Source: a virus. From it: a stretch of DNA of 36,971 nt. Within the stretch, counting starts at the first letter, position 1; every line of letters starts with the position of its first letter. The translations under genes and the position numbers were made by a program. The notes under the pieces were generated by a model. It was not told the DNA's origin, did not search any database, and saw nothing but the letters and a program-made list of their open reading frames with translations. Shown in pieces: positions 1-36,971 of the stretch. The stretch lies in the IMG/VR virus record IMGVR_UViG_3300046467_001747, positions 1 through 36,971 of that record, one strand, 5' to 3'.

Positions 1-2
1 TA

Positions 3-296
3 AGCGACTCAAATAGGAGGGTGCTCTGGGTAGCAGCCGTACTTACTAAGAAGCTTGGCTATGCACCCACGACGAGAGAGATGTGCGCAGCGCTGCATGT
101 GAAAAGCAGCAACGCTGTGGTCGGCCCACTCAATACCCTCAAGTCAAAAGACTTGGTTGATTGGTCTGCCGGTAAGAGTCGCACGCTCCACCTGACCGAA
201 AAGGGTTGGTGTGAGTTGATAGGCAAAGAGCTTGTCGAGCAGCGTGCGATGATCTGTAAAAACATTATAGGACGGTTGCGCTATCTGGACGACTAA
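3..296 (+). CDS. LexA-type winged-helix DNA-binding protein, 5' partial
   Basis: The sequence resembles the N-terminal DNA-binding domain of LexA: a first helix, then GYAPTTREMCAALHVKS as the helix-turn-helix, then a wing ending in LHLTEKG. No autoprotease domain follows, so this would be a small stand-alone regulator. The first possible start is GTG at 21, but the AGGAGG in front of it directly abuts the codon and cannot act as its ribosome site. The frame stays open to the window edge, and the upstream residues (SDSNRRVLW) fit the first LexA helix, so the true start is probably outside the window. It overlaps the primase gene by one base (TAATG), so it may regulate replication or early genes. 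Family assignment is fairly safe; its target is unknown. Confidence 0.72.
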   Translation, partial: SDSNRRVLWVAAVLTKKLGYAPTTREMCAALHVKSSNAVVGPLNTLKSKDLVDWSAGKSRTLHLTEKGWCELIGKELVEQRAMICKNIIGRLRYLDD

Positions 297-2326
297 TGCA
301 GGTGTCTACTACTACTGCGGGTGACAACTCTACACTTCTAGGCCATGCGCTGAAATTTGCATCGAGGGGGTTCAAGGTCTTCCCTCTCTACGAGCCGGTC
401 GGGCTCGACAAGTGCTCATGTCGCGACGGGGCCAAGTGCGGCAGCGTCGGCAAGCATCCGCGTATCTCCGGTGGGCTCAAGGGTGCGACTTCGGATGCAG
501 ATCAGATCAAGACGTGGTGGGGTCGATGGCCCAGTGCGAACATCGGGGTTGCTACGGGCGACGGGTTGTTCGTACTCGACATCGATCATGATCACGACGG
601 CGAAGAAACACTCAAGGACCTAGAGTCTCACCATGGCGAGCTTAGTGACGACCACCCGCGTGTTATCACCGGGAGCGGTCTGCACATCTACTTCAGGATC
701 GACGGCGAAATCAGGAACAGTGCGTCACGTATCGGACCCGGTTTGGACATCCGGGGCGACGGTGGATACGTCGTAGCAGCCGGTAGTACTCACGCAAACG
801 GCTCTGTGTACACACAGGACGTCGGCGCTGGTGGATCGCTCATCTACGCACCCGATTGGCTTACAGACTTAATCGACAGGGCTCAGTCGCAACCGAGTCC
901 CAGCAAAGGCAACAAGCCAGACTTCGTCGTCCAGGGTGCTCGCAACGACTATCTCTTCCGAGAGGGAAGCTCGATGCGCCGACGCGGTCACCCGGAGAAC
1001 CTCATCTTCGCGTGCCTGTTCCAAATTAATCAGGCCGAGTGTAAGCCTCCACTCGATGAGGCAGAGCTTCGACAGATAGCCAAGAACGCCGCAACCTACG
1101 CACCTGCCTCATCATCTTCTACTTCGTGGAAGCAAGAGCTGAAGCTAGACCGGAACGGAAACCCGAAGAAGGTACCCGGCAACGCCGTTCTCTTCCTAAG
1201 TAAGGACGCTTCATGGAAAGGTGTCCTGGGATTCAACGAGATGAGACAGCGCGTTGTGTGGCTAAAGCCGGCGCCTGGTGACTACGGAATCGCCAAGCCC
1301 ACCGTTGGCGATCAGCTCACCGACTGGCACGCCACTCATGCGCAGCATTGGATCGCTAAAGAAGCCGGCCTTAGTTACAGCCACGACGTATTGCTTCGCG
1401 CTATAACCGCTGCGTCCCAGGCCAATCCATTCCATCCCGTGAGAGAATACCTGGACCGCCTGGAGTGGGACGGCACCGCTCGACTAGAGCATTGGCTGCC
1501 TACGTACTTCGGAGCAGACGACTGCGACTACAACCGACTCATCGGGCGCTGCTGGCTCATTAGCGCTGTCGCGAGGGTAATGAACCCCGGTTGCCAAGCA
1601 GATCATGTTTTGGTTTTGGAGGGTGCGCAGGGCATCCGCAAAAGCACGGGCATGGCAGCCCTCTTCGGACATAAGACCGACTGGTATATGGAGTCGCTTC
1701 CAGAGTTGACTATGGGCGGCAGCAAAGACGCTATGGCTGCACTGGCTGGACCCTGGTGCATTGAGATAGCTGAGCTAGACGCCATTAAGGGAAAAGCAAG
1801 CACCAAGACCAAGGACTTTATCTCTCGACGAGTCGACGAGTATCGACCCAGCTACGGCCGCTGCTATGTCCGCTACCCTCGGCAGTGCGTGTTCGTGGGT
1901 ACAACAAACCAGCATGCGTGGCTAACCGATCCGACAGGGGGCAGGCGTTTCTGGCCGTGCAAGGTGGGGTCCGTTGACCTTGGCTCCATCCTAAGGGACC
2001 GAGATCAGCTGTGGGCCGAGGCATACCGCTACTTCTGCGACGGGGCCGAGTGGTGGCCGCCGCAGGAATTTGTCAAAACACTTACCCAGGAACAGGAGGC
2101 ACGCTATGATGTCGATGCCTGGGAAGACTCCATAGTCCCATTTGTAGTCGGTAGGGACGAGGTGGAGATCAATAGTCTCTACGAGAATTGCCTCTCAATA
2201 GAACGTGGCCGCATCACAAGGGCGGATCAAACACGGGTGGGTAGCATCATGGTTCGGCTTGGCTTCGTGAAGACCAGACCATACATAGGTGGTACCCGAA
2301 GGACGATCTACAAAAGACAAAGTTAA
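296..2326 (+). CDS. Bifunctional primase-polymerase / VirE-type SF3-like helicase
   Basis: This 676-residue replication protein probably primes and unwinds phage DNA. Residues about 15-190 look like a PrimPol (AEP) domain: a Cys-rich stretch C40-x-C42-x5-C48, the metal-binding LDID at 94-97, the GSGLHIYF motif with His130, and DIRGDGGYVV at 151-160. Residues about 400-600 look like the virulence-associated E (VirE) ATPase: Walker A GAQGIRKST at 443-451, an acidic IEIAELD Walker B-like segment, then VGTTNQ and GGRRFWP as sensor and arginine regions. PrimPol plus VirE fusions are common in phages and plasmids. The start ATG overlaps the upstream stop. A terminator follows the gene at about 2397. 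I infer self-directed replication, since no transposase is visible. Confidence 0.92.
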   Translation: MQVSTTTAGDNSTLLGHALKFASRGFKVFPLYEPVGLDKCSCRDGAKCGSVGKHPRISGGLKGATSDADQIKTWWGRWPSANIGVATGDGLFVLDIDHDHDGEETLKDLESHHGELSDDHPRVITGSGLHIYFRIDGEIRNSASRIGPGLDIRGDGGYVVAAGSTHANGSVYTQDVGAGGSLIYAPDWLTDLIDRAQSQPSPSKGNKPDFVVQGARNDYLFREGSSMRRRGHPENLIFACLFQINQAECKPPLDEAELRQIAKNAATYAPASSSSTSWKQELKLDRNGNPKKVPGNAVLFLSKDASWKGVLGFNEMRQRVVWLKPAPGDYGIAKPTVGDQLTDWHATHAQHWIAKEAGLSYSHDVLLRAITAASQANPFHPVREYLDRLEWDGTARLEHWLPTYFGADDCDYNRLIGRCWLISAVARVMNPGCQADHVLVLEGAQGIRKSTGMAALFGHKTDWYMESLPELTMGGSKDAMAALAGPWCIEIAELDAIKGKASTKTKDFISRRVDEYRPSYGRCYVRYPRQCVFVGTTNQHAWLTDPTGGRRFWPCKVGSVDLGSILRDRDQLWAEAYRYFCDGAEWWPPQEFVKTLTQEQEARYDVDAWEDSIVPFVVGRDEVEINSLYENCLSIERGRITRADQTRVGSIMVRLGFVKTRPYIGGTRRTIYKRQS

Positions 2327-2396
2327 TTCGGCGGTGGGTCTTCTTCGCAGTCATCTCCCACCATCGAACAGTAGGCAAGGACAGATGTTAGTGGTT

Positions 2397-2431
2397 GCCC
2401 TCCGCCACGCCTACGAACGGGGGGCTTTTTT
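2397..2431 (+). terminator. Rho-independent terminator after the primase gene
   Basis: GCCCTCCG (2397-2404) pairs with CGGGGGGC (2418-2425), with one T-G wobble and a 13-base loop, followed directly by six T (2426-2431). It sits about 70 bases after the primase-helicase stop codon. The bases between that stop and this stem hold no gene, only a weak dyad GGTGGG/CCCACC. Confidence 0.72.
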
Positions 2432-2545
2432 GATCCTGGCCGTCGCTCTCCATGGCCCAGAGCACCGACCCGACCCACGCCCGTGCCACCACAGCTGCCA
2501 CCACCTGGCCGCAGCGTGCTCCCATGGGTGCGTTACGGGTAAGTG

Positions 2546-2570
2546 TATAATGGAGTGCATTAGACTCCAT
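2546..2570 (+). promoter_or_regulatory. -10-like TATAAT followed by a perfect dyad (possible operator)
   Basis: A consensus TATAAT (2546-2551) overlaps the left arm of an inverted repeat: ATGGAGT (2550-2556), a 7-base spacer, ACTCCAT (2564-2570). No good -35 box is seen, so any promoter here would be weak or activator dependent. The dyad at the expected transcription start is where a repressor would bind, and the LexA-like protein at the window start is one candidate; that link is inference. The rest of the 337-base gap between the primase gene and base 2664 holds only the terminator at 2397 and the dispersed repeat at 2595. Confidence 0.4.
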
Positions 2571-2594
2571 AAACAATGCATCGACCGCTGCGAC

Positions 2595-2652
2595 GGAGGG
2601 GGGGAACCTTTTCGATCCCACGGCCAACGCCCCTGCGACCATTTTGCTTTTT
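2595..2652 (+). repeat. Dispersed ~57-bp noncoding repeat, copy 1
   Basis: This segment matches one at 7344-7399. Both begin GGAGGGGGGGA, share CCACGGCCAA (2618-2627 and 7365-7374), then a C-rich stretch with GCCCC, then ATTTTGCTTTTT (2641-2652 and 7388-7399). CCACGGCCAA and the T-rich end are 23 bases apart in both copies. The G-run, C-run and closing T-run could form a terminator or leader structure. Copy 1 lies just before the gene at 2664, copy 2 inside the candidate RNA at 7290-7550. Confidence 0.6.
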
Positions 2653-2663
2653 AGATCTTCCTC

Positions 2664-2939
2664 ATGCCAGCCGCCATCCCCTTTCAGATCCACCTCGACT
2701 TCGACGGGGCATCCTGCGTCGTGTGTGGCACAGCTCAGCTAACCCACGACAGCTCACAGGATGCCGACGCGGGCTACAGAGAGCCTCGCTACGCGCGCTT
2801 CGACAGCGTCGAGGCGTTCTGGGTCGATGACAGCGACACGCGCAGCAGGATCCCACCTGGGCCAACCGCACGCCTCATCACCCAACACCACCAACAAATC
2901 AAACAAGCAGGCTACGACGCAATCGCTCGCACGAAATGA
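2664..2939 (+). CDS. Small hypothetical early protein
   Basis: I do not recognise this 91-residue protein. It has the G/C-ending codon preference of neighbouring early genes, one CVVC pair (residues 18-21), an acidic middle (EAFWVDDSD) and a helical C-terminus. The ATG has no purine-rich ribosome site in front of it (the preceding bases are pyrimidine-rich), so initiation would be weak or leaderless. Support comes from codon use, the good length and a convincing terminator right after it at 2966. It stands alone between that terminator and the one at 2397. Other frames here are also open, so I am only moderately sure. Confidence 0.55.
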   Translation: MPAAIPFQIHLDFDGASCVVCGTAQLTHDSSQDADAGYREPRYARFDSVEAFWVDDSDTRSRIPPGPTARLITQHHQQIKQAGYDAIARTK

Positions 2940-2965
2940 TGCGTCACTCGCCACGAGACGAATCG

Positions 2966-2998
2966 ATTCCCTGCGTTATGCGTTATAGGGAATTTTTT
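2966..2998 (+). terminator. Rho-independent terminator
   Basis: ATTCCCT (2966-2972) pairs perfectly with AGGGAAT (2987-2993) and runs into a T tract ending at 2998. The 14-base loop is itself a direct repeat of GCGTTAT. It lies 26 bases after the stop of the gene at 2664. Confidence 0.7.
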
Positions 2999-3027
2999 GC
3001 GGACGAAAGCGTAGGGCCATCCCGCAG

Positions 3028-3090
3028 CACATAGGGCAACGAGGGGTCACATAGGGCAACGAGGGGTCACATAGGGCAACGTATGGCAAC
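3028..3090. repeat. Tandem 20-bp iterons upstream of an early promoter
   Basis: The 20-base unit ATAGGGCAACGAGGGGTCAC is repeated exactly at 3031-3050 and 3051-3070. A half copy with a variant end, GGGCAACGTATGGCAAC, runs on to 3090. The variant contains GCAACGTATGGCA, the core word of the arrays at 7745-7935 and (opposite strand) 11178-11280. All three loci lie upstream of transcription units, so these could be binding sites for a phage regulator or replication protein. Confidence 0.8.
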
Positions 3091-3152
3091 TGGGCGCAAA
3101 CAATCAGATCCACTACTTACAACATAAGTCGCCCCTTTTTTGATTACAGGGC

Positions 3153-3189
3153 TTGCACAACCGATAATCGTGGCCATATTGATAGTGAA
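3153..3189 (+). promoter_or_regulatory. Early promoter P1 with shared 27-bp element
   Basis: TTGCAC (3153-3158) and CATATT (3175-3180), 16 bases apart, make a sigma70-like promoter. The region 3163-3189, containing TCGTGGCCATATTGATAG, recurs with one difference at 4822-4848 and with six differences at 7944-7970. The identity extends well beyond the hexamers and includes a TGGCCA palindrome, so a phage regulator may bind. It would drive the genes at 3202 and 3519. Confidence 0.65.
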
Positions 3190-3201
3190 AGGGAACAACA
3201 C

Positions 3202-3522
3202 ATGAATGTACCTGACGACTGGAACTGCTACTGGAATCGATGCGAAAACTGCGGCACGCAATACCACGCGAGCGAGGGTGGCTGCGAGTGCTACCTGAGC
3301 GACGTCGCGCACTCTAAGCGCCCGTGGCTAGAGGAGAGCGACTACGACTACTGCGAGGGCGAGTGGAGCAAGCTCGTGAGCGTGCGCGTTCATGTAGCTC
3401 GTCGTGACCATGCTGACGGTCGGGTGCTCAGGGGCCAGCGATACCGGGTTACGCGCACGAGGTTTATCGACGACGTGTCCGGTAACAGCCGGCACCATGT
3501 CGCCAGGGTGGTGCTATCATGA
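3202..3522 (+). CDS. Small zinc-finger-like protein
   Basis: This 106-residue protein of unknown role has four closely spaced cysteines, C14-x2-C17 and C28-x-C30, with H22 between, likely a zinc-binding knuckle. An acidic Tyr-rich stretch (EESDYDYCEGEW) and a basic C-terminal half follow. The start is supported by AAAGGGAACAACAC before ATG, an early-gene ribosome site style also seen at 4885, 8478 and 8771. It is the first gene after promoter P1 and overlaps the next gene by four bases (ATGA), so the two are probably coupled. Nucleic acid binding is possible but not shown. Confidence 0.7.
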   Translation: MNVPDDWNCYWNRCENCGTQYHASEGGCECYLSDVAHSKRPWLEESDYDYCEGEWSKLVSVRVHVARRDHADGRVLRGQRYRVTRTRFIDDVSGNSRHHVARVVLS

Positions 3523-4814
3523 GCCCGTCGCTGCCGCTTCAGATCCATGAGTCGCGCATGGCGCTCGTCGAGCGCCGCGTCAAACGCTGGGAGCGCAAAG
3601 CCGCCAAGCTGGGGCTGTCGCCCATCACCATCGAGGTCGTGGGCGAGAGGACAGTTAAAACGAAAAACTCCTACGGCTACGACTGCGTTCACGTCTACAA
3701 GCTCGTCCAGATCCACGGCGACGCTCCGGTCGTCGCGGGCTACACGCTCATCGCCCGCGTCGAGCACACCGAGGCGGGTACAATCCTCAGTCACGCGCCC
3801 GGCGCCGAGGACGTGGCTGTGCCCGCTGCCATGCGCGACGACGTGTCGAGCTGTGACCATTGCAACACCCGGCGCCACCGCACCGACACGTTCATCGTCC
3901 AGGCACCAGACGGCACGCTCACCCGGTGTGGGCGCAACTGCCTGGCCGACTACATCCGCTCCGACGACGCCACGGCTGCGCTCGCCCTGTGGTCTGTGCT
4001 CAGCGACATCCACGCCGCCGCCGATGAGGATGAGCCCGGTGGCTGGGGCAGCAGCTACGAGTACGCCTGCCTGCGCCACTACCTCGCCTACGTGTCGCGC
4101 TCCATCGAGCTGCACGGCTGGACTAGCAAGGGTGCGGCGCGCGAGCGCGATTGGCTCATCGCCACCGCCGACGCGGCGGGTGAATCCATGGGCAAGCTCT
4201 CCAAGGATGCCTCCTCGAAAGAGAAGGAAGCATGGGAGGAGGCTCAGCCGCTCGACCACAACCGCGATGAGGTCAAGGCTGCGCTAGCATGGGCGGCACA
4301 GCTCGACGGCGATAGCGACTATGAGCACAACCTGCAGGTCGCCACCGCGCTCGACTACGTCAAGCCGCGCAACCAGGGGCTCGTCGCTAGCGTCATCGCC
4401 GGCTATCGACGGGCACTCGACAAAGAGGTGCGCAAACAGGCCCAAAGTAAACGCCCGGCTTCGAGCCACTTTGGCGTCGTTGGGGCGCGCTACGTGCGCC
4501 AGCTCACCATGCGCTCGCTGTCGAGCTGGGACACCGACTGGGGCACCACGTACCTCTACACGCTCGCTGACGAGGACGGCTCCGTCTACAAGTGGTTCGC
4601 ATCGGGGAGGGCACAGGGGCTCACTGAGGGCGAGGGCGCGTGGCTCTCGTTCACGGTCAAAGCTCATGACGAGTGGAAGGGGCAGAAGCAGACCACCGTC
4701 ACGCGCGCCAAGGTCAGCACCACCGGATCCTCAGTACAACACGGGGCCAAGTGGGTCGGGTCCAATGGCCGGATCTACAAGACCAAAAAAGAGATGATTG
4801 TCACAGAGGGTTGA
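3519..4814 (+). CDS. Zinc-finger plus OB-like nucleic-acid-binding candidate
   Basis: This 431-residue protein resembles a type of large hypothetical protein found in phages and plasmids. The middle has paired cysteines C112-x2-C115 and C137-x3-C141 (SCDHCNTRRHR and CGRNCLADY), a probable zinc ribbon. The last ~100 residues (from VGARYVRQL to VTRAKVS) read as alternating beta strands that could form an OB-like fold; this is judged by eye. The N-terminus is helical and basic. It starts at ATGA overlapping the gene at 3202, and its stop codon lies inside the -35 box of promoter P2. A role in single-stranded DNA or RNA handling during early infection is plausible, but I would not name a function. 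Confidence 0.72.
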   Translation: MSPSLPLQIHESRMALVERRVKRWERKAAKLGLSPITIEVVGERTVKTKNSYGYDCVHVYKLVQIHGDAPVVAGYTLIARVEHTEAGTILSHAPGAEDVAVPAAMRDDVSSCDHCNTRRHRTDTFIVQAPDGTLTRCGRNCLADYIRSDDATAALALWSVLSDIHAAADEDEPGGWGSSYEYACLRHYLAYVSRSIELHGWTSKGAARERDWLIATADAAGESMGKLSKDASSKEKEAWEEAQPLDHNRDEVKAALAWAAQLDGDSDYEHNLQVATALDYVKPRNQGLVASVIAGYRRALDKEVRKQAQSKRPASSHFGVVGARYVRQLTMRSLSSWDTDWGTTYLYTLADEDGSVYKWFASGRAQGLTEGEGAWLSFTVKAHDEWKGQKQTTVTRAKVSTTGSSVQHGAKWVGSNGRIYKTKKEMIVTEG

Positions 4815-4848
4815 CAGTACTGATAGTCGTGGCCATATTGATAGTGAA
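4811..4848 (+). promoter_or_regulatory. Early promoter P2 with shared 27-bp element
   Basis: A consensus -35 TTGACA (4811-4816) and CATATT (4834-4839) lie 17 bases apart. Bases 4822-4848 match the P1 element at 26 of 27 positions. The -35 overlaps the stop codon of the upstream gene. P2 should be stronger than P1, given its full -35 box and ideal spacing. It drives the run of small genes from 4885 to 6895. Confidence 0.75.
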
Positions 4849-4884
4849 GGGGGGCGACTGTCCCTCGGAACAAAAGGAAACAAC

Positions 4885-5097
4885 ATGCAAAAGCTAGCAG
4901 TCACATTCATCATCATGACGGACGCGGACGCTGGGTCCGTACTGGACGCGGCCGAACTGGCCATTGGCGACGTCCTCGCCTGCATCGAGGCGCAGGGCGA
5001 CGACGCCGTCCACAGCACGAGCGGCGGTCGGTCCCCGTGTGTGACCCCTATCGACGCCAAGCGCCTGCGCGAGGGCACGGCGGTGGTGTCGTTATGA
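4885..5097 (+). CDS. Small hypothetical early protein
   Basis: This protein has 70 residues. A longer in-frame start at 4798 would lie upstream of promoter P2, so I use ATG 4885, which is preceded by AAAAGGAAACAAC, the typical early ribosome site. The protein begins MQKLAVTFIIMTDADAG, has a helical acidic middle and ends TAVVSL. It looks like a small alpha-beta fold, with no family recognised. It is first in a six-gene run in which each gene overlaps the next by one to four bases. Confidence 0.7.
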   Translation: MQKLAVTFIIMTDADAGSVLDAAELAIGDVLACIEAQGDDAVHSTSGGRSPCVTPIDAKRLREGTAVVSL

Positions 5098-5336
5098 CCC
5101 CCGACCAGGCACGGGCGCTCAGCGACTACATCCGCTGGGCTGGCCCTGAGTGGCAGACCAAGCTGCGGCGCGATTGGATGCGCGGCGGCAGCGAGTGGCC
5201 CGGCGAGTGGGCGTACCTGCAGCAGCTGCGCAACACACTGGGCAACACGATGGCTGCGGCTCAAGAGCTGGTCGACCAGGAGCCCGAGGTTGCCGCTGCG
5301 CTGGGCTGGGACGGCTCGAAGTGGGTGGGCGCATGA
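5094..5336 (+). CDS. Small hypothetical early protein, Trp-rich
   Basis: This protein has 80 residues and starts at an ATGA overlap with the previous stop, which favours ATG 5094 over an in-frame ATG at 5037 that would overlap more. It is Trp-rich (WAGPEWQ, RRDWMRGGSEWPGEWAYL, LGWDGSKWVGA) and mostly helical. No family is recognised. It is translationally coupled on both sides. Confidence 0.68.
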   Translation: MTPDQARALSDYIRWAGPEWQTKLRRDWMRGGSEWPGEWAYLQQLRNTLGNTMAAAQELVDQEPEVAAALGWDGSKWVGA

Positions 5337-5554
5337 CCCCGGTCGACGCTATCGCGGTGCTGTACGACGTCGAGCTGGGCAACCAGCGGGTCGTCGCGGT
5401 CGGTTGTCCTGACCTGCGCGCGTGGACGCGGCTGCCTGTCGCGGTGGACATCGACGGCGTCGTGCTGGGGCTCACGGGCTGGCACAGCGACCTGTGCCAG
5501 GCGTATTACAAAACCGGAGTGGCCCTGGCGATTCCGGTGAGGGGGAGACGATAA
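5333..5554 (+). CDS. Small hypothetical early protein
   Basis: This protein has 73 residues and starts at an ATGA overlap with the gene at 5094. Its pattern of short hydrophobic strands (AIAVLYDVEL, VVAVGC, PVAVDIDGVVLGL) suggests a small beta-rich fold. No family is recognised. Its coding sequence contains a perfect 8-bp dyad, TGGCACAG/CTGTGCCA (5480-5499), which resembles the operator-like sites found elsewhere. Confidence 0.65.
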   Translation: MTPVDAIAVLYDVELGNQRVVAVGCPDLRAWTRLPVAVDIDGVVLGLTGWHSDLCQAYYKTGVALAIPVRGRR

Positions 5555-5796
5555 TGGAGCAGCTCGTATCAGACAAAGAACATCCACCCACGGCCCTGGC
5601 TGCGAGGCTACGCCGTGCGGGCCAGCCTGCCACGGTGCGCTGCCAGCGCGTCGAGGGGTTCGTGCTCTGCACGGTCGACAACATCGAGCTGGAGCCCCGC
5701 CAGGTTGTCACCCTCGCCAAGGCGCTGAGGCTCATCGCCAACAGCAACGACAAATTCCACCGCGCTCTCTGCGCGCTTGAGGAGTACGCTCAGTGA
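5554..5796 (+). CDS. Small hypothetical early protein
   Basis: This protein has 80 residues and starts at ATG 5554, overlapping the previous TAA by one base. A GAGGGGGAGACG stretch upstream serves as the ribosome site. The sequence is helical and charged (ALAARLRRAG, LAKALRLIANSND, ALCALEEYAQ), with a central VEGFVLCTVDNIELEP strand pair. No family is recognised. Confidence 0.66.
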   Translation: MEQLVSDKEHPPTALAARLRRAGQPATVRCQRVEGFVLCTVDNIELEPRQVVTLAKALRLIANSNDKFHRALCALEEYAQ

Positions 5797-6200
5797 TCTA
5801 TCACGTCAACACCGTACACTGCCTGACCGGCAATCAGGTACGCGGCCTGCTCTGCTCTGCATTCGAGGGCGGCAGCAACTACTGGTACGCTGGCCTGGGC
5901 CCCCACAGCTACCCTGTCGGCGCGACGGCTGCCGACTACACCGAGGGCGGCTCTATGCAGCCCGATGGCGAGTACTGGCACTGGAGCCAGCTCCTGCCGA
6001 CCTCCGGGGGCTCAGTGAGCCTGCGCTGTGTCGACGACGATGCCGACGTCGCGGTGCTCGACGACGCGGCTATCCAGCGGGGCCTCGTGCTGTTTGTCCA
6101 CACGACGCAGTACGGCGAGCTACTCGCTGGCGATGACGACGCGAGCACGGGCGACGTGTTCCTGCAGCTCTGCCTGTTTGGGAGCGTGCGCTATGGTTGA
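5793..6200 (+). CDS. Hypothetical early protein
   Basis: This protein has 135 residues and starts at GTG 5793, overlapping the previous stop as GTGA. It is acidic and aromatic, with Tyr/Trp-rich segments (GGSNYWYAGLGPHSY, DGEYWHWSQLL) and an acidic DDDADVAVLDDA patch. No recognisable domain is visible. It lies in the coupled run driven from P2. Confidence 0.68.
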   Translation: MIYHVNTVHCLTGNQVRGLLCSAFEGGSNYWYAGLGPHSYPVGATAADYTEGGSMQPDGEYWHWSQLLPTSGGSVSLRCVDDDADVAVLDDAAIQRGLVLFVHTTQYGELLAGDDDASTGDVFLQLCLFGSVRYG

Positions 6201-6276
6201 GTTCATCGCGGGGGTGCTAGTGGGGGTGCTGCTGTATCGGTGGGCAGAGGGGGAGGGGGATCTATGTACAAAGTAG
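6193..6276 (+). CDS. 27-residue single-pass membrane microprotein
   Basis: ATG 6193 opens a 27-codon frame overlapping the previous gene by eight bases. It encodes MVEFIAGVLVGVLLYRW followed by an acidic/basic tail (AEGEGDLCTK), so one short transmembrane helix is predicted. Its end overlaps the next start at 6264 by 13 bases, fitting the coupled arrangement. It has no good ribosome site of its own and would rely on reinitiation. It could be a real microprotein or just the link between two genes. Confidence 0.45.
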   Translation: MVEFIAGVLVGVLLYRWAEGEGDLCTK

Positions 6277-6488
6277 AGGTCATCGCAGACAGCAGCAGCA
6301 AGTGGTGCGGCAATGGGCTCAGGTTCGACTCTAAGGCCGAGGCTGAGGAGTACGGGCGTGACCTAGCGTCGCGGTGGATGGCCGTGCGTGAGTGGCGTGT
6401 GGTGCAGCTGTGCCCCCATTGCAACGGTGGCCCCAGCAGGCACCATGGCCGGTTTGAATGTGGGCTGCCAATGAGGGAGGCGTCATGA
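6264..6488 (+). CDS. Small conserved phage protein of unknown function
   Basis: This protein has 74 residues. ATG 6264 is chosen because GGGGGAGGGGGAT lies just upstream; an in-frame start at 6240 would come before it. It begins MYKVEVIADSSSKWCGNGLRFDS and continues KAEAEEYGRDLASRW and VREWRVV. This pattern (RFDSkeEAeaYGrDLa.RW..VREWRVV) is familiar from small uncharacterised proteins in many phages. The C-terminus has CPHCNGG and a later Cys, possibly a zinc site. Confidence 0.75.
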   Translation: MYKVEVIADSSSKWCGNGLRFDSKAEAEEYGRDLASRWMAVREWRVVQLCPHCNGGPSRHHGRFECGLPMREAS

Positions 6489-6895
6489 GTTACCCGATAG
6501 ACACCACTGACGTGTACCCCACGCGGTACCATGCGATGGCCAACCCGGCGGTGTGGGCCGTGTTCGCACCCACTGACGGCATGTACCGCTCGTGCCGTGA
6601 GGACGCTAGGCATGCGGCCGTAACGCAGCTGGGCGCGTGCCGAGAGTACCCTGGGGAGGCGGCGGTGCTGCAGATCCCCAGGGCCAACGTGAAACACCCA
6701 CACCTGCAGGATGGCGTCTACATCGAGATCCTAGGTAGGCTCGCTGACGAGGGTGGCGATGGCTTTGTGGTAGAGGGGCACTTCACTGCGCCCACCGAGG
6801 ACAGAGCGCAACAAAGCATGCGAGTGCAGGCGCCTACCCTCAGCGCCGCCATGAAGGTGGCTGAAGAGTGGATTGCTACGCTGGAGGTGGGCTAG
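6485..6895 (+). CDS. Hypothetical early protein
   Basis: This protein has 136 residues and starts at an ATGA overlap with the previous gene. The sequence (MSYPIDTTDVYPTRYHAM, then ADEGGDGFVVEGHFTAP and SAAMKVAEEWIATLEVG) suggests two alpha-beta halves ending in a helix. I do not recognise the family. It is the last gene before the large noncoding region that begins at 6896. Confidence 0.68.
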   Translation: MSYPIDTTDVYPTRYHAMANPAVWAVFAPTDGMYRSCREDARHAAVTQLGACREYPGEAAVLQIPRANVKHPHLQDGVYIEILGRLADEGGDGFVVEGHFTAPTEDRAQQSMRVQAPTLSAAMKVAEEWIATLEVG

Positions 6896-6980
6896 GCGGT
6901 GGTCTATGGAGCAAGAGGGGCCAAGTGGTGGTCGGTGAGGCGTCCCCGGCTACGTACCGCTCTGATGCTGACCCATGGAC

Positions 6981-7268
6981 CACCTCCTAGCCTACCTCGT
7001 CAAAGTGATTCAACACTTAAGTCGAGGTGGGTGAGGTGGGTGGTAGGTAGGTGATTCGGCTAAGGCCCCGTGATCGCTTTTGTTTCCTGGCGTGATCGGG
7101 GCTTTTAGCCCACCTGGGCCGCGACGAAAGACTATATGCGTTATATACTATACCTACATCATATATCCCTATATCGACTAGGTAGGAGGTAGGTGAATTG
7201 GGTATATTATTTAATAATATCCCATAGTACCCACCTCTAGCCTACCTCACCTACCTTGACTTAAGTGC
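6981..7268. other. Candidate replication origin: inverted repeat, iterons and AT-rich palindrome
   Basis: A 28-base arm at 7013-7040 (CACTTAAGTCGAGGTGGGTG and onward) is inverted at 7241-7268 with 24 of 28 matches. GGTAGGTGA-type iterons occur at about 7042-7056 and 7180-7200. CACCTC-TAGCCTACCTC recurs in direct orientation at 6981-6998 and 7232-7248. Between the arms the DNA becomes very AT-rich (7132-7225) and contains a perfect palindrome ATATTATT-T-AATAATAT (7204-7220). Iterons beside an AT-rich unwinding element are the hallmark of phage and plasmid origins. No gene is visible in 6896-7290. The origin role is inference. Confidence 0.5.
7065..7106 (+). terminator. Possible terminator after the early operon
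   Basis: GCCCC (7065-7069) pairs with GGGGC (7098-7102). After a two-base bulge, GATC pairs with GATC (7072-7075 and 7094-7097), and four T follow. It could end transcription of the P2 operon. The bulge and short T tract make this uncertain. Confidence 0.42.
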
Positions 7269-7287
7269 TTGACATTACATAATGTAA
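7256..7287 (+). promoter_or_regulatory. Strong sigma70-like promoter with overlapping palindromic operator
   Basis: TTGACT (7256-7261) and CATAAT (7278-7283, five of six to consensus) are 16 bases apart. The -10 lies inside a perfect odd palindrome TTACAT-A-ATGTAA (7275-7287), a typical operator position. The -35 lies in the right arm of the large inverted repeat at 7241-7268. Transcription would run right into the structured region 7290-7550. Confidence 0.65.
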
Positions 7288-7343
7288 CCAAAGCAGGTTG
7301 GTGGACCTACACGAAGCGAAGCTCGCTTCGCCCTTGGGCAAAG

Positions 7344-7399
7344 GGAGGGGGGGACCCTGGGTTTCCACGGCCAAATGCCCCCCAACGATTTTGCTTTTT
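7344..7399 (+). repeat. Dispersed ~57-bp noncoding repeat, copy 2
   Basis: This is the second copy of the segment at 2595-2652, sharing GGAGGGGGGGA, CCACGGCCAA and ATTTTGCTTTTT in the same order with a two-base length difference. It lies in the middle of the candidate RNA at 7290-7550. Conservation between two noncoding places suggests a functional RNA or DNA signal. Confidence 0.6.
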
Positions 7400-7523
7400 T
7401 CGCGCCTAGATAAATCTAGAACGATCAAGAGAAATCGACGAGGCGTGCGAGTTAAAGTTCAGCGCTCAGATCACACAAGCGAAAGAACCGCAAGGTAGTT
7501 GCTGCACTTAGCTAGCAACAAAA

Positions 7524-7550
7524 AAGGCCAGCAGTAGCTGGCCTTAATTT
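7524..7550. terminator. Perfect intrinsic terminator, possibly bidirectional
   Basis: AAGGCCAGC (7524-7532) pairs perfectly with GCTGGCCTT (7537-7545) around the loop AGTA. A run of A precedes it and a T-rich TTAATTTAT follows, so it could work in both directions. It closes the transcription unit from the 7256 promoter. An 18-bp perfect palindrome made of C6 and G6 (7557-7574) follows immediately. Confidence 0.82.
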
Positions 7551-7556
7551 ATAACC

Positions 7557-7574
7557 CTCCCCCCTAGGGGGGAG
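7557..7574. repeat. Perfect 18-bp C6-TA-G6 palindrome
   Basis: CTCCCCCCTAGGGGGGAG is fully self-complementary, with a CCTAGG core. It is followed by CGCTTTATTTTA. It could be a second terminator, a protein-binding site or a replication pause site. Confidence 0.6.
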
Positions 7575-7620
7575 CGCTTTATTTTAAATACGGAATTTTC
7601 CAATACTTTTGAAAATTCCA

Positions 7621-7704
7621 GCGTGCGAGCGCCCGCGCCCGCGCCGCCCGCGCCCGCGCCGTCGCCCACGCCACGCCCGCCCGCGAACGCGCGCGCGCGC
7701 GCGC
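7621..7704. repeat. GC-only low-complexity tract with Z-DNA-type CG run
   Basis: Bases 7621-7685 are almost entirely G and C, built from words such as GCCCGC and CGCGCC. The tract ends in a 17-base strict CG alternation (7688-7704), a classic Z-DNA-forming sequence. Just after it, GAGA...TCTC with flanking GCGCG can fold into a hairpin (about 7698-7728). I see no credible gene in 7551-7973. Confidence 0.75.
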
Positions 7705-7744
7705 ATGAGACGAATTTATCTCGCGCGTTAAGAGCCCCTTTTGC

Positions 7745-7935
7745 CATACACTACATGTAGTGTAGTGTATCGTATGGTAGTGCAGTGCAACGTAGTGTAG
7801 TGCAGTGCAACGTAGTGTATGGCAGTGCAACGTATGGCACCATACATGTATGGCAGTGTAGTGTGTGGTCACAGCAATACACTGCGTGCAACGTGGTGCA
7901 ACGTAGTGCAGTGCGGTGCCACGTAGCGCAACATA
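7745..7935 (+). repeat. Degenerate ~20-bp repeat array with GCAACGTA core
   Basis: The array is built from variants of TGCAGTGCAACGTAGTGTAG. This unit is exact at 7781-7800, differs at one base at 7801-7820 and is more diverged at 7821-7840 (GGCAGTGCAACGTATGGCAC); looser copies run to 7935. It contains a perfect 16-bp palindrome ACACTACATGTAGTGT near its start and CCATACATGTATGG at about 7840-7853. The same words occur in opposite orientation at 11178-11280 and in the iterons at 3031-3090. Apparent frames here are repeat artefacts. Confidence 0.78.
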
Positions 7936-7943
7936 GTGTCAGG

Positions 7944-7970
7944 GCTAATCGTGGCTCTATTGATAAGGTA
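7944..7970 (+). promoter_or_regulatory. Promoter-like element P3 (diverged copy of P1/P2 element)
   Basis: Bases 7944-7970 match the P1/P2 element at 21 of 27 positions, keeping TCGTGGC and TATTGATA. No good -35 box is visible at 16-17 bases upstream, so it may need an activator. It sits right after the repeat array and 4 bases before a short leader-like reading frame. Confidence 0.5.
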
Positions 7971-7973
7971 ACC

Positions 7974-8021
7974 ATGAACACTTGGCACAGCAAGTGCAAC
8001 GCGAGCACGCGCGCCAATTGA
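7974..8021 (+). CDS. Possible 15-residue leader peptide
   Basis: ATG 7974, preceded by AAGGTAACC, opens a 15-codon frame (MNTWHSKCNASTRAN) ending at TGA 8019-8021. A perfect 10-bp stem-loop follows at 8026-8051, and a CGTGC plus T-run at 8082-8092. This layout resembles attenuator leaders. The coding sequence contains the dyad TTGGCACAGCAAGTGCAA (7982-7999), so the signal may be an operator rather than a peptide. Low confidence. Confidence 0.28.
   Translation: MNTWHSKCNASTRAN
7982..7999. promoter_or_regulatory. Operator-like dyad TTGGCAC-N5-GTGCAA
   Basis: TTGGCACAGCAAGTGCAA matches, on the other strand, the three dyads at 11094-11111, 11123-11140 and 11151-11168 (shared form TGGCACAGCWWGTGCA). 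It lies about 20 bases downstream of the P3 element, a typical repressor position. Confidence 0.55.
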
Positions 8022-8025
8022 CTAG

Positions 8026-8051
8026 CACGGTTAGCAGCACCGCTAACCGTG
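8026..8051 (+). promoter_or_regulatory. Perfect stem-loop in the leader of the accessory cassette
   Basis: CACGGTTAGC (8026-8035) pairs perfectly with GCTAACCGTG (8042-8051) around a six-base loop. AGCACG (8024-8029) could instead pair with CGTGCT (8082-8087), which runs into five T, giving a competing terminator-like fold. It may be an attenuator or an operator for the gene at 8133. Confidence 0.5.
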
Positions 8052-8095
8052 TAGGTGCGTGTCCTACTTATCTTCGCCTATCGTGCTTTTTTAGT

Positions 8096-8125
8096 TTGAC
8101 GGCTTGCAGTCCAGCGTGTCATAAC
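8096..8125 (+). promoter_or_regulatory. Possible promoter for the accessory cassette
   Basis: TTGACG (8096-8101) and CATAAC (8120-8125) are 18 bases apart. The imperfect dyad CCAGCGTGT/ACACTGG overlaps the -10. Transcription would begin almost at the ATG of 8133, giving a nearly leaderless message. Confidence 0.4.
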
Positions 8126-8132
8126 ACTGGAC

Positions 8133-8465
8133 ATGAAGCACACCACAGCAAGCCCTACCGCCCGCACCTCCGCCCACACGCTACCTAGTGAGCACATCCG
8201 CCGACAGCAATTCCGGTTGCGCGTTGCATCGCGATTGCGTGCAATCAAGGAAAGCGCACTGGCTGCAGAAATCGCGGCGCAATACGCGCAAGAGGACGTC
8301 GAGCGGCTCGAACACAAGCTGGCCGATATCCAATGCTGGCTACGCGAGCGTACCGAGGACAACCGCAGCCGCGCTATGAGCCATAGCTGGTCACGAATGG
8401 CCACCGACTGTGAAACGGCGCAGGACATTGCAAGCGCCGAGCGCCTGCTACAAATCGAAGCATAA
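8133..8465 (+). CDS. Hypothetical helical (coiled-coil) protein
   Basis: This protein has 110 residues. After a Thr/Ser-rich start, nearly the whole protein is helix-forming: RLRAIKESALAAEIAAQYAQ, EDVERLEHKLADIQCWLRER, then ETAQDIASAERLLQIEA. The heptad-like spacing suggests a coiled coil and a DNA-binding or oligomerising role, but no family is recognised. ATG 8133 has only a weak CTGGA ribosome site, matching the possibly leaderless promoter at 8096. It is the first full-sized gene of the accessory cassette that ends with the terminator at 10698. Confidence 0.62.
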   Translation: MKHTTASPTARTSAHTLPSEHIRRQQFRLRVASRLRAIKESALAAEIAAQYAQEDVERLEHKLADIQCWLRERTEDNRSRAMSHSWSRMATDCETAQDIASAERLLQIEA

Positions 8466-8477
8466 AGGAACAACGCA

Positions 8478-8696
8478 ATGAAAAAACCATATTGGATGAC
8501 AATTAAGATTACAGCACAGCAGGGCGAATGCATCATGTTTCACGGTGGTGCCGTTTGCACCGTGTGCAAGGCGGTAGACGAGTACGCCAACACTGAAACG
8601 GATGCAGCTGGTGACGAGTGCCCTGTATGCGAGCAGCTTAGCTTATACGGCGGTGAGCAAGCGCTAGCGCTGGAGCTTGTCGAGATAGTGCAGTAG
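8478..8696 (+). CDS. Small zinc-ribbon-like protein
   Basis: This protein has 72 residues and starts at ATG 8478 after a clear AAAGGAACAACGCA ribosome site. Two CxxC pairs, C27-x2-C30 and C48-x2-C51, separated by 17 residues, give a typical zinc-ribbon layout. The N-terminus (MKKPYWMTIKITAQQG) and the C-terminal acidic helix (EQALALELVEIVQ) flank it. Function is unknown. Its stop codon lies inside the first of two competing hairpins at 8691-8733. Confidence 0.68.
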   Translation: MKKPYWMTIKITAQQGECIMFHGGAVCTVCKAVDEYANTETDAAGDECPVCEQLSLYGGEQALALELVEIVQ

Positions 8697-8733
8697 CTGA
8701 CCAGCTAATATCAGCTACTGAATAGCTGATATT
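8691..8733 (+). promoter_or_regulatory. Two mutually exclusive perfect hairpins between two small genes
   Basis: Hairpin 1: CAGTAGCTGA (8691-8700) pairs perfectly with TCAGCTACTG (8711-8720). Hairpin 2: AATATCAGCTA (8707-8717) pairs perfectly with TAGCTGATATT (8723-8733). Both need bases 8711-8717, so only one can form at a time. Hairpin 1 includes the TAG stop of the gene at 8478, so a ribosome finishing that gene would block it and favour hairpin 2. No long T-run follows, so a translational or RNA-processing switch for the gene at 8771 is more likely than a terminator. Confidence 0.6.
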
Positions 8734-8761
8734 GACGGGCCAACCACGGCACGAGAAAAAA

Positions 8762-8815
8762 AAGGAAACAATGTCAAACGAAAAAACCAAGGAAACAATG
8801 TCAAACGAAAAAACC
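8762..8815 (+). repeat. Exact 27-bp tandem duplication of a ribosome site and start
   Basis: Bases 8762-8788 and 8789-8815 are identical. Each contains AAGGAAACA, ATG and the codons for MSNEKT. The result is two in-frame ribosome sites with starts at 8771 and 8798, 27 bases (nine codons) apart, giving two products that differ by nine residues. Confidence 0.85.
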
Positions 8816-9016
8816 ACAGAACAGTTGACCGCTGAATTCTACGCGCGCGGAGGCTGCAAAGTGATTTGCCCGCCAGCTGCAACGCCAAAGCGCGGGCCAC
8901 TGCAGCCGGCCTACTTTGGCGGCATGGACACATGGTGCGCTGACTATGCGCCTGCCGTCGTCGTTTCACTTGGCACGGGCTGCAGTTGGTTGCGCGGTCG
9001 CAGGGGGCAATCATGA
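8771..9016 (+). CDS. Small hypothetical protein with duplicated start
   Basis: This protein has 81 residues from ATG 8771, or 72 from the duplicated ATG 8798. The N-terminus reads MSNEKTKET then MSNEKTTEQ, reflecting the 27-bp duplication. The rest (TAEFYARGGCKVICPPAATP, YFGGMDTWCADYAP, VVSLGTGCSWLRGR) is Cys/Gly-rich with four cysteines. No family is recognised. It overlaps the next gene as ATGA and may be controlled by the upstream hairpin pair. Confidence 0.62.
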   Translation: MSNEKTKETMSNEKTTEQLTAEFYARGGCKVICPPAATPKRGPLQPAYFGGMDTWCADYAPAVVVSLGTGCSWLRGRRGQS

Positions 9017-9261
9017 TCGCTTTACAGAGCACCACGGGTGTACTGCGCATAGTGCGCCAGGAGAACTGCAGCCGCTATGGTAACCCCTGCTACACGGTCA
9101 CAATCGGCGGCGATGCGTACGGCAACGGATACCAGGAATATACGACGAAGCACGACAGTGCAGCGGGCGGCGAGGTGCCGAACTTGGCCGGGGAGGTCGT
9201 GACAGCCTATCTGTCGAAAGCTCATCGCATCACCGAGTTTTTGGATGGGTGGAAGTCATGA
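9013..9261 (+). CDS. Small hypothetical protein
   Basis: This protein has 82 residues. ATG 9013 is chosen because it overlaps the previous stop as ATGA and follows CAGGGGGCAATC. The first half is beta-rich (MIALQSTTGVLRIVRQE, NPCYTVTIGGDAYGNGYQEY), and the second is a helix (AGEVVTAYLSKAHRITEFLDGW). No family is recognised. It overlaps the next gene as ATGA. Confidence 0.65.
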   Translation: MIALQSTTGVLRIVRQENCSRYGNPCYTVTIGGDAYGNGYQEYTTKHDSAAGGEVPNLAGEVVTAYLSKAHRITEFLDGWKS

Positions 9262-9452
9262 GCTACAGCGAATACGAGTACGCTCTGTATCTCAGCCGCG
9301 CGCGCGTGAAAGTCGAAATATACCGCAAGCGTCGCGCCCCGTTGCGCTGTGCTTACACAGGCCGCTACATGCGCCAGTGGGTACCGGTTACGGACGGGCC
9401 GGCGTGGGCGCTGGCCGTCGATGCATCGCTCGCACCCAGGGTGACATCATGA
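9258..9452 (+). CDS. Small basic hypothetical protein
   Basis: This protein has 64 residues and starts at an ATGA overlap. It begins MSYSEYEYALYLSRARVKVE and continues with a strongly basic segment (IYRKRRAPLRCAYTGRYMRQW). The composition suggests nucleic acid or protein binding; no family is recognised. It overlaps the next gene as ATGA. Confidence 0.62.
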   Translation: MSYSEYEYALYLSRARVKVEIYRKRRAPLRCAYTGRYMRQWVPVTDGPAWALAVDASLAPRVTS

Positions 9453-9715
9453 GCGCTGCAATCATGTGGCTGGCGATGCTGCTGGGCGGCACGCTGTCAG
9501 ACTATGAGGACGGATGGACGGACGGTTACTGTCAAGCGATAGCCGATAACGGCCATGGCTGGCGGATTGACGAAGTGCCACACAGTGACGCAGGGTTTAC
9601 TTGCGTGTGGTCTGTGCCGGCGCGCGGCTCTCATTTCGAGTCGTGCTCGGATGTTGGTGGGCAATCGTGGCTAAGCGGTGGGCGCCGATACTGTAGGAGG
9701 CTCATTCGATGGTAA
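9449..9715 (+). CDS. Small protein with hydrophobic N-terminus (possibly exported)
   Basis: This protein has 88 residues. ATG 9449 overlaps the previous stop. The first 16 residues (MSAAIMWLAMLLGGTL) are hydrophobic, but the segment lacks positive charge in front and is short for a signal peptide. The remainder contains DGWTDGYCQAIADNGHGW and three to four cysteines that could form disulfides outside the cytoplasm. Its end overlaps the next small membrane-protein gene by seven bases, so the two may act together. Confidence 0.6.
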   Translation: MSAAIMWLAMLLGGTLSDYEDGWTDGYCQAIADNGHGWRIDEVPHSDAGFTCVWSVPARGSHFESCSDVGGQSWLSGGRRYCRRLIRW

Positions 9716-9861
9716 CCATTATTGCTGCGCATGCCCTATGGGCTGTGCTGTGCTTCACAGTGTTCACGTTCATACCGCGACGCCAGAACGCAGCGCTAGA
9801 GCGACGCCGCCTAGCTGGCCAACGTCGCGTTGAAAGGAGAAATAAGCAATGCGCAAAGTAA
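9709..9861 (+). CDS. 50-residue single-pass membrane protein
   Basis: ATG 9709 follows a strong TAGGAGG ribosome site (9694-9700) at good spacing. It encodes 50 residues: a hydrophobic helix (IIAAHALWAVLCFTVFTFI) followed by a very basic tail (PRRQNAALERRRLAGQRR). It overlaps the next gene's start at 9849 by 13 bases, and that gene's AAAGGAGA ribosome site lies inside it. An N-out, C-in inner membrane protein is predicted from the positive tail. Its role is unknown; it could be a regulator of the cell envelope or a holin-like microprotein. Confidence 0.6.
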   Translation: MVTIIAAHALWAVLCFTVFTFIPRRQNAALERRRLAGQRRVERRNKQCAK

Positions 9862-10676
9862 GTAAAGCGGTAGCGAAGCGCCTAGCCATGCTGGGCGTTG
9901 ACGACGTAACCGATAGCGACGCGGTGTTTGCCGCGCTGGCGTATACGGTAGCGGGCAAGCGGCGCAAGTTACTCGGCACTAGTAGCAAGGTACGCAAAGG
10001 CGGCAAGCTGTCCGTGCTTACTCGCGTTATGTATTTGGCGCCTGCTAGGCTTAGCGGCGTCAACATGTGCCCGTGGTCAACCACTGGCTGTGCTGAGGCC
10101 TGCCTAGGCCATAGCACGGGCATGCTACAGCTTGATAGCAATCAGCGGGTGCTAGTCGCGAAAGCGTTGTTGTGGCATTTATTCCGCGCCTACTTCCTCG
10201 AACGTCTCGACATTGAAATACGCGCACACGTCGCTACCGCCAAGCGACTAGGGCTAGAACCCGCTATTCGCTTGAATGGCAGTAGCGACGTGCGATGGGA
10301 GCGCTTTATCAGCATGGGCACCTACGCTTGTATTTTCTATGATTACACGAAAGCACCGGCCGACAAGCGTGACACATCAAGCGGATATCACCTAACGTAC
10401 AGTGTAAGCGAAGCGGAGGAAAGCGAAGCGGAGGCGATGCGCTGGATTGATAGCGGTGGCAATGCTGCGGTGGTAGTAGCGGCGCGCGGCAGCAATGGGC
10501 TAGCCGATGCAAAGCGCGTAGCGCTTAAGCTAGTGCGCAGTCGGTGGCGTGGTTGCCCTACAGTCGACGGCGATGAAACGGACGTACGCTACCGTGATAA
10601 GGCGGGTAGTATGGTCGTGCTGTATGCTAAGGGCGCAGCGTTGCGCGATGACAGCGGGTTCGTCAAGCGCCTATAG
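9849..10676 (+). CDS. GP88-family phage protein
   Basis: This 275-residue protein resembles the family named after mycobacteriophage gene product 88. The conserved core begins KLSVLTRVMYLAPARLSGVNMCPWSTTGC, with cysteines spaced C-x6-C-x3-C at about residues 74, 81 and 85. AIRLNGSSDVRWE follows, then a TKAPADKR/YHLTYSVSE region, an AVVVAARG segment and a C-terminal cysteine with acidic residues. The biochemical function of the family is not established. The Cys cluster suggests a metal or Fe-S site; it is not the classical CxxxCxxC radical-SAM signature. AAAGGAGA precedes the ATG and a strong terminator follows. Confidence 0.8.
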   Translation: MRKVSKAVAKRLAMLGVDDVTDSDAVFAALAYTVAGKRRKLLGTSSKVRKGGKLSVLTRVMYLAPARLSGVNMCPWSTTGCAEACLGHSTGMLQLDSNQRVLVAKALLWHLFRAYFLERLDIEIRAHVATAKRLGLEPAIRLNGSSDVRWERFISMGTYACIFYDYTKAPADKRDTSSGYHLTYSVSEAEESEAEAMRWIDSGGNAAVVVAARGSNGLADAKRVALKLVRSRWRGCPTVDGDETDVRYRDKAGSMVVLYAKGAALRDDSGFVKRL

Positions 10677-10697
10677 GCTGCAGCACAGCGCACTAGC

Positions 10698-10730
10698 AAC
10701 GGCGGTAGGGTAACACCTACCGCCGTTTTT
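10698..10730 (+). terminator. Strong rho-independent terminator after the GP88 gene
   Basis: AACGGCGGTAGG (10698-10709) pairs perfectly with CCTACCGCCGTT (10716-10727) around a six-base loop, ending in a five-T tract (10726-10730). It closes the accessory cassette just before the tandem repeats. Confidence 0.9.
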
Positions 10731-10740
10731 GCGTTGTGCT

Positions 10741-10940
10741 GTGCTCAGGCAGGCTCAGGCTAGCCTAGGCAGGCTCAGGCAGGCTCAGGCTAGCTCAGGC
10801 AGGCTCAGGCTAGCTCAGGCGGGCTCAGGCTAGCTCAGGCGGGCTCAGGCTAGCTCAGGCTAGCTCAGGCGGGCTCAGGCTAGCTCAGGCGGGCTCAGGC
10901 TAGCTCAGGCTAGCTCAGGCGGGCTCAGGCTAGCCTAGGC
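10741..10940. repeat. 20-unit tandem array with exact 10-bp period
   Basis: Twenty consecutive 10-base units run without any indel. The main unit is NNGCTCAGGC, with the first two bases mostly TA, GG or AG. The third and last units are variant TAGCCTAGGC. The order of TA and GG units is partly alternating. The period is close to one helical turn, so a protein bound to each unit would face the same side of the DNA. It is noncoding; the reading frames through it are repeat artefacts. Confidence 0.92.
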
Positions 10941-10948
10941 CGCGCCGC

Positions 10949-11021
10949 GCTGTGCTGTGCTGTGCTGGCGTGCTGTGGTGGCGTGCTGTGCTGTGGTGGC
11001 GTGCTGTGCTGTGCTGTGCTG
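10949..11021. repeat. GCTGTG/GTGGC microsatellite-like tract
   Basis: This tract is a mixture of GCTGT and GGTGGCGT words, such as GTGCTGTGCTGTGCTGGCGT, directly following the 10-bp array and ending near GGGCGCCC. It is probably slippage-prone. No gene is credible here. Confidence 0.75.
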
Positions 11022-11093
11022 GGCGCCCAGCTAGGCCGCTAGATCGCACCATGCACAGGGCATGCCGGTGCCAGTGCAACGCTGTGCTACCGC

Positions 11094-11168
11094 ATGCACA
11101 AGCTGTGCCATGGCCACCGAGTATGCACAAGCTGTGCCATCTATCACACCTTGCACAGTCCGTGCCAA
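11094..11168. promoter_or_regulatory. Three evenly spaced operator-like dyads upstream of the late genes
   Basis: ATGCACAAGCTGTGCCAT is exact at 11094-11111 and 11123-11140. A related TTGCACAGTCCGTGCCAA lies at 11151-11168. Start-to-start distances are 29 and 28 bases. A fourth related site is at 7982-7999. The half-sites GCACA/TGTGC resemble binding sites of dimeric repressors. The cluster is the only such arrangement between the GP88 terminator and the terminase operon, so late-gene control is a fair inference. Confidence 0.62.
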
Positions 11169-11177
11169 CGTGTGAGA

Positions 11178-11280
11178 ATACCGCACTACAATACGATGCA
11201 CTACGGTGCCATACGTTGCCATACACTGCACTGCCATACGTTGCCATACGGTACACTATACGTAGTGTAGTGTATGGCAT
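11178..11280 (-). repeat. Inverted-orientation copy of the ~20-bp repeat array
   Basis: Read on the minus strand, this segment contains GTATGGCAACGTATGGCAGT twice in slightly varied form and begins GCCATACACTACA, as does the array at 7745. The two arrays thus face each other across the 3.3-kb block 7936-11177. No transposase or integrase is present between them. It runs up to the first base of one possible start (ATG 11281) of the next gene. Confidence 0.75.
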
Positions 11281-11334
11281 ATGGCGTCACCCCACAAAAA
11301 CCTACCAGCCAATTTCCACCATAGAGGCATTACA

Positions 11335-11760
11335 GTGCTGAAACCCATAGTGATCCTCGATTGGTATTATAATGACAGCGGTTCCGAGCTTGGTTTTAGG
11401 GGCCAGAGTTATACGGACGCGCCTCCGTCGAGCGACCGAGACTTCCACCCGGATCGGCGCACCCTCCGAGCCGCCGCAAAGCAGAAGGCAGTACGTGCTG
11501 CACTACTGCAACTGTCCTATAAGCTGCAGTCCGCGCTGGAGTCGGCCTATGCCCCCAGGCCCCTTGCAACTCAGCTCAAGCTCAAGTATGGGTTAATAGC
11601 CGGGATTGTAGCTCGCGGTTGGCCCCCCAAGGACCCTGCCGAGTTGGAGAAGCTAGTAGCTGTATCCACAAAGCTACTGGCCACTGCTCACAAGGCATTT
11701 ATGATTCTGTATTCGCACCCCAAGGATAAGAGCGCGTGGCTGTGCAATCTCGAAAGATAA
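11335..11760 (+). CDS. Hypothetical protein, first gene of the late operon
   Basis: I prefer GTG 11335, preceded by AGAGG at a 7-base distance, giving 141 residues. An in-frame ATG at 11281 lies at the edge of the repeat array and has no ribosome site. The protein begins VLKPIVILDWYYND, then is helical and basic (RTLRAAAKQKAVRAALLQLS, LVAVSTKLLATAHKAFMILY). No family is recognised. Its position ahead of the terminase genes suggests a packaging or late-regulation role. It overlaps the next gene by 25 bases. Confidence 0.62.
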   Translation: MLKPIVILDWYYNDSGSELGFRGQSYTDAPPSSDRDFHPDRRTLRAAAKQKAVRAALLQLSYKLQSALESAYAPRPLATQLKLKYGLIAGIVARGWPPKDPAELEKLVAVSTKLLATAHKAFMILYSHPKDKSAWLCNLER

Positions 11761-12167
11761 GCGGCCCACTGTTTCTCCCTGAGCTTGAGGAGATGTTGGC
11801 GCCGCTCTCTCGCAGGCAAATCACATATCTAGTTCGTCAAAGAGAAAAGCAACTCAGCGAGAAAATTTTTTTGGGCGGCGGCAAGGGTTGCCCTCTTTAC
11901 CTGACGCTCCCTGTGCTTTCCAAGTACTTTCCAGAGTTTGTGGACAATAGGTTTGAGTTGACGAACATGCTTCAGGAGCACCTGGAGGATATTGACCGTA
12001 GCCAATCGGAAATGAAAAAGGCTATAGTTAGCAACAGGAAGACACTAAACAAGCTATTGGGTAGTAATGGAACTCACACCGGAGCAAATGGAGCGCGTCA
12101 GCGAAGCACTCAAGCGAGGGGCACCTCGCATGCGAGCGTTAAAGTCGGCGGGTATAAGTACGGGTGA
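11736..12167 (+). CDS. Hypothetical protein upstream of the terminase small subunit
   Basis: This protein has 143 residues and starts at GTG 11736 after AAGGAT. It contains LSRRQITYLVRQREKQLSEK, which could be a helix-turn-helix-like DNA reader, then LPVLSKYFPEF and a helical MLQEHLEDIDRSQSEMKKAI. The last ~35 residues, Gly/Ser/Arg-rich and compositionally different, are encoded within a 101-base overlap with the next gene. It might assist DNA recognition in packaging; that is inference from position. Confidence 0.58.
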   Translation: MAVQSRKISGPLFLPELEEMLAPLSRRQITYLVRQREKQLSEKIFLGGGKGCPLYLTLPVLSKYFPEFVDNRFELTNMLQEHLEDIDRSQSEMKKAIVSNRKTLNKLLGSNGTHTGANGARQRSTQARGTSHASVKVGGYKYG

Positions 12168-12507
12168 GTATCGCAAGATCCTACGGATGGCTTCGGACGG
12201 TGTTGAGCCGTACTTATCGTTCGTTGGCGCGGTGGATCGCGCGGAGACTGAGGCGCAGCAGCACCACGTCGGAGCGATTGCCACATCACCGGACTGGCGA
12301 GCCCATGCCTTTATCTTGGAGCGTCGGTATCCCAAAGAGTGGGGACAGAAGATCCAATTTGAGGTAAAGCGAGAGCTAGAGAGGGTGTTTGCCGTTGCCG
12401 AAGAAATCCTCCCAGAAGAGCAGTTCTTACGATTCCTCGAAGGTGTCAGCCGCCTCGATAGCCAAGAGGCTTCTGGACAAGAGGAAGAAGTACGCCCCCT
12501 GCACTGA
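12067..12507 (+). CDS. Terminase small subunit
   Basis: This protein has 146 residues. The N-terminus (LTPEQMERVSEALKRGAPRM, SAGISTGEYRKILR) is a helix-turn-helix of the kind that binds pac/cos DNA. It is followed by GVEPYLSFVGAVDRAETEAQQ and by SPDWRAHAFILERRYPKEWG, a pattern very common in phage small terminases. The C-terminus is acidic. It recognises the packaging site and recruits the large subunit. Overlap with the large subunit is unusually long (119 bases if its TTG 12389 start is right). The start has only a weak ribosome site and probably depends on upstream translation. Confidence 0.82.
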   Translation: MELTPEQMERVSEALKRGAPRMRALKSAGISTGEYRKILRMASDGVEPYLSFVGAVDRAETEAQQHHVGAIATSPDWRAHAFILERRYPKEWGQKIQFEVKRELERVFAVAEEILPEEQFLRFLEGVSRLDSQEASGQEEEVRPLH

Positions 12508-13867
12508 CCCGGTCGAGTTCATATCGAACCGTCTCGCGGTCCAGGTGATCCCCGACTACCAGCAGGATATCATGCGGGCTGTTGCGAACAACCCGCGCGT
12601 AGCGGTGAGGTCGTCGCACAAGACGGGGAAGAGTTTTTGCGCGTCGGCGCTCGCTCTCTGGTGGGCATCGGAGAAGCCGAATGGGCGCGTAGTTCTAACG
12701 GCCACGACGAACCCTCAGATCAGAAACATTCTGTGGAAAGAGATCAAGCGGCTGTCATATGGCCGAGGGTTCCCTCAGCCAGCGGAGCTGCCGGGGCTGG
12801 GGATGCAGTGGCCGGATGGTCGAGAGATCATCGGGTTCAGTACGAAGGAATCTGAGCGCATGGCGGGGATCTCCGGTTCAGACCTGCTGTTCATCGTGGA
12901 CGAGGCGAGCGGTGTGACGGAGAATATCTTCGAGGCGATTGAGGGTAACCGAGCTGGTGGTGCTCACTGTCTGCTGATTGGTAACCCGACGCGACCGTCC
13001 GGCACGTTCTACGATGCGTTCCACAGCAAGTCGGAGTTTTATAAGACGTTTCACGTATCGGCGTATGATGCGTGTACCTACGAGATCCCCGGTCTGGCGA
13101 AAGAGCATTGGATCGATGAGAAGCTTGCCGAATGGGGCGAGCACAGCCCGATGTTCCAGGTTCGCGTGATGGGTAACTTCGCGTCGAGCCACGAGACGAC
13201 GGTGGTGCCTCTGAGTTTGGTTACGGATGCGGTAGAGGGGTACTCCCACTCACCGCACGAGCCGTCGGCGCCGCTGCACCTGGGTGTGGATCCGGCCCGT
13301 TTCGGTGATGACGATGCGTGTATCGTTGTCAGGCGCGGACGACGAGTCGTGGAGATTGTAACGGCGTCGAACCTGGACAACGTGGAGTTGGCCGAGTGGG
13401 TTATCGACACTGCGAAGCGACACCACAGGTCGAGTGAGCAGTCAGCGGTATGCAAGATTGACGCGATTGGTGTAGGATCCGGCGTTGTGGATACGCTAAC
13501 CCACACGGCACCGGAGGCCCTGATGAGGGTGGTCGAGGTTCAATGCAGCCAGGTGGCTGGCGACGAGGAATCGTATCACAACCTGCGGACGCAGCTGTGG
13601 TTTGGTATAGGCGAGTGGCTGAAAGACGGCGGGGTTTTCCCCGAGGACGACAAGCTCAGTGCGGATATTGTTAGCGCTAATTATGATTTTGACGCACGCG
13701 GTCGGTATCGTGTCGAGAAGAAGAGCGAGATCAAGCGGCGTTTGGGTCGATCTCCTGATCGTGCTGACGCGCTTGCGCTTGCGATTTATACGCCGGCACT
13801 CCGGCTAGCGTATGTTAATGGAAAGAAAGCCCGCAGCACACTGCGGATGGTTGGAAGAGGATTCTAA
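12389..13867 (+). CDS. Terminase large subunit (ATPase-nuclease)
   Basis: This 492-residue packaging motor has an ATPase half with a deviant Walker A SSHKTGKS (75-82), Walker B LLFIVDEAS (166-174) and the coupling region GNPTRPSGTF (198-207). The nuclease half has an RNase H-like set of acids: GVDPARFGDDDA (D301), KIDAIGVGSGVVD (D358) and SPDRADALALA (D460). The start is TTG 12389 with GAGAGGG just upstream; GTG 12443 is an alternative. Conserved sequence only begins near residue 40, so the exact start is uncertain. It cuts concatemers and pumps DNA into the prohead. Confidence 0.93.
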   Translation: MPLPKKSSQKSSSYDSSKVSAASIAKRLLDKRKKYAPCTDPVEFISNRLAVQVIPDYQQDIMRAVANNPRVAVRSSHKTGKSFCASALALWWASEKPNGRVVLTATTNPQIRNILWKEIKRLSYGRGFPQPAELPGLGMQWPDGREIIGFSTKESERMAGISGSDLLFIVDEASGVTENIFEAIEGNRAGGAHCLLIGNPTRPSGTFYDAFHSKSEFYKTFHVSAYDACTYEIPGLAKEHWIDEKLAEWGEHSPMFQVRVMGNFASSHETTVVPLSLVTDAVEGYSHSPHEPSAPLHLGVDPARFGDDDACIVVRRGRRVVEIVTASNLDNVELAEWVIDTAKRHHRSSEQSAVCKIDAIGVGSGVVDTLTHTAPEALMRVVEVQCSQVAGDEESYHNLRTQLWFGIGEWLKDGGVFPEDDKLSADIVSANYDFDARGRYRVEKKSEIKRRLGRSPDRADALALAIYTPALRLAYVNGKKARSTLRMVGRGF

Positions 13868-13869
13868 AT

Positions 13870-14193
13870 ATGGCACGCACATGGGGTGGCACACTTGCCC
13901 GTAAGATCACTGAGCAGTCGAACATCGCAGCAGACCTGCGCCCGCAGACGGGCTTCGCGACCCTAACGGCAGGCAAGACTGCTACTGAGATTACTGGTGT
14001 TCGCATCACGGCAGACACGACGTTCCATTTCACGCTGCGGGCTGTTGGCGGAAATAAGACGTCCTGTCAGTATGCGGCTGTCGACATTGTTCCCGGTGAG
14101 GTTGGTACTGCGGAGTTCAATATCGAGGGGTATAAGGAAGACAAGAACGTGGAAGACGATGGCAGCCAAGTTACCTGGATGCTGATCTCATGA
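13870..14193 (+). CDS. Hypothetical protein between terminase and portal
   Basis: This protein has 107 residues, and its ATG lies two bases after the terminase stop. It is rich in Thr/Ala/Gly with alternating strands (FATLTAGKTATEITGVRITADTTFHF is split by short turns; EVGTAEFNIEGY follows), suggesting a beta-sandwich like virion decoration proteins. No family is recognised. It overlaps the next gene as ATGA. Confidence 0.68.
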   Translation: MARTWGGTLARKITEQSNIAADLRPQTGFATLTAGKTATEITGVRITADTTFHFTLRAVGGNKTSCQYAAVDIVPGEVGTAEFNIEGYKEDKNVEDDGSQVTWMLIS

Positions 14194-14405
14194 CAACAGC
14201 CTGTTATTACGACAAGCCGGGACCGAAGTGCCCCTGCAAGTTGTGTTGCGTGTTGTTCGCGAGCGCTAAAGGGCAGTCAGCACCGAAGGCACCGCCGAAG
14301 GCAGCAGCCCCGCCGAAGCCGGCTGCGCCGCCGCCTCCGAAGATGCCGGAACCGTCCCAGTCAAAGCCGAAAGCTCGTAAGAGCCGCCCGAGAACAAAGA
14401 AGTAG
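14190..14405 (+). CDS. Small Cys- and Pro/Lys-rich protein
   Basis: This protein has 71 residues. The N-terminus holds a cysteine cluster (CYYDKPGPKCPCKLCC). The rest is a disordered Ala/Pro/Lys tail (APPKAAAPPKPAAPPPPK, then KARKSRPRTKK), strongly basic. It could bind DNA or the portal vertex, but no family is recognised. Its start overlaps the previous stop as ATGA, and a GTG start for the portal follows three bases after its stop. Confidence 0.6.
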   Translation: MTTACYYDKPGPKCPCKLCCVLFASAKGQSAPKAPPKAAAPPKPAAPPPPKMPEPSQSKPKARKSRPRTKK

Positions 14406-14408
14406 TCA

Positions 14409-15800
14409 GTGGGTATTTTCGCTCGCATGGCGACGGCGTTGACCCGCAAGGCACCGGCCCCTGAGCTGCCTGCGGCTCTAGCGCGGAGCCCGATCCATTC
14501 GATGATGCTCTCGGAGCAGTATCTTCGGATCGGAGGGGGGCTGACTCCGCGCCAGGTAAGTGCGATCATGCGCGAGGCCGACAGCGGGTACGTGTACCGG
14601 CTGGTGGATCTGGCGAACGAGTCGAGGCAGAAGGACTGTCACGTACAGGCTCTGCTGCACACGCGCGAGAGTGCGCTCAGTGGTCTGCCATGGTCGGTGA
14701 CCCCGGCGGTTCCCTACGAGGGGTACGTGCCGACCGAGCGCGACAAGGAAGTGTCGTACTTCGTTGAGAGCGCACTGAAGAACGCCGAGGGCAACGGTGA
14801 GCGGTCGCGAGGGTTCACGGATCTGCTCAGTCACTTAGCTGGTGGGATCTACTTCGGCTACGCGGTAGCGGAGATCGATTACGAGATTTCGGACGGGAAG
14901 ATCGTTCCCAGTGGGTTCACGCCGATCAGTCCGCGCCGGTTCCGGTTCTCGCTGGATAGCGGGACGCTGCTGTGGTGGGACCAGTTTGGGATGCTCGACG
15001 GTGTTAACCTGCCGACGCGCTACCCGGACAAATTTCTCCAGCACCAGCCCCGTGTGAATGGGGACGTACCTGCCCGCGAGGGGCTCGTTCGGGTGCTGAT
15101 GTGGGCCGCGCTGTTCCGTAACTGGGCGATGGCGGATTGGATGCGTCTCGCGGAGCTGGCGTACAAGCCGTGGCGGATCGGGCGGTACAAGTCGACGGCG
15201 TCCACGAAGGACATCGAGGACATGGTGGACGCGCTCGAACGGCTGACGAGCAACGGCGTGGCGACGTTCTCAGATCGGGCAGACGTTCAGATCGAGTGGC
15301 CAGAGCGTGGCCGAGGCGGCAAGCCAGAGCACCACGACCTGAGTGAGTTTCTTGGGATGGAGATGAGTAAGTGTGTTCTCGGCCAGACGCTGACGGTCGA
15401 GCAGGGCGAACGCGGCGCCCGCAGCCTGGGCGAGGTCCACGACCGAGTCCGTAAGGACATCCGAGAGAGCGACTCGGTGGCGATGGCGGCGACGGTAAGA
15501 CGTGACCTCATCGAGCCGTTGGTGAGGTTGAACTACGGACCCGATCAGTTGGTTCCGTGGTTTGAGTTTGTAACCGAGGATGCGGTAGATCTTGGCGCGC
15601 TCTCGCGGGCCATCGAGGGTCTGGTGCGGGCTGGGTTGGATATTCCGCAGTGGTGGGTTCGTGATCGGGCCGGCATTGCTGCCCCCGGAGAGGGCGATGA
15701 GCTGCTTCGAGGGCAGGACTTTATTGATAGCGAAGGACAAGAGCCAGATGCAGATGAACCTGGACCTGATGACGGAGAAGGAACAGACGAGTATGAATGA
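14409..15800 (+). CDS. Portal protein (Mu gp29-like, DUF935)
   Basis: This protein has 463 residues and starts at GTG 14409 after AAAGAAG. Features typical of the DUF935 portal family are LTPRQVSAIMREADSGYV, LLHTRESALSGLPWSV, YFGYAVAEIDYEI, a FLGMEMSKCVLGQTLT region and the C-terminal GLVRAGLDIPQWWVRDRAGI. It forms the ring through which DNA enters the capsid and to which the tail connectors bind. It precedes the protease gene, with which it overlaps by eight bases (ATGAATGA). Confidence 0.92.
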   Translation: MGIFARMATALTRKAPAPELPAALARSPIHSMMLSEQYLRIGGGLTPRQVSAIMREADSGYVYRLVDLANESRQKDCHVQALLHTRESALSGLPWSVTPAVPYEGYVPTERDKEVSYFVESALKNAEGNGERSRGFTDLLSHLAGGIYFGYAVAEIDYEISDGKIVPSGFTPISPRRFRFSLDSGTLLWWDQFGMLDGVNLPTRYPDKFLQHQPRVNGDVPAREGLVRVLMWAALFRNWAMADWMRLAELAYKPWRIGRYKSTASTKDIEDMVDALERLTSNGVATFSDRADVQIEWPERGRGGKPEHHDLSEFLGMEMSKCVLGQTLTVEQGERGARSLGEVHDRVRKDIRESDSVAMAATVRRDLIEPLVRLNYGPDQLVPWFEFVTEDAVDLGALSRAIEGLVRAGLDIPQWWVRDRAGIAAPGEGDELLRGQDFIDSEGQEPDADEPGPDDGEGTDEYE

Positions 15801-17124
15801 CCTCGCGTCAGCAACGCTGTGCATGAAGGCACTTAGGCTCGAAGAGCGCCAAGCCGATTTCATTGCATCCACCGAGGCGATGGATGCGGACGGCGACATC
15901 GTGGAGCAGAACTGGGATTTGGAGCGTTACTCGAAGAACCCGGTTGTTCTGTTCGGTCACAACTCGCGCGATCTGCCCATCGGGCATGCGACGAACGTGC
16001 GTGTGATGGATGGGGCTCTGCAAGCAACGATTGTGTTTGCTTCCGAGAAGGCGAACCCGCTGGCTGAGCAGGTTTGGCAGAGCGTGCAGGAGAAGAACCT
16101 GCGGGCCGTGAGCGTAGGTTTCAAGCCGCGTGAGGTGCGCCAGGAGCGTCGAGAGGACAAGGACGTGCTGGTGCTCAGCGACAACGAGCTTTATGAGATC
16201 AGTGTCGTTCCGATCCCCAGCAATCCCGAGGCGCTGACTCGGATGAAGGCCCTGGCTACCAAGGATCCCGAAGCCACTGGCGCGTCGACCATGGAGCACG
16301 GGTGGACGTGTGACTCTCCCCCCGAGAAGGGGGCCGTTTCCTACCAGGCGTTCAAGCCGGTAGAGGAGGGGTCGTGGAGCGGCTCTAAGGCACGTAAGCG
16401 TATTGCCGACTGGGCGGGCGACGACTGGGGGAAGTATCGCAAGGGCTTCGCCTGGTATGACTCAGAAGAAGAGGACACTAAGGGAGCATACAAGCTGCCG
16501 CACCACGATATTCAAAGCGGTTCAATGGTTACCGTAAGAGGGGGTGTTATCGCCGCCGGGAACGCGCTAATGGGTTCTCGTGGTGGAGTTAATGTCCCCG
16601 AAAAAGATCTTGCTGCGGTAAAGGCCCACTTGGCCAAGCATTATCGTCAGTTTGACCTCACCCCGCCATGGGAGAGGGAAGAATCCGCCGATGGCGGGAA
16701 GGAGAAAGCAATGGAACTGGAAAAGACGGTTGCTGAGTTGGATTCTATCAAGGGTCAGCTAGCAGCAGAGAAAGAGAAGGTCGGGACGTTGAACAAGCGT
16801 TGCATGGACCTTGAGGAAGAGCGAAAGCAATACAAGGAAGAGGTCAACGTGTTGCGTGCCGAAGCTATCGGTAAGCGCCTAGAAGACCTCGTTGGTATCA
16901 AGATCGCACCTAGCGAGAAAGATACTCTCATTAAGTTGGCCGTTCAGTCGCCAGAGTTGTTCGAGGAGCACATGGGTGCCATCGAATCGCGTCCCGACAT
17001 GAACATCCTCAAGGCGGTCGTTAGTGAGACGGCTGAAGAGATCCAAAATCCGAAACTTCTTGCACTTGGCGAGACTGGCGGCATGGAGTTTGACGCCCTC
17101 GTTAAGCAGCAGGCTCTCAGCTGA
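15793..17124 (+). CDS. Prohead protease fused to C-terminal scaffold
   Basis: This protein has 443 residues. Residues 1-150 match the HK97-type prohead protease: VVLFGHNSRDLPIGHA with His56, LRAVSVGF with Ser107, and LYEISVVPIPSNPEAL. Residues about 160-290 form a second module (WSGSKARKRIADWA, GFAWYDSEEE, YKLPHHDIQSG, AVKAHLAKHY) often linked to such proteases. From about 306 to the end it is a coiled-coil, charged scaffold-like region (LDSIKGQLAAEKEKVGTLNK). ATG 15793 follows GGAGAAGGAAC and is preferred over a start at 15592, deep inside the portal gene. A strong internal ribosome site precedes Met307. Confidence 0.88.
   Translation: MNDLASATLCMKALRLEERQADFIASTEAMDADGDIVEQNWDLERYSKNPVVLFGHNSRDLPIGHATNVRVMDGALQATIVFASEKANPLAEQVWQSVQEKNLRAVSVGFKPREVRQERREDKDVLVLSDNELYEISVVPIPSNPEALTRMKALATKDPEATGASTMEHGWTCDSPPEKGAVSYQAFKPVEEGSWSGSKARKRIADWAGDDWGKYRKGFAWYDSEEEDTKGAYKLPHHDIQSGSMVTVRGGVIAAGNALMGSRGGVNVPEKDLAAVKAHLAKHYRQFDLTPPWEREESADGGKEKAMELEKTVAELDSIKGQLAAEKEKVGTLNKRCMDLEEERKQYKEEVNVLRAEAIGKRLEDLVGIKIAPSEKDTLIKLAVQSPELFEEHMGAIESRPDMNILKAVVSETAEEIQNPKLLALGETGGMEFDALVKQQALS
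16711..17124 (+). CDS. Probable internal-start scaffold protein nested in the protease gene
   Basis: ATG 16711 is in frame with the protease gene and preceded by GGGAAGGAGAAAGCA, a near-ideal ribosome site at a six-base distance. It would make the last 137 residues alone: an N-terminal coiled coil (MELEKTVAELDSIKGQ to RAEAIG), then a helical domain ending VKQQALS. Phage lambda makes its scaffold Nu3 in the same way inside the C gene. The nested product would supply excess scaffold for capsid assembly. This is inference from the site and the domain boundary. Confidence 0.55.
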   Translation: MELEKTVAELDSIKGQLAAEKEKVGTLNKRCMDLEEERKQYKEEVNVLRAEAIGKRLEDLVGIKIAPSEKDTLIKLAVQSPELFEEHMGAIESRPDMNILKAVVSETAEEIQNPKLLALGETGGMEFDALVKQQALS

Positions 17125-17142
17125 TTAGAAAGGTAAATAACA

Positions 17143-17574
17143 ATGGGTACCACAGCAGCTCGCAAACTTAACTACGCGACGATTGCCAACTATGACGTTG
17201 TCGCCGGGGCGACCGTGACGGTTGGCTTCGGTGTGACGATGGCAACGGCCACAACTGTTCAGAACGCAGCAGCGTCCTCTGACTTCATTATCGGTATTGC
17301 CCACACTAGCGCCACCAGCACCGTTGCTGGAGACGCGAATGTGGATGTGTTCCTGTTCGCGCCGGTTGTTCCGGTTGTCATTGCTACAGATGGGACAGCA
17401 ACTTTGGGAGCAAAAGCCACCTGGACCGACGACGCGGCGGCCGATGGTTTTACCAATGCCGAAACTCTTACCACTGCGGGTGAGCAGGGGATCTACGGCG
17501 TCTTTGTGCAGTCTGGAACTGCCGGGGAAATCGTAGGAATGCAACTAGCCTTAGGGCGTCACACGCACTCGTAG
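17143..17574 (+). CDS. Head decoration / capsid cement protein
   Basis: This protein has 143 residues and follows a clear AGAAAGGTAAATAACA ribosome site. It is Ala/Thr/Val-rich and almost all beta (YDVVAGATVTVGFGVTM, DANVDVFLFAPVVPVV), with a GEQGIYGVFVQSGTAGE segment, resembling the DUF2190-type capsid stabilising proteins encoded just before major capsid genes. It probably sits on the outer capsid surface. No lysine-rich or enzyme-like motifs are seen. Confidence 0.72.
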   Translation: MGTTAARKLNYATIANYDVVAGATVTVGFGVTMATATTVQNAAASSDFIIGIAHTSATSTVAGDANVDVFLFAPVVPVVIATDGTATLGAKATWTDDAAADGFTNAETLTTAGEQGIYGVFVQSGTAGEIVGMQLALGRHTHS

Positions 17575-17595
17575 GAACCGAGAGGACACAGACAA

Positions 17596-18777
17596 ATGTC
17601 AAAAATGATTCAATTGACCGACCATGACATGGCCGAGGTCACACGCTTAAGTGCTCTCGGATCCATGTCTTCAACTGATATTGCTGCTCAGCGACGCCGC
17701 TCAATGCGCCGTCAGGGGCTCAAGACCAAGGCTGACCAGTACGAAGAGTACGCGGCAACGGTAGACGCAGTGCGTCGTTCCGGCGATCCGCGTGCCATTC
17801 GTGCATGGGGAACTGCCAACCTCGCTCTCAAAGACATCCCGCCCGGTGAGGTTCATGTCGATGCGACGCTGAGCAACATGAGCGTCCAGTACGCCAACGA
17901 GATGTACATCGGTGAAGAGCTGATGCCCGTCTTGCAGGTGTTCAAAGAAACGGACGTTTACTTCAGCTACGGTCAGAGCGACCGGTTGCAGTATCCAGAC
18001 GACGAGATGGGTAGCCGTGGACAGGCCAACGAGATCCAAGAGACTCGCGGCACCACGACCTACGTATGTCGACCGTTCGGGTTCAGCAACTTCGTCTCGC
18101 GGCGAACGCTAACTAACGAGGACGCCCCTCTCGACGAGATGGTGGACTTGGTGGAAGCGATTGCTGAGGGCTTGGCGTTCCGTCGTGAGCAGCGCATCGC
18201 TGGCGTGATGAACACAGCCGCTAACTACGGCACCAACACGGCGGCCATTGCGGCGGCCAACCGTTGGGACACCGTGACTGGTGGCGATCCTATCGCTGAC
18301 ATTCAGAACGCGACCGCTGCCATCTGGCAGGGCCGTGGTCCTAGTGAGCTGGTGGCTTTCTGTAGTTTGGACGTGTATCAGGTTCTGAGTCGTCACCCGG
18401 CGATCCTCGACCTGTTCAAGTACAACGGCAGCAGCCCCGGTCTGGCCACCCCCGACATGATCGCGCGATTCTTCGACATCGAGCGTTTGTATGTTGGTAA
18501 GGCCCGTCAGGACGCGGCGGTAAACGAGGCGCTTCCGCCCAACTACACCCGCATCTGGGGTGACAACTTCGGCGTCTGCCGAGTGTCGCGTCGTGCGAGT
18601 ATCCGTAACGCGGTGTTCGGGTACACCTTCCGCCACGGTGCCATCCAGACGGTGGTTGACTATGATCCTCTCAAGGGTCATGGCGGCGGCTACACGGCGC
18701 AGGTGAGTGCCAGCGAGACGCACGACGTTGTTGCGTCCCCCACTGGGTTCTTGATCACCACTCCGGTTGGCCCGTAA
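17596..18777 (+). CDS. Major capsid protein
   Basis: This protein has 393 residues and sits after a GAGAGGACACAGACAA ribosome site. The N-terminus is charged and helical (TRLSALGSMSSTDIAAQRRR), possibly removed by the protease. The body reads like an HK97-fold capsid protein of the Mu or related type: YANEMYIGEELMPVLQV, FSNFVSRRTLTNEDAPL, EAIAEGLAFRREQRIAGV, IQNATAAIWQGRGPSELV and FGVCRVSRRASIRNAVFGYT. Its position after protease and decoration genes is standard. Confidence 0.9.
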   Translation: MSKMIQLTDHDMAEVTRLSALGSMSSTDIAAQRRRSMRRQGLKTKADQYEEYAATVDAVRRSGDPRAIRAWGTANLALKDIPPGEVHVDATLSNMSVQYANEMYIGEELMPVLQVFKETDVYFSYGQSDRLQYPDDEMGSRGQANEIQETRGTTTYVCRPFGFSNFVSRRTLTNEDAPLDEMVDLVEAIAEGLAFRREQRIAGVMNTAANYGTNTAAIAAANRWDTVTGGDPIADIQNATAAIWQGRGPSELVAFCSLDVYQVLSRHPAILDLFKYNGSSPGLATPDMIARFFDIERLYVGKARQDAAVNEALPPNYTRIWGDNFGVCRVSRRASIRNAVFGYTFRHGAIQTVVDYDPLKGHGGGYTAQVSASETHDVVASPTGFLITTPVGP

Positions 18778-18779
18778 TA

Positions 18780-19031
18780 ATGAGAAAAGGTCGCGCCAGG
18801 CGTAGTGTGGGCAACAAGTCCCTGATCACCCCCCCCGATCAGAAGGCCGATGTCCGCGCTGCGCCTGAGCGTTACGTCCGATGGCGTAACGACACGGGTC
18901 GTATGATCGAGCCCGTAATGGGCGGCGCGAAGGTTCGCTGGTGGACGCCCTTGCTCGTCAAGAGCGCACCAGAGAGCATGAGCGGCGACGCAGAGAAGGC
19001 GGGCCTTACTCGCCTGGGGTATGTTGAGTAG
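18780..19031 (+). CDS. Small hypothetical head protein
   Basis: This 83-residue basic protein is encoded two bases after the capsid gene and ends exactly where the next gene starts. It contains PERYVRWRNDTGRMIEPV and VRWWTPLLVKSAPES. No family is recognised. Its location suggests a head-completion or minor capsid role. Confidence 0.66.
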   Translation: MRKGRARRSVGNKSLITPPDQKADVRAAPERYVRWRNDTGRMIEPVMGGAKVRWWTPLLVKSAPESMSGDAEKAGLTRLGYVE

Positions 19032-19499
19032 ATGTACATTACCCTCAGCGACTTGGAAGATCGCATCACCGAGACGGTGGTGCGTCAGATCCTAGATGAC
19101 AACGTGGACGGGACGCCTGATGCGAACCCGCTCGCGCGTGTGATCGAGGATGCCGAGAGCTACGTTGAGGGGTTCCTGCGAGGGAACTACAGTCTCACCA
19201 CACTCCGCGCACTGGGCACATCTGCGCCTAACGAGGTTAAGCGCCTGTGTTTAGACATCGCTGTCGCTCATCTCTATGACAGGCACCCGGAGTATATCCG
19301 GGCTGACGGTATGAAGTTGATGGAGCGCGCCCGTCGCGATCTGATCGACTTGCGCAAGGGGGTAACGCGCTTGGACGTTGTGGGCTCACCGGAGCCAGCG
19401 GCCAACGAGGGCGGCGTGATGCTCAGTGGCGATCCAGAGGATCCGACACCCGTGCCTCCTAAGTTTTTCAACAACCCTGATAGTTTTGGGATTTACTAA
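19032..19499 (+). CDS. Head-tail connector (Mu gp36-like, DUF1320)
   Basis: This protein has 155 residues. It begins MYITLSDLEDRITETVVRQI and continues with EDAESYVEGFLRGNYSL, VKRLCLDIAVAHLYDRHPEY and MERARRDLIDLRKGVTRL, the all-helical pattern of the DUF1320 (gp436) family. It would form a ring under the portal. The Gly/Pro-rich C-terminus (SGDPEDPTPVPPKFFNN) looks like a flexible arm. It abuts the previous gene and overlaps the next by one base. Confidence 0.85.
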   Translation: MYITLSDLEDRITETVVRQILDDNVDGTPDANPLARVIEDAESYVEGFLRGNYSLTTLRALGTSAPNEVKRLCLDIAVAHLYDRHPEYIRADGMKLMERARRDLIDLRKGVTRLDVVGSPEPAANEGGVMLSGDPEDPTPVPPKFFNNPDSFGIY

Positions 19500-19753
19500 T
19501 GCCTAAAGGTAACGCAGCCGCAAGAACAGTGCTCCACGGAGCCTATGACGCCACTGTCGTAGCCGTAGCCGCCGTGTTTCCAGACGGCCCATGCCGTGCC
19601 CTGTATGTCGGGACTGGCGGCGACGTGACGATTGCGATGCTGGGAGGCACAGTGGTCGAGTTCGTTAACGTAGCGTCGGGCACGACGCTCGATGTGCAGG
19701 CTACGGAAGTAACGGCAGTAACGGGCGCCGATGACATTCTAGCCCTCTATTAA
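19499..19753 (+). CDS. Small beta-rich virion protein (spike-base-like)
   Basis: This protein has 84 residues. The pattern PDGPCRALYVGTGGDVTIAM, VVEFVNVASGTTLDVQA, EVTAVTGADDILALY strongly recalls a small family seen in phages and gene-transfer agents, called spike base proteins (RCAP_rcc01079 type). It is likely a trimeric beta structure anchoring a head fibre or spike. It is followed by a lectin-domain gene, which fits a capsid-surface adhesion module. Confidence 0.7.
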   Translation: MPKGNAAARTVLHGAYDATVVAVAAVFPDGPCRALYVGTGGDVTIAMLGGTVVEFVNVASGTTLDVQATEVTAVTGADDILALY

Positions 19754-19754
19754 G

Positions 19755-20543
19755 ATGAAGGGCATCACGCTAGGTGCCGTTGGTCTGGGTCAGAACGACT
19801 CGGCCACAGGGGGAGGTCCGCTCCCGCCGTTCAATACCAAGTCGGTTTTGTTCGACGGTATCGACGAGTACCTGCGCCTCATTGGTGCCAGCAATCTTAC
19901 GGGTACCACGTCGTTTACTGCGAGCTGCTGGTTTAAGACCCCCGACGTGAACATATTTAGGCAGCTGATCTGCAACTCATTCCCCATCAACGCCCAAGGG
20001 CAGTGGGACTACAGCCTCTTGATGAGCAGCAACGGGCGAATTTATTGGAGGCTTAAGAATGCCGGCGGCACTGTAATTAATGCCCTCACAGCAGGGGCAT
20101 GGGATGACGGTGCGTGGCACCTCGCAGTTGGAAGTTGGGACGGGGTTAATATCTCAATTGACATCGACGGGGGGGCCGATATTGTAACCACCGCATGCGC
20201 CGATAGGTTTGGGACAGGGACTCAGTTCTCGATTGGGGCATTCATTAACTACACGGGGCTCTTTGGCGCGGCACCATTCATAGGAAATTTAGATGAGGTG
20301 TCCTACTGGGACACTAGTTTTTCTGCGGCCCAGTGTGTTGAGCTTTACAACGGCGGTACTCCGACGAGGCTAACCACTCACTCTGCGGCTGCCGACTTGC
20401 TGTCATGGTGGCGCATGGGCGACACCTCGGCCGACAGTACCGACAGTTCCAACCCGGACGCCAGGGTGCGTGATGTTGTTGGCTCTAACGACGTCACACC
20501 GATCAATATGGACGGGTCAGACATTGTCCTTGATGTGCCATGA
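19755..20543 (+). CDS. LamG/concanavalin-like lectin virion protein
   Basis: This protein has 262 residues. A short Gly-rich N-terminus is followed by a LamG-type (Laminin_G_3) jelly roll: SVLFDGIDEYLRL, SFTASCWFKTPD, WDYSLLMSSNGRIYWR, WHLAVGSWDGVNISIDIDG, FIGNLDEVSYWDTSFSAAQ and VELYNGG. Such domains bind sugars. The C-terminal part (LLSWWRMGDTSADSTDSSNP) is the usual WxxGD ending of these lectins. Together with the preceding spike-base-like protein it may decorate the capsid and bind surface glycans or mucus. The start has no strong ribosome site and lies one base after the previous stop. Confidence 0.85.
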   Translation: MKGITLGAVGLGQNDSATGGGPLPPFNTKSVLFDGIDEYLRLIGASNLTGTTSFTASCWFKTPDVNIFRQLICNSFPINAQGQWDYSLLMSSNGRIYWRLKNAGGTVINALTAGAWDDGAWHLAVGSWDGVNISIDIDGGADIVTTACADRFGTGTQFSIGAFINYTGLFGAAPFIGNLDEVSYWDTSFSAAQCVELYNGGTPTRLTTHSAAADLLSWWRMGDTSADSTDSSNPDARVRDVVGSNDVTPINMDGSDIVLDVP

Positions 20544-20764
20544 CGTACTGCATCATTTCTAATCCGGCCACACCTGCGCAGTACGATGCAGCTATCGAGC
20601 GGCAGGATACGGCTCGAACGAGTCTCGACGAGAGCGAGGTCGTGCTAAAGTGGCGTGGTACAACCCCACCTCCCTTTGTTGGTTTACCGACACTGACCCA
20701 CGCTGAAGCCCTGGATCTCATGGCGACTGCTGAGTGGTCCGACCCCAATATCCCTGGTGATTAG
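20540..20764 (+). CDS. Small hypothetical virion protein
   Basis: This 74-residue acidic protein is encoded from an ATGA overlap with the lectin gene. It contains ATPAQYDAAIERQDTART and LTHAEALDLMATAEW. No family is recognised. It is tightly coupled with its neighbours and so is probably a minor head or neck part. Confidence 0.62.
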   Translation: MTYCIISNPATPAQYDAAIERQDTARTSLDESEVVLKWRGTTPPPFVGLPTLTHAEALDLMATAEWSDPNIPGD

Positions 20765-21139
20765 ATGGCACAGACTTACAACATGCAGTTAGATCAGGGC
20801 TCTACGTACACGATGTCTGTTGTTTACGAAGAGCCCGATCCGGCAGGTGGCCCAGGCAACACGCCCATTGATCTCACTGGGTATGAAGCTCGTATGCAGG
20901 TTCGCGAGAGTGTTGGTTCTACCACCATTCTCGCGGAGTTCACTAGCGCCCCGGTGGCCGGAATTGTCATTACGCCGCTAGACGGCTTGGTTGAGCTGAC
21001 CGTAACATCGGACCAAACAGCAGCATATACGTTCATCAATGCGGTATACGATCTAGAGGTGTATGATGCCTCTCTTCCACCCGACGTCACTAGGTTGGTG
21101 CAGGGTAGGTTCTTGGTGAACAAGGAGGTTACACGATGA
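20765..21139 (+). CDS. Beta-sandwich virion protein (BppU-N-like)
   Basis: This protein has 124 residues. It starts MAQTYNMQLDQGSTYTMSV and contains PIDLTGYEARMQVRES, then VITPLDGLVELTVTSDQTAA and AVYDLEVYDAS. The DLTGY-ARMQVR pattern is typical of small beta-sandwich domains found in phage head-fibre or baseplate-attached proteins. It begins right after the previous TAG. Its exact place in the virion is unclear; it belongs to the same decorated-head block as the lectin. Confidence 0.72.
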   Translation: MAQTYNMQLDQGSTYTMSVVYEEPDPAGGPGNTPIDLTGYEARMQVRESVGSTTILAEFTSAPVAGIVITPLDGLVELTVTSDQTAAYTFINAVYDLEVYDASLPPDVTRLVQGRFLVNKEVTR

Positions 21140-21216
21140 CGATTACGGTGGTCAGGACGCCTATAGCTGTGCTGGTGGTCAGGGCGCCCATCGTCGTCAC
21201 TATTGTGGAGGGATAG
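21136..21216 (+). CDS. 26-residue microprotein with internal repeat
   Basis: A perfect AAGGAGGT ribosome site (21122-21129) precedes ATG 21136, which overlaps the previous stop as ATGA. The 26 codons encode two similar hydrophobic strands, MTITVVRTPIAVLVV and RAPIVVTIVEG. The next gene starts at the base right after its stop. The very strong ribosome site and exact fit between neighbours argue that it is translated, either as a real small virion part or to feed ribosomes into the next gene. Confidence 0.6.
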   Translation: MTITVVRTPIAVLVVRAPIVVTIVEG

Positions 21217-22008
21217 GTGCCGTCTGAAACTTCTGCAGTTGGCGCATTAGAGCTTCCGATCCCGTCTGGCGAGGTTGGACAGAAGATCAGCGATCCGCTC
21301 ATCGACGCCATCCTAGATTTTGCCAGCTTCTACATCAAGGACGCCTTGGACGAGAAGCTAGTCAACGTATTGCCACCGGGTCTGATGGTCGATGCGGTTC
21401 CAGAGGAAAATCGATTCGACTTTGACCCACTTCAGCCCAGGGGGATCCAGATTACGCTTCCGGTGCCGTCGCTTTTCGTGTGGTGGCAGGGGATGAGCAA
21501 GGTCTTCCAGCAAACGACTATTCACACCTACAGGCAGCGCCAGATAGAGCTGATGTACGTGTTTCCCGAGCTTCCCAAGATCACAGAGATGGAGCGTCGA
21601 GCAGGGTTAATGAGTAGCGTCGATGCGGCCATGCACAAGATGAGCTTACGACAGCTTCACAACAACTACGGGTACGACGGCATGCCAAAGGGCATGGGTA
21701 TCGCTCAGGCCATCGCGCCACTGAACATAGTTTCATGGCAATACATGGGTGGCAAGCCGGGTCGATTTGGTATCGACGAGGGCCCGTTGGCCGAGAGGCG
21801 TGCTGCGAAGAAGTCGGGCCGTGACTACCCGGCCCTCAAGGGCTCATTCATGGTTTACGAGCGCGTTCAGCCCCGCACCCTGGAAGATCCGGGCGATGTT
21901 CTGCACGACTCGAACATATACATCAGTACCGATGGTGAGGGGACGGACGCGGAGCTGTTCATGGAAGGGATCTTGTCGGCGCCAGACGGCACAGAGGGAG
22001 ACGAATAA
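21217..22008 (+). CDS. Hypothetical neck / tail-terminator candidate
   Basis: This protein has 263 residues and starts at GTG 21217, directly after the microprotein. The sequence (LIDAILDFASFYIKDALDEK, GIQITLPVPSLFVWWQGMSK, RQRQIELMYVFPEL, VDAAMHKMSLRQLHNNYGYD) mixes helices and strands in a way seen in tail completion proteins. It sits between connector-type genes and the tail sheath, where Mu-like phages encode gp37. No family is recognised with certainty. Confidence 0.65.
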   Translation: MPSETSAVGALELPIPSGEVGQKISDPLIDAILDFASFYIKDALDEKLVNVLPPGLMVDAVPEENRFDFDPLQPRGIQITLPVPSLFVWWQGMSKVFQQTTIHTYRQRQIELMYVFPELPKITEMERRAGLMSSVDAAMHKMSLRQLHNNYGYDGMPKGMGIAQAIAPLNIVSWQYMGGKPGRFGIDEGPLAERRAAKKSGRDYPALKGSFMVYERVQPRTLEDPGDVLHDSNIYISTDGEGTDAELFMEGILSAPDGTEGDE

Positions 22009-22520
22009 TGGCCAACCCCCGGCGAGCATCAACAATCCGCAAAAACAAGGATGCGATGGGGACCGATTTTGGTCCCCAGATCACACACTACAACACCCCG
22101 CTCGACACCCCCTATCTGTACAAGTGGTTCGTCGGAGACTCGTCAACCACCGATGGGCTAACTGTTCTGGGGCACCAGGGCGGCACAGCGGGTCGCTGGC
22201 ATCTCGTTCGCAACCCGACCCTTGGGGCAGACTTGGTGGACGGGAATGAGGTTCTGACCGTTGGACAGAACTTTTTCAGGACGTTGCCTGCAGCCACTCT
22301 TACCGGCGGTAGTGACAAGACGCTCTCTACGGACAACGCCGCTAGCGGGGACGTCATTCATATTTTGAGACTAGACACGACCGCCAACACCGTGGCGATT
22401 ATCAACAGCGGGCCAGCCGCAGGGACGCTGTTTACGCTTCCCGCTTCCCAAGCCTGGTGGGCAAGGTCGTATTTCAATGGTACTGATTGGGTGCCCCACT
22501 CGGCGGGGCAACTTCCGTAA
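22008..22520 (+). CDS. Hypothetical fibre-like virion protein
   Basis: This protein has 170 residues. It has a basic N-terminus (MANPRRASTIRKNKDAMGTD) and then beta-rich, Thr/Gly/Ser-rich segments (LYKWFVGDSSTTDGLTVLG, GDVIHILRLDTTANTVAII, WWARSYFNGTDWVPH). The FVGDSSTTD...GGTAGRW style is common in fibre or head-spike proteins of phages. It overlaps the previous gene by one base and precedes the sheath block. Confidence 0.65.
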   Translation: MANPRRASTIRKNKDAMGTDFGPQITHYNTPLDTPYLYKWFVGDSSTTDGLTVLGHQGGTAGRWHLVRNPTLGADLVDGNEVLTVGQNFFRTLPAATLTGGSDKTLSTDNAASGDVIHILRLDTTANTVAIINSGPAAGTLFTLPASQAWWARSYFNGTDWVPHSAGQLP

Positions 22521-22529
22521 GGAGCGAGT

Positions 22530-22871
22530 ATGAACAGGTATATGGTTTTAGAGGGATTGAGCGGAGTGCTCGTTACGGATCCCCACACCGATCTTCCCGA
22601 CCGTTATGTTGGTCAAATACGTAAACCTCTTGAGGAACGCAAGGCTGCGACATGCCGAGCGGATCGCTACACCACCTGTACGGTAGCGGTGCCATTTCAC
22701 CACCACCTACTCAAGGCGGTGAAACGCGGAACAATTCGTCAGATCGGTGAGTACGTCTACGCCGATTCTGCATCCGAAGCGCTAACCAAGTCGGCGCCAA
22801 AGCCGACGCGGTCCAAGCCAAAACCACAAACTCCTATCAAGGAAACTCCAAAAGAAAAGGGCAATAAGTAA
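22530..22871 (+). CDS. Small protein upstream of the sheath (gp38-like position)
   Basis: This protein has 113 residues, preceded by GGAGCGAGT. It begins MNRYMVLEGLSGVLVTDPHT and continues with a small folded part (HHHLLKAVKRGTIRQIGEYV). It ends in a Lys/Pro-rich tail (KPTRSKPKPQTPIKETPKEK). In Mu-like phages a short protein of this kind (DUF2635/gp38) lies exactly before the sheath gene. The match is positional and compositional. It overlaps the sheath start by one base. Confidence 0.65.
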   Translation: MNRYMVLEGLSGVLVTDPHTDLPDRYVGQIRKPLEERKAATCRADRYTTCTVAVPFHHHLLKAVKRGTIRQIGEYVYADSASEALTKSAPKPTRSKPKPQTPIKETPKEKGNK

Positions 22872-24439
22872 TGGCACTCACTGGAATCGATCCTAATGAT
22901 CCAATTCCGGCGACCAGACGGGAGCTTATTTTTGGAGCGGGCCTGTCGAGCGCTGGACCAAATCGCGAAGTACTGATGTACGGTAACAAGACCACTGCAG
23001 GTACCGAGCCAACGGATACCCTGGGAACCTTCATTGCTGATGACTCAGACGCCCAGGTGCGTTTCGGTGTTCGCTCTGAGCTTTACCAGATGTGGCAGAA
23101 GTACACTGCTGTCGATGGTGGAGCGACCATTTACGCCATCGCGGTACCTGAGTCTGGTGGAGATTCGGCAGAGGCTCACTTCACGTTTGCTAACAACTCA
23201 GACGCCGTAACTACGCTTGAGATCACCGTATGCGGGGTGCTGCTTTACGCATCTGTGGCCGATGGTGATACGCCGACTGTAATTGCCCTCGCGGCGGCGG
23301 ACGCCATCAACGCTGGAGCTAACGCTACCCTCCCGTGTACTGCGGTAGGGAACGCTGCAGTGTGTGAGATCACTGCAGCAAACGCTGGCCTTCGTGGGAA
23401 CTTCGTGACGGGCGACGCAACCGACCTTGGCATCCGCATGAGGTTTCTGAAGCCAACAGCGACCACGATTGTCAAGTCCATTGCGTTTCCTGGCACGATG
23501 GCCGACAGCGGCCTTGCCGCCATTGCTGAAGCTGGCAAGAGCGAGTTCTATTATCAGGTGTCACCATGGCATCAGAACGACACGTCGACCACGCTGGGCA
23601 ACACAGCCGGCATTACGCCAACCGATGCGCAAACAGGCGAGCTTGCTGCCATGATCACAACTCAGGCGTTGCCAATCAACGGCAAAGAGCAGTGTATGAT
23701 CTCGGCTTTCTGGGACGACACAGCCGCATCCAATGCCGTCGGGGTTGACCTCAACAGTGTGCGCTCGTTCGTATTCCACGCGGAGCACAACGACTGGACA
23801 CCGGCCATGATCGCGGCGCAAAACGCGGCAGTTGTCAGGAGTCAGCAGATTTCGCACCCGGCGGCGAACTTTGCTGGTTACCAGAACGGCGACAGGACCG
23901 TTTACCAGATGCTCACGCCGTTCGCAGTGGACGACCGCCCAACCACCACCGAGGTGCGGGCAGATCTGAACAACGGCATCTCACCGATCTCCTTCTCGCC
24001 AAGTGGGAAGGCTTATCTGGTGAGGTTTATCACCACGAGAAACGAAAACCAGAACGCCAACAAGGATTACCGTGCGCGTCCTGGTCACATCACCAGCGTG
24101 ATCGACTTCGCATGGAACCTAGTAAAGGTGCGATGGGAAAGCACGAAGCAGCCATTTGTTGCTGACAATCCAAAGTCAGGTGAGCTGCCCAAAGCAGCTA
24201 CCACGACGCCTCAGATTGTTGATGGCATGGTTCGTCAGGTCATCGACGACCTTACCAATTCAACGCCCTTGGGGGTGTACCAAGGGCCGATTCTTGCGCC
24301 TGACAGGATTAGTGAGATGAAGAGTAGTTTGGTGGTGAAGAAGATCACCGCTGGCATTTCGGTCAGCGTTGACTTTTACTCGGTGGAGCACCTGTACAAA
24401 GGCGAGTTCACAATTAAGGAAACGGGGGCAGCGTACTAA
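22871..24439 (+). CDS. Tail sheath protein
   Basis: This protein has 522 residues. The N-terminus (PATRRELIFGAGLSSAGPNREVL is split across strand and turn) and the motif LGTFIADDSDAQVRFG are typical for the Mu gp39/gpL sheath family, as is the inserted domain IEVCGVLLYASVADGDTPT-like (about 115-200). The C-terminal half contains FAGYQNGDRTVYQMLTPF, KAYLVRFITTR and ISVSVDFYSVEHLYKGE. It forms the contractile outer tube and shows that this is a myovirus. Confidence 0.92.
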   Translation: MALTGIDPNDPIPATRRELIFGAGLSSAGPNREVLMYGNKTTAGTEPTDTLGTFIADDSDAQVRFGVRSELYQMWQKYTAVDGGATIYAIAVPESGGDSAEAHFTFANNSDAVTTLEITVCGVLLYASVADGDTPTVIALAAADAINAGANATLPCTAVGNAAVCEITAANAGLRGNFVTGDATDLGIRMRFLKPTATTIVKSIAFPGTMADSGLAAIAEAGKSEFYYQVSPWHQNDTSTTLGNTAGITPTDAQTGELAAMITTQALPINGKEQCMISAFWDDTAASNAVGVDLNSVRSFVFHAEHNDWTPAMIAAQNAAVVRSQQISHPAANFAGYQNGDRTVYQMLTPFAVDDRPTTTEVRADLNNGISPISFSPSGKAYLVRFITTRNENQNANKDYRARPGHITSVIDFAWNLVKVRWESTKQPFVADNPKSGELPKAATTTPQIVDGMVRQVIDDLTNSTPLGVYQGPILAPDRISEMKSSLVVKKITAGISVSVDFYSVEHLYKGEFTIKETGAAY

Positions 24440-24813
24440 TGGCACTCTACAACCAGATCTATTTGACCGTAAATGGTGTGCCTCTGGCAGAGAACACCTC
24501 CGTCGAAACCTCCTTGGACGCAGACATTCAAGACGTCTTGACTGTCGGGAAGGGGTGGGCTGGCATCACCCCGTCACCGATTACACGCAGCGTTAGCGTT
24601 AATAACGTCGTTCCCCTAACTGGCGTCGAGTTCGACTTCGAGGCGAAGATGATGGCCTCGGAAGAGGTTACGATAATGATGCAAGAAGGAGATGGCGGAA
24701 AGAAGTGCGTAACCAAGGGCTACATCACGAACGTGCCCCGGTCGGCGGGGGTGGGCGCTACCACGACGATTTCCTTCACCTTCAAGGGGACGCCAGCGAT
24801 ATTTGAGGGGTAA
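24439..24813 (+). CDS. Tail tube protein 1
   Basis: This protein has 124 residues and overlaps the sheath stop by one base. It contains YLTVNGVPLAENTSVETSLD, VSVNNVVPLTGVEFDF, VTIMMQEGDGGKKCVTKGYI and AGVGATTTISFTF, the small beta-barrel pattern of contractile tail tubes directly after the sheath gene. A paralogue follows at once at 24814. Confidence 0.85.
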   Translation: MALYNQIYLTVNGVPLAENTSVETSLDADIQDVLTVGKGWAGITPSPITRSVSVNNVVPLTGVEFDFEAKMMASEEVTIMMQEGDGGKKCVTKGYITNVPRSAGVGATTTISFTFKGTPAIFEG

Positions 24814-25209
24814 GTGGCGATCTACAACAACATCTTCGTTGTTCTCAACGGGAGCGTTCTAGTTGAGAGCGTTTCCGTTGAGACATCGCTGACTCGCAGC
24901 GGCCAGCCGGTGTTCTCTATTGCCGATCAGTTCGTAGGTGTTTCGCCGGGTCCGACAGCTCGCCAGATCAGCGTTAAGAACGTCATCCCCCTAAAGGGCT
25001 CTGAGAGAGTCACTGTGGATGATAGGCCCATGACTTACGAGGAGATGATGGTCGAGCACACTCCGGTGGAGATAATGCTGCAAGAGGGCGTTACGGGTAG
25101 GGTTACGATTAGTCGTGGCTTGATTACGTCGGTAAAACGAGGTGGAGGGGTTGGTCAGACATCGGTTCTGTCTTTTGAATTTATAGGTTCTGGTTTACCG
25201 TTCGTTTGA
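24814..25209 (+). CDS. Tail tube protein 2 (tandem paralogue)
   Basis: This protein has 131 residues and starts at GTG 24814, right after the TAA of tube protein 1, with GAGGGG as ribosome site. It matches the first tube protein along its length: VSVETSL, VKNVIPLKG, VEIMLQEG, GLITSVKRGGGVGQTSVLSF. A loop of about 10 extra residues (RPMTYEEMMVEHTP) distinguishes it. It may be a second tube component, an initiator ring or a tail-terminus ring. Confidence 0.82.
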   Translation: MAIYNNIFVVLNGSVLVESVSVETSLTRSGQPVFSIADQFVGVSPGPTARQISVKNVIPLKGSERVTVDDRPMTYEEMMVEHTPVEIMLQEGVTGRVTISRGLITSVKRGGGVGQTSVLSFEFIGSGLPFV

Positions 25210-25791
25210 GTGAAACTTCCACCAAAGAGCATAGAGCCGGCCGCTCTATTTCGAGAATTGTCTTCGGTACCAAGGGCTTCGCGTAAGATCGACCACAGAA
25301 TACGCGGAGCTGAGGGTATCGAGCTGAGTGTCCAGTCGCTTTCTAGCCACGAGTTTTTCCTGGCCAAGGACGCAGCGGGGAAGGGGCAAGACAACACACC
25401 ATACATAGTTGCTGCATGTCTTTTTGCTGACGGCGAGCGTGCGTTTTGCGAACCAAGTGATGTTTTTGGTCTTATCGAGGAAGAGGTTAGGTCCCTTTTC
25501 CAACAGGTGGCCTCTGTCTTTTCTGAAATCAGCCCCATCTACTGCATGATCGATTATGACGCCTGGCTGTTTGCGCTGCTAGAAGGATCCAAGCACCCGT
25601 CAAATCTATACACAGCCTATAATATGGCACTCTGTGTTGACAACGTGGTGGGTGCGGAGCGTACAATCACCCATCCCCGTCCTGATCTCTACTACGGACT
25701 ACCGATGCGAGAGATCACAGACGGCCAGATCCTAGCGTACTTTGCAGGGAAACGGGCCATAGATGAAATCCGAAAAGCAGAAGAAAAGTAA
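25210..25791 (+). CDS. Tail assembly chaperone-like protein
   Basis: This protein has 193 residues and starts at GTG 25210, touching the previous TGA. It is mostly helical and acidic, with GIELSVQSLSSHEFFLAKDA, PYIVAACLFADGERAF and EEEVRSLFQQVASVFSEISP. This fits the tail chaperone encoded between tube and tape measure genes. It overlaps the next gene by 29 bases in another frame, as tail chaperone pairs do, though no clear slippery heptamer is visible. It would hold the tape measure soluble before tube polymerisation. Confidence 0.68.
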   Translation: MKLPPKSIEPAALFRELSSVPRASRKIDHRIRGAEGIELSVQSLSSHEFFLAKDAAGKGQDNTPYIVAACLFADGERAFCEPSDVFGLIEEEVRSLFQQVASVFSEISPIYCMIDYDAWLFALLEGSKHPSNLYTAYNMALCVDNVVGAERTITHPRPDLYYGLPMREITDGQILAYFAGKRAIDEIRKAEEK

Positions 25792-26482
25792 ACTAGCCCT
25801 GGCCATCGAAAGCCGTAAGCGCCGCGCTCACGACTTCGATGTACAGGGCTTTTTTGGTTTAGGTGACAAAGAAATTCACAAGGTCGCCATTCGCATCAAC
25901 ACTAAGTCCGAAGAGGACGCCTCGGTGGTTGCTGCTCACAAGTACGCCGCGTCCTTCCGAGGAGACGGCACACAGGCTGCACGTAAAGACGGGGATATTC
26001 TCACCGACGGCAAAGCCATCGAAGCACTTTTTCGTGCCTGCAGAACCTCCGGCGATGAGGAATCTGAGTACGACTATCCGGCATTTCCGGGCCCCACTTG
26101 GATGCGGGACCACATGACCACAGATCAGATCGCAACACTTCTGAACCTGTACCAAGAGGTGAGAAGAGTTGAAGCCCCTGTACCGTGGACCATTACGATC
26201 CCCCAGGTGATGCAGTTGGCAGGGGCGTGTAACGATGCTGCGGACACAAATGTACCGGATGAGATGCTGGCTCAGCAGTCAAAGGAGTGGATTGCACAGG
26301 CTTTTATTCTCCTAAGTCAAAGGCTCTTTCTTTTGATCAAAACCTTTGAGCTACAAGACAAGGTAAATGAGTGGTTTTTTCCGGTAGATGACGAAGAAGA
26401 GGAGTCTGAAGATGGGCTGGAAAGTGAAGGTGAACCAGAGGGACATTCAGAAGGCGTCGAGGGAAGCGATAGCGAAGGCTGA
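25763..26482 (+). CDS. Second tail assembly chaperone-like protein, acidic tail
   Basis: This protein has 239 residues. It begins with a basic helix (MKSEKQKKSKLALAIESRKR), has a central domain (WMRDHMTTDQIATLLNLYQE, WIAQAFILLSQRLFLLIKTF) and ends in a run of Glu/Asp/Ser/Gly (DDEEEESEDGLESEGEPEGH). An in-frame stop lies right before its ATG, so it starts by reinitiation unless a frameshift occurs within the 29-base overlap. The acidic tail is encoded largely where it overlaps the next gene. Its role is inferred from position. Confidence 0.65.
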   Translation: MKSEKQKKSKLALAIESRKRRAHDFDVQGFFGLGDKEIHKVAIRINTKSEEDASVVAAHKYAASFRGDGTQAARKDGDILTDGKAIEALFRACRTSGDEESEYDYPAFPGPTWMRDHMTTDQIATLLNLYQEVRRVEAPVPWTITIPQVMQLAGACNDAADTNVPDEMLAQQSKEWIAQAFILLSQRLFLLIKTFELQDKVNEWFFPVDDEEEESEDGLESEGEPEGHSEGVEGSDSEG

Positions 26483-26825
26483 AGCTCTTGGGGCAGTCAT
26501 GCTTGCGTTGGCAGAAGATTCAGTTGAAGAGGAAAAGTCTTCCAAGAGGTACTCTGATCGCACCGGAAACCTCGTGGAATCCACCAAGGCCGAATTGATG
26601 ACCGACTCGTCCCAGCTGGTCACGGTCAAGCTAGAGATGGGCGAGAGCCCCAGGGCACGCGCCATACCGTATGCGTCTTTTATTACAGACGGAACGTATG
26701 GCGCAAAGAACACGACCTACCCAAGTCTGAGCAACTTCAGAATCATTGCCGGTCAGGACTACCCAAGAAAGCTCGAAGATTTACTAAACGAATACTTCGA
26801 CACAGAGACTGGCTCCTTTAGGTAA
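26412..26825 (+). CDS. Minor tail protein candidate (gp10-like)
   Basis: This protein has 137 residues. ATG 26412, preceded by AGAGGAGTCTGAAG, is preferred to an ATG at 26388 with no ribosome site. It has a helical N-terminus (AIAKAEALGAVMLALAEDSV), RTGNLVESTKAELM and AIPYASFITDGTYGAKN, which resembles the HK97 gp10/tail-completion layout. It overlaps the acidic tail of the previous gene by 71 bases. The role is uncertain. Confidence 0.6.
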   Translation: MGWKVKVNQRDIQKASREAIAKAEALGAVMLALAEDSVEEEKSSKRYSDRTGNLVESTKAELMTDSSQLVTVKLEMGESPRARAIPYASFITDGTYGAKNTTYPSLSNFRIIAGQDYPRKLEDLLNEYFDTETGSFR

Positions 26826-26827
26826 TC

Positions 26828-29383
26828 ATGCCCACCGTTGTATACACATTTTCCGTTGTTGGTGCCGACACGGTCAGCAATGCCTTTAGGGGCATCGGCA
26901 CGGCATCTGACAAGGCGTCGAGAAAGGTAAAGAGCGGCTTTGCTGCCCAAGAAAGAGCGGCAAAAAAGGAGGGCACACAATTCCAAGGAATGTCTAAGAA
27001 GAAGGAAGCTGCCATGAGGCGCCAGCTATCTCTAGCGCGCCAGCTAGCAGCCGTATCTGGAACCAGCAAGCAGACGGCTGCCCTTCGCAAGAGCCTAACG
27101 GTTTACAAGCAGATGGAAGCGGCAGTCCGCAGGCTAACCAGGGCTACCAAGAGCCAGGCTACGGCAGCGGTATCGGCCGCCAACAGGGAATACGCGGCGC
27201 TCAAGCGACTAAACAGAGAAAGGCGCAAGGGCGCCGTGCCAGTCGCTGGTGGCAGCCGGGGTGGCCGCGTTGGCGGCGGGGGACTAGGACTCGGGCGCAT
27301 GGCCGGCATGTCAGGCGGCGTTGGGCTCATCGGCGCAGCGGCGACGGGTGCGCTTGGCGCAGCTGTCTTAGGTGGCGCAGCAGCGCGCAAGGCGCTATCG
27401 GTAGACGAATCTCTTGCCCAGCTGATGATCAAGGGGAGAAAGCCCGGTCAGTTTGTTGACCCGGGTTCATTTGCAAAACAAAAGAGAAATTACGGTCGCG
27501 CCGTATCCCAGGCAGCTGTTCGTCAGGGCATTGACCCAATGGTCCTAATGGATGCCGTTAAGGCGTACATTGGGCAGACTGGTAACGTGGGCGATGCCAT
27601 TGGGCACGCTGGAACTTTCGCCAAGTTCATTGGAACTGGCACGGCCGGTGGGGATATAGGAAAGACCGCTGCATTTGCGTCAATGAAGTTTGGAGAGAGG
27701 GGCAAGGTTGGCAGGGAGCGGATGAGCAAGACGGAGATGGATGAAGCCCTTTCCATCATGTACGTATCCGGTAAGAGAAACCAGTTCGAGCTTCCCGACT
27801 TTGCAAGGCAGGGTCCGAAGATGATGTCGGCTATGAAGAGGTTTAACCCGGGCCTGACAGGGACTGCGGCGGTTCAGCAGATGGCCACCTGGGGCCAACT
27901 AGCAATGAGAGGAACCGGTAAGGGCGCCCAGGCTGGTACGGCATTTGAGTCATTTATTGATGACATCATTAAAAAGTCTCACAAGGTAGGCGACGGCCCC
28001 AAGGGTAAGGGCCTGGGCGTGAGAATGAGGGAGGGCCCCGATGGAACCGGCAAGCTTCGGAACTGGCAAGACATCCTGGTTGATGTTCTAACCGCCAGTG
28101 GTGGCGAAATTATGGGCTCTAAGGGGGGCGCGCTAGGGCTCGCGGATATTTTCAACAAGCGTGGTATTCGAGGGATGAGCGCCCCGGCTGAGATGTTTCA
28201 GGCGTTTATGAACGAAGACAGCCAGAAGGGAAATACGGAGGCCGAGAAGGTTCAATATGCCAGGCAGAGAATGATTGAGACGCTTGCTGAGATGGCAATA
28301 AGTACAGACGCGGTATCGGAGTCAAATGCGGACGCGGCCCACGCTTCAGAGACGACCACCGCAAAGTTTCAACGGGCTTGGAACAGGATCGTAGACGTTG
28401 CTACTGAAACACTACTGCCAATGCTGGAGAAGTTTTCGGATGCTCTTCCGGCTTTGATCCCGGCTATAAAGGCGCTGTTTGAGGCGATGTCGATGCTTGG
28501 ATCGGGCATCATAGCGATACTGAAGCTTATTCCAAACTTTGGATTCGACAGTCCCGAAAACCTGCAGGCGCAGGCCAACTATGAAGCGTTTTCTGCAGAT
28601 GCGCGCATTGGTGCAATCGACATAATGCGCGGCCGGAAGGTTGACTCAAAGGGGGTTGAGACGTTTGAGCCAACGGAGGCGTGGAACAAGCTTAGCGGCG
28701 TGGAGAAGAATGATAAAATTGCCTATCGCGCCCGTTTGGCTGCGAAGAGGGATAAGGCTCGTGCGACTGCAGCTCGTTACGGAAGAGACATTGAAATAAA
28801 GGATATGCCAGGCGCGACACAGATGAGCGATGAGAATTGGGTTGTCCCTGTGGGTGGTGATAGTACGTGGTTTGTAGACCCTGACACTGGCATTCAATAC
28901 CGCAAGACAGCAGGGGCAGGTGATTTCGGTGTTGGCGCCGGCACGATGAGCGAGTGGGAGAAGGCACCTACCGGAAAACGTCCCCCATTATATCCGCCGG
29001 GGGGTAAGTATACATTTGGGCGAAAACCTGAGCCTGCAGGCTCCCCGAAGGGGATATCGGGCCCCCCAATGGATATAATGGGTCCCGCCATGTTTGATAT
29101 CGGTACATCAAGCAACGAAATGGGCCCCCCCATGTACGACCCATTCGGCCTGAATGCCCAATATGGGCCGCAATCACTCGTCATGGGGCCCCAGGCGGAT
29201 TTCATGGGTCCTCCCATGCCTACGCCTTCTGCGGCTGGCGGTGGCTCCGACACGGCTGCGAAAAACGGTCAGGCGGCCAACACAAACTTGATAGCTGCAG
29301 AAAAAATGGTTGGTGCTGCAGAAAAAATGGAGAAGGGGGCAGGTAAAGCCCCTCCCTCTGCATACGGCGGCGGAAGGCCGTAG
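26828..29383 (+). CDS. Tape measure protein
   Basis: This protein has 851 residues. The start is basic and helical (AFRGIGTASDKASRKVKSGF, then coiled coil to ~140). A Gly-rich hydrophobic segment (GVGLIGAAATGALGAAVLGG, about 160-180) and a second around residue 535-565 (ALIPAIKALFEAMSMLGSGI) may insert in the membrane. The C-terminus is a Pro/Met/Gly repeat region (MGPAMFD, MGPPMYD, VMGPQADFMGPPMP) followed by an Ala/Lys helix. It sets the tail length; at about 1.5 angstrom per residue a tail near 130 nm is expected. Only two bases separate it from the upstream gene. Confidence 0.88.
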   Translation: MPTVVYTFSVVGADTVSNAFRGIGTASDKASRKVKSGFAAQERAAKKEGTQFQGMSKKKEAAMRRQLSLARQLAAVSGTSKQTAALRKSLTVYKQMEAAVRRLTRATKSQATAAVSAANREYAALKRLNRERRKGAVPVAGGSRGGRVGGGGLGLGRMAGMSGGVGLIGAAATGALGAAVLGGAAARKALSVDESLAQLMIKGRKPGQFVDPGSFAKQKRNYGRAVSQAAVRQGIDPMVLMDAVKAYIGQTGNVGDAIGHAGTFAKFIGTGTAGGDIGKTAAFASMKFGERGKVGRERMSKTEMDEALSIMYVSGKRNQFELPDFARQGPKMMSAMKRFNPGLTGTAAVQQMATWGQLAMRGTGKGAQAGTAFESFIDDIIKKSHKVGDGPKGKGLGVRMREGPDGTGKLRNWQDILVDVLTASGGEIMGSKGGALGLADIFNKRGIRGMSAPAEMFQAFMNEDSQKGNTEAEKVQYARQRMIETLAEMAISTDAVSESNADAAHASETTTAKFQRAWNRIVDVATETLLPMLEKFSDALPALIPAIKALFEAMSMLGSGIIAILKLIPNFGFDSPENLQAQANYEAFSADARIGAIDIMRGRKVDSKGVETFEPTEAWNKLSGVEKNDKIAYRARLAAKRDKARATAARYGRDIEIKDMPGATQMSDENWVVPVGGDSTWFVDPDTGIQYRKTAGAGDFGVGAGTMSEWEKAPTGKRPPLYPPGGKYTFGRKPEPAGSPKGISGPPMDIMGPAMFDIGTSSNEMGPPMYDPFGLNAQYGPQSLVMGPQADFMGPPMPTPSAAGGGSDTAAKNGQAANTNLIAAEKMVGAAEKMEKGAGKAPPSAYGGGRP

Positions 29384-29396
29384 ATCTGGAGAAGTT

Positions 29397-30293
29397 ATGG
29401 CAGCTGGGGACAGGTGGAACATCATTAACGACCTGCCGACACTTACGTGGCGCGGCATAGAGGCGCCTCCGTATGACATGGCGAGCTTGTCGGGGTCTTT
29501 CTCGTTGGCTGAGCGTCGGTTCCCGTACATTGACGGAGCCACTCACGATGATGTGGGACGAAATCCGATACCCATGGGTTTTCAGCTACACTTTATCAAC
29601 ACGCTTGGTGTAGAGCTTTTCCCCGAGTTGTTTGATAGGTGGGTTCGGGCGGTTATAACCGACGGTAGCGCTGGAGACTTAGAGCACCCCATCCTTGGTT
29701 TGGTTTCTGCGAGGCCGGCGAAGTGGGATCTGGAGCTTACCTCCAAGCGAACAGCCGGGGTGGTTATGACAGTCAACTTTATCGAAACGATAGTTGACCC
29801 GTCTACGGACGACGCTGACTTCGGAGGTATAATCTTAGACGCAAAAGCTGCGGCAGAGGCAGTCGATCAAGATTACAGCAAACTGAAACTAAAGTGGCCA
29901 GACGGGGCGCGAACCGACGACCTAACCCAACTCGTCGCCCAGGTAGACGGTCTTATTACATCGACATCCCGCACCGCCTTTGGTGCGGTAACGAGGGCTA
30001 CGGGGTTTGTCGGTGGCTTGATAGAAGATGTAGACTCAATCGGCAACAACCTAACCTACGGGCTGCGCGACAACCTAATTGGCGTATGGACCTCCTTAAA
30101 GAACATCGAGGAGCAGCTTGGTGTAAAGGAGGAGAGGACGGTTGGAGAAACGGTATTTATTGAAACGGTAGGTTTGGACGAAGCTGCTTCCGAGGTTGGA
30201 AACACTGTTGGCGAACTGATGGCTCTCAACTCAAACCTTTTGGGCAAGCCGACGATCCCCGGCGGCACCACAGTTAAGTACTACGTGACCTAA
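29397..30293 (+). CDS. DNA circularisation / tail-baseplate protein (Mu gp43-like)
   Basis: This protein has 298 residues. ATG 29397 with GGAGAAG upstream is preferred to an ATG at 29310 inside the tape measure gene. The N-terminal half (LTWRGIEAPPYDMASLSGSF, ERRFPYIDGATHDDVGRNPI, FPELFDRWVRAVITD, ELTSKRTAGVVMTVNFIETI) matches the DNA_circ_N domain of Mu gpN-type proteins, which form the baseplate hub ring in contractile phages. It overlaps the hub gene by one base. Confidence 0.83.
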   Translation: MAAGDRWNIINDLPTLTWRGIEAPPYDMASLSGSFSLAERRFPYIDGATHDDVGRNPIPMGFQLHFINTLGVELFPELFDRWVRAVITDGSAGDLEHPILGLVSARPAKWDLELTSKRTAGVVMTVNFIETIVDPSTDDADFGGIILDAKAAAEAVDQDYSKLKLKWPDGARTDDLTQLVAQVDGLITSTSRTAFGAVTRATGFVGGLIEDVDSIGNNLTYGLRDNLIGVWTSLKNIEEQLGVKEERTVGETVFIETVGLDEAASEVGNTVGELMALNSNLLGKPTIPGGTTVKYYVT

Positions 30294-31708
30294 TGCCACC
30301 AAAGGGAAGAAACCAATCCCTGTCGTTGCACTTGATTGGCGACAAATCGGATCCGATAGTTCTATGGGAGAACTTTGTTCTGTCTGAAGACTTTTTGGAC
30401 TATTTAGGGTCTTTTGAGACAACGATATGTCCACCAAAAGAGCGGGCAACGGAGTTCTTTGAGAAGTTCAAAAAGGGAAGCATAGTACAGGTTCGCATCG
30501 GCAAGGTCATCCAGTTCACTGGCGTCATCATGACGCAGACCACGAGCATAAGTAGAAACGGTACAACAATAAAGATTGACTGCTCAGGAATGCTTGCTGC
30601 TGCAGACGAGGCGTCTATTAGCCCAAGGATGAACGTATCATCTAAAACTGACATACCGGTCTTGGCCTTTATTGAAAAGAACATGGCTCTTTACTTCGGG
30701 CCGGCATACGCGAAGGTAGAAAACAACAGCGGATTGAACCTTGCTCTAAAGAGTGGAAGGTCTATTAGTGGACTGCCTGCGCCGGTACCCGTTACGGCTT
30801 TGAAGGGAAGGGATTTCAAAGCCCAGAACGGCGAGTCCGTCTACGGGTTTTGCCAGAGGCTCATCAGCCGTCTTGGTGTAATTCTGAAGACGACTGCCGA
30901 GGGGCAGCTCATGCTTGACAGGCCGATCTATGACACGAAGCCTCTGTATACTCTGATCCAAAGCGACGCTCTAAAGCACGCTGGCGACTACATGATGGAT
31001 GGGATCAGCATTACGGACACAAACTCAGGCCAGTTTAGTGAGATTGTTGTAAGAGGACGAGGCCGGTCGACTCGTGGTACCGGTGCGAAGTTCAAGGTAA
31101 AGGAGCACCCAAGTGGCGACCCTAGCCAGGCCACGGTAATCAAGGTAGCGGAAGCCACAAAGGGCACACGAGCTGCCAACCCATACGCGCGTGTTGTTGA
31201 TTTTTACAACAAGGATCCATACGACAACCCTTCGCCGTTCTCTCAGAAGATTGGTGAGCTGCAGTATATACCCGCAGACTTCAGCAAGCAGGAGCCGCTG
31301 GCTCTTCCCTACAAGAACGTGCCTGTGTTTAAGATCGACGAAAACGCTGAGCAGAGAAAGCTTGCAAGATACAGGTACAACTCCAGTGCGCAGTTTTTCA
31401 AACCACGGTACATTGAGGACAAAAAGTCTGGCAGCGTGGACAGGTGCAAGGCGTGGGGTTTTTTGGCCATGGGGGTCCCCAATGGGCGAGGATACACCGT
31501 TACCTGCACCGTTAACTACTTCGCTTCCGCCGAGGGAGCAATTTGGACACCCAACACGGTGGTTAAGGTAAAGATAGACTATCTAGGGATTGACGAAGAT
31601 ATGTGGATCTTTAGGCGAGTGTTTAGAGCCAGCAGGGGTGGTGGGCAAACAACCCAGTTAACACTTCTACCCCTCAACTCGTTATACATTGGAAAGCTTC
31701 CGTCGTGA
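30293..31708 (+). CDS. Baseplate hub protein (Mu gp44-like, gpP)
   Basis: This protein has 471 residues. It has the features of the Mu gpP/gpD-type hub: SLSLHLIGDKSDPIVLWENF, FETTICPPKERATEFFEKFK, VRIGKVIQFTGVIMTQTTSI, FKAQNGESVYGFCQRLISRL, EIVVRGRGR and LARYRYNSSAQFFKP. The trimer sits at the end of the tail tube and carries the spike. The gene starts at the TAATG junction and overlaps the next gene by four bases. Confidence 0.88.
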   Translation: MPPKGRNQSLSLHLIGDKSDPIVLWENFVLSEDFLDYLGSFETTICPPKERATEFFEKFKKGSIVQVRIGKVIQFTGVIMTQTTSISRNGTTIKIDCSGMLAAADEASISPRMNVSSKTDIPVLAFIEKNMALYFGPAYAKVENNSGLNLALKSGRSISGLPAPVPVTALKGRDFKAQNGESVYGFCQRLISRLGVILKTTAEGQLMLDRPIYDTKPLYTLIQSDALKHAGDYMMDGISITDTNSGQFSEIVVRGRGRSTRGTGAKFKVKEHPSGDPSQATVIKVAEATKGTRAANPYARVVDFYNKDPYDNPSPFSQKIGELQYIPADFSKQEPLALPYKNVPVFKIDENAEQRKLARYRYNSSAQFFKPRYIEDKKSGSVDRCKAWGFLAMGVPNGRGYTVTCTVNYFASAEGAIWTPNTVVKVKIDYLGIDEDMWIFRRVFRASRGGGQTTQLTLLPLNSLYIGKLPS

Positions 31709-33153
31709 TCATCCCCACGTACTCTCAGTTCCGTATTAGCTTTGCTATACCGGCTTCTCCTCTTGATCCAGATGGATACCCAAGGTGGCCGGTCGAAAAG
31801 GTGCGTGAGCCAGGCAGCGGCTTCGGGGACACGGGAAGCACGATCACCGGGATCCCAAAGCCAGCTCTGAGCACCCTCCCAATGCTCGTGTCGTGCAACG
31901 GATACGCGGAGGACACAGTTCCGTTTGTAGATGAGTACAGATGGTTCTTTGAGTCCCAAACAGACAGCCCGCCGGACACCCCCTTTGTGGCGCTACTACC
32001 TAACCCAGGAGCGCCACCAGCACTTAACTTTGGTATCACCTCGGTGCTGCCCAACAATACCTTCAGGACCCTTAACGGCGGGACGTCGTGGGAACCAACA
32101 TCTCAAAATGAGCGCATCTACAGCGTATCTCAGCCGACCTTCTCAAGAGCATGGGGCTGCGGAGACAGTGGGCTTATTGTCGCATCGACGAACGCTGGGC
32201 TAACGTGGACCCCACAGGTTACCCCAACCACAGAGGCTCTTTGGGACATCCACTTTGCGAACGAGTTGGTCGGGTACGCGGGCGGTACGGCTGCCGGCGG
32301 AAACCTAACGCTGCTAAAGACCACCGACGGAGGCGCCACCTGGGCATCCATAGGTCCAGCAGGAGCAATGGACATACGGTCCATTGGTACCCTTGATAAT
32401 TCCGACCATCTGGTCATAGTGGGCGGCACGCCCGGCGGCTTTGCCGAAATAAAGGTAAGCACCGACGGCGGGGCAACATTTCCCTTTACCATTATATCAG
32501 TGGCGCCGAGTCTTTTTACGAGCGTGGCCATCCCCCCCTCGGTGCCCAACATTCCCCCCAACTACGGGGTGTGGGTGACAAACAACTTCGGTGACATAAA
32601 TCACAGCCAATCCGGGGGTCAAGCACCATACGTAACCCAAAGCACGGGACAGTCTGCAGGACTGCTGGACATCTATGCGCTCGACACCCTAAACGTGTGG
32701 GCCTGTGGAGTTGGTGGTGTTGTTTTAAGAACCATTGATGGCGCCAATTGGACCAAAATTCAGGCTGGGCTTCCAGACGACCTTCTCGTCAGTATTCATT
32801 TTATTGACCAAAACAACGGGTGGACTTGCGGGTTAAGTCTCGCCACCGTGACACGAGTTATGTACCGTACCTCGGACGGTGGAGTCACATGGACAGAGGT
32901 GGCTGTTCCAGGCACGTCATTCGGTACCTTCTTGTGGACCACTGGGCCTCGGAAAAGCATGTCTCTAGCGTCGTTCAGTGGGACTGTGATGCTAAGGGTG
33001 AATGCTTTGACAATAGCTGGGCAGTACCCGGCCATTTCCCCGGAGCAAGTGATTTCATTTTTCAAAAACAACCATCTATACGTACAGAGGATGTCAGACG
33101 GAGCAATCCAGTGGGTCGATGTTCTCAGAGCCATGGTGGCAAATACTCCGTGA
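31705..33153 (+). CDS. Asp-box (Ycf48/BNR-like) beta-propeller in the baseplate operon
   Basis: This protein has 482 residues and starts at GTG 31705. At least six Asp-box-type repeats are visible: FRTLNGGTSWEP, VASTNAGLTWTP, LKTTDGGATWAS, KVSTDGGATFPF, LRTIDGANWTKI and YRTSDGGVTWTE. Blade strands such as DIHFANELVGYAGG and IHFIDQNNGWTCG lie between them. This is the pattern of Ycf48-like, sialidase and sortilin beta-propellers. The catalytic arginines of sialidases are not evident, so binding rather than cleavage is likely. The N-terminal 110 residues and the C-terminal ~60 (ISPEQVISFFKNNHLYVQRM) lack repeats. It is encoded between hub and spike genes, so it is probably a virion part. Confidence 0.82.
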   Translation: MIIPTYSQFRISFAIPASPLDPDGYPRWPVEKVREPGSGFGDTGSTITGIPKPALSTLPMLVSCNGYAEDTVPFVDEYRWFFESQTDSPPDTPFVALLPNPGAPPALNFGITSVLPNNTFRTLNGGTSWEPTSQNERIYSVSQPTFSRAWGCGDSGLIVASTNAGLTWTPQVTPTTEALWDIHFANELVGYAGGTAAGGNLTLLKTTDGGATWASIGPAGAMDIRSIGTLDNSDHLVIVGGTPGGFAEIKVSTDGGATFPFTIISVAPSLFTSVAIPPSVPNIPPNYGVWVTNNFGDINHSQSGGQAPYVTQSTGQSAGLLDIYALDTLNVWACGVGGVVLRTIDGANWTKIQAGLPDDLLVSIHFIDQNNGWTCGLSLATVTRVMYRTSDGGVTWTEVAVPGTSFGTFLWTTGPRKSMSLASFSGTVMLRVNALTIAGQYPAISPEQVISFFKNNHLYVQRMSDGAIQWVDVLRAMVANTP

Positions 33154-33165
33154 AGGGGAATAGTG

Positions 33166-33879
33166 ATGGGATTAGAGGGAAACGACCCCGTACTGCAGTC
33201 TGATTTTAAAGTTGAGGACGTTCTAACGTCCGAGGTGATAGATGGTCAGGTGAGGCTCACGATTGGCGACTGTGATCCAGTCAATGGTGTTGTGGCGTCG
33301 TGGTCAAAAGAGTGCCCTGTGATAGGTATCGATGGGTTCTATTCCGTACCATTGGACTACAGTGTCAATGGGTCGTGTCAGGCGCTGACGTTCAACGACG
33401 GCGTGGTCGACACGGTAATTGGTACCTATGACAACCGGTACATGACCAACACGGGGAACCTGGAGCCCGGCGATAGAGCGATTGTGACCCGTGGCCCGGC
33501 TAAGGTGCTCGTCAAGGAGGGGAACGACAGTGTAACCCTTCAAACGGAGGGTTCTAAGCTGCCTGAGGATGCCAACAACATGATGATCTCATTGGACGGC
33601 AAAAGCAGCACGATAACGCTCCAGGTCGGCAAGAGCCTGATCAGCATGAACGACAAGGAAATAAAGTTTATGGCCGGAGAAAACGCTACGACGATGATGG
33701 TGATCAACGAGGGTGGCGTTCAGATTGACGGGGCACAGTTTATTTGCGCAACGAGCGGAGGGTGTCTTGGTGTTCTTGGTCCGCAGGTCCCCCCTGTGAA
33801 AACAGTGATGGGTATTCTGGCTGGTCCCACTGGCATGGCTGGCGTGCCGGCAACCAATTGGACGATTTCACCAAAATGA
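33166..33879 (+). CDS. Baseplate spike protein (Mu gp45-like, gpV)
   Basis: This protein has 237 residues. ATG 33166, with AAGGGGA at a six-base distance, is preferred to the adjacent GTG 33163. It starts as an OB-like domain (VIDGQVRLTIGDCDPVNGVV, TVIGTYDNRYMT), then a beta-helix with regular strands (KVLVKEGNDSVTLQTEGS, MISLDGKSSTITLQVGKS, EIKFMAGENATTMMVINEGG). This is typical of the membrane-piercing spike. No HxH iron-binding tip motif is present at the C-terminus, which is Gly/Pro-rich. The next gene may supply the tip. Confidence 0.83.
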   Translation: MGLEGNDPVLQSDFKVEDVLTSEVIDGQVRLTIGDCDPVNGVVASWSKECPVIGIDGFYSVPLDYSVNGSCQALTFNDGVVDTVIGTYDNRYMTNTGNLEPGDRAIVTRGPAKVLVKEGNDSVTLQTEGSKLPEDANNMMISLDGKSSTITLQVGKSLISMNDKEIKFMAGENATTMMVINEGGVQIDGAQFICATSGGCLGVLGPQVPPVKTVMGILAGPTGMAGVPATNWTISPK

Positions 33880-34199
33880 GTCTTTGTAAAATCCCATCGT
33901 TCTCGCTGCCATCGTTCCCTATACCTCCAGGGATCCCGATCCCGGCGTTGCCGTCGTTACCGTCGTTGCCAGACTTCGGGATCCCCCTCAAGTTACCGTC
34001 GTTCTCGCTGCCATCATTTCCCATACCGCCGGGAATACCAATTCCGGCACTGCCGTCGTTACCGTCGTTGCCAGACTTCGGGTTGCCGGGCATAAAACTA
34101 CCGTTGTTTTCGCTGCCATCATTTCCCATACCGCCTGGGATCCCAATTCCGGCGTTGCCATCACTGCCGTTCCCGCCCTTCCCTTGCCCCTTGGACTAA
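33876..34199 (+). CDS. Triplicated Pro/Leu/Ser-rich repeat protein after the spike
   Basis: This protein has 107 residues. ATG 33876 overlaps the spike stop as ATGA. It consists of three repeats of about 34 residues, each reading SFSLPSFPIPPGIPIPAL then PSLPSLPDFG or a variant. It begins MSLCKI and ends PFPCPLD, so a Cys lies near each end. The DNA repeats (about 102-105 bases) are less identical than the protein, showing selection on the protein. Similar Pro-rich proteins occur beside gpV spikes in other contractile phages. An extended or beta-helical tip or spacer is plausible. Confidence 0.75.
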   Translation: MSLCKIPSFSLPSFPIPPGIPIPALPSLPSLPDFGIPLKLPSFSLPSFPIPPGIPIPALPSLPSLPDFGLPGIKLPLFSLPSFPIPPGIPIPALPSLPFPPFPCPLD

Positions 34200-34201
34200 A
34201 C

Positions 34202-34525
34202 ATGGCTCTGATAGCAGGAAACGTAACAGTGTCTCCAAGTGGTTCTGCTGTGGCCACCGGATTAGCAAAAGCCATTTACGACGAGTACATAAATAACTAC
34301 TTGGCGGACACTGGGTTCCCTCTCCCCCCTGGGGCAGATGGGGCGCCTATAAAAAAGGGGTTTGCCATACAAGCAAACCGAGTGGCCACTGCAATGGTGA
34401 CCTACTTTGTTGCGAACACCCAGGTGACTACGACGGTTGCTACGGCAATACCCGTCCAAGTAACCATACCATCCGGCACGGGGGCCACAACCGCGCCTGG
34501 ATCAGGAACAGGTACAATCGCATGA
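34202..34525 (+). CDS. Hypothetical baseplate-associated protein
   Basis: This protein has 107 residues. ATG 34202 is chosen over an in-frame TTG at 34184. It begins MALIAGNVTVSPSGSAVATG and continues KAIYDEYINNYLADTGFPLP and FAIQANRVATAMVTYFV. It ends in a Thr/Gly/Ala-rich tail. I do not recognise the family. It lies between spike and wedge genes and overlaps the wedge gene as ATGA. Confidence 0.66.
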   Translation: MALIAGNVTVSPSGSAVATGLAKAIYDEYINNYLADTGFPLPPGADGAPIKKGFAIQANRVATAMVTYFVANTQVTTTVATAIPVQVTIPSGTGATTAPGSGTGTIA

Positions 34526-34920
34526 GTTACTCAACGGGACCATACGCAAAGCATTCGTCGCTTCCCGTTCCACCTCGCCCAGAGGTGCATTCGGCCAGGG
34601 CGATTAACTTCACCACCCAGCAGTACGAGATTGACCAAACAACGGGCGGGTTCGTTGGGATGCCTGTGGTGGCCCAGAGGGTGGCTCTTTTGGTGAGCTT
34701 CGAGGTAGAGCCAACGAAGTTCATTACGCCACAGGAGAACCAGAAGATCAGGCAGCGAATTTACAACGCACTGAAGGTTCTTACAGAAGCAAAGCCCCCA
34801 ATAATTTCTATCACCTCCGTGGACATAGGATCTGACTCCGCCGGCACGTCCTATAGAAACATCGTTTATCGCAATCTTCTGGAGGGTACGGACATCAACC
34901 AAACCGTACAGTTACCATAA
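34522..34920 (+). CDS. Baseplate wedge protein (gp46/gp25-like)
   Basis: This protein has 132 residues. The folded core (VAQRVALLVSFEVEPTKFIT, ENQKIRQRIYNALKVLTEAK, PIISITSVDIGSDSAGTSY, VYRNLLEG) resembles the Mu gp46/gp25-like wedge protein that links hub and sheath. It lies directly before the baseplate J gene, as in Mu-like phages, and its stop overlaps that gene's start. Confidence 0.75.
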   Translation: MSYSTGPYAKHSSLPVPPRPEVHSARAINFTTQQYEIDQTTGGFVGMPVVAQRVALLVSFEVEPTKFITPQENQKIRQRIYNALKVLTEAKPPIISITSVDIGSDSAGTSYRNIVYRNLLEGTDINQTVQLP

Positions 34921-36446
34921 TGGCAATACCACCAATTGGCAGTGTGGCGTACCCTACGCCAGACGAGATCCTCAACCAGCTGTTGACGAACGTCCGCTTT
35001 TCGTATGACCGAATAGGCGTAACCGTCAACGTGTCTAGAGGAAGCGAATTATATATTCGCATGAAGGCCGTCGCGTCGCGCGTATCGATTGCCATTGCGA
35101 ACAATGAGATCTCTCTCTCTGGAGTTTCCCCGCTAGACGCAGCTGGCGAAACACTGACTCAGGTTGCTGGTGTTTACGGCGTCTCCAGGCGAGAGGCTTC
35201 TTCTGGATCCGGTAACATAATTGTTTCAGTGGTTACTGGCGTTGTAACCATCCCGGCAGACTTTGCATGCACGGCGCCGGATGGGATCCAGTACAAGACG
35301 ATTTCATCTGTCACCGTACCAGACGGGGCCATTGTTGCTGTTTCTGCCGTCTCGGCGGGGTCGAATACCGACCAAAAAGCTGGTACCGTGATTACATGGG
35401 ACAGTGCTGCCATCGGCAACCTGAACCAGGATGCGAATGTTGACCCTGGGGGGATCGACGGCGGCTCTGACGAGGATGACGACGAGGCGTTAAGGGAAAG
35501 GCTCATCCAGCGGCTTAGCTTTCCTGCCGAGGGCGGAAACTGGGCACAGGTCGCTCAGCTTGCTGAAAACGCCTCTTCGGCGGTAGAGGCGGCATTTGTG
35601 TACCCAGCGGTCAGGGGTCCGTCGAGCTATGATGTTGCGCTTACTAAGGTGGGCACGGACAGACAGCTCAGCATCGCCAACGTCAACTACGTTGCAACGG
35701 CCATTTTGGCTGAGATGCCCGGAAGCGCGGATCTGAATTGCACGTCAGTGGAGCCAGAGTACGTTGATGTGATCGTCGACTCCGTTCTACCGCTCCCGGT
35801 TAACGCTGGTGGGGCTGGAGGGGGCTGGCGCGACCCTATTCCGTGGCCCAGCTCTGCAGAAACCTTGGCTCCTGTGGGAATTGCTAGGATTACAGCCGTC
35901 AATCTAGCGCTCAGTCAAATCGATGTAGACTCCACTGCGGCAGATCCGCCAAAAGCGGGCGACAGGTTTGGGATCTGGAACCCTACCGGTGGTTCAGACG
36001 GAGCCGGGTCGATGGCGGAATTTGCCATCCAGTTTGTAACGCCGTTCCCCTACACAATCACAATCGACACAAACCAGTCAGATGCGATCAGCTTTATTCA
36101 GACGGGGATGTATTGCTCTGCAGGCGCAGTAAACCTCAAGGGATACAGCAGCGGACTATTGAAGGCGATTCAGGGCCTTGGGCCAGGAGAAAAGAGCAAC
36201 GATCCTGACATCATCCCCCGTGCGCTCAGGAACCCTGGGTCAGACATTCAGTACCCAACTTCGATTACGACGCTGACGCTGTGTTCTGTTACAAATGAGT
36301 ACAGCGAGGTTCTCAACATGGTTTTTGCCGGAAGATTCACAACGGGTACGTTTGTTCCACTTTTCTCCCCAACGCTGCCCCCAACAACAGTTGATGCTCC
36401 CCGCATCCTGGTGCTTAACAACCTGGCATTTCGGAGACTTGTATAA
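34920..36446 (+). CDS. Baseplate J-like protein (Mu gp47-like)
   Basis: This protein has 508 residues. It has clear Baseplate_J features: PTPDEILNQLLTNVRFSYDR, LDAAGETLTQVAGVYGVSRR, GVVTIPADFACTAPDGIQYK, DDDEALRERLIQRLSFPAEG, GNWAQVAQLAENASSAVEAA and a later VEPEYVDVIVDSVLPLP. An extra domain of about 120 residues (ARITAVNLALSQIDVDSTAA, GDRFGIWNPT) lies before the C-terminus. It forms the outer wedge of the baseplate. Confidence 0.9.
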   Translation: MAIPPIGSVAYPTPDEILNQLLTNVRFSYDRIGVTVNVSRGSELYIRMKAVASRVSIAIANNEISLSGVSPLDAAGETLTQVAGVYGVSRREASSGSGNIIVSVVTGVVTIPADFACTAPDGIQYKTISSVTVPDGAIVAVSAVSAGSNTDQKAGTVITWDSAAIGNLNQDANVDPGGIDGGSDEDDDEALRERLIQRLSFPAEGGNWAQVAQLAENASSAVEAAFVYPAVRGPSSYDVALTKVGTDRQLSIANVNYVATAILAEMPGSADLNCTSVEPEYVDVIVDSVLPLPVNAGGAGGGWRDPIPWPSSAETLAPVGIARITAVNLALSQIDVDSTAADPPKAGDRFGIWNPTGGSDGAGSMAEFAIQFVTPFPYTITIDTNQSDAISFIQTGMYCSAGAVNLKGYSSGLLKAIQGLGPGEKSNDPDIIPRALRNPGSDIQYPTSITTLTLCSVTNEYSEVLNMVFAGRFTTGTFVPLFSPTLPPTTVDAPRILVLNNLAFRRLV

Positions 36447-36949
36447 TGGAACCAAGAACAATCGGCAGCTACGGTGGCCCCAAGGTAGATGCCCTTCCTG
36501 TGTCGAACCCAGAGTCTCAGGTCGCCTCGGCGGAGATGAACCGATACCTGGAAGACATGGCTCAGGCAACCAGGACGGTACTCAGGGCCGCCGTGTCGCT
36601 TCCAACCACCAACGCAGCTGCCGGACCCATAGCGCCGGCACTGGTGAGTCATAGGAGCGTTTGGGGCAGCGGTTCTGCGGAGAAGCCAGCTGTCGAGAAA
36701 ACGGCAACCGGTCTGTATACAGTCACATACAGCCCTATATTTACAGACCCACTTGGTGTCATCGAAAGCGTCACCTTCTTCGCCGGTCAGGTCAGCTGCA
36801 TGAGCCCCGACGATGGGGACATCCTAACCGCCAGACTCCTCACTGTAGCTGCCAACGTGGTTACCATAGGGGTTTACGCGATGGGGGCCCTTGCCGATCT
36901 GGGCAACGCATCCGGTAACCCGTTTCCAGTTACTGTCTGGCTTCTGTAA
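36446..36949 (+). CDS. Hypothetical baseplate-distal / fibre-attachment protein
   Basis: This protein has 167 residues and overlaps the J-like gene by one base. After MEPRTIGSYGGPKVDALPVS comes a short helix (AEMNRYLEDMAQATRTVL) and a beta-rich C-terminal domain (TGLYTVTYSPIFTDPLGVIE, DGDILTARLLTVAANVVTIG). The position is that of Mu gp48, but the sequence does not look like that family. A small tail-fibre adaptor is a fair guess. Confidence 0.62.
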   Translation: MEPRTIGSYGGPKVDALPVSNPESQVASAEMNRYLEDMAQATRTVLRAAVSLPTTNAAAGPIAPALVSHRSVWGSGSAEKPAVEKTATGLYTVTYSPIFTDPLGVIESVTFFAGQVSCMSPDDGDILTARLLTVAANVVTIGVYAMGALADLGNASGNPFPVTVWLL

Positions 36950-36971
36950 TGGCTCTAGGACTAGGAGCAAC
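36949..36971 (+). CDS. Start of the next late gene, 3' cut by the window
   Basis: ATG 36949 overlaps the previous TAA (TAATG) and reads MALGLGA before the window ends. Given the order of the operon it is likely a tail-fibre or baseplate gene, but nothing more can be seen. Confidence 0.45.

Follow-up and report, generated by a model that had tools for sequence, protein, structure and literature searches.

Twenty 10-bp direct repeats between the early and late genes of a tailed phage, a possible cluster of protein-binding sites

The window, by which we mean the whole stretch of DNA that was analysed, is an IMG/VR virus record of 36,971 bases and encodes a tailed phage, the source of which is environmental DNA only. 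A Prim-Pol/VapE-type primase is encoded at positions 296-2326, and an early gene of the GP88 family (PF17338, phrog_1617) lies on the plus strand at 9849-10676. The late operon begins with gene A (11335-11760, plus strand), which encodes 141 aa without a family match and for which the GTG start was inferred from relatives. The second gene, gene B (11736-12167, plus strand; 143 aa), is followed by the genes for the terminase small subunit (terS, 12067-12507, plus strand, phrog_4102) and the terminase large subunit (TerL, 12389-13867, plus strand, phrog_2). Further downstream are the genes for a Mu-type portal (14409-15800), an S78-type protease (15592-17124) and the major head protein (17596-18777), and tape measure and baseplate genes are also encoded in the window. 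Among the tail/baseplate genes, one open frame contains a 102-bp repeat in 2.5 copies (33897-34159), which is proline-rich in one frame.

Between the GP88-family gene and the first late gene there are 658 bp of non-coding DNA. An intrinsic terminator (10698-10727, plus strand), composed of a 12-bp stem, a 6-nt loop and a T run, is located 3' of the GP88-family gene. It is followed, in this order, by array A (10741-10940), which consists of 20 direct repeats of 10 bp with the consensus (TA/GG)GCTCAGGC; array B (10949-11021), a degenerate 5-bp repeat (GCTGT/GTGCT) with GGC inserts; region C (11050-11165), in which TGCACAAGCTGTGCCAT-like near-palindromes are dispersed without 10-bp phasing; array D (11176-11290), which is built from 5/10-bp-phased TRCNN units of the TGCCATACGT type; and the motif CCCCACAAAAACCTAC (11290-11305, plus strand) upstream of the first late gene. 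In region C, two of the TGCACAAGCTGTGCCAT-like copies are almost exact. Slightly altered forms of the motif CCCCACAAAAACCTAC precede the first late gene of the related records L009, L046, L011 and L012 as well, and in L009, L011 and L012 the motif is followed by TATAAT. This conserved motif before the terminase operon is a candidate for the late promoter or operator. Array A starts 14 bp past the strong terminator, about 350 bp upstream of the motif and about 1.1-1.3 kb upstream of terS. The preliminary description of this DNA had placed the array between a strong terminator and the control region of the late operon, and this placement is supported by the terminator at 10698-10727 and the late motif downstream.

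The same description had reported twenty units with an exact 10-bp period and no indels, and Tandem Repeats Finder (TRF) confirmed this over 10741-10940 (0% indels). The core GCTCAGGC is present in 18 of the 20 units. Units 3 (10761-10770) and 20 (10931-10940) are both TAGCCTAGGC and share the same two-base change, and unit 1 is GTGCTCAGGC. The dinucleotides in front are TA (ten units), GG (five), AG (four) and GT (one); the earlier listing of TA, GG or AG is slightly incomplete, since it misses the single GT. Over the 200 bp, the lag-10 identity is 0.80. In 100 dinucleotide shuffles of the window, the highest value at any place was 0.40, and 1000 shuffles of array A gave no value above 0.44. 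The periodicity of array A is far beyond chance.

A higher-order period, which had been overlooked, is also present. From 10803 to 10934, 132 bp of array A repeat exactly with a period of 50 bp, that is, five units, which is the mark of a block duplication. These data show that array A grew via duplication of whole units and that the latest step was the copying of a 50-bp block of five units. The strict register and the absence of indels arise because whole blocks were copied; therefore, neither of them alone is evidence of selection. Furthermore, array A exceeds the common short-read length and contains these 132 bp of exact 50-bp periodicity, and the assembled copy number is therefore uncertain for the population. 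With 20 units of 10 bp in a constant register in non-coding DNA, array A has the form of helically phased direct repeats; its block-identical copies and its absence in L009, L046, L011 and L012 are those of a minisatellite made by duplication.

At 10.5 bp per turn, each unit of array A is rotated by -17 degrees relative to the preceding one, and the total over the array is -326 degrees. The earlier statement that every unit lies on nearly the same face of the helix thus holds locally for neighbours but not for the whole array. Because 10 bp is slightly short of one turn, proteins bound one per unit would trace a superhelix. DNA bending had also been suggested. However, array A (G+C = 0.675) has neither AA nor TT steps, and intrinsic A-tract curvature is excluded for this reason. 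No open reading frame of at least 60 aa spans array A on either strand, and stops occur in every frame of the surrounding stretch; a coding repeat was rejected on this basis. The RNA of array A folds more stably than dinucleotide shuffles (z = -2.6), whereas 206 of 300 permutations of the units fold at least as stably as array A. A structured RNA was also rejected, as the regular fold arises from the units and not from their order. Searches of Rfam and for tRNAs matched nothing.

A DNA similarity search of annotated phages and plasmids with the array region gave no match. Exact pairs of the unit were found in 23 IMG/VR stretches, which is about the chance level by our own estimate, and only one of these, from a different phage (L045), has several copies. 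In L045, GCTCAGGCGGG arrays occur at several places within one region (5016-5935). A pattern of three units was found in 35 bacterial contigs from actinobacteria, proteobacteria and others, with three to six units in each. Because these contigs are scattered across taxa, they give no host signal.

Close relatives were sought with terL, the GP88-family gene, the portal gene, gene A and an alignment of terL. Five records in the IMG/VR collection have the late operon in common, with 79-82% amino acid identity in TerL and about 72-75% identity in coding DNA between the window and its relatives; the records compared are fragments, and close relatives in the collection are few. In L010/L046 (TerL 80% identical in amino acids), the order of GP88-family gene, terminator, gap and gene A is the same as in the window. 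The gap is only about 300 bp long in this case and contains a D-type array (L046 1455-1610, the position equivalent to array D of the window) and nothing that resembles array A. A different gene lies upstream of the gap in L009, L011 and L012. The gap of L009 contains AGCTGG-rich repeats with an excess at lags 8 and 10, and the gaps of L011 and L012 are without an array. Array A is missing from L046, L011, L012 and L009, and GCTCAGGC is not repeated in any close relative. Because these relatives keep the terminase operon without array A, an essential function in packaging (as pac/cos) or as an origin in this group is unlikely.

Further arrays with periods of 5, 10 or 20 bp are present in inter-operon gaps of the same genome, namely, arrays B, D and E and positions 2990-3100. 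Array E (7740-7942), which lies in a different inter-operon gap, is made of GYANN units phased at 5/10/20 bp. Its 5-bp units (GTAGT, GCAGT, GCAAC and GTATG) are also found at 95-240 of L011 and at 2980-3130 of L009, behind an early gap; in L009, the array is partly re-spelled as CTCCA units with the period kept. A 23-mer of array E is common to the window and L011, and the E-type word GTAGTGCAACGTA is present in the window, L011 and L009. Among IMG/VR contigs, an E-type 18-mer was found in no other besides L011. The z-scores for period 10 are 6.9 for the D position of L046, 5.9 for the early/late gap of L009, 10.1 for the E position of L009 and 4.7 for L011; since several of the scored regions were picked for apparent periodicity, these values are descriptive. 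Arrays of 5/10-bp period with different spellings thus recur across this phage group. In addition, a 20-bp repeat (CACATAGGGCAACGAGGGGT, 2.7 copies) is present in an inter-gene gap at 3028-3081 of the window, and its words resemble those of arrays D and E. A G+C-rich tract of low complexity, (GCGCCC)n, precedes array E in its gap (7629-7704).

Strict 10-bp arrays are also found in distant relatives (L018, L020, L093, L101 and L017). In the L018 terminase family, which is 31-37% identical to the TerL of the window, the terminase operon is preceded by 10-bp arrays built from unrelated units. The array of L018 is TTTTGCGTGG in four copies, and that of L020 is GGACAACCTA, with NNNNGGACAR in seven to eight copies. 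Three consecutive arrays are present in L093 (TGTCATAGGT, TGTGTCCTAC and GTCATGGACA), and in L101 TGTC occurs at every 10 bp. L014, a member of the L018 family, has no array in this gap. A core of TGTC(C) at 10-bp steps is common to L020, L093 and L101, while copy number and spacer vary, as would be expected of binding sites. The small open reading frames beside these distant arrays had seemed by eye likely to encode RHH proteins; this candidate was dropped because Pfam gave no significant RHH match.

The nearest to an unbiased test of the period is a survey of 93 non-coding gaps upstream of terminase, as the other periodic regions were found by seeking periodicity. In these gaps, repeated 6-mer pairs are most numerous at lag 10 (116 pairs), and a 10-bp array is the strongest lag in 4 of the 93. 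Eighteen gaps are clearly periodic, seven of them at 10, 11, 20 or 22 bp and five at 7 bp, and the rest have other values. The control viral loci of this survey contained no such array. Among the non-coding tandem repeats that TRF gave upstream of the terminase genes of relatives, period 10 was likewise the commonest (10 of 48). Terminase gaps thus favour periods close to one helical turn, although such a period is not universal. Three further observations concern the distant relatives. In L107 (460-500), an 11-bp repeat of about one helical turn, TCCACAGGTTA, occurs in 3.7 copies upstream of terminase. In L093 (3434-3483), a 21-bp repeat (TTGTAAATAAACCTTGACACA, 2.4 copies) with a TTGACA box inside lies just before an operon and is a candidate for a repeated promoter or operator. 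Repeats of 7 bp (CACGGCA and GACCCGT) in the gap of the distant family, for example at 3218-3240 of L089 and 762-788 of L107, are reminiscent of the omega heptads, which have the form WATCACW.

Given these results, we propose, at a probability of roughly 45%, that array A, located where the early and late genes meet, is a cluster of sites to which an oligomeric DNA-binding protein binds. The points in its favour are the strict register, the non-coding position directly past the terminator and the period that recurs in the gaps of relatives. In this proposal, each helical turn of array A would offer one binding site of low specificity, and copies of the oligomeric protein, from the phage (or the host), would load next to one another. 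Like ParR on parC, the bound row may wind into a shallow superhelix, gaining about one additional turn over 20 units, and the nucleoprotein row might serve to insulate the downstream late promoter or to regulate it. We infer the bound protein from the array. A platform for a polymerising protein, as suggested earlier, is plausible, and other 5/10-bp arrays do occur in the group and 10-bp arrays upstream of distant terminases; the suggestion of a decoy was not supported. Several points stand against the binding cluster. The unit GCTCAGGC is unrepeated in relatives, array A is missing from L046, L011, L012 and L009, the group of the window gave no RHH_1, ParB or ParA family member, 7-bp arrays are as frequent as 10-bp arrays in the survey of 93 gaps, and the zero drift between units counts against it because recent duplication alone suffices.

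The proteins encoded near array A were considered in this connection. The predicted structure of gene A (pLDDT 54) had no significant match in structure comparison. For gene B, the model is of low confidence (pLDDT 62) and likewise had no significant structural match; its weak best matches are DNA-binding proteins of the MerR/MarR type (E > 0.3). The gene B product is therefore a weak candidate for a protein that might load on array A. Searches of the window and four relatives for RHH_1 (PF01402), ParB (PF02195) and ParA (PF13614) found none, with controls that worked; a search for ParM/StbA had no working control and is not counted as an absence.

The closest known architecture is ParR-parC. 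In the parC sites of ParMRC plasmid partition systems, the direct repeats are 11 bp long in R1 and 10 bp long in pB171 (PMC9426499, PMC5016525). As in parC, the repeats of array A are direct, arranged head to tail, roughly one helical turn long and close to a promoter. For parC, an oligomeric protein wraps the repeats into a superhelix, which may apply to array A by analogy at most. Unlike parC, array A lies beside a terminase operon, has a G+C-rich unit and has twice the ten repeats of R1 parC; moreover, no ParA, ParB or RHH_1 family was found in the group of the window. Array A thus falls outside the partition sites proper, and the resemblance is at most one of analogy. A second comparison is the parS of pSM19035, in which 7-10 short iterons overlap promoters and the small protein omega binds cooperatively and forms a helix on the DNA (PMC5016525). 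Its period is 7 bp and its heptads are A+T-rich, in contrast to the 10 bp of array A, for which no RHH protein was found.

A close rival, which ranks close behind the binding cluster and which we regard as a real but somewhat less probable explanation, is that array A is a neutral minisatellite. In this case, slippage or unequal recombination would have expanded a chance duplication of 10 bp in a weakly constrained spacer, and the array would bind nothing particular. The 50-bp period that is exact over 132 bp is consistent with this, and register is kept during expansion of copy number without selection. The unit is found in this genome alone, and four relatives that have the late operon in common with it lack the unit. 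The RNA fold is also nothing out of the ordinary when set against permutations of the units. Arrays of three to six GCTCAGGC units are present in the 35 bacterial contigs, so the sequence expands elsewhere too. Array A resembles the minisatellites of bacteria and phages, which are short tandem repeats grown by slippage, in its duplication of whole-unit blocks and its absence in close relatives. In contrast to minisatellites, several arrays that are unrelated to each other have the 5/10-bp period here, both in this genome and in its relatives. Three results argue against neutrality: the further arrays of period 5/10/20 and different sequence in this genome and its relatives, the common words retained by arrays D and E between genomes that are only about 72-75% identical in coding DNA, and the 10-bp arrays in the corresponding gap of distant relatives.

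It had also been suggested that array A marks a packaging site, pac or cosB-like, which would be bound by a ring of the small terminase. Array A resembles the terminase-binding sites of phages in its location near the terminase genes, in a gap that flanks the operon and at a distance of about 1.1-1.3 kb from terS, and arrays recur upstream of the terminase of relatives. However, L010/L046 has no such array although its terminase operon and flanking genes are retained, and relatives whose terminase is about 80% identical likewise lack array A; the TerL proteins of L046, L011, L012 and L009 (79-82% identical) should be similar enough to share specificity. In addition, the similar array E lies in a second gap, in the early region. 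Therefore, we consider a packaging site improbable.

Three other explanations appear more improbable still. A parC/parS-like partition site of a plasmid-living phage, bound by a protein of the ParR type, would fit the architecture, since the ParR of pB171 binds 10-bp direct repeats (PMC9426499, PMC5016525), but it is very unlikely, as neither the window nor four relatives matched PF13614, PF02195 or PF01402 (these records are fragments, and absence from them is no proof) and array A adjoins the late operon rather than a maintenance operon. Replication origin iterons have an equally slim chance: although the repeats are tandem and direct and a Prim-Pol/VapE-type primase is encoded, the GC skew has no turning point at array A (the cumulative minimum is near 3-4 kb), no A+T-rich stretch for unwinding is adjacent to this array of 0.675 G+C, and a better candidate is the A+T-containing repeat region at 6.9-7.3 kb, which has blocks similar to L009. 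In that region (6900-7320 of the window and 2314-2581 of L009), TAGGTAGG/CCTACCT words surround an A+T-rich core, a possible replication origin. Finally, a DNA-mechanical element between two strongly transcribed operons, such as a wrapping site for gyrase or HU or a supercoil sink, in which the period and not the sequence matters, agrees with the period of nearly one turn, the flexible TA/CA steps, the lack of A-tracts, the site between early terminator and late promoter and the recurrence of the period with different unit sequences between phages; it has just as little likelihood, because the TGTCC core common to L020, L093 and L101 points to sequence recognition there and, over a length of 200 bp, a strict period of 10.0 fits wrapping at 10.5 bp imperfectly.

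To return to the binding cluster, a wider version of it, which we put forward as a doubtful idea, is that, in phages with this kind of terminase operon, a row of binding sites in the gap after the early terminator keeps a period of one turn while the sequence of the unit turns over fast. Each array would then be spelled for its own fast-evolving oligomeric protein, the superhelix of which might separate early from late transcription.

If array A is neutral, it shows that register and helical phasing can result from block duplication alone, and it warns against taking phasing as function. If, on the other hand, the period is selected and the sequence is not, an entire class of phage control sites would escape sequence comparison, and scans based on the period would find them.
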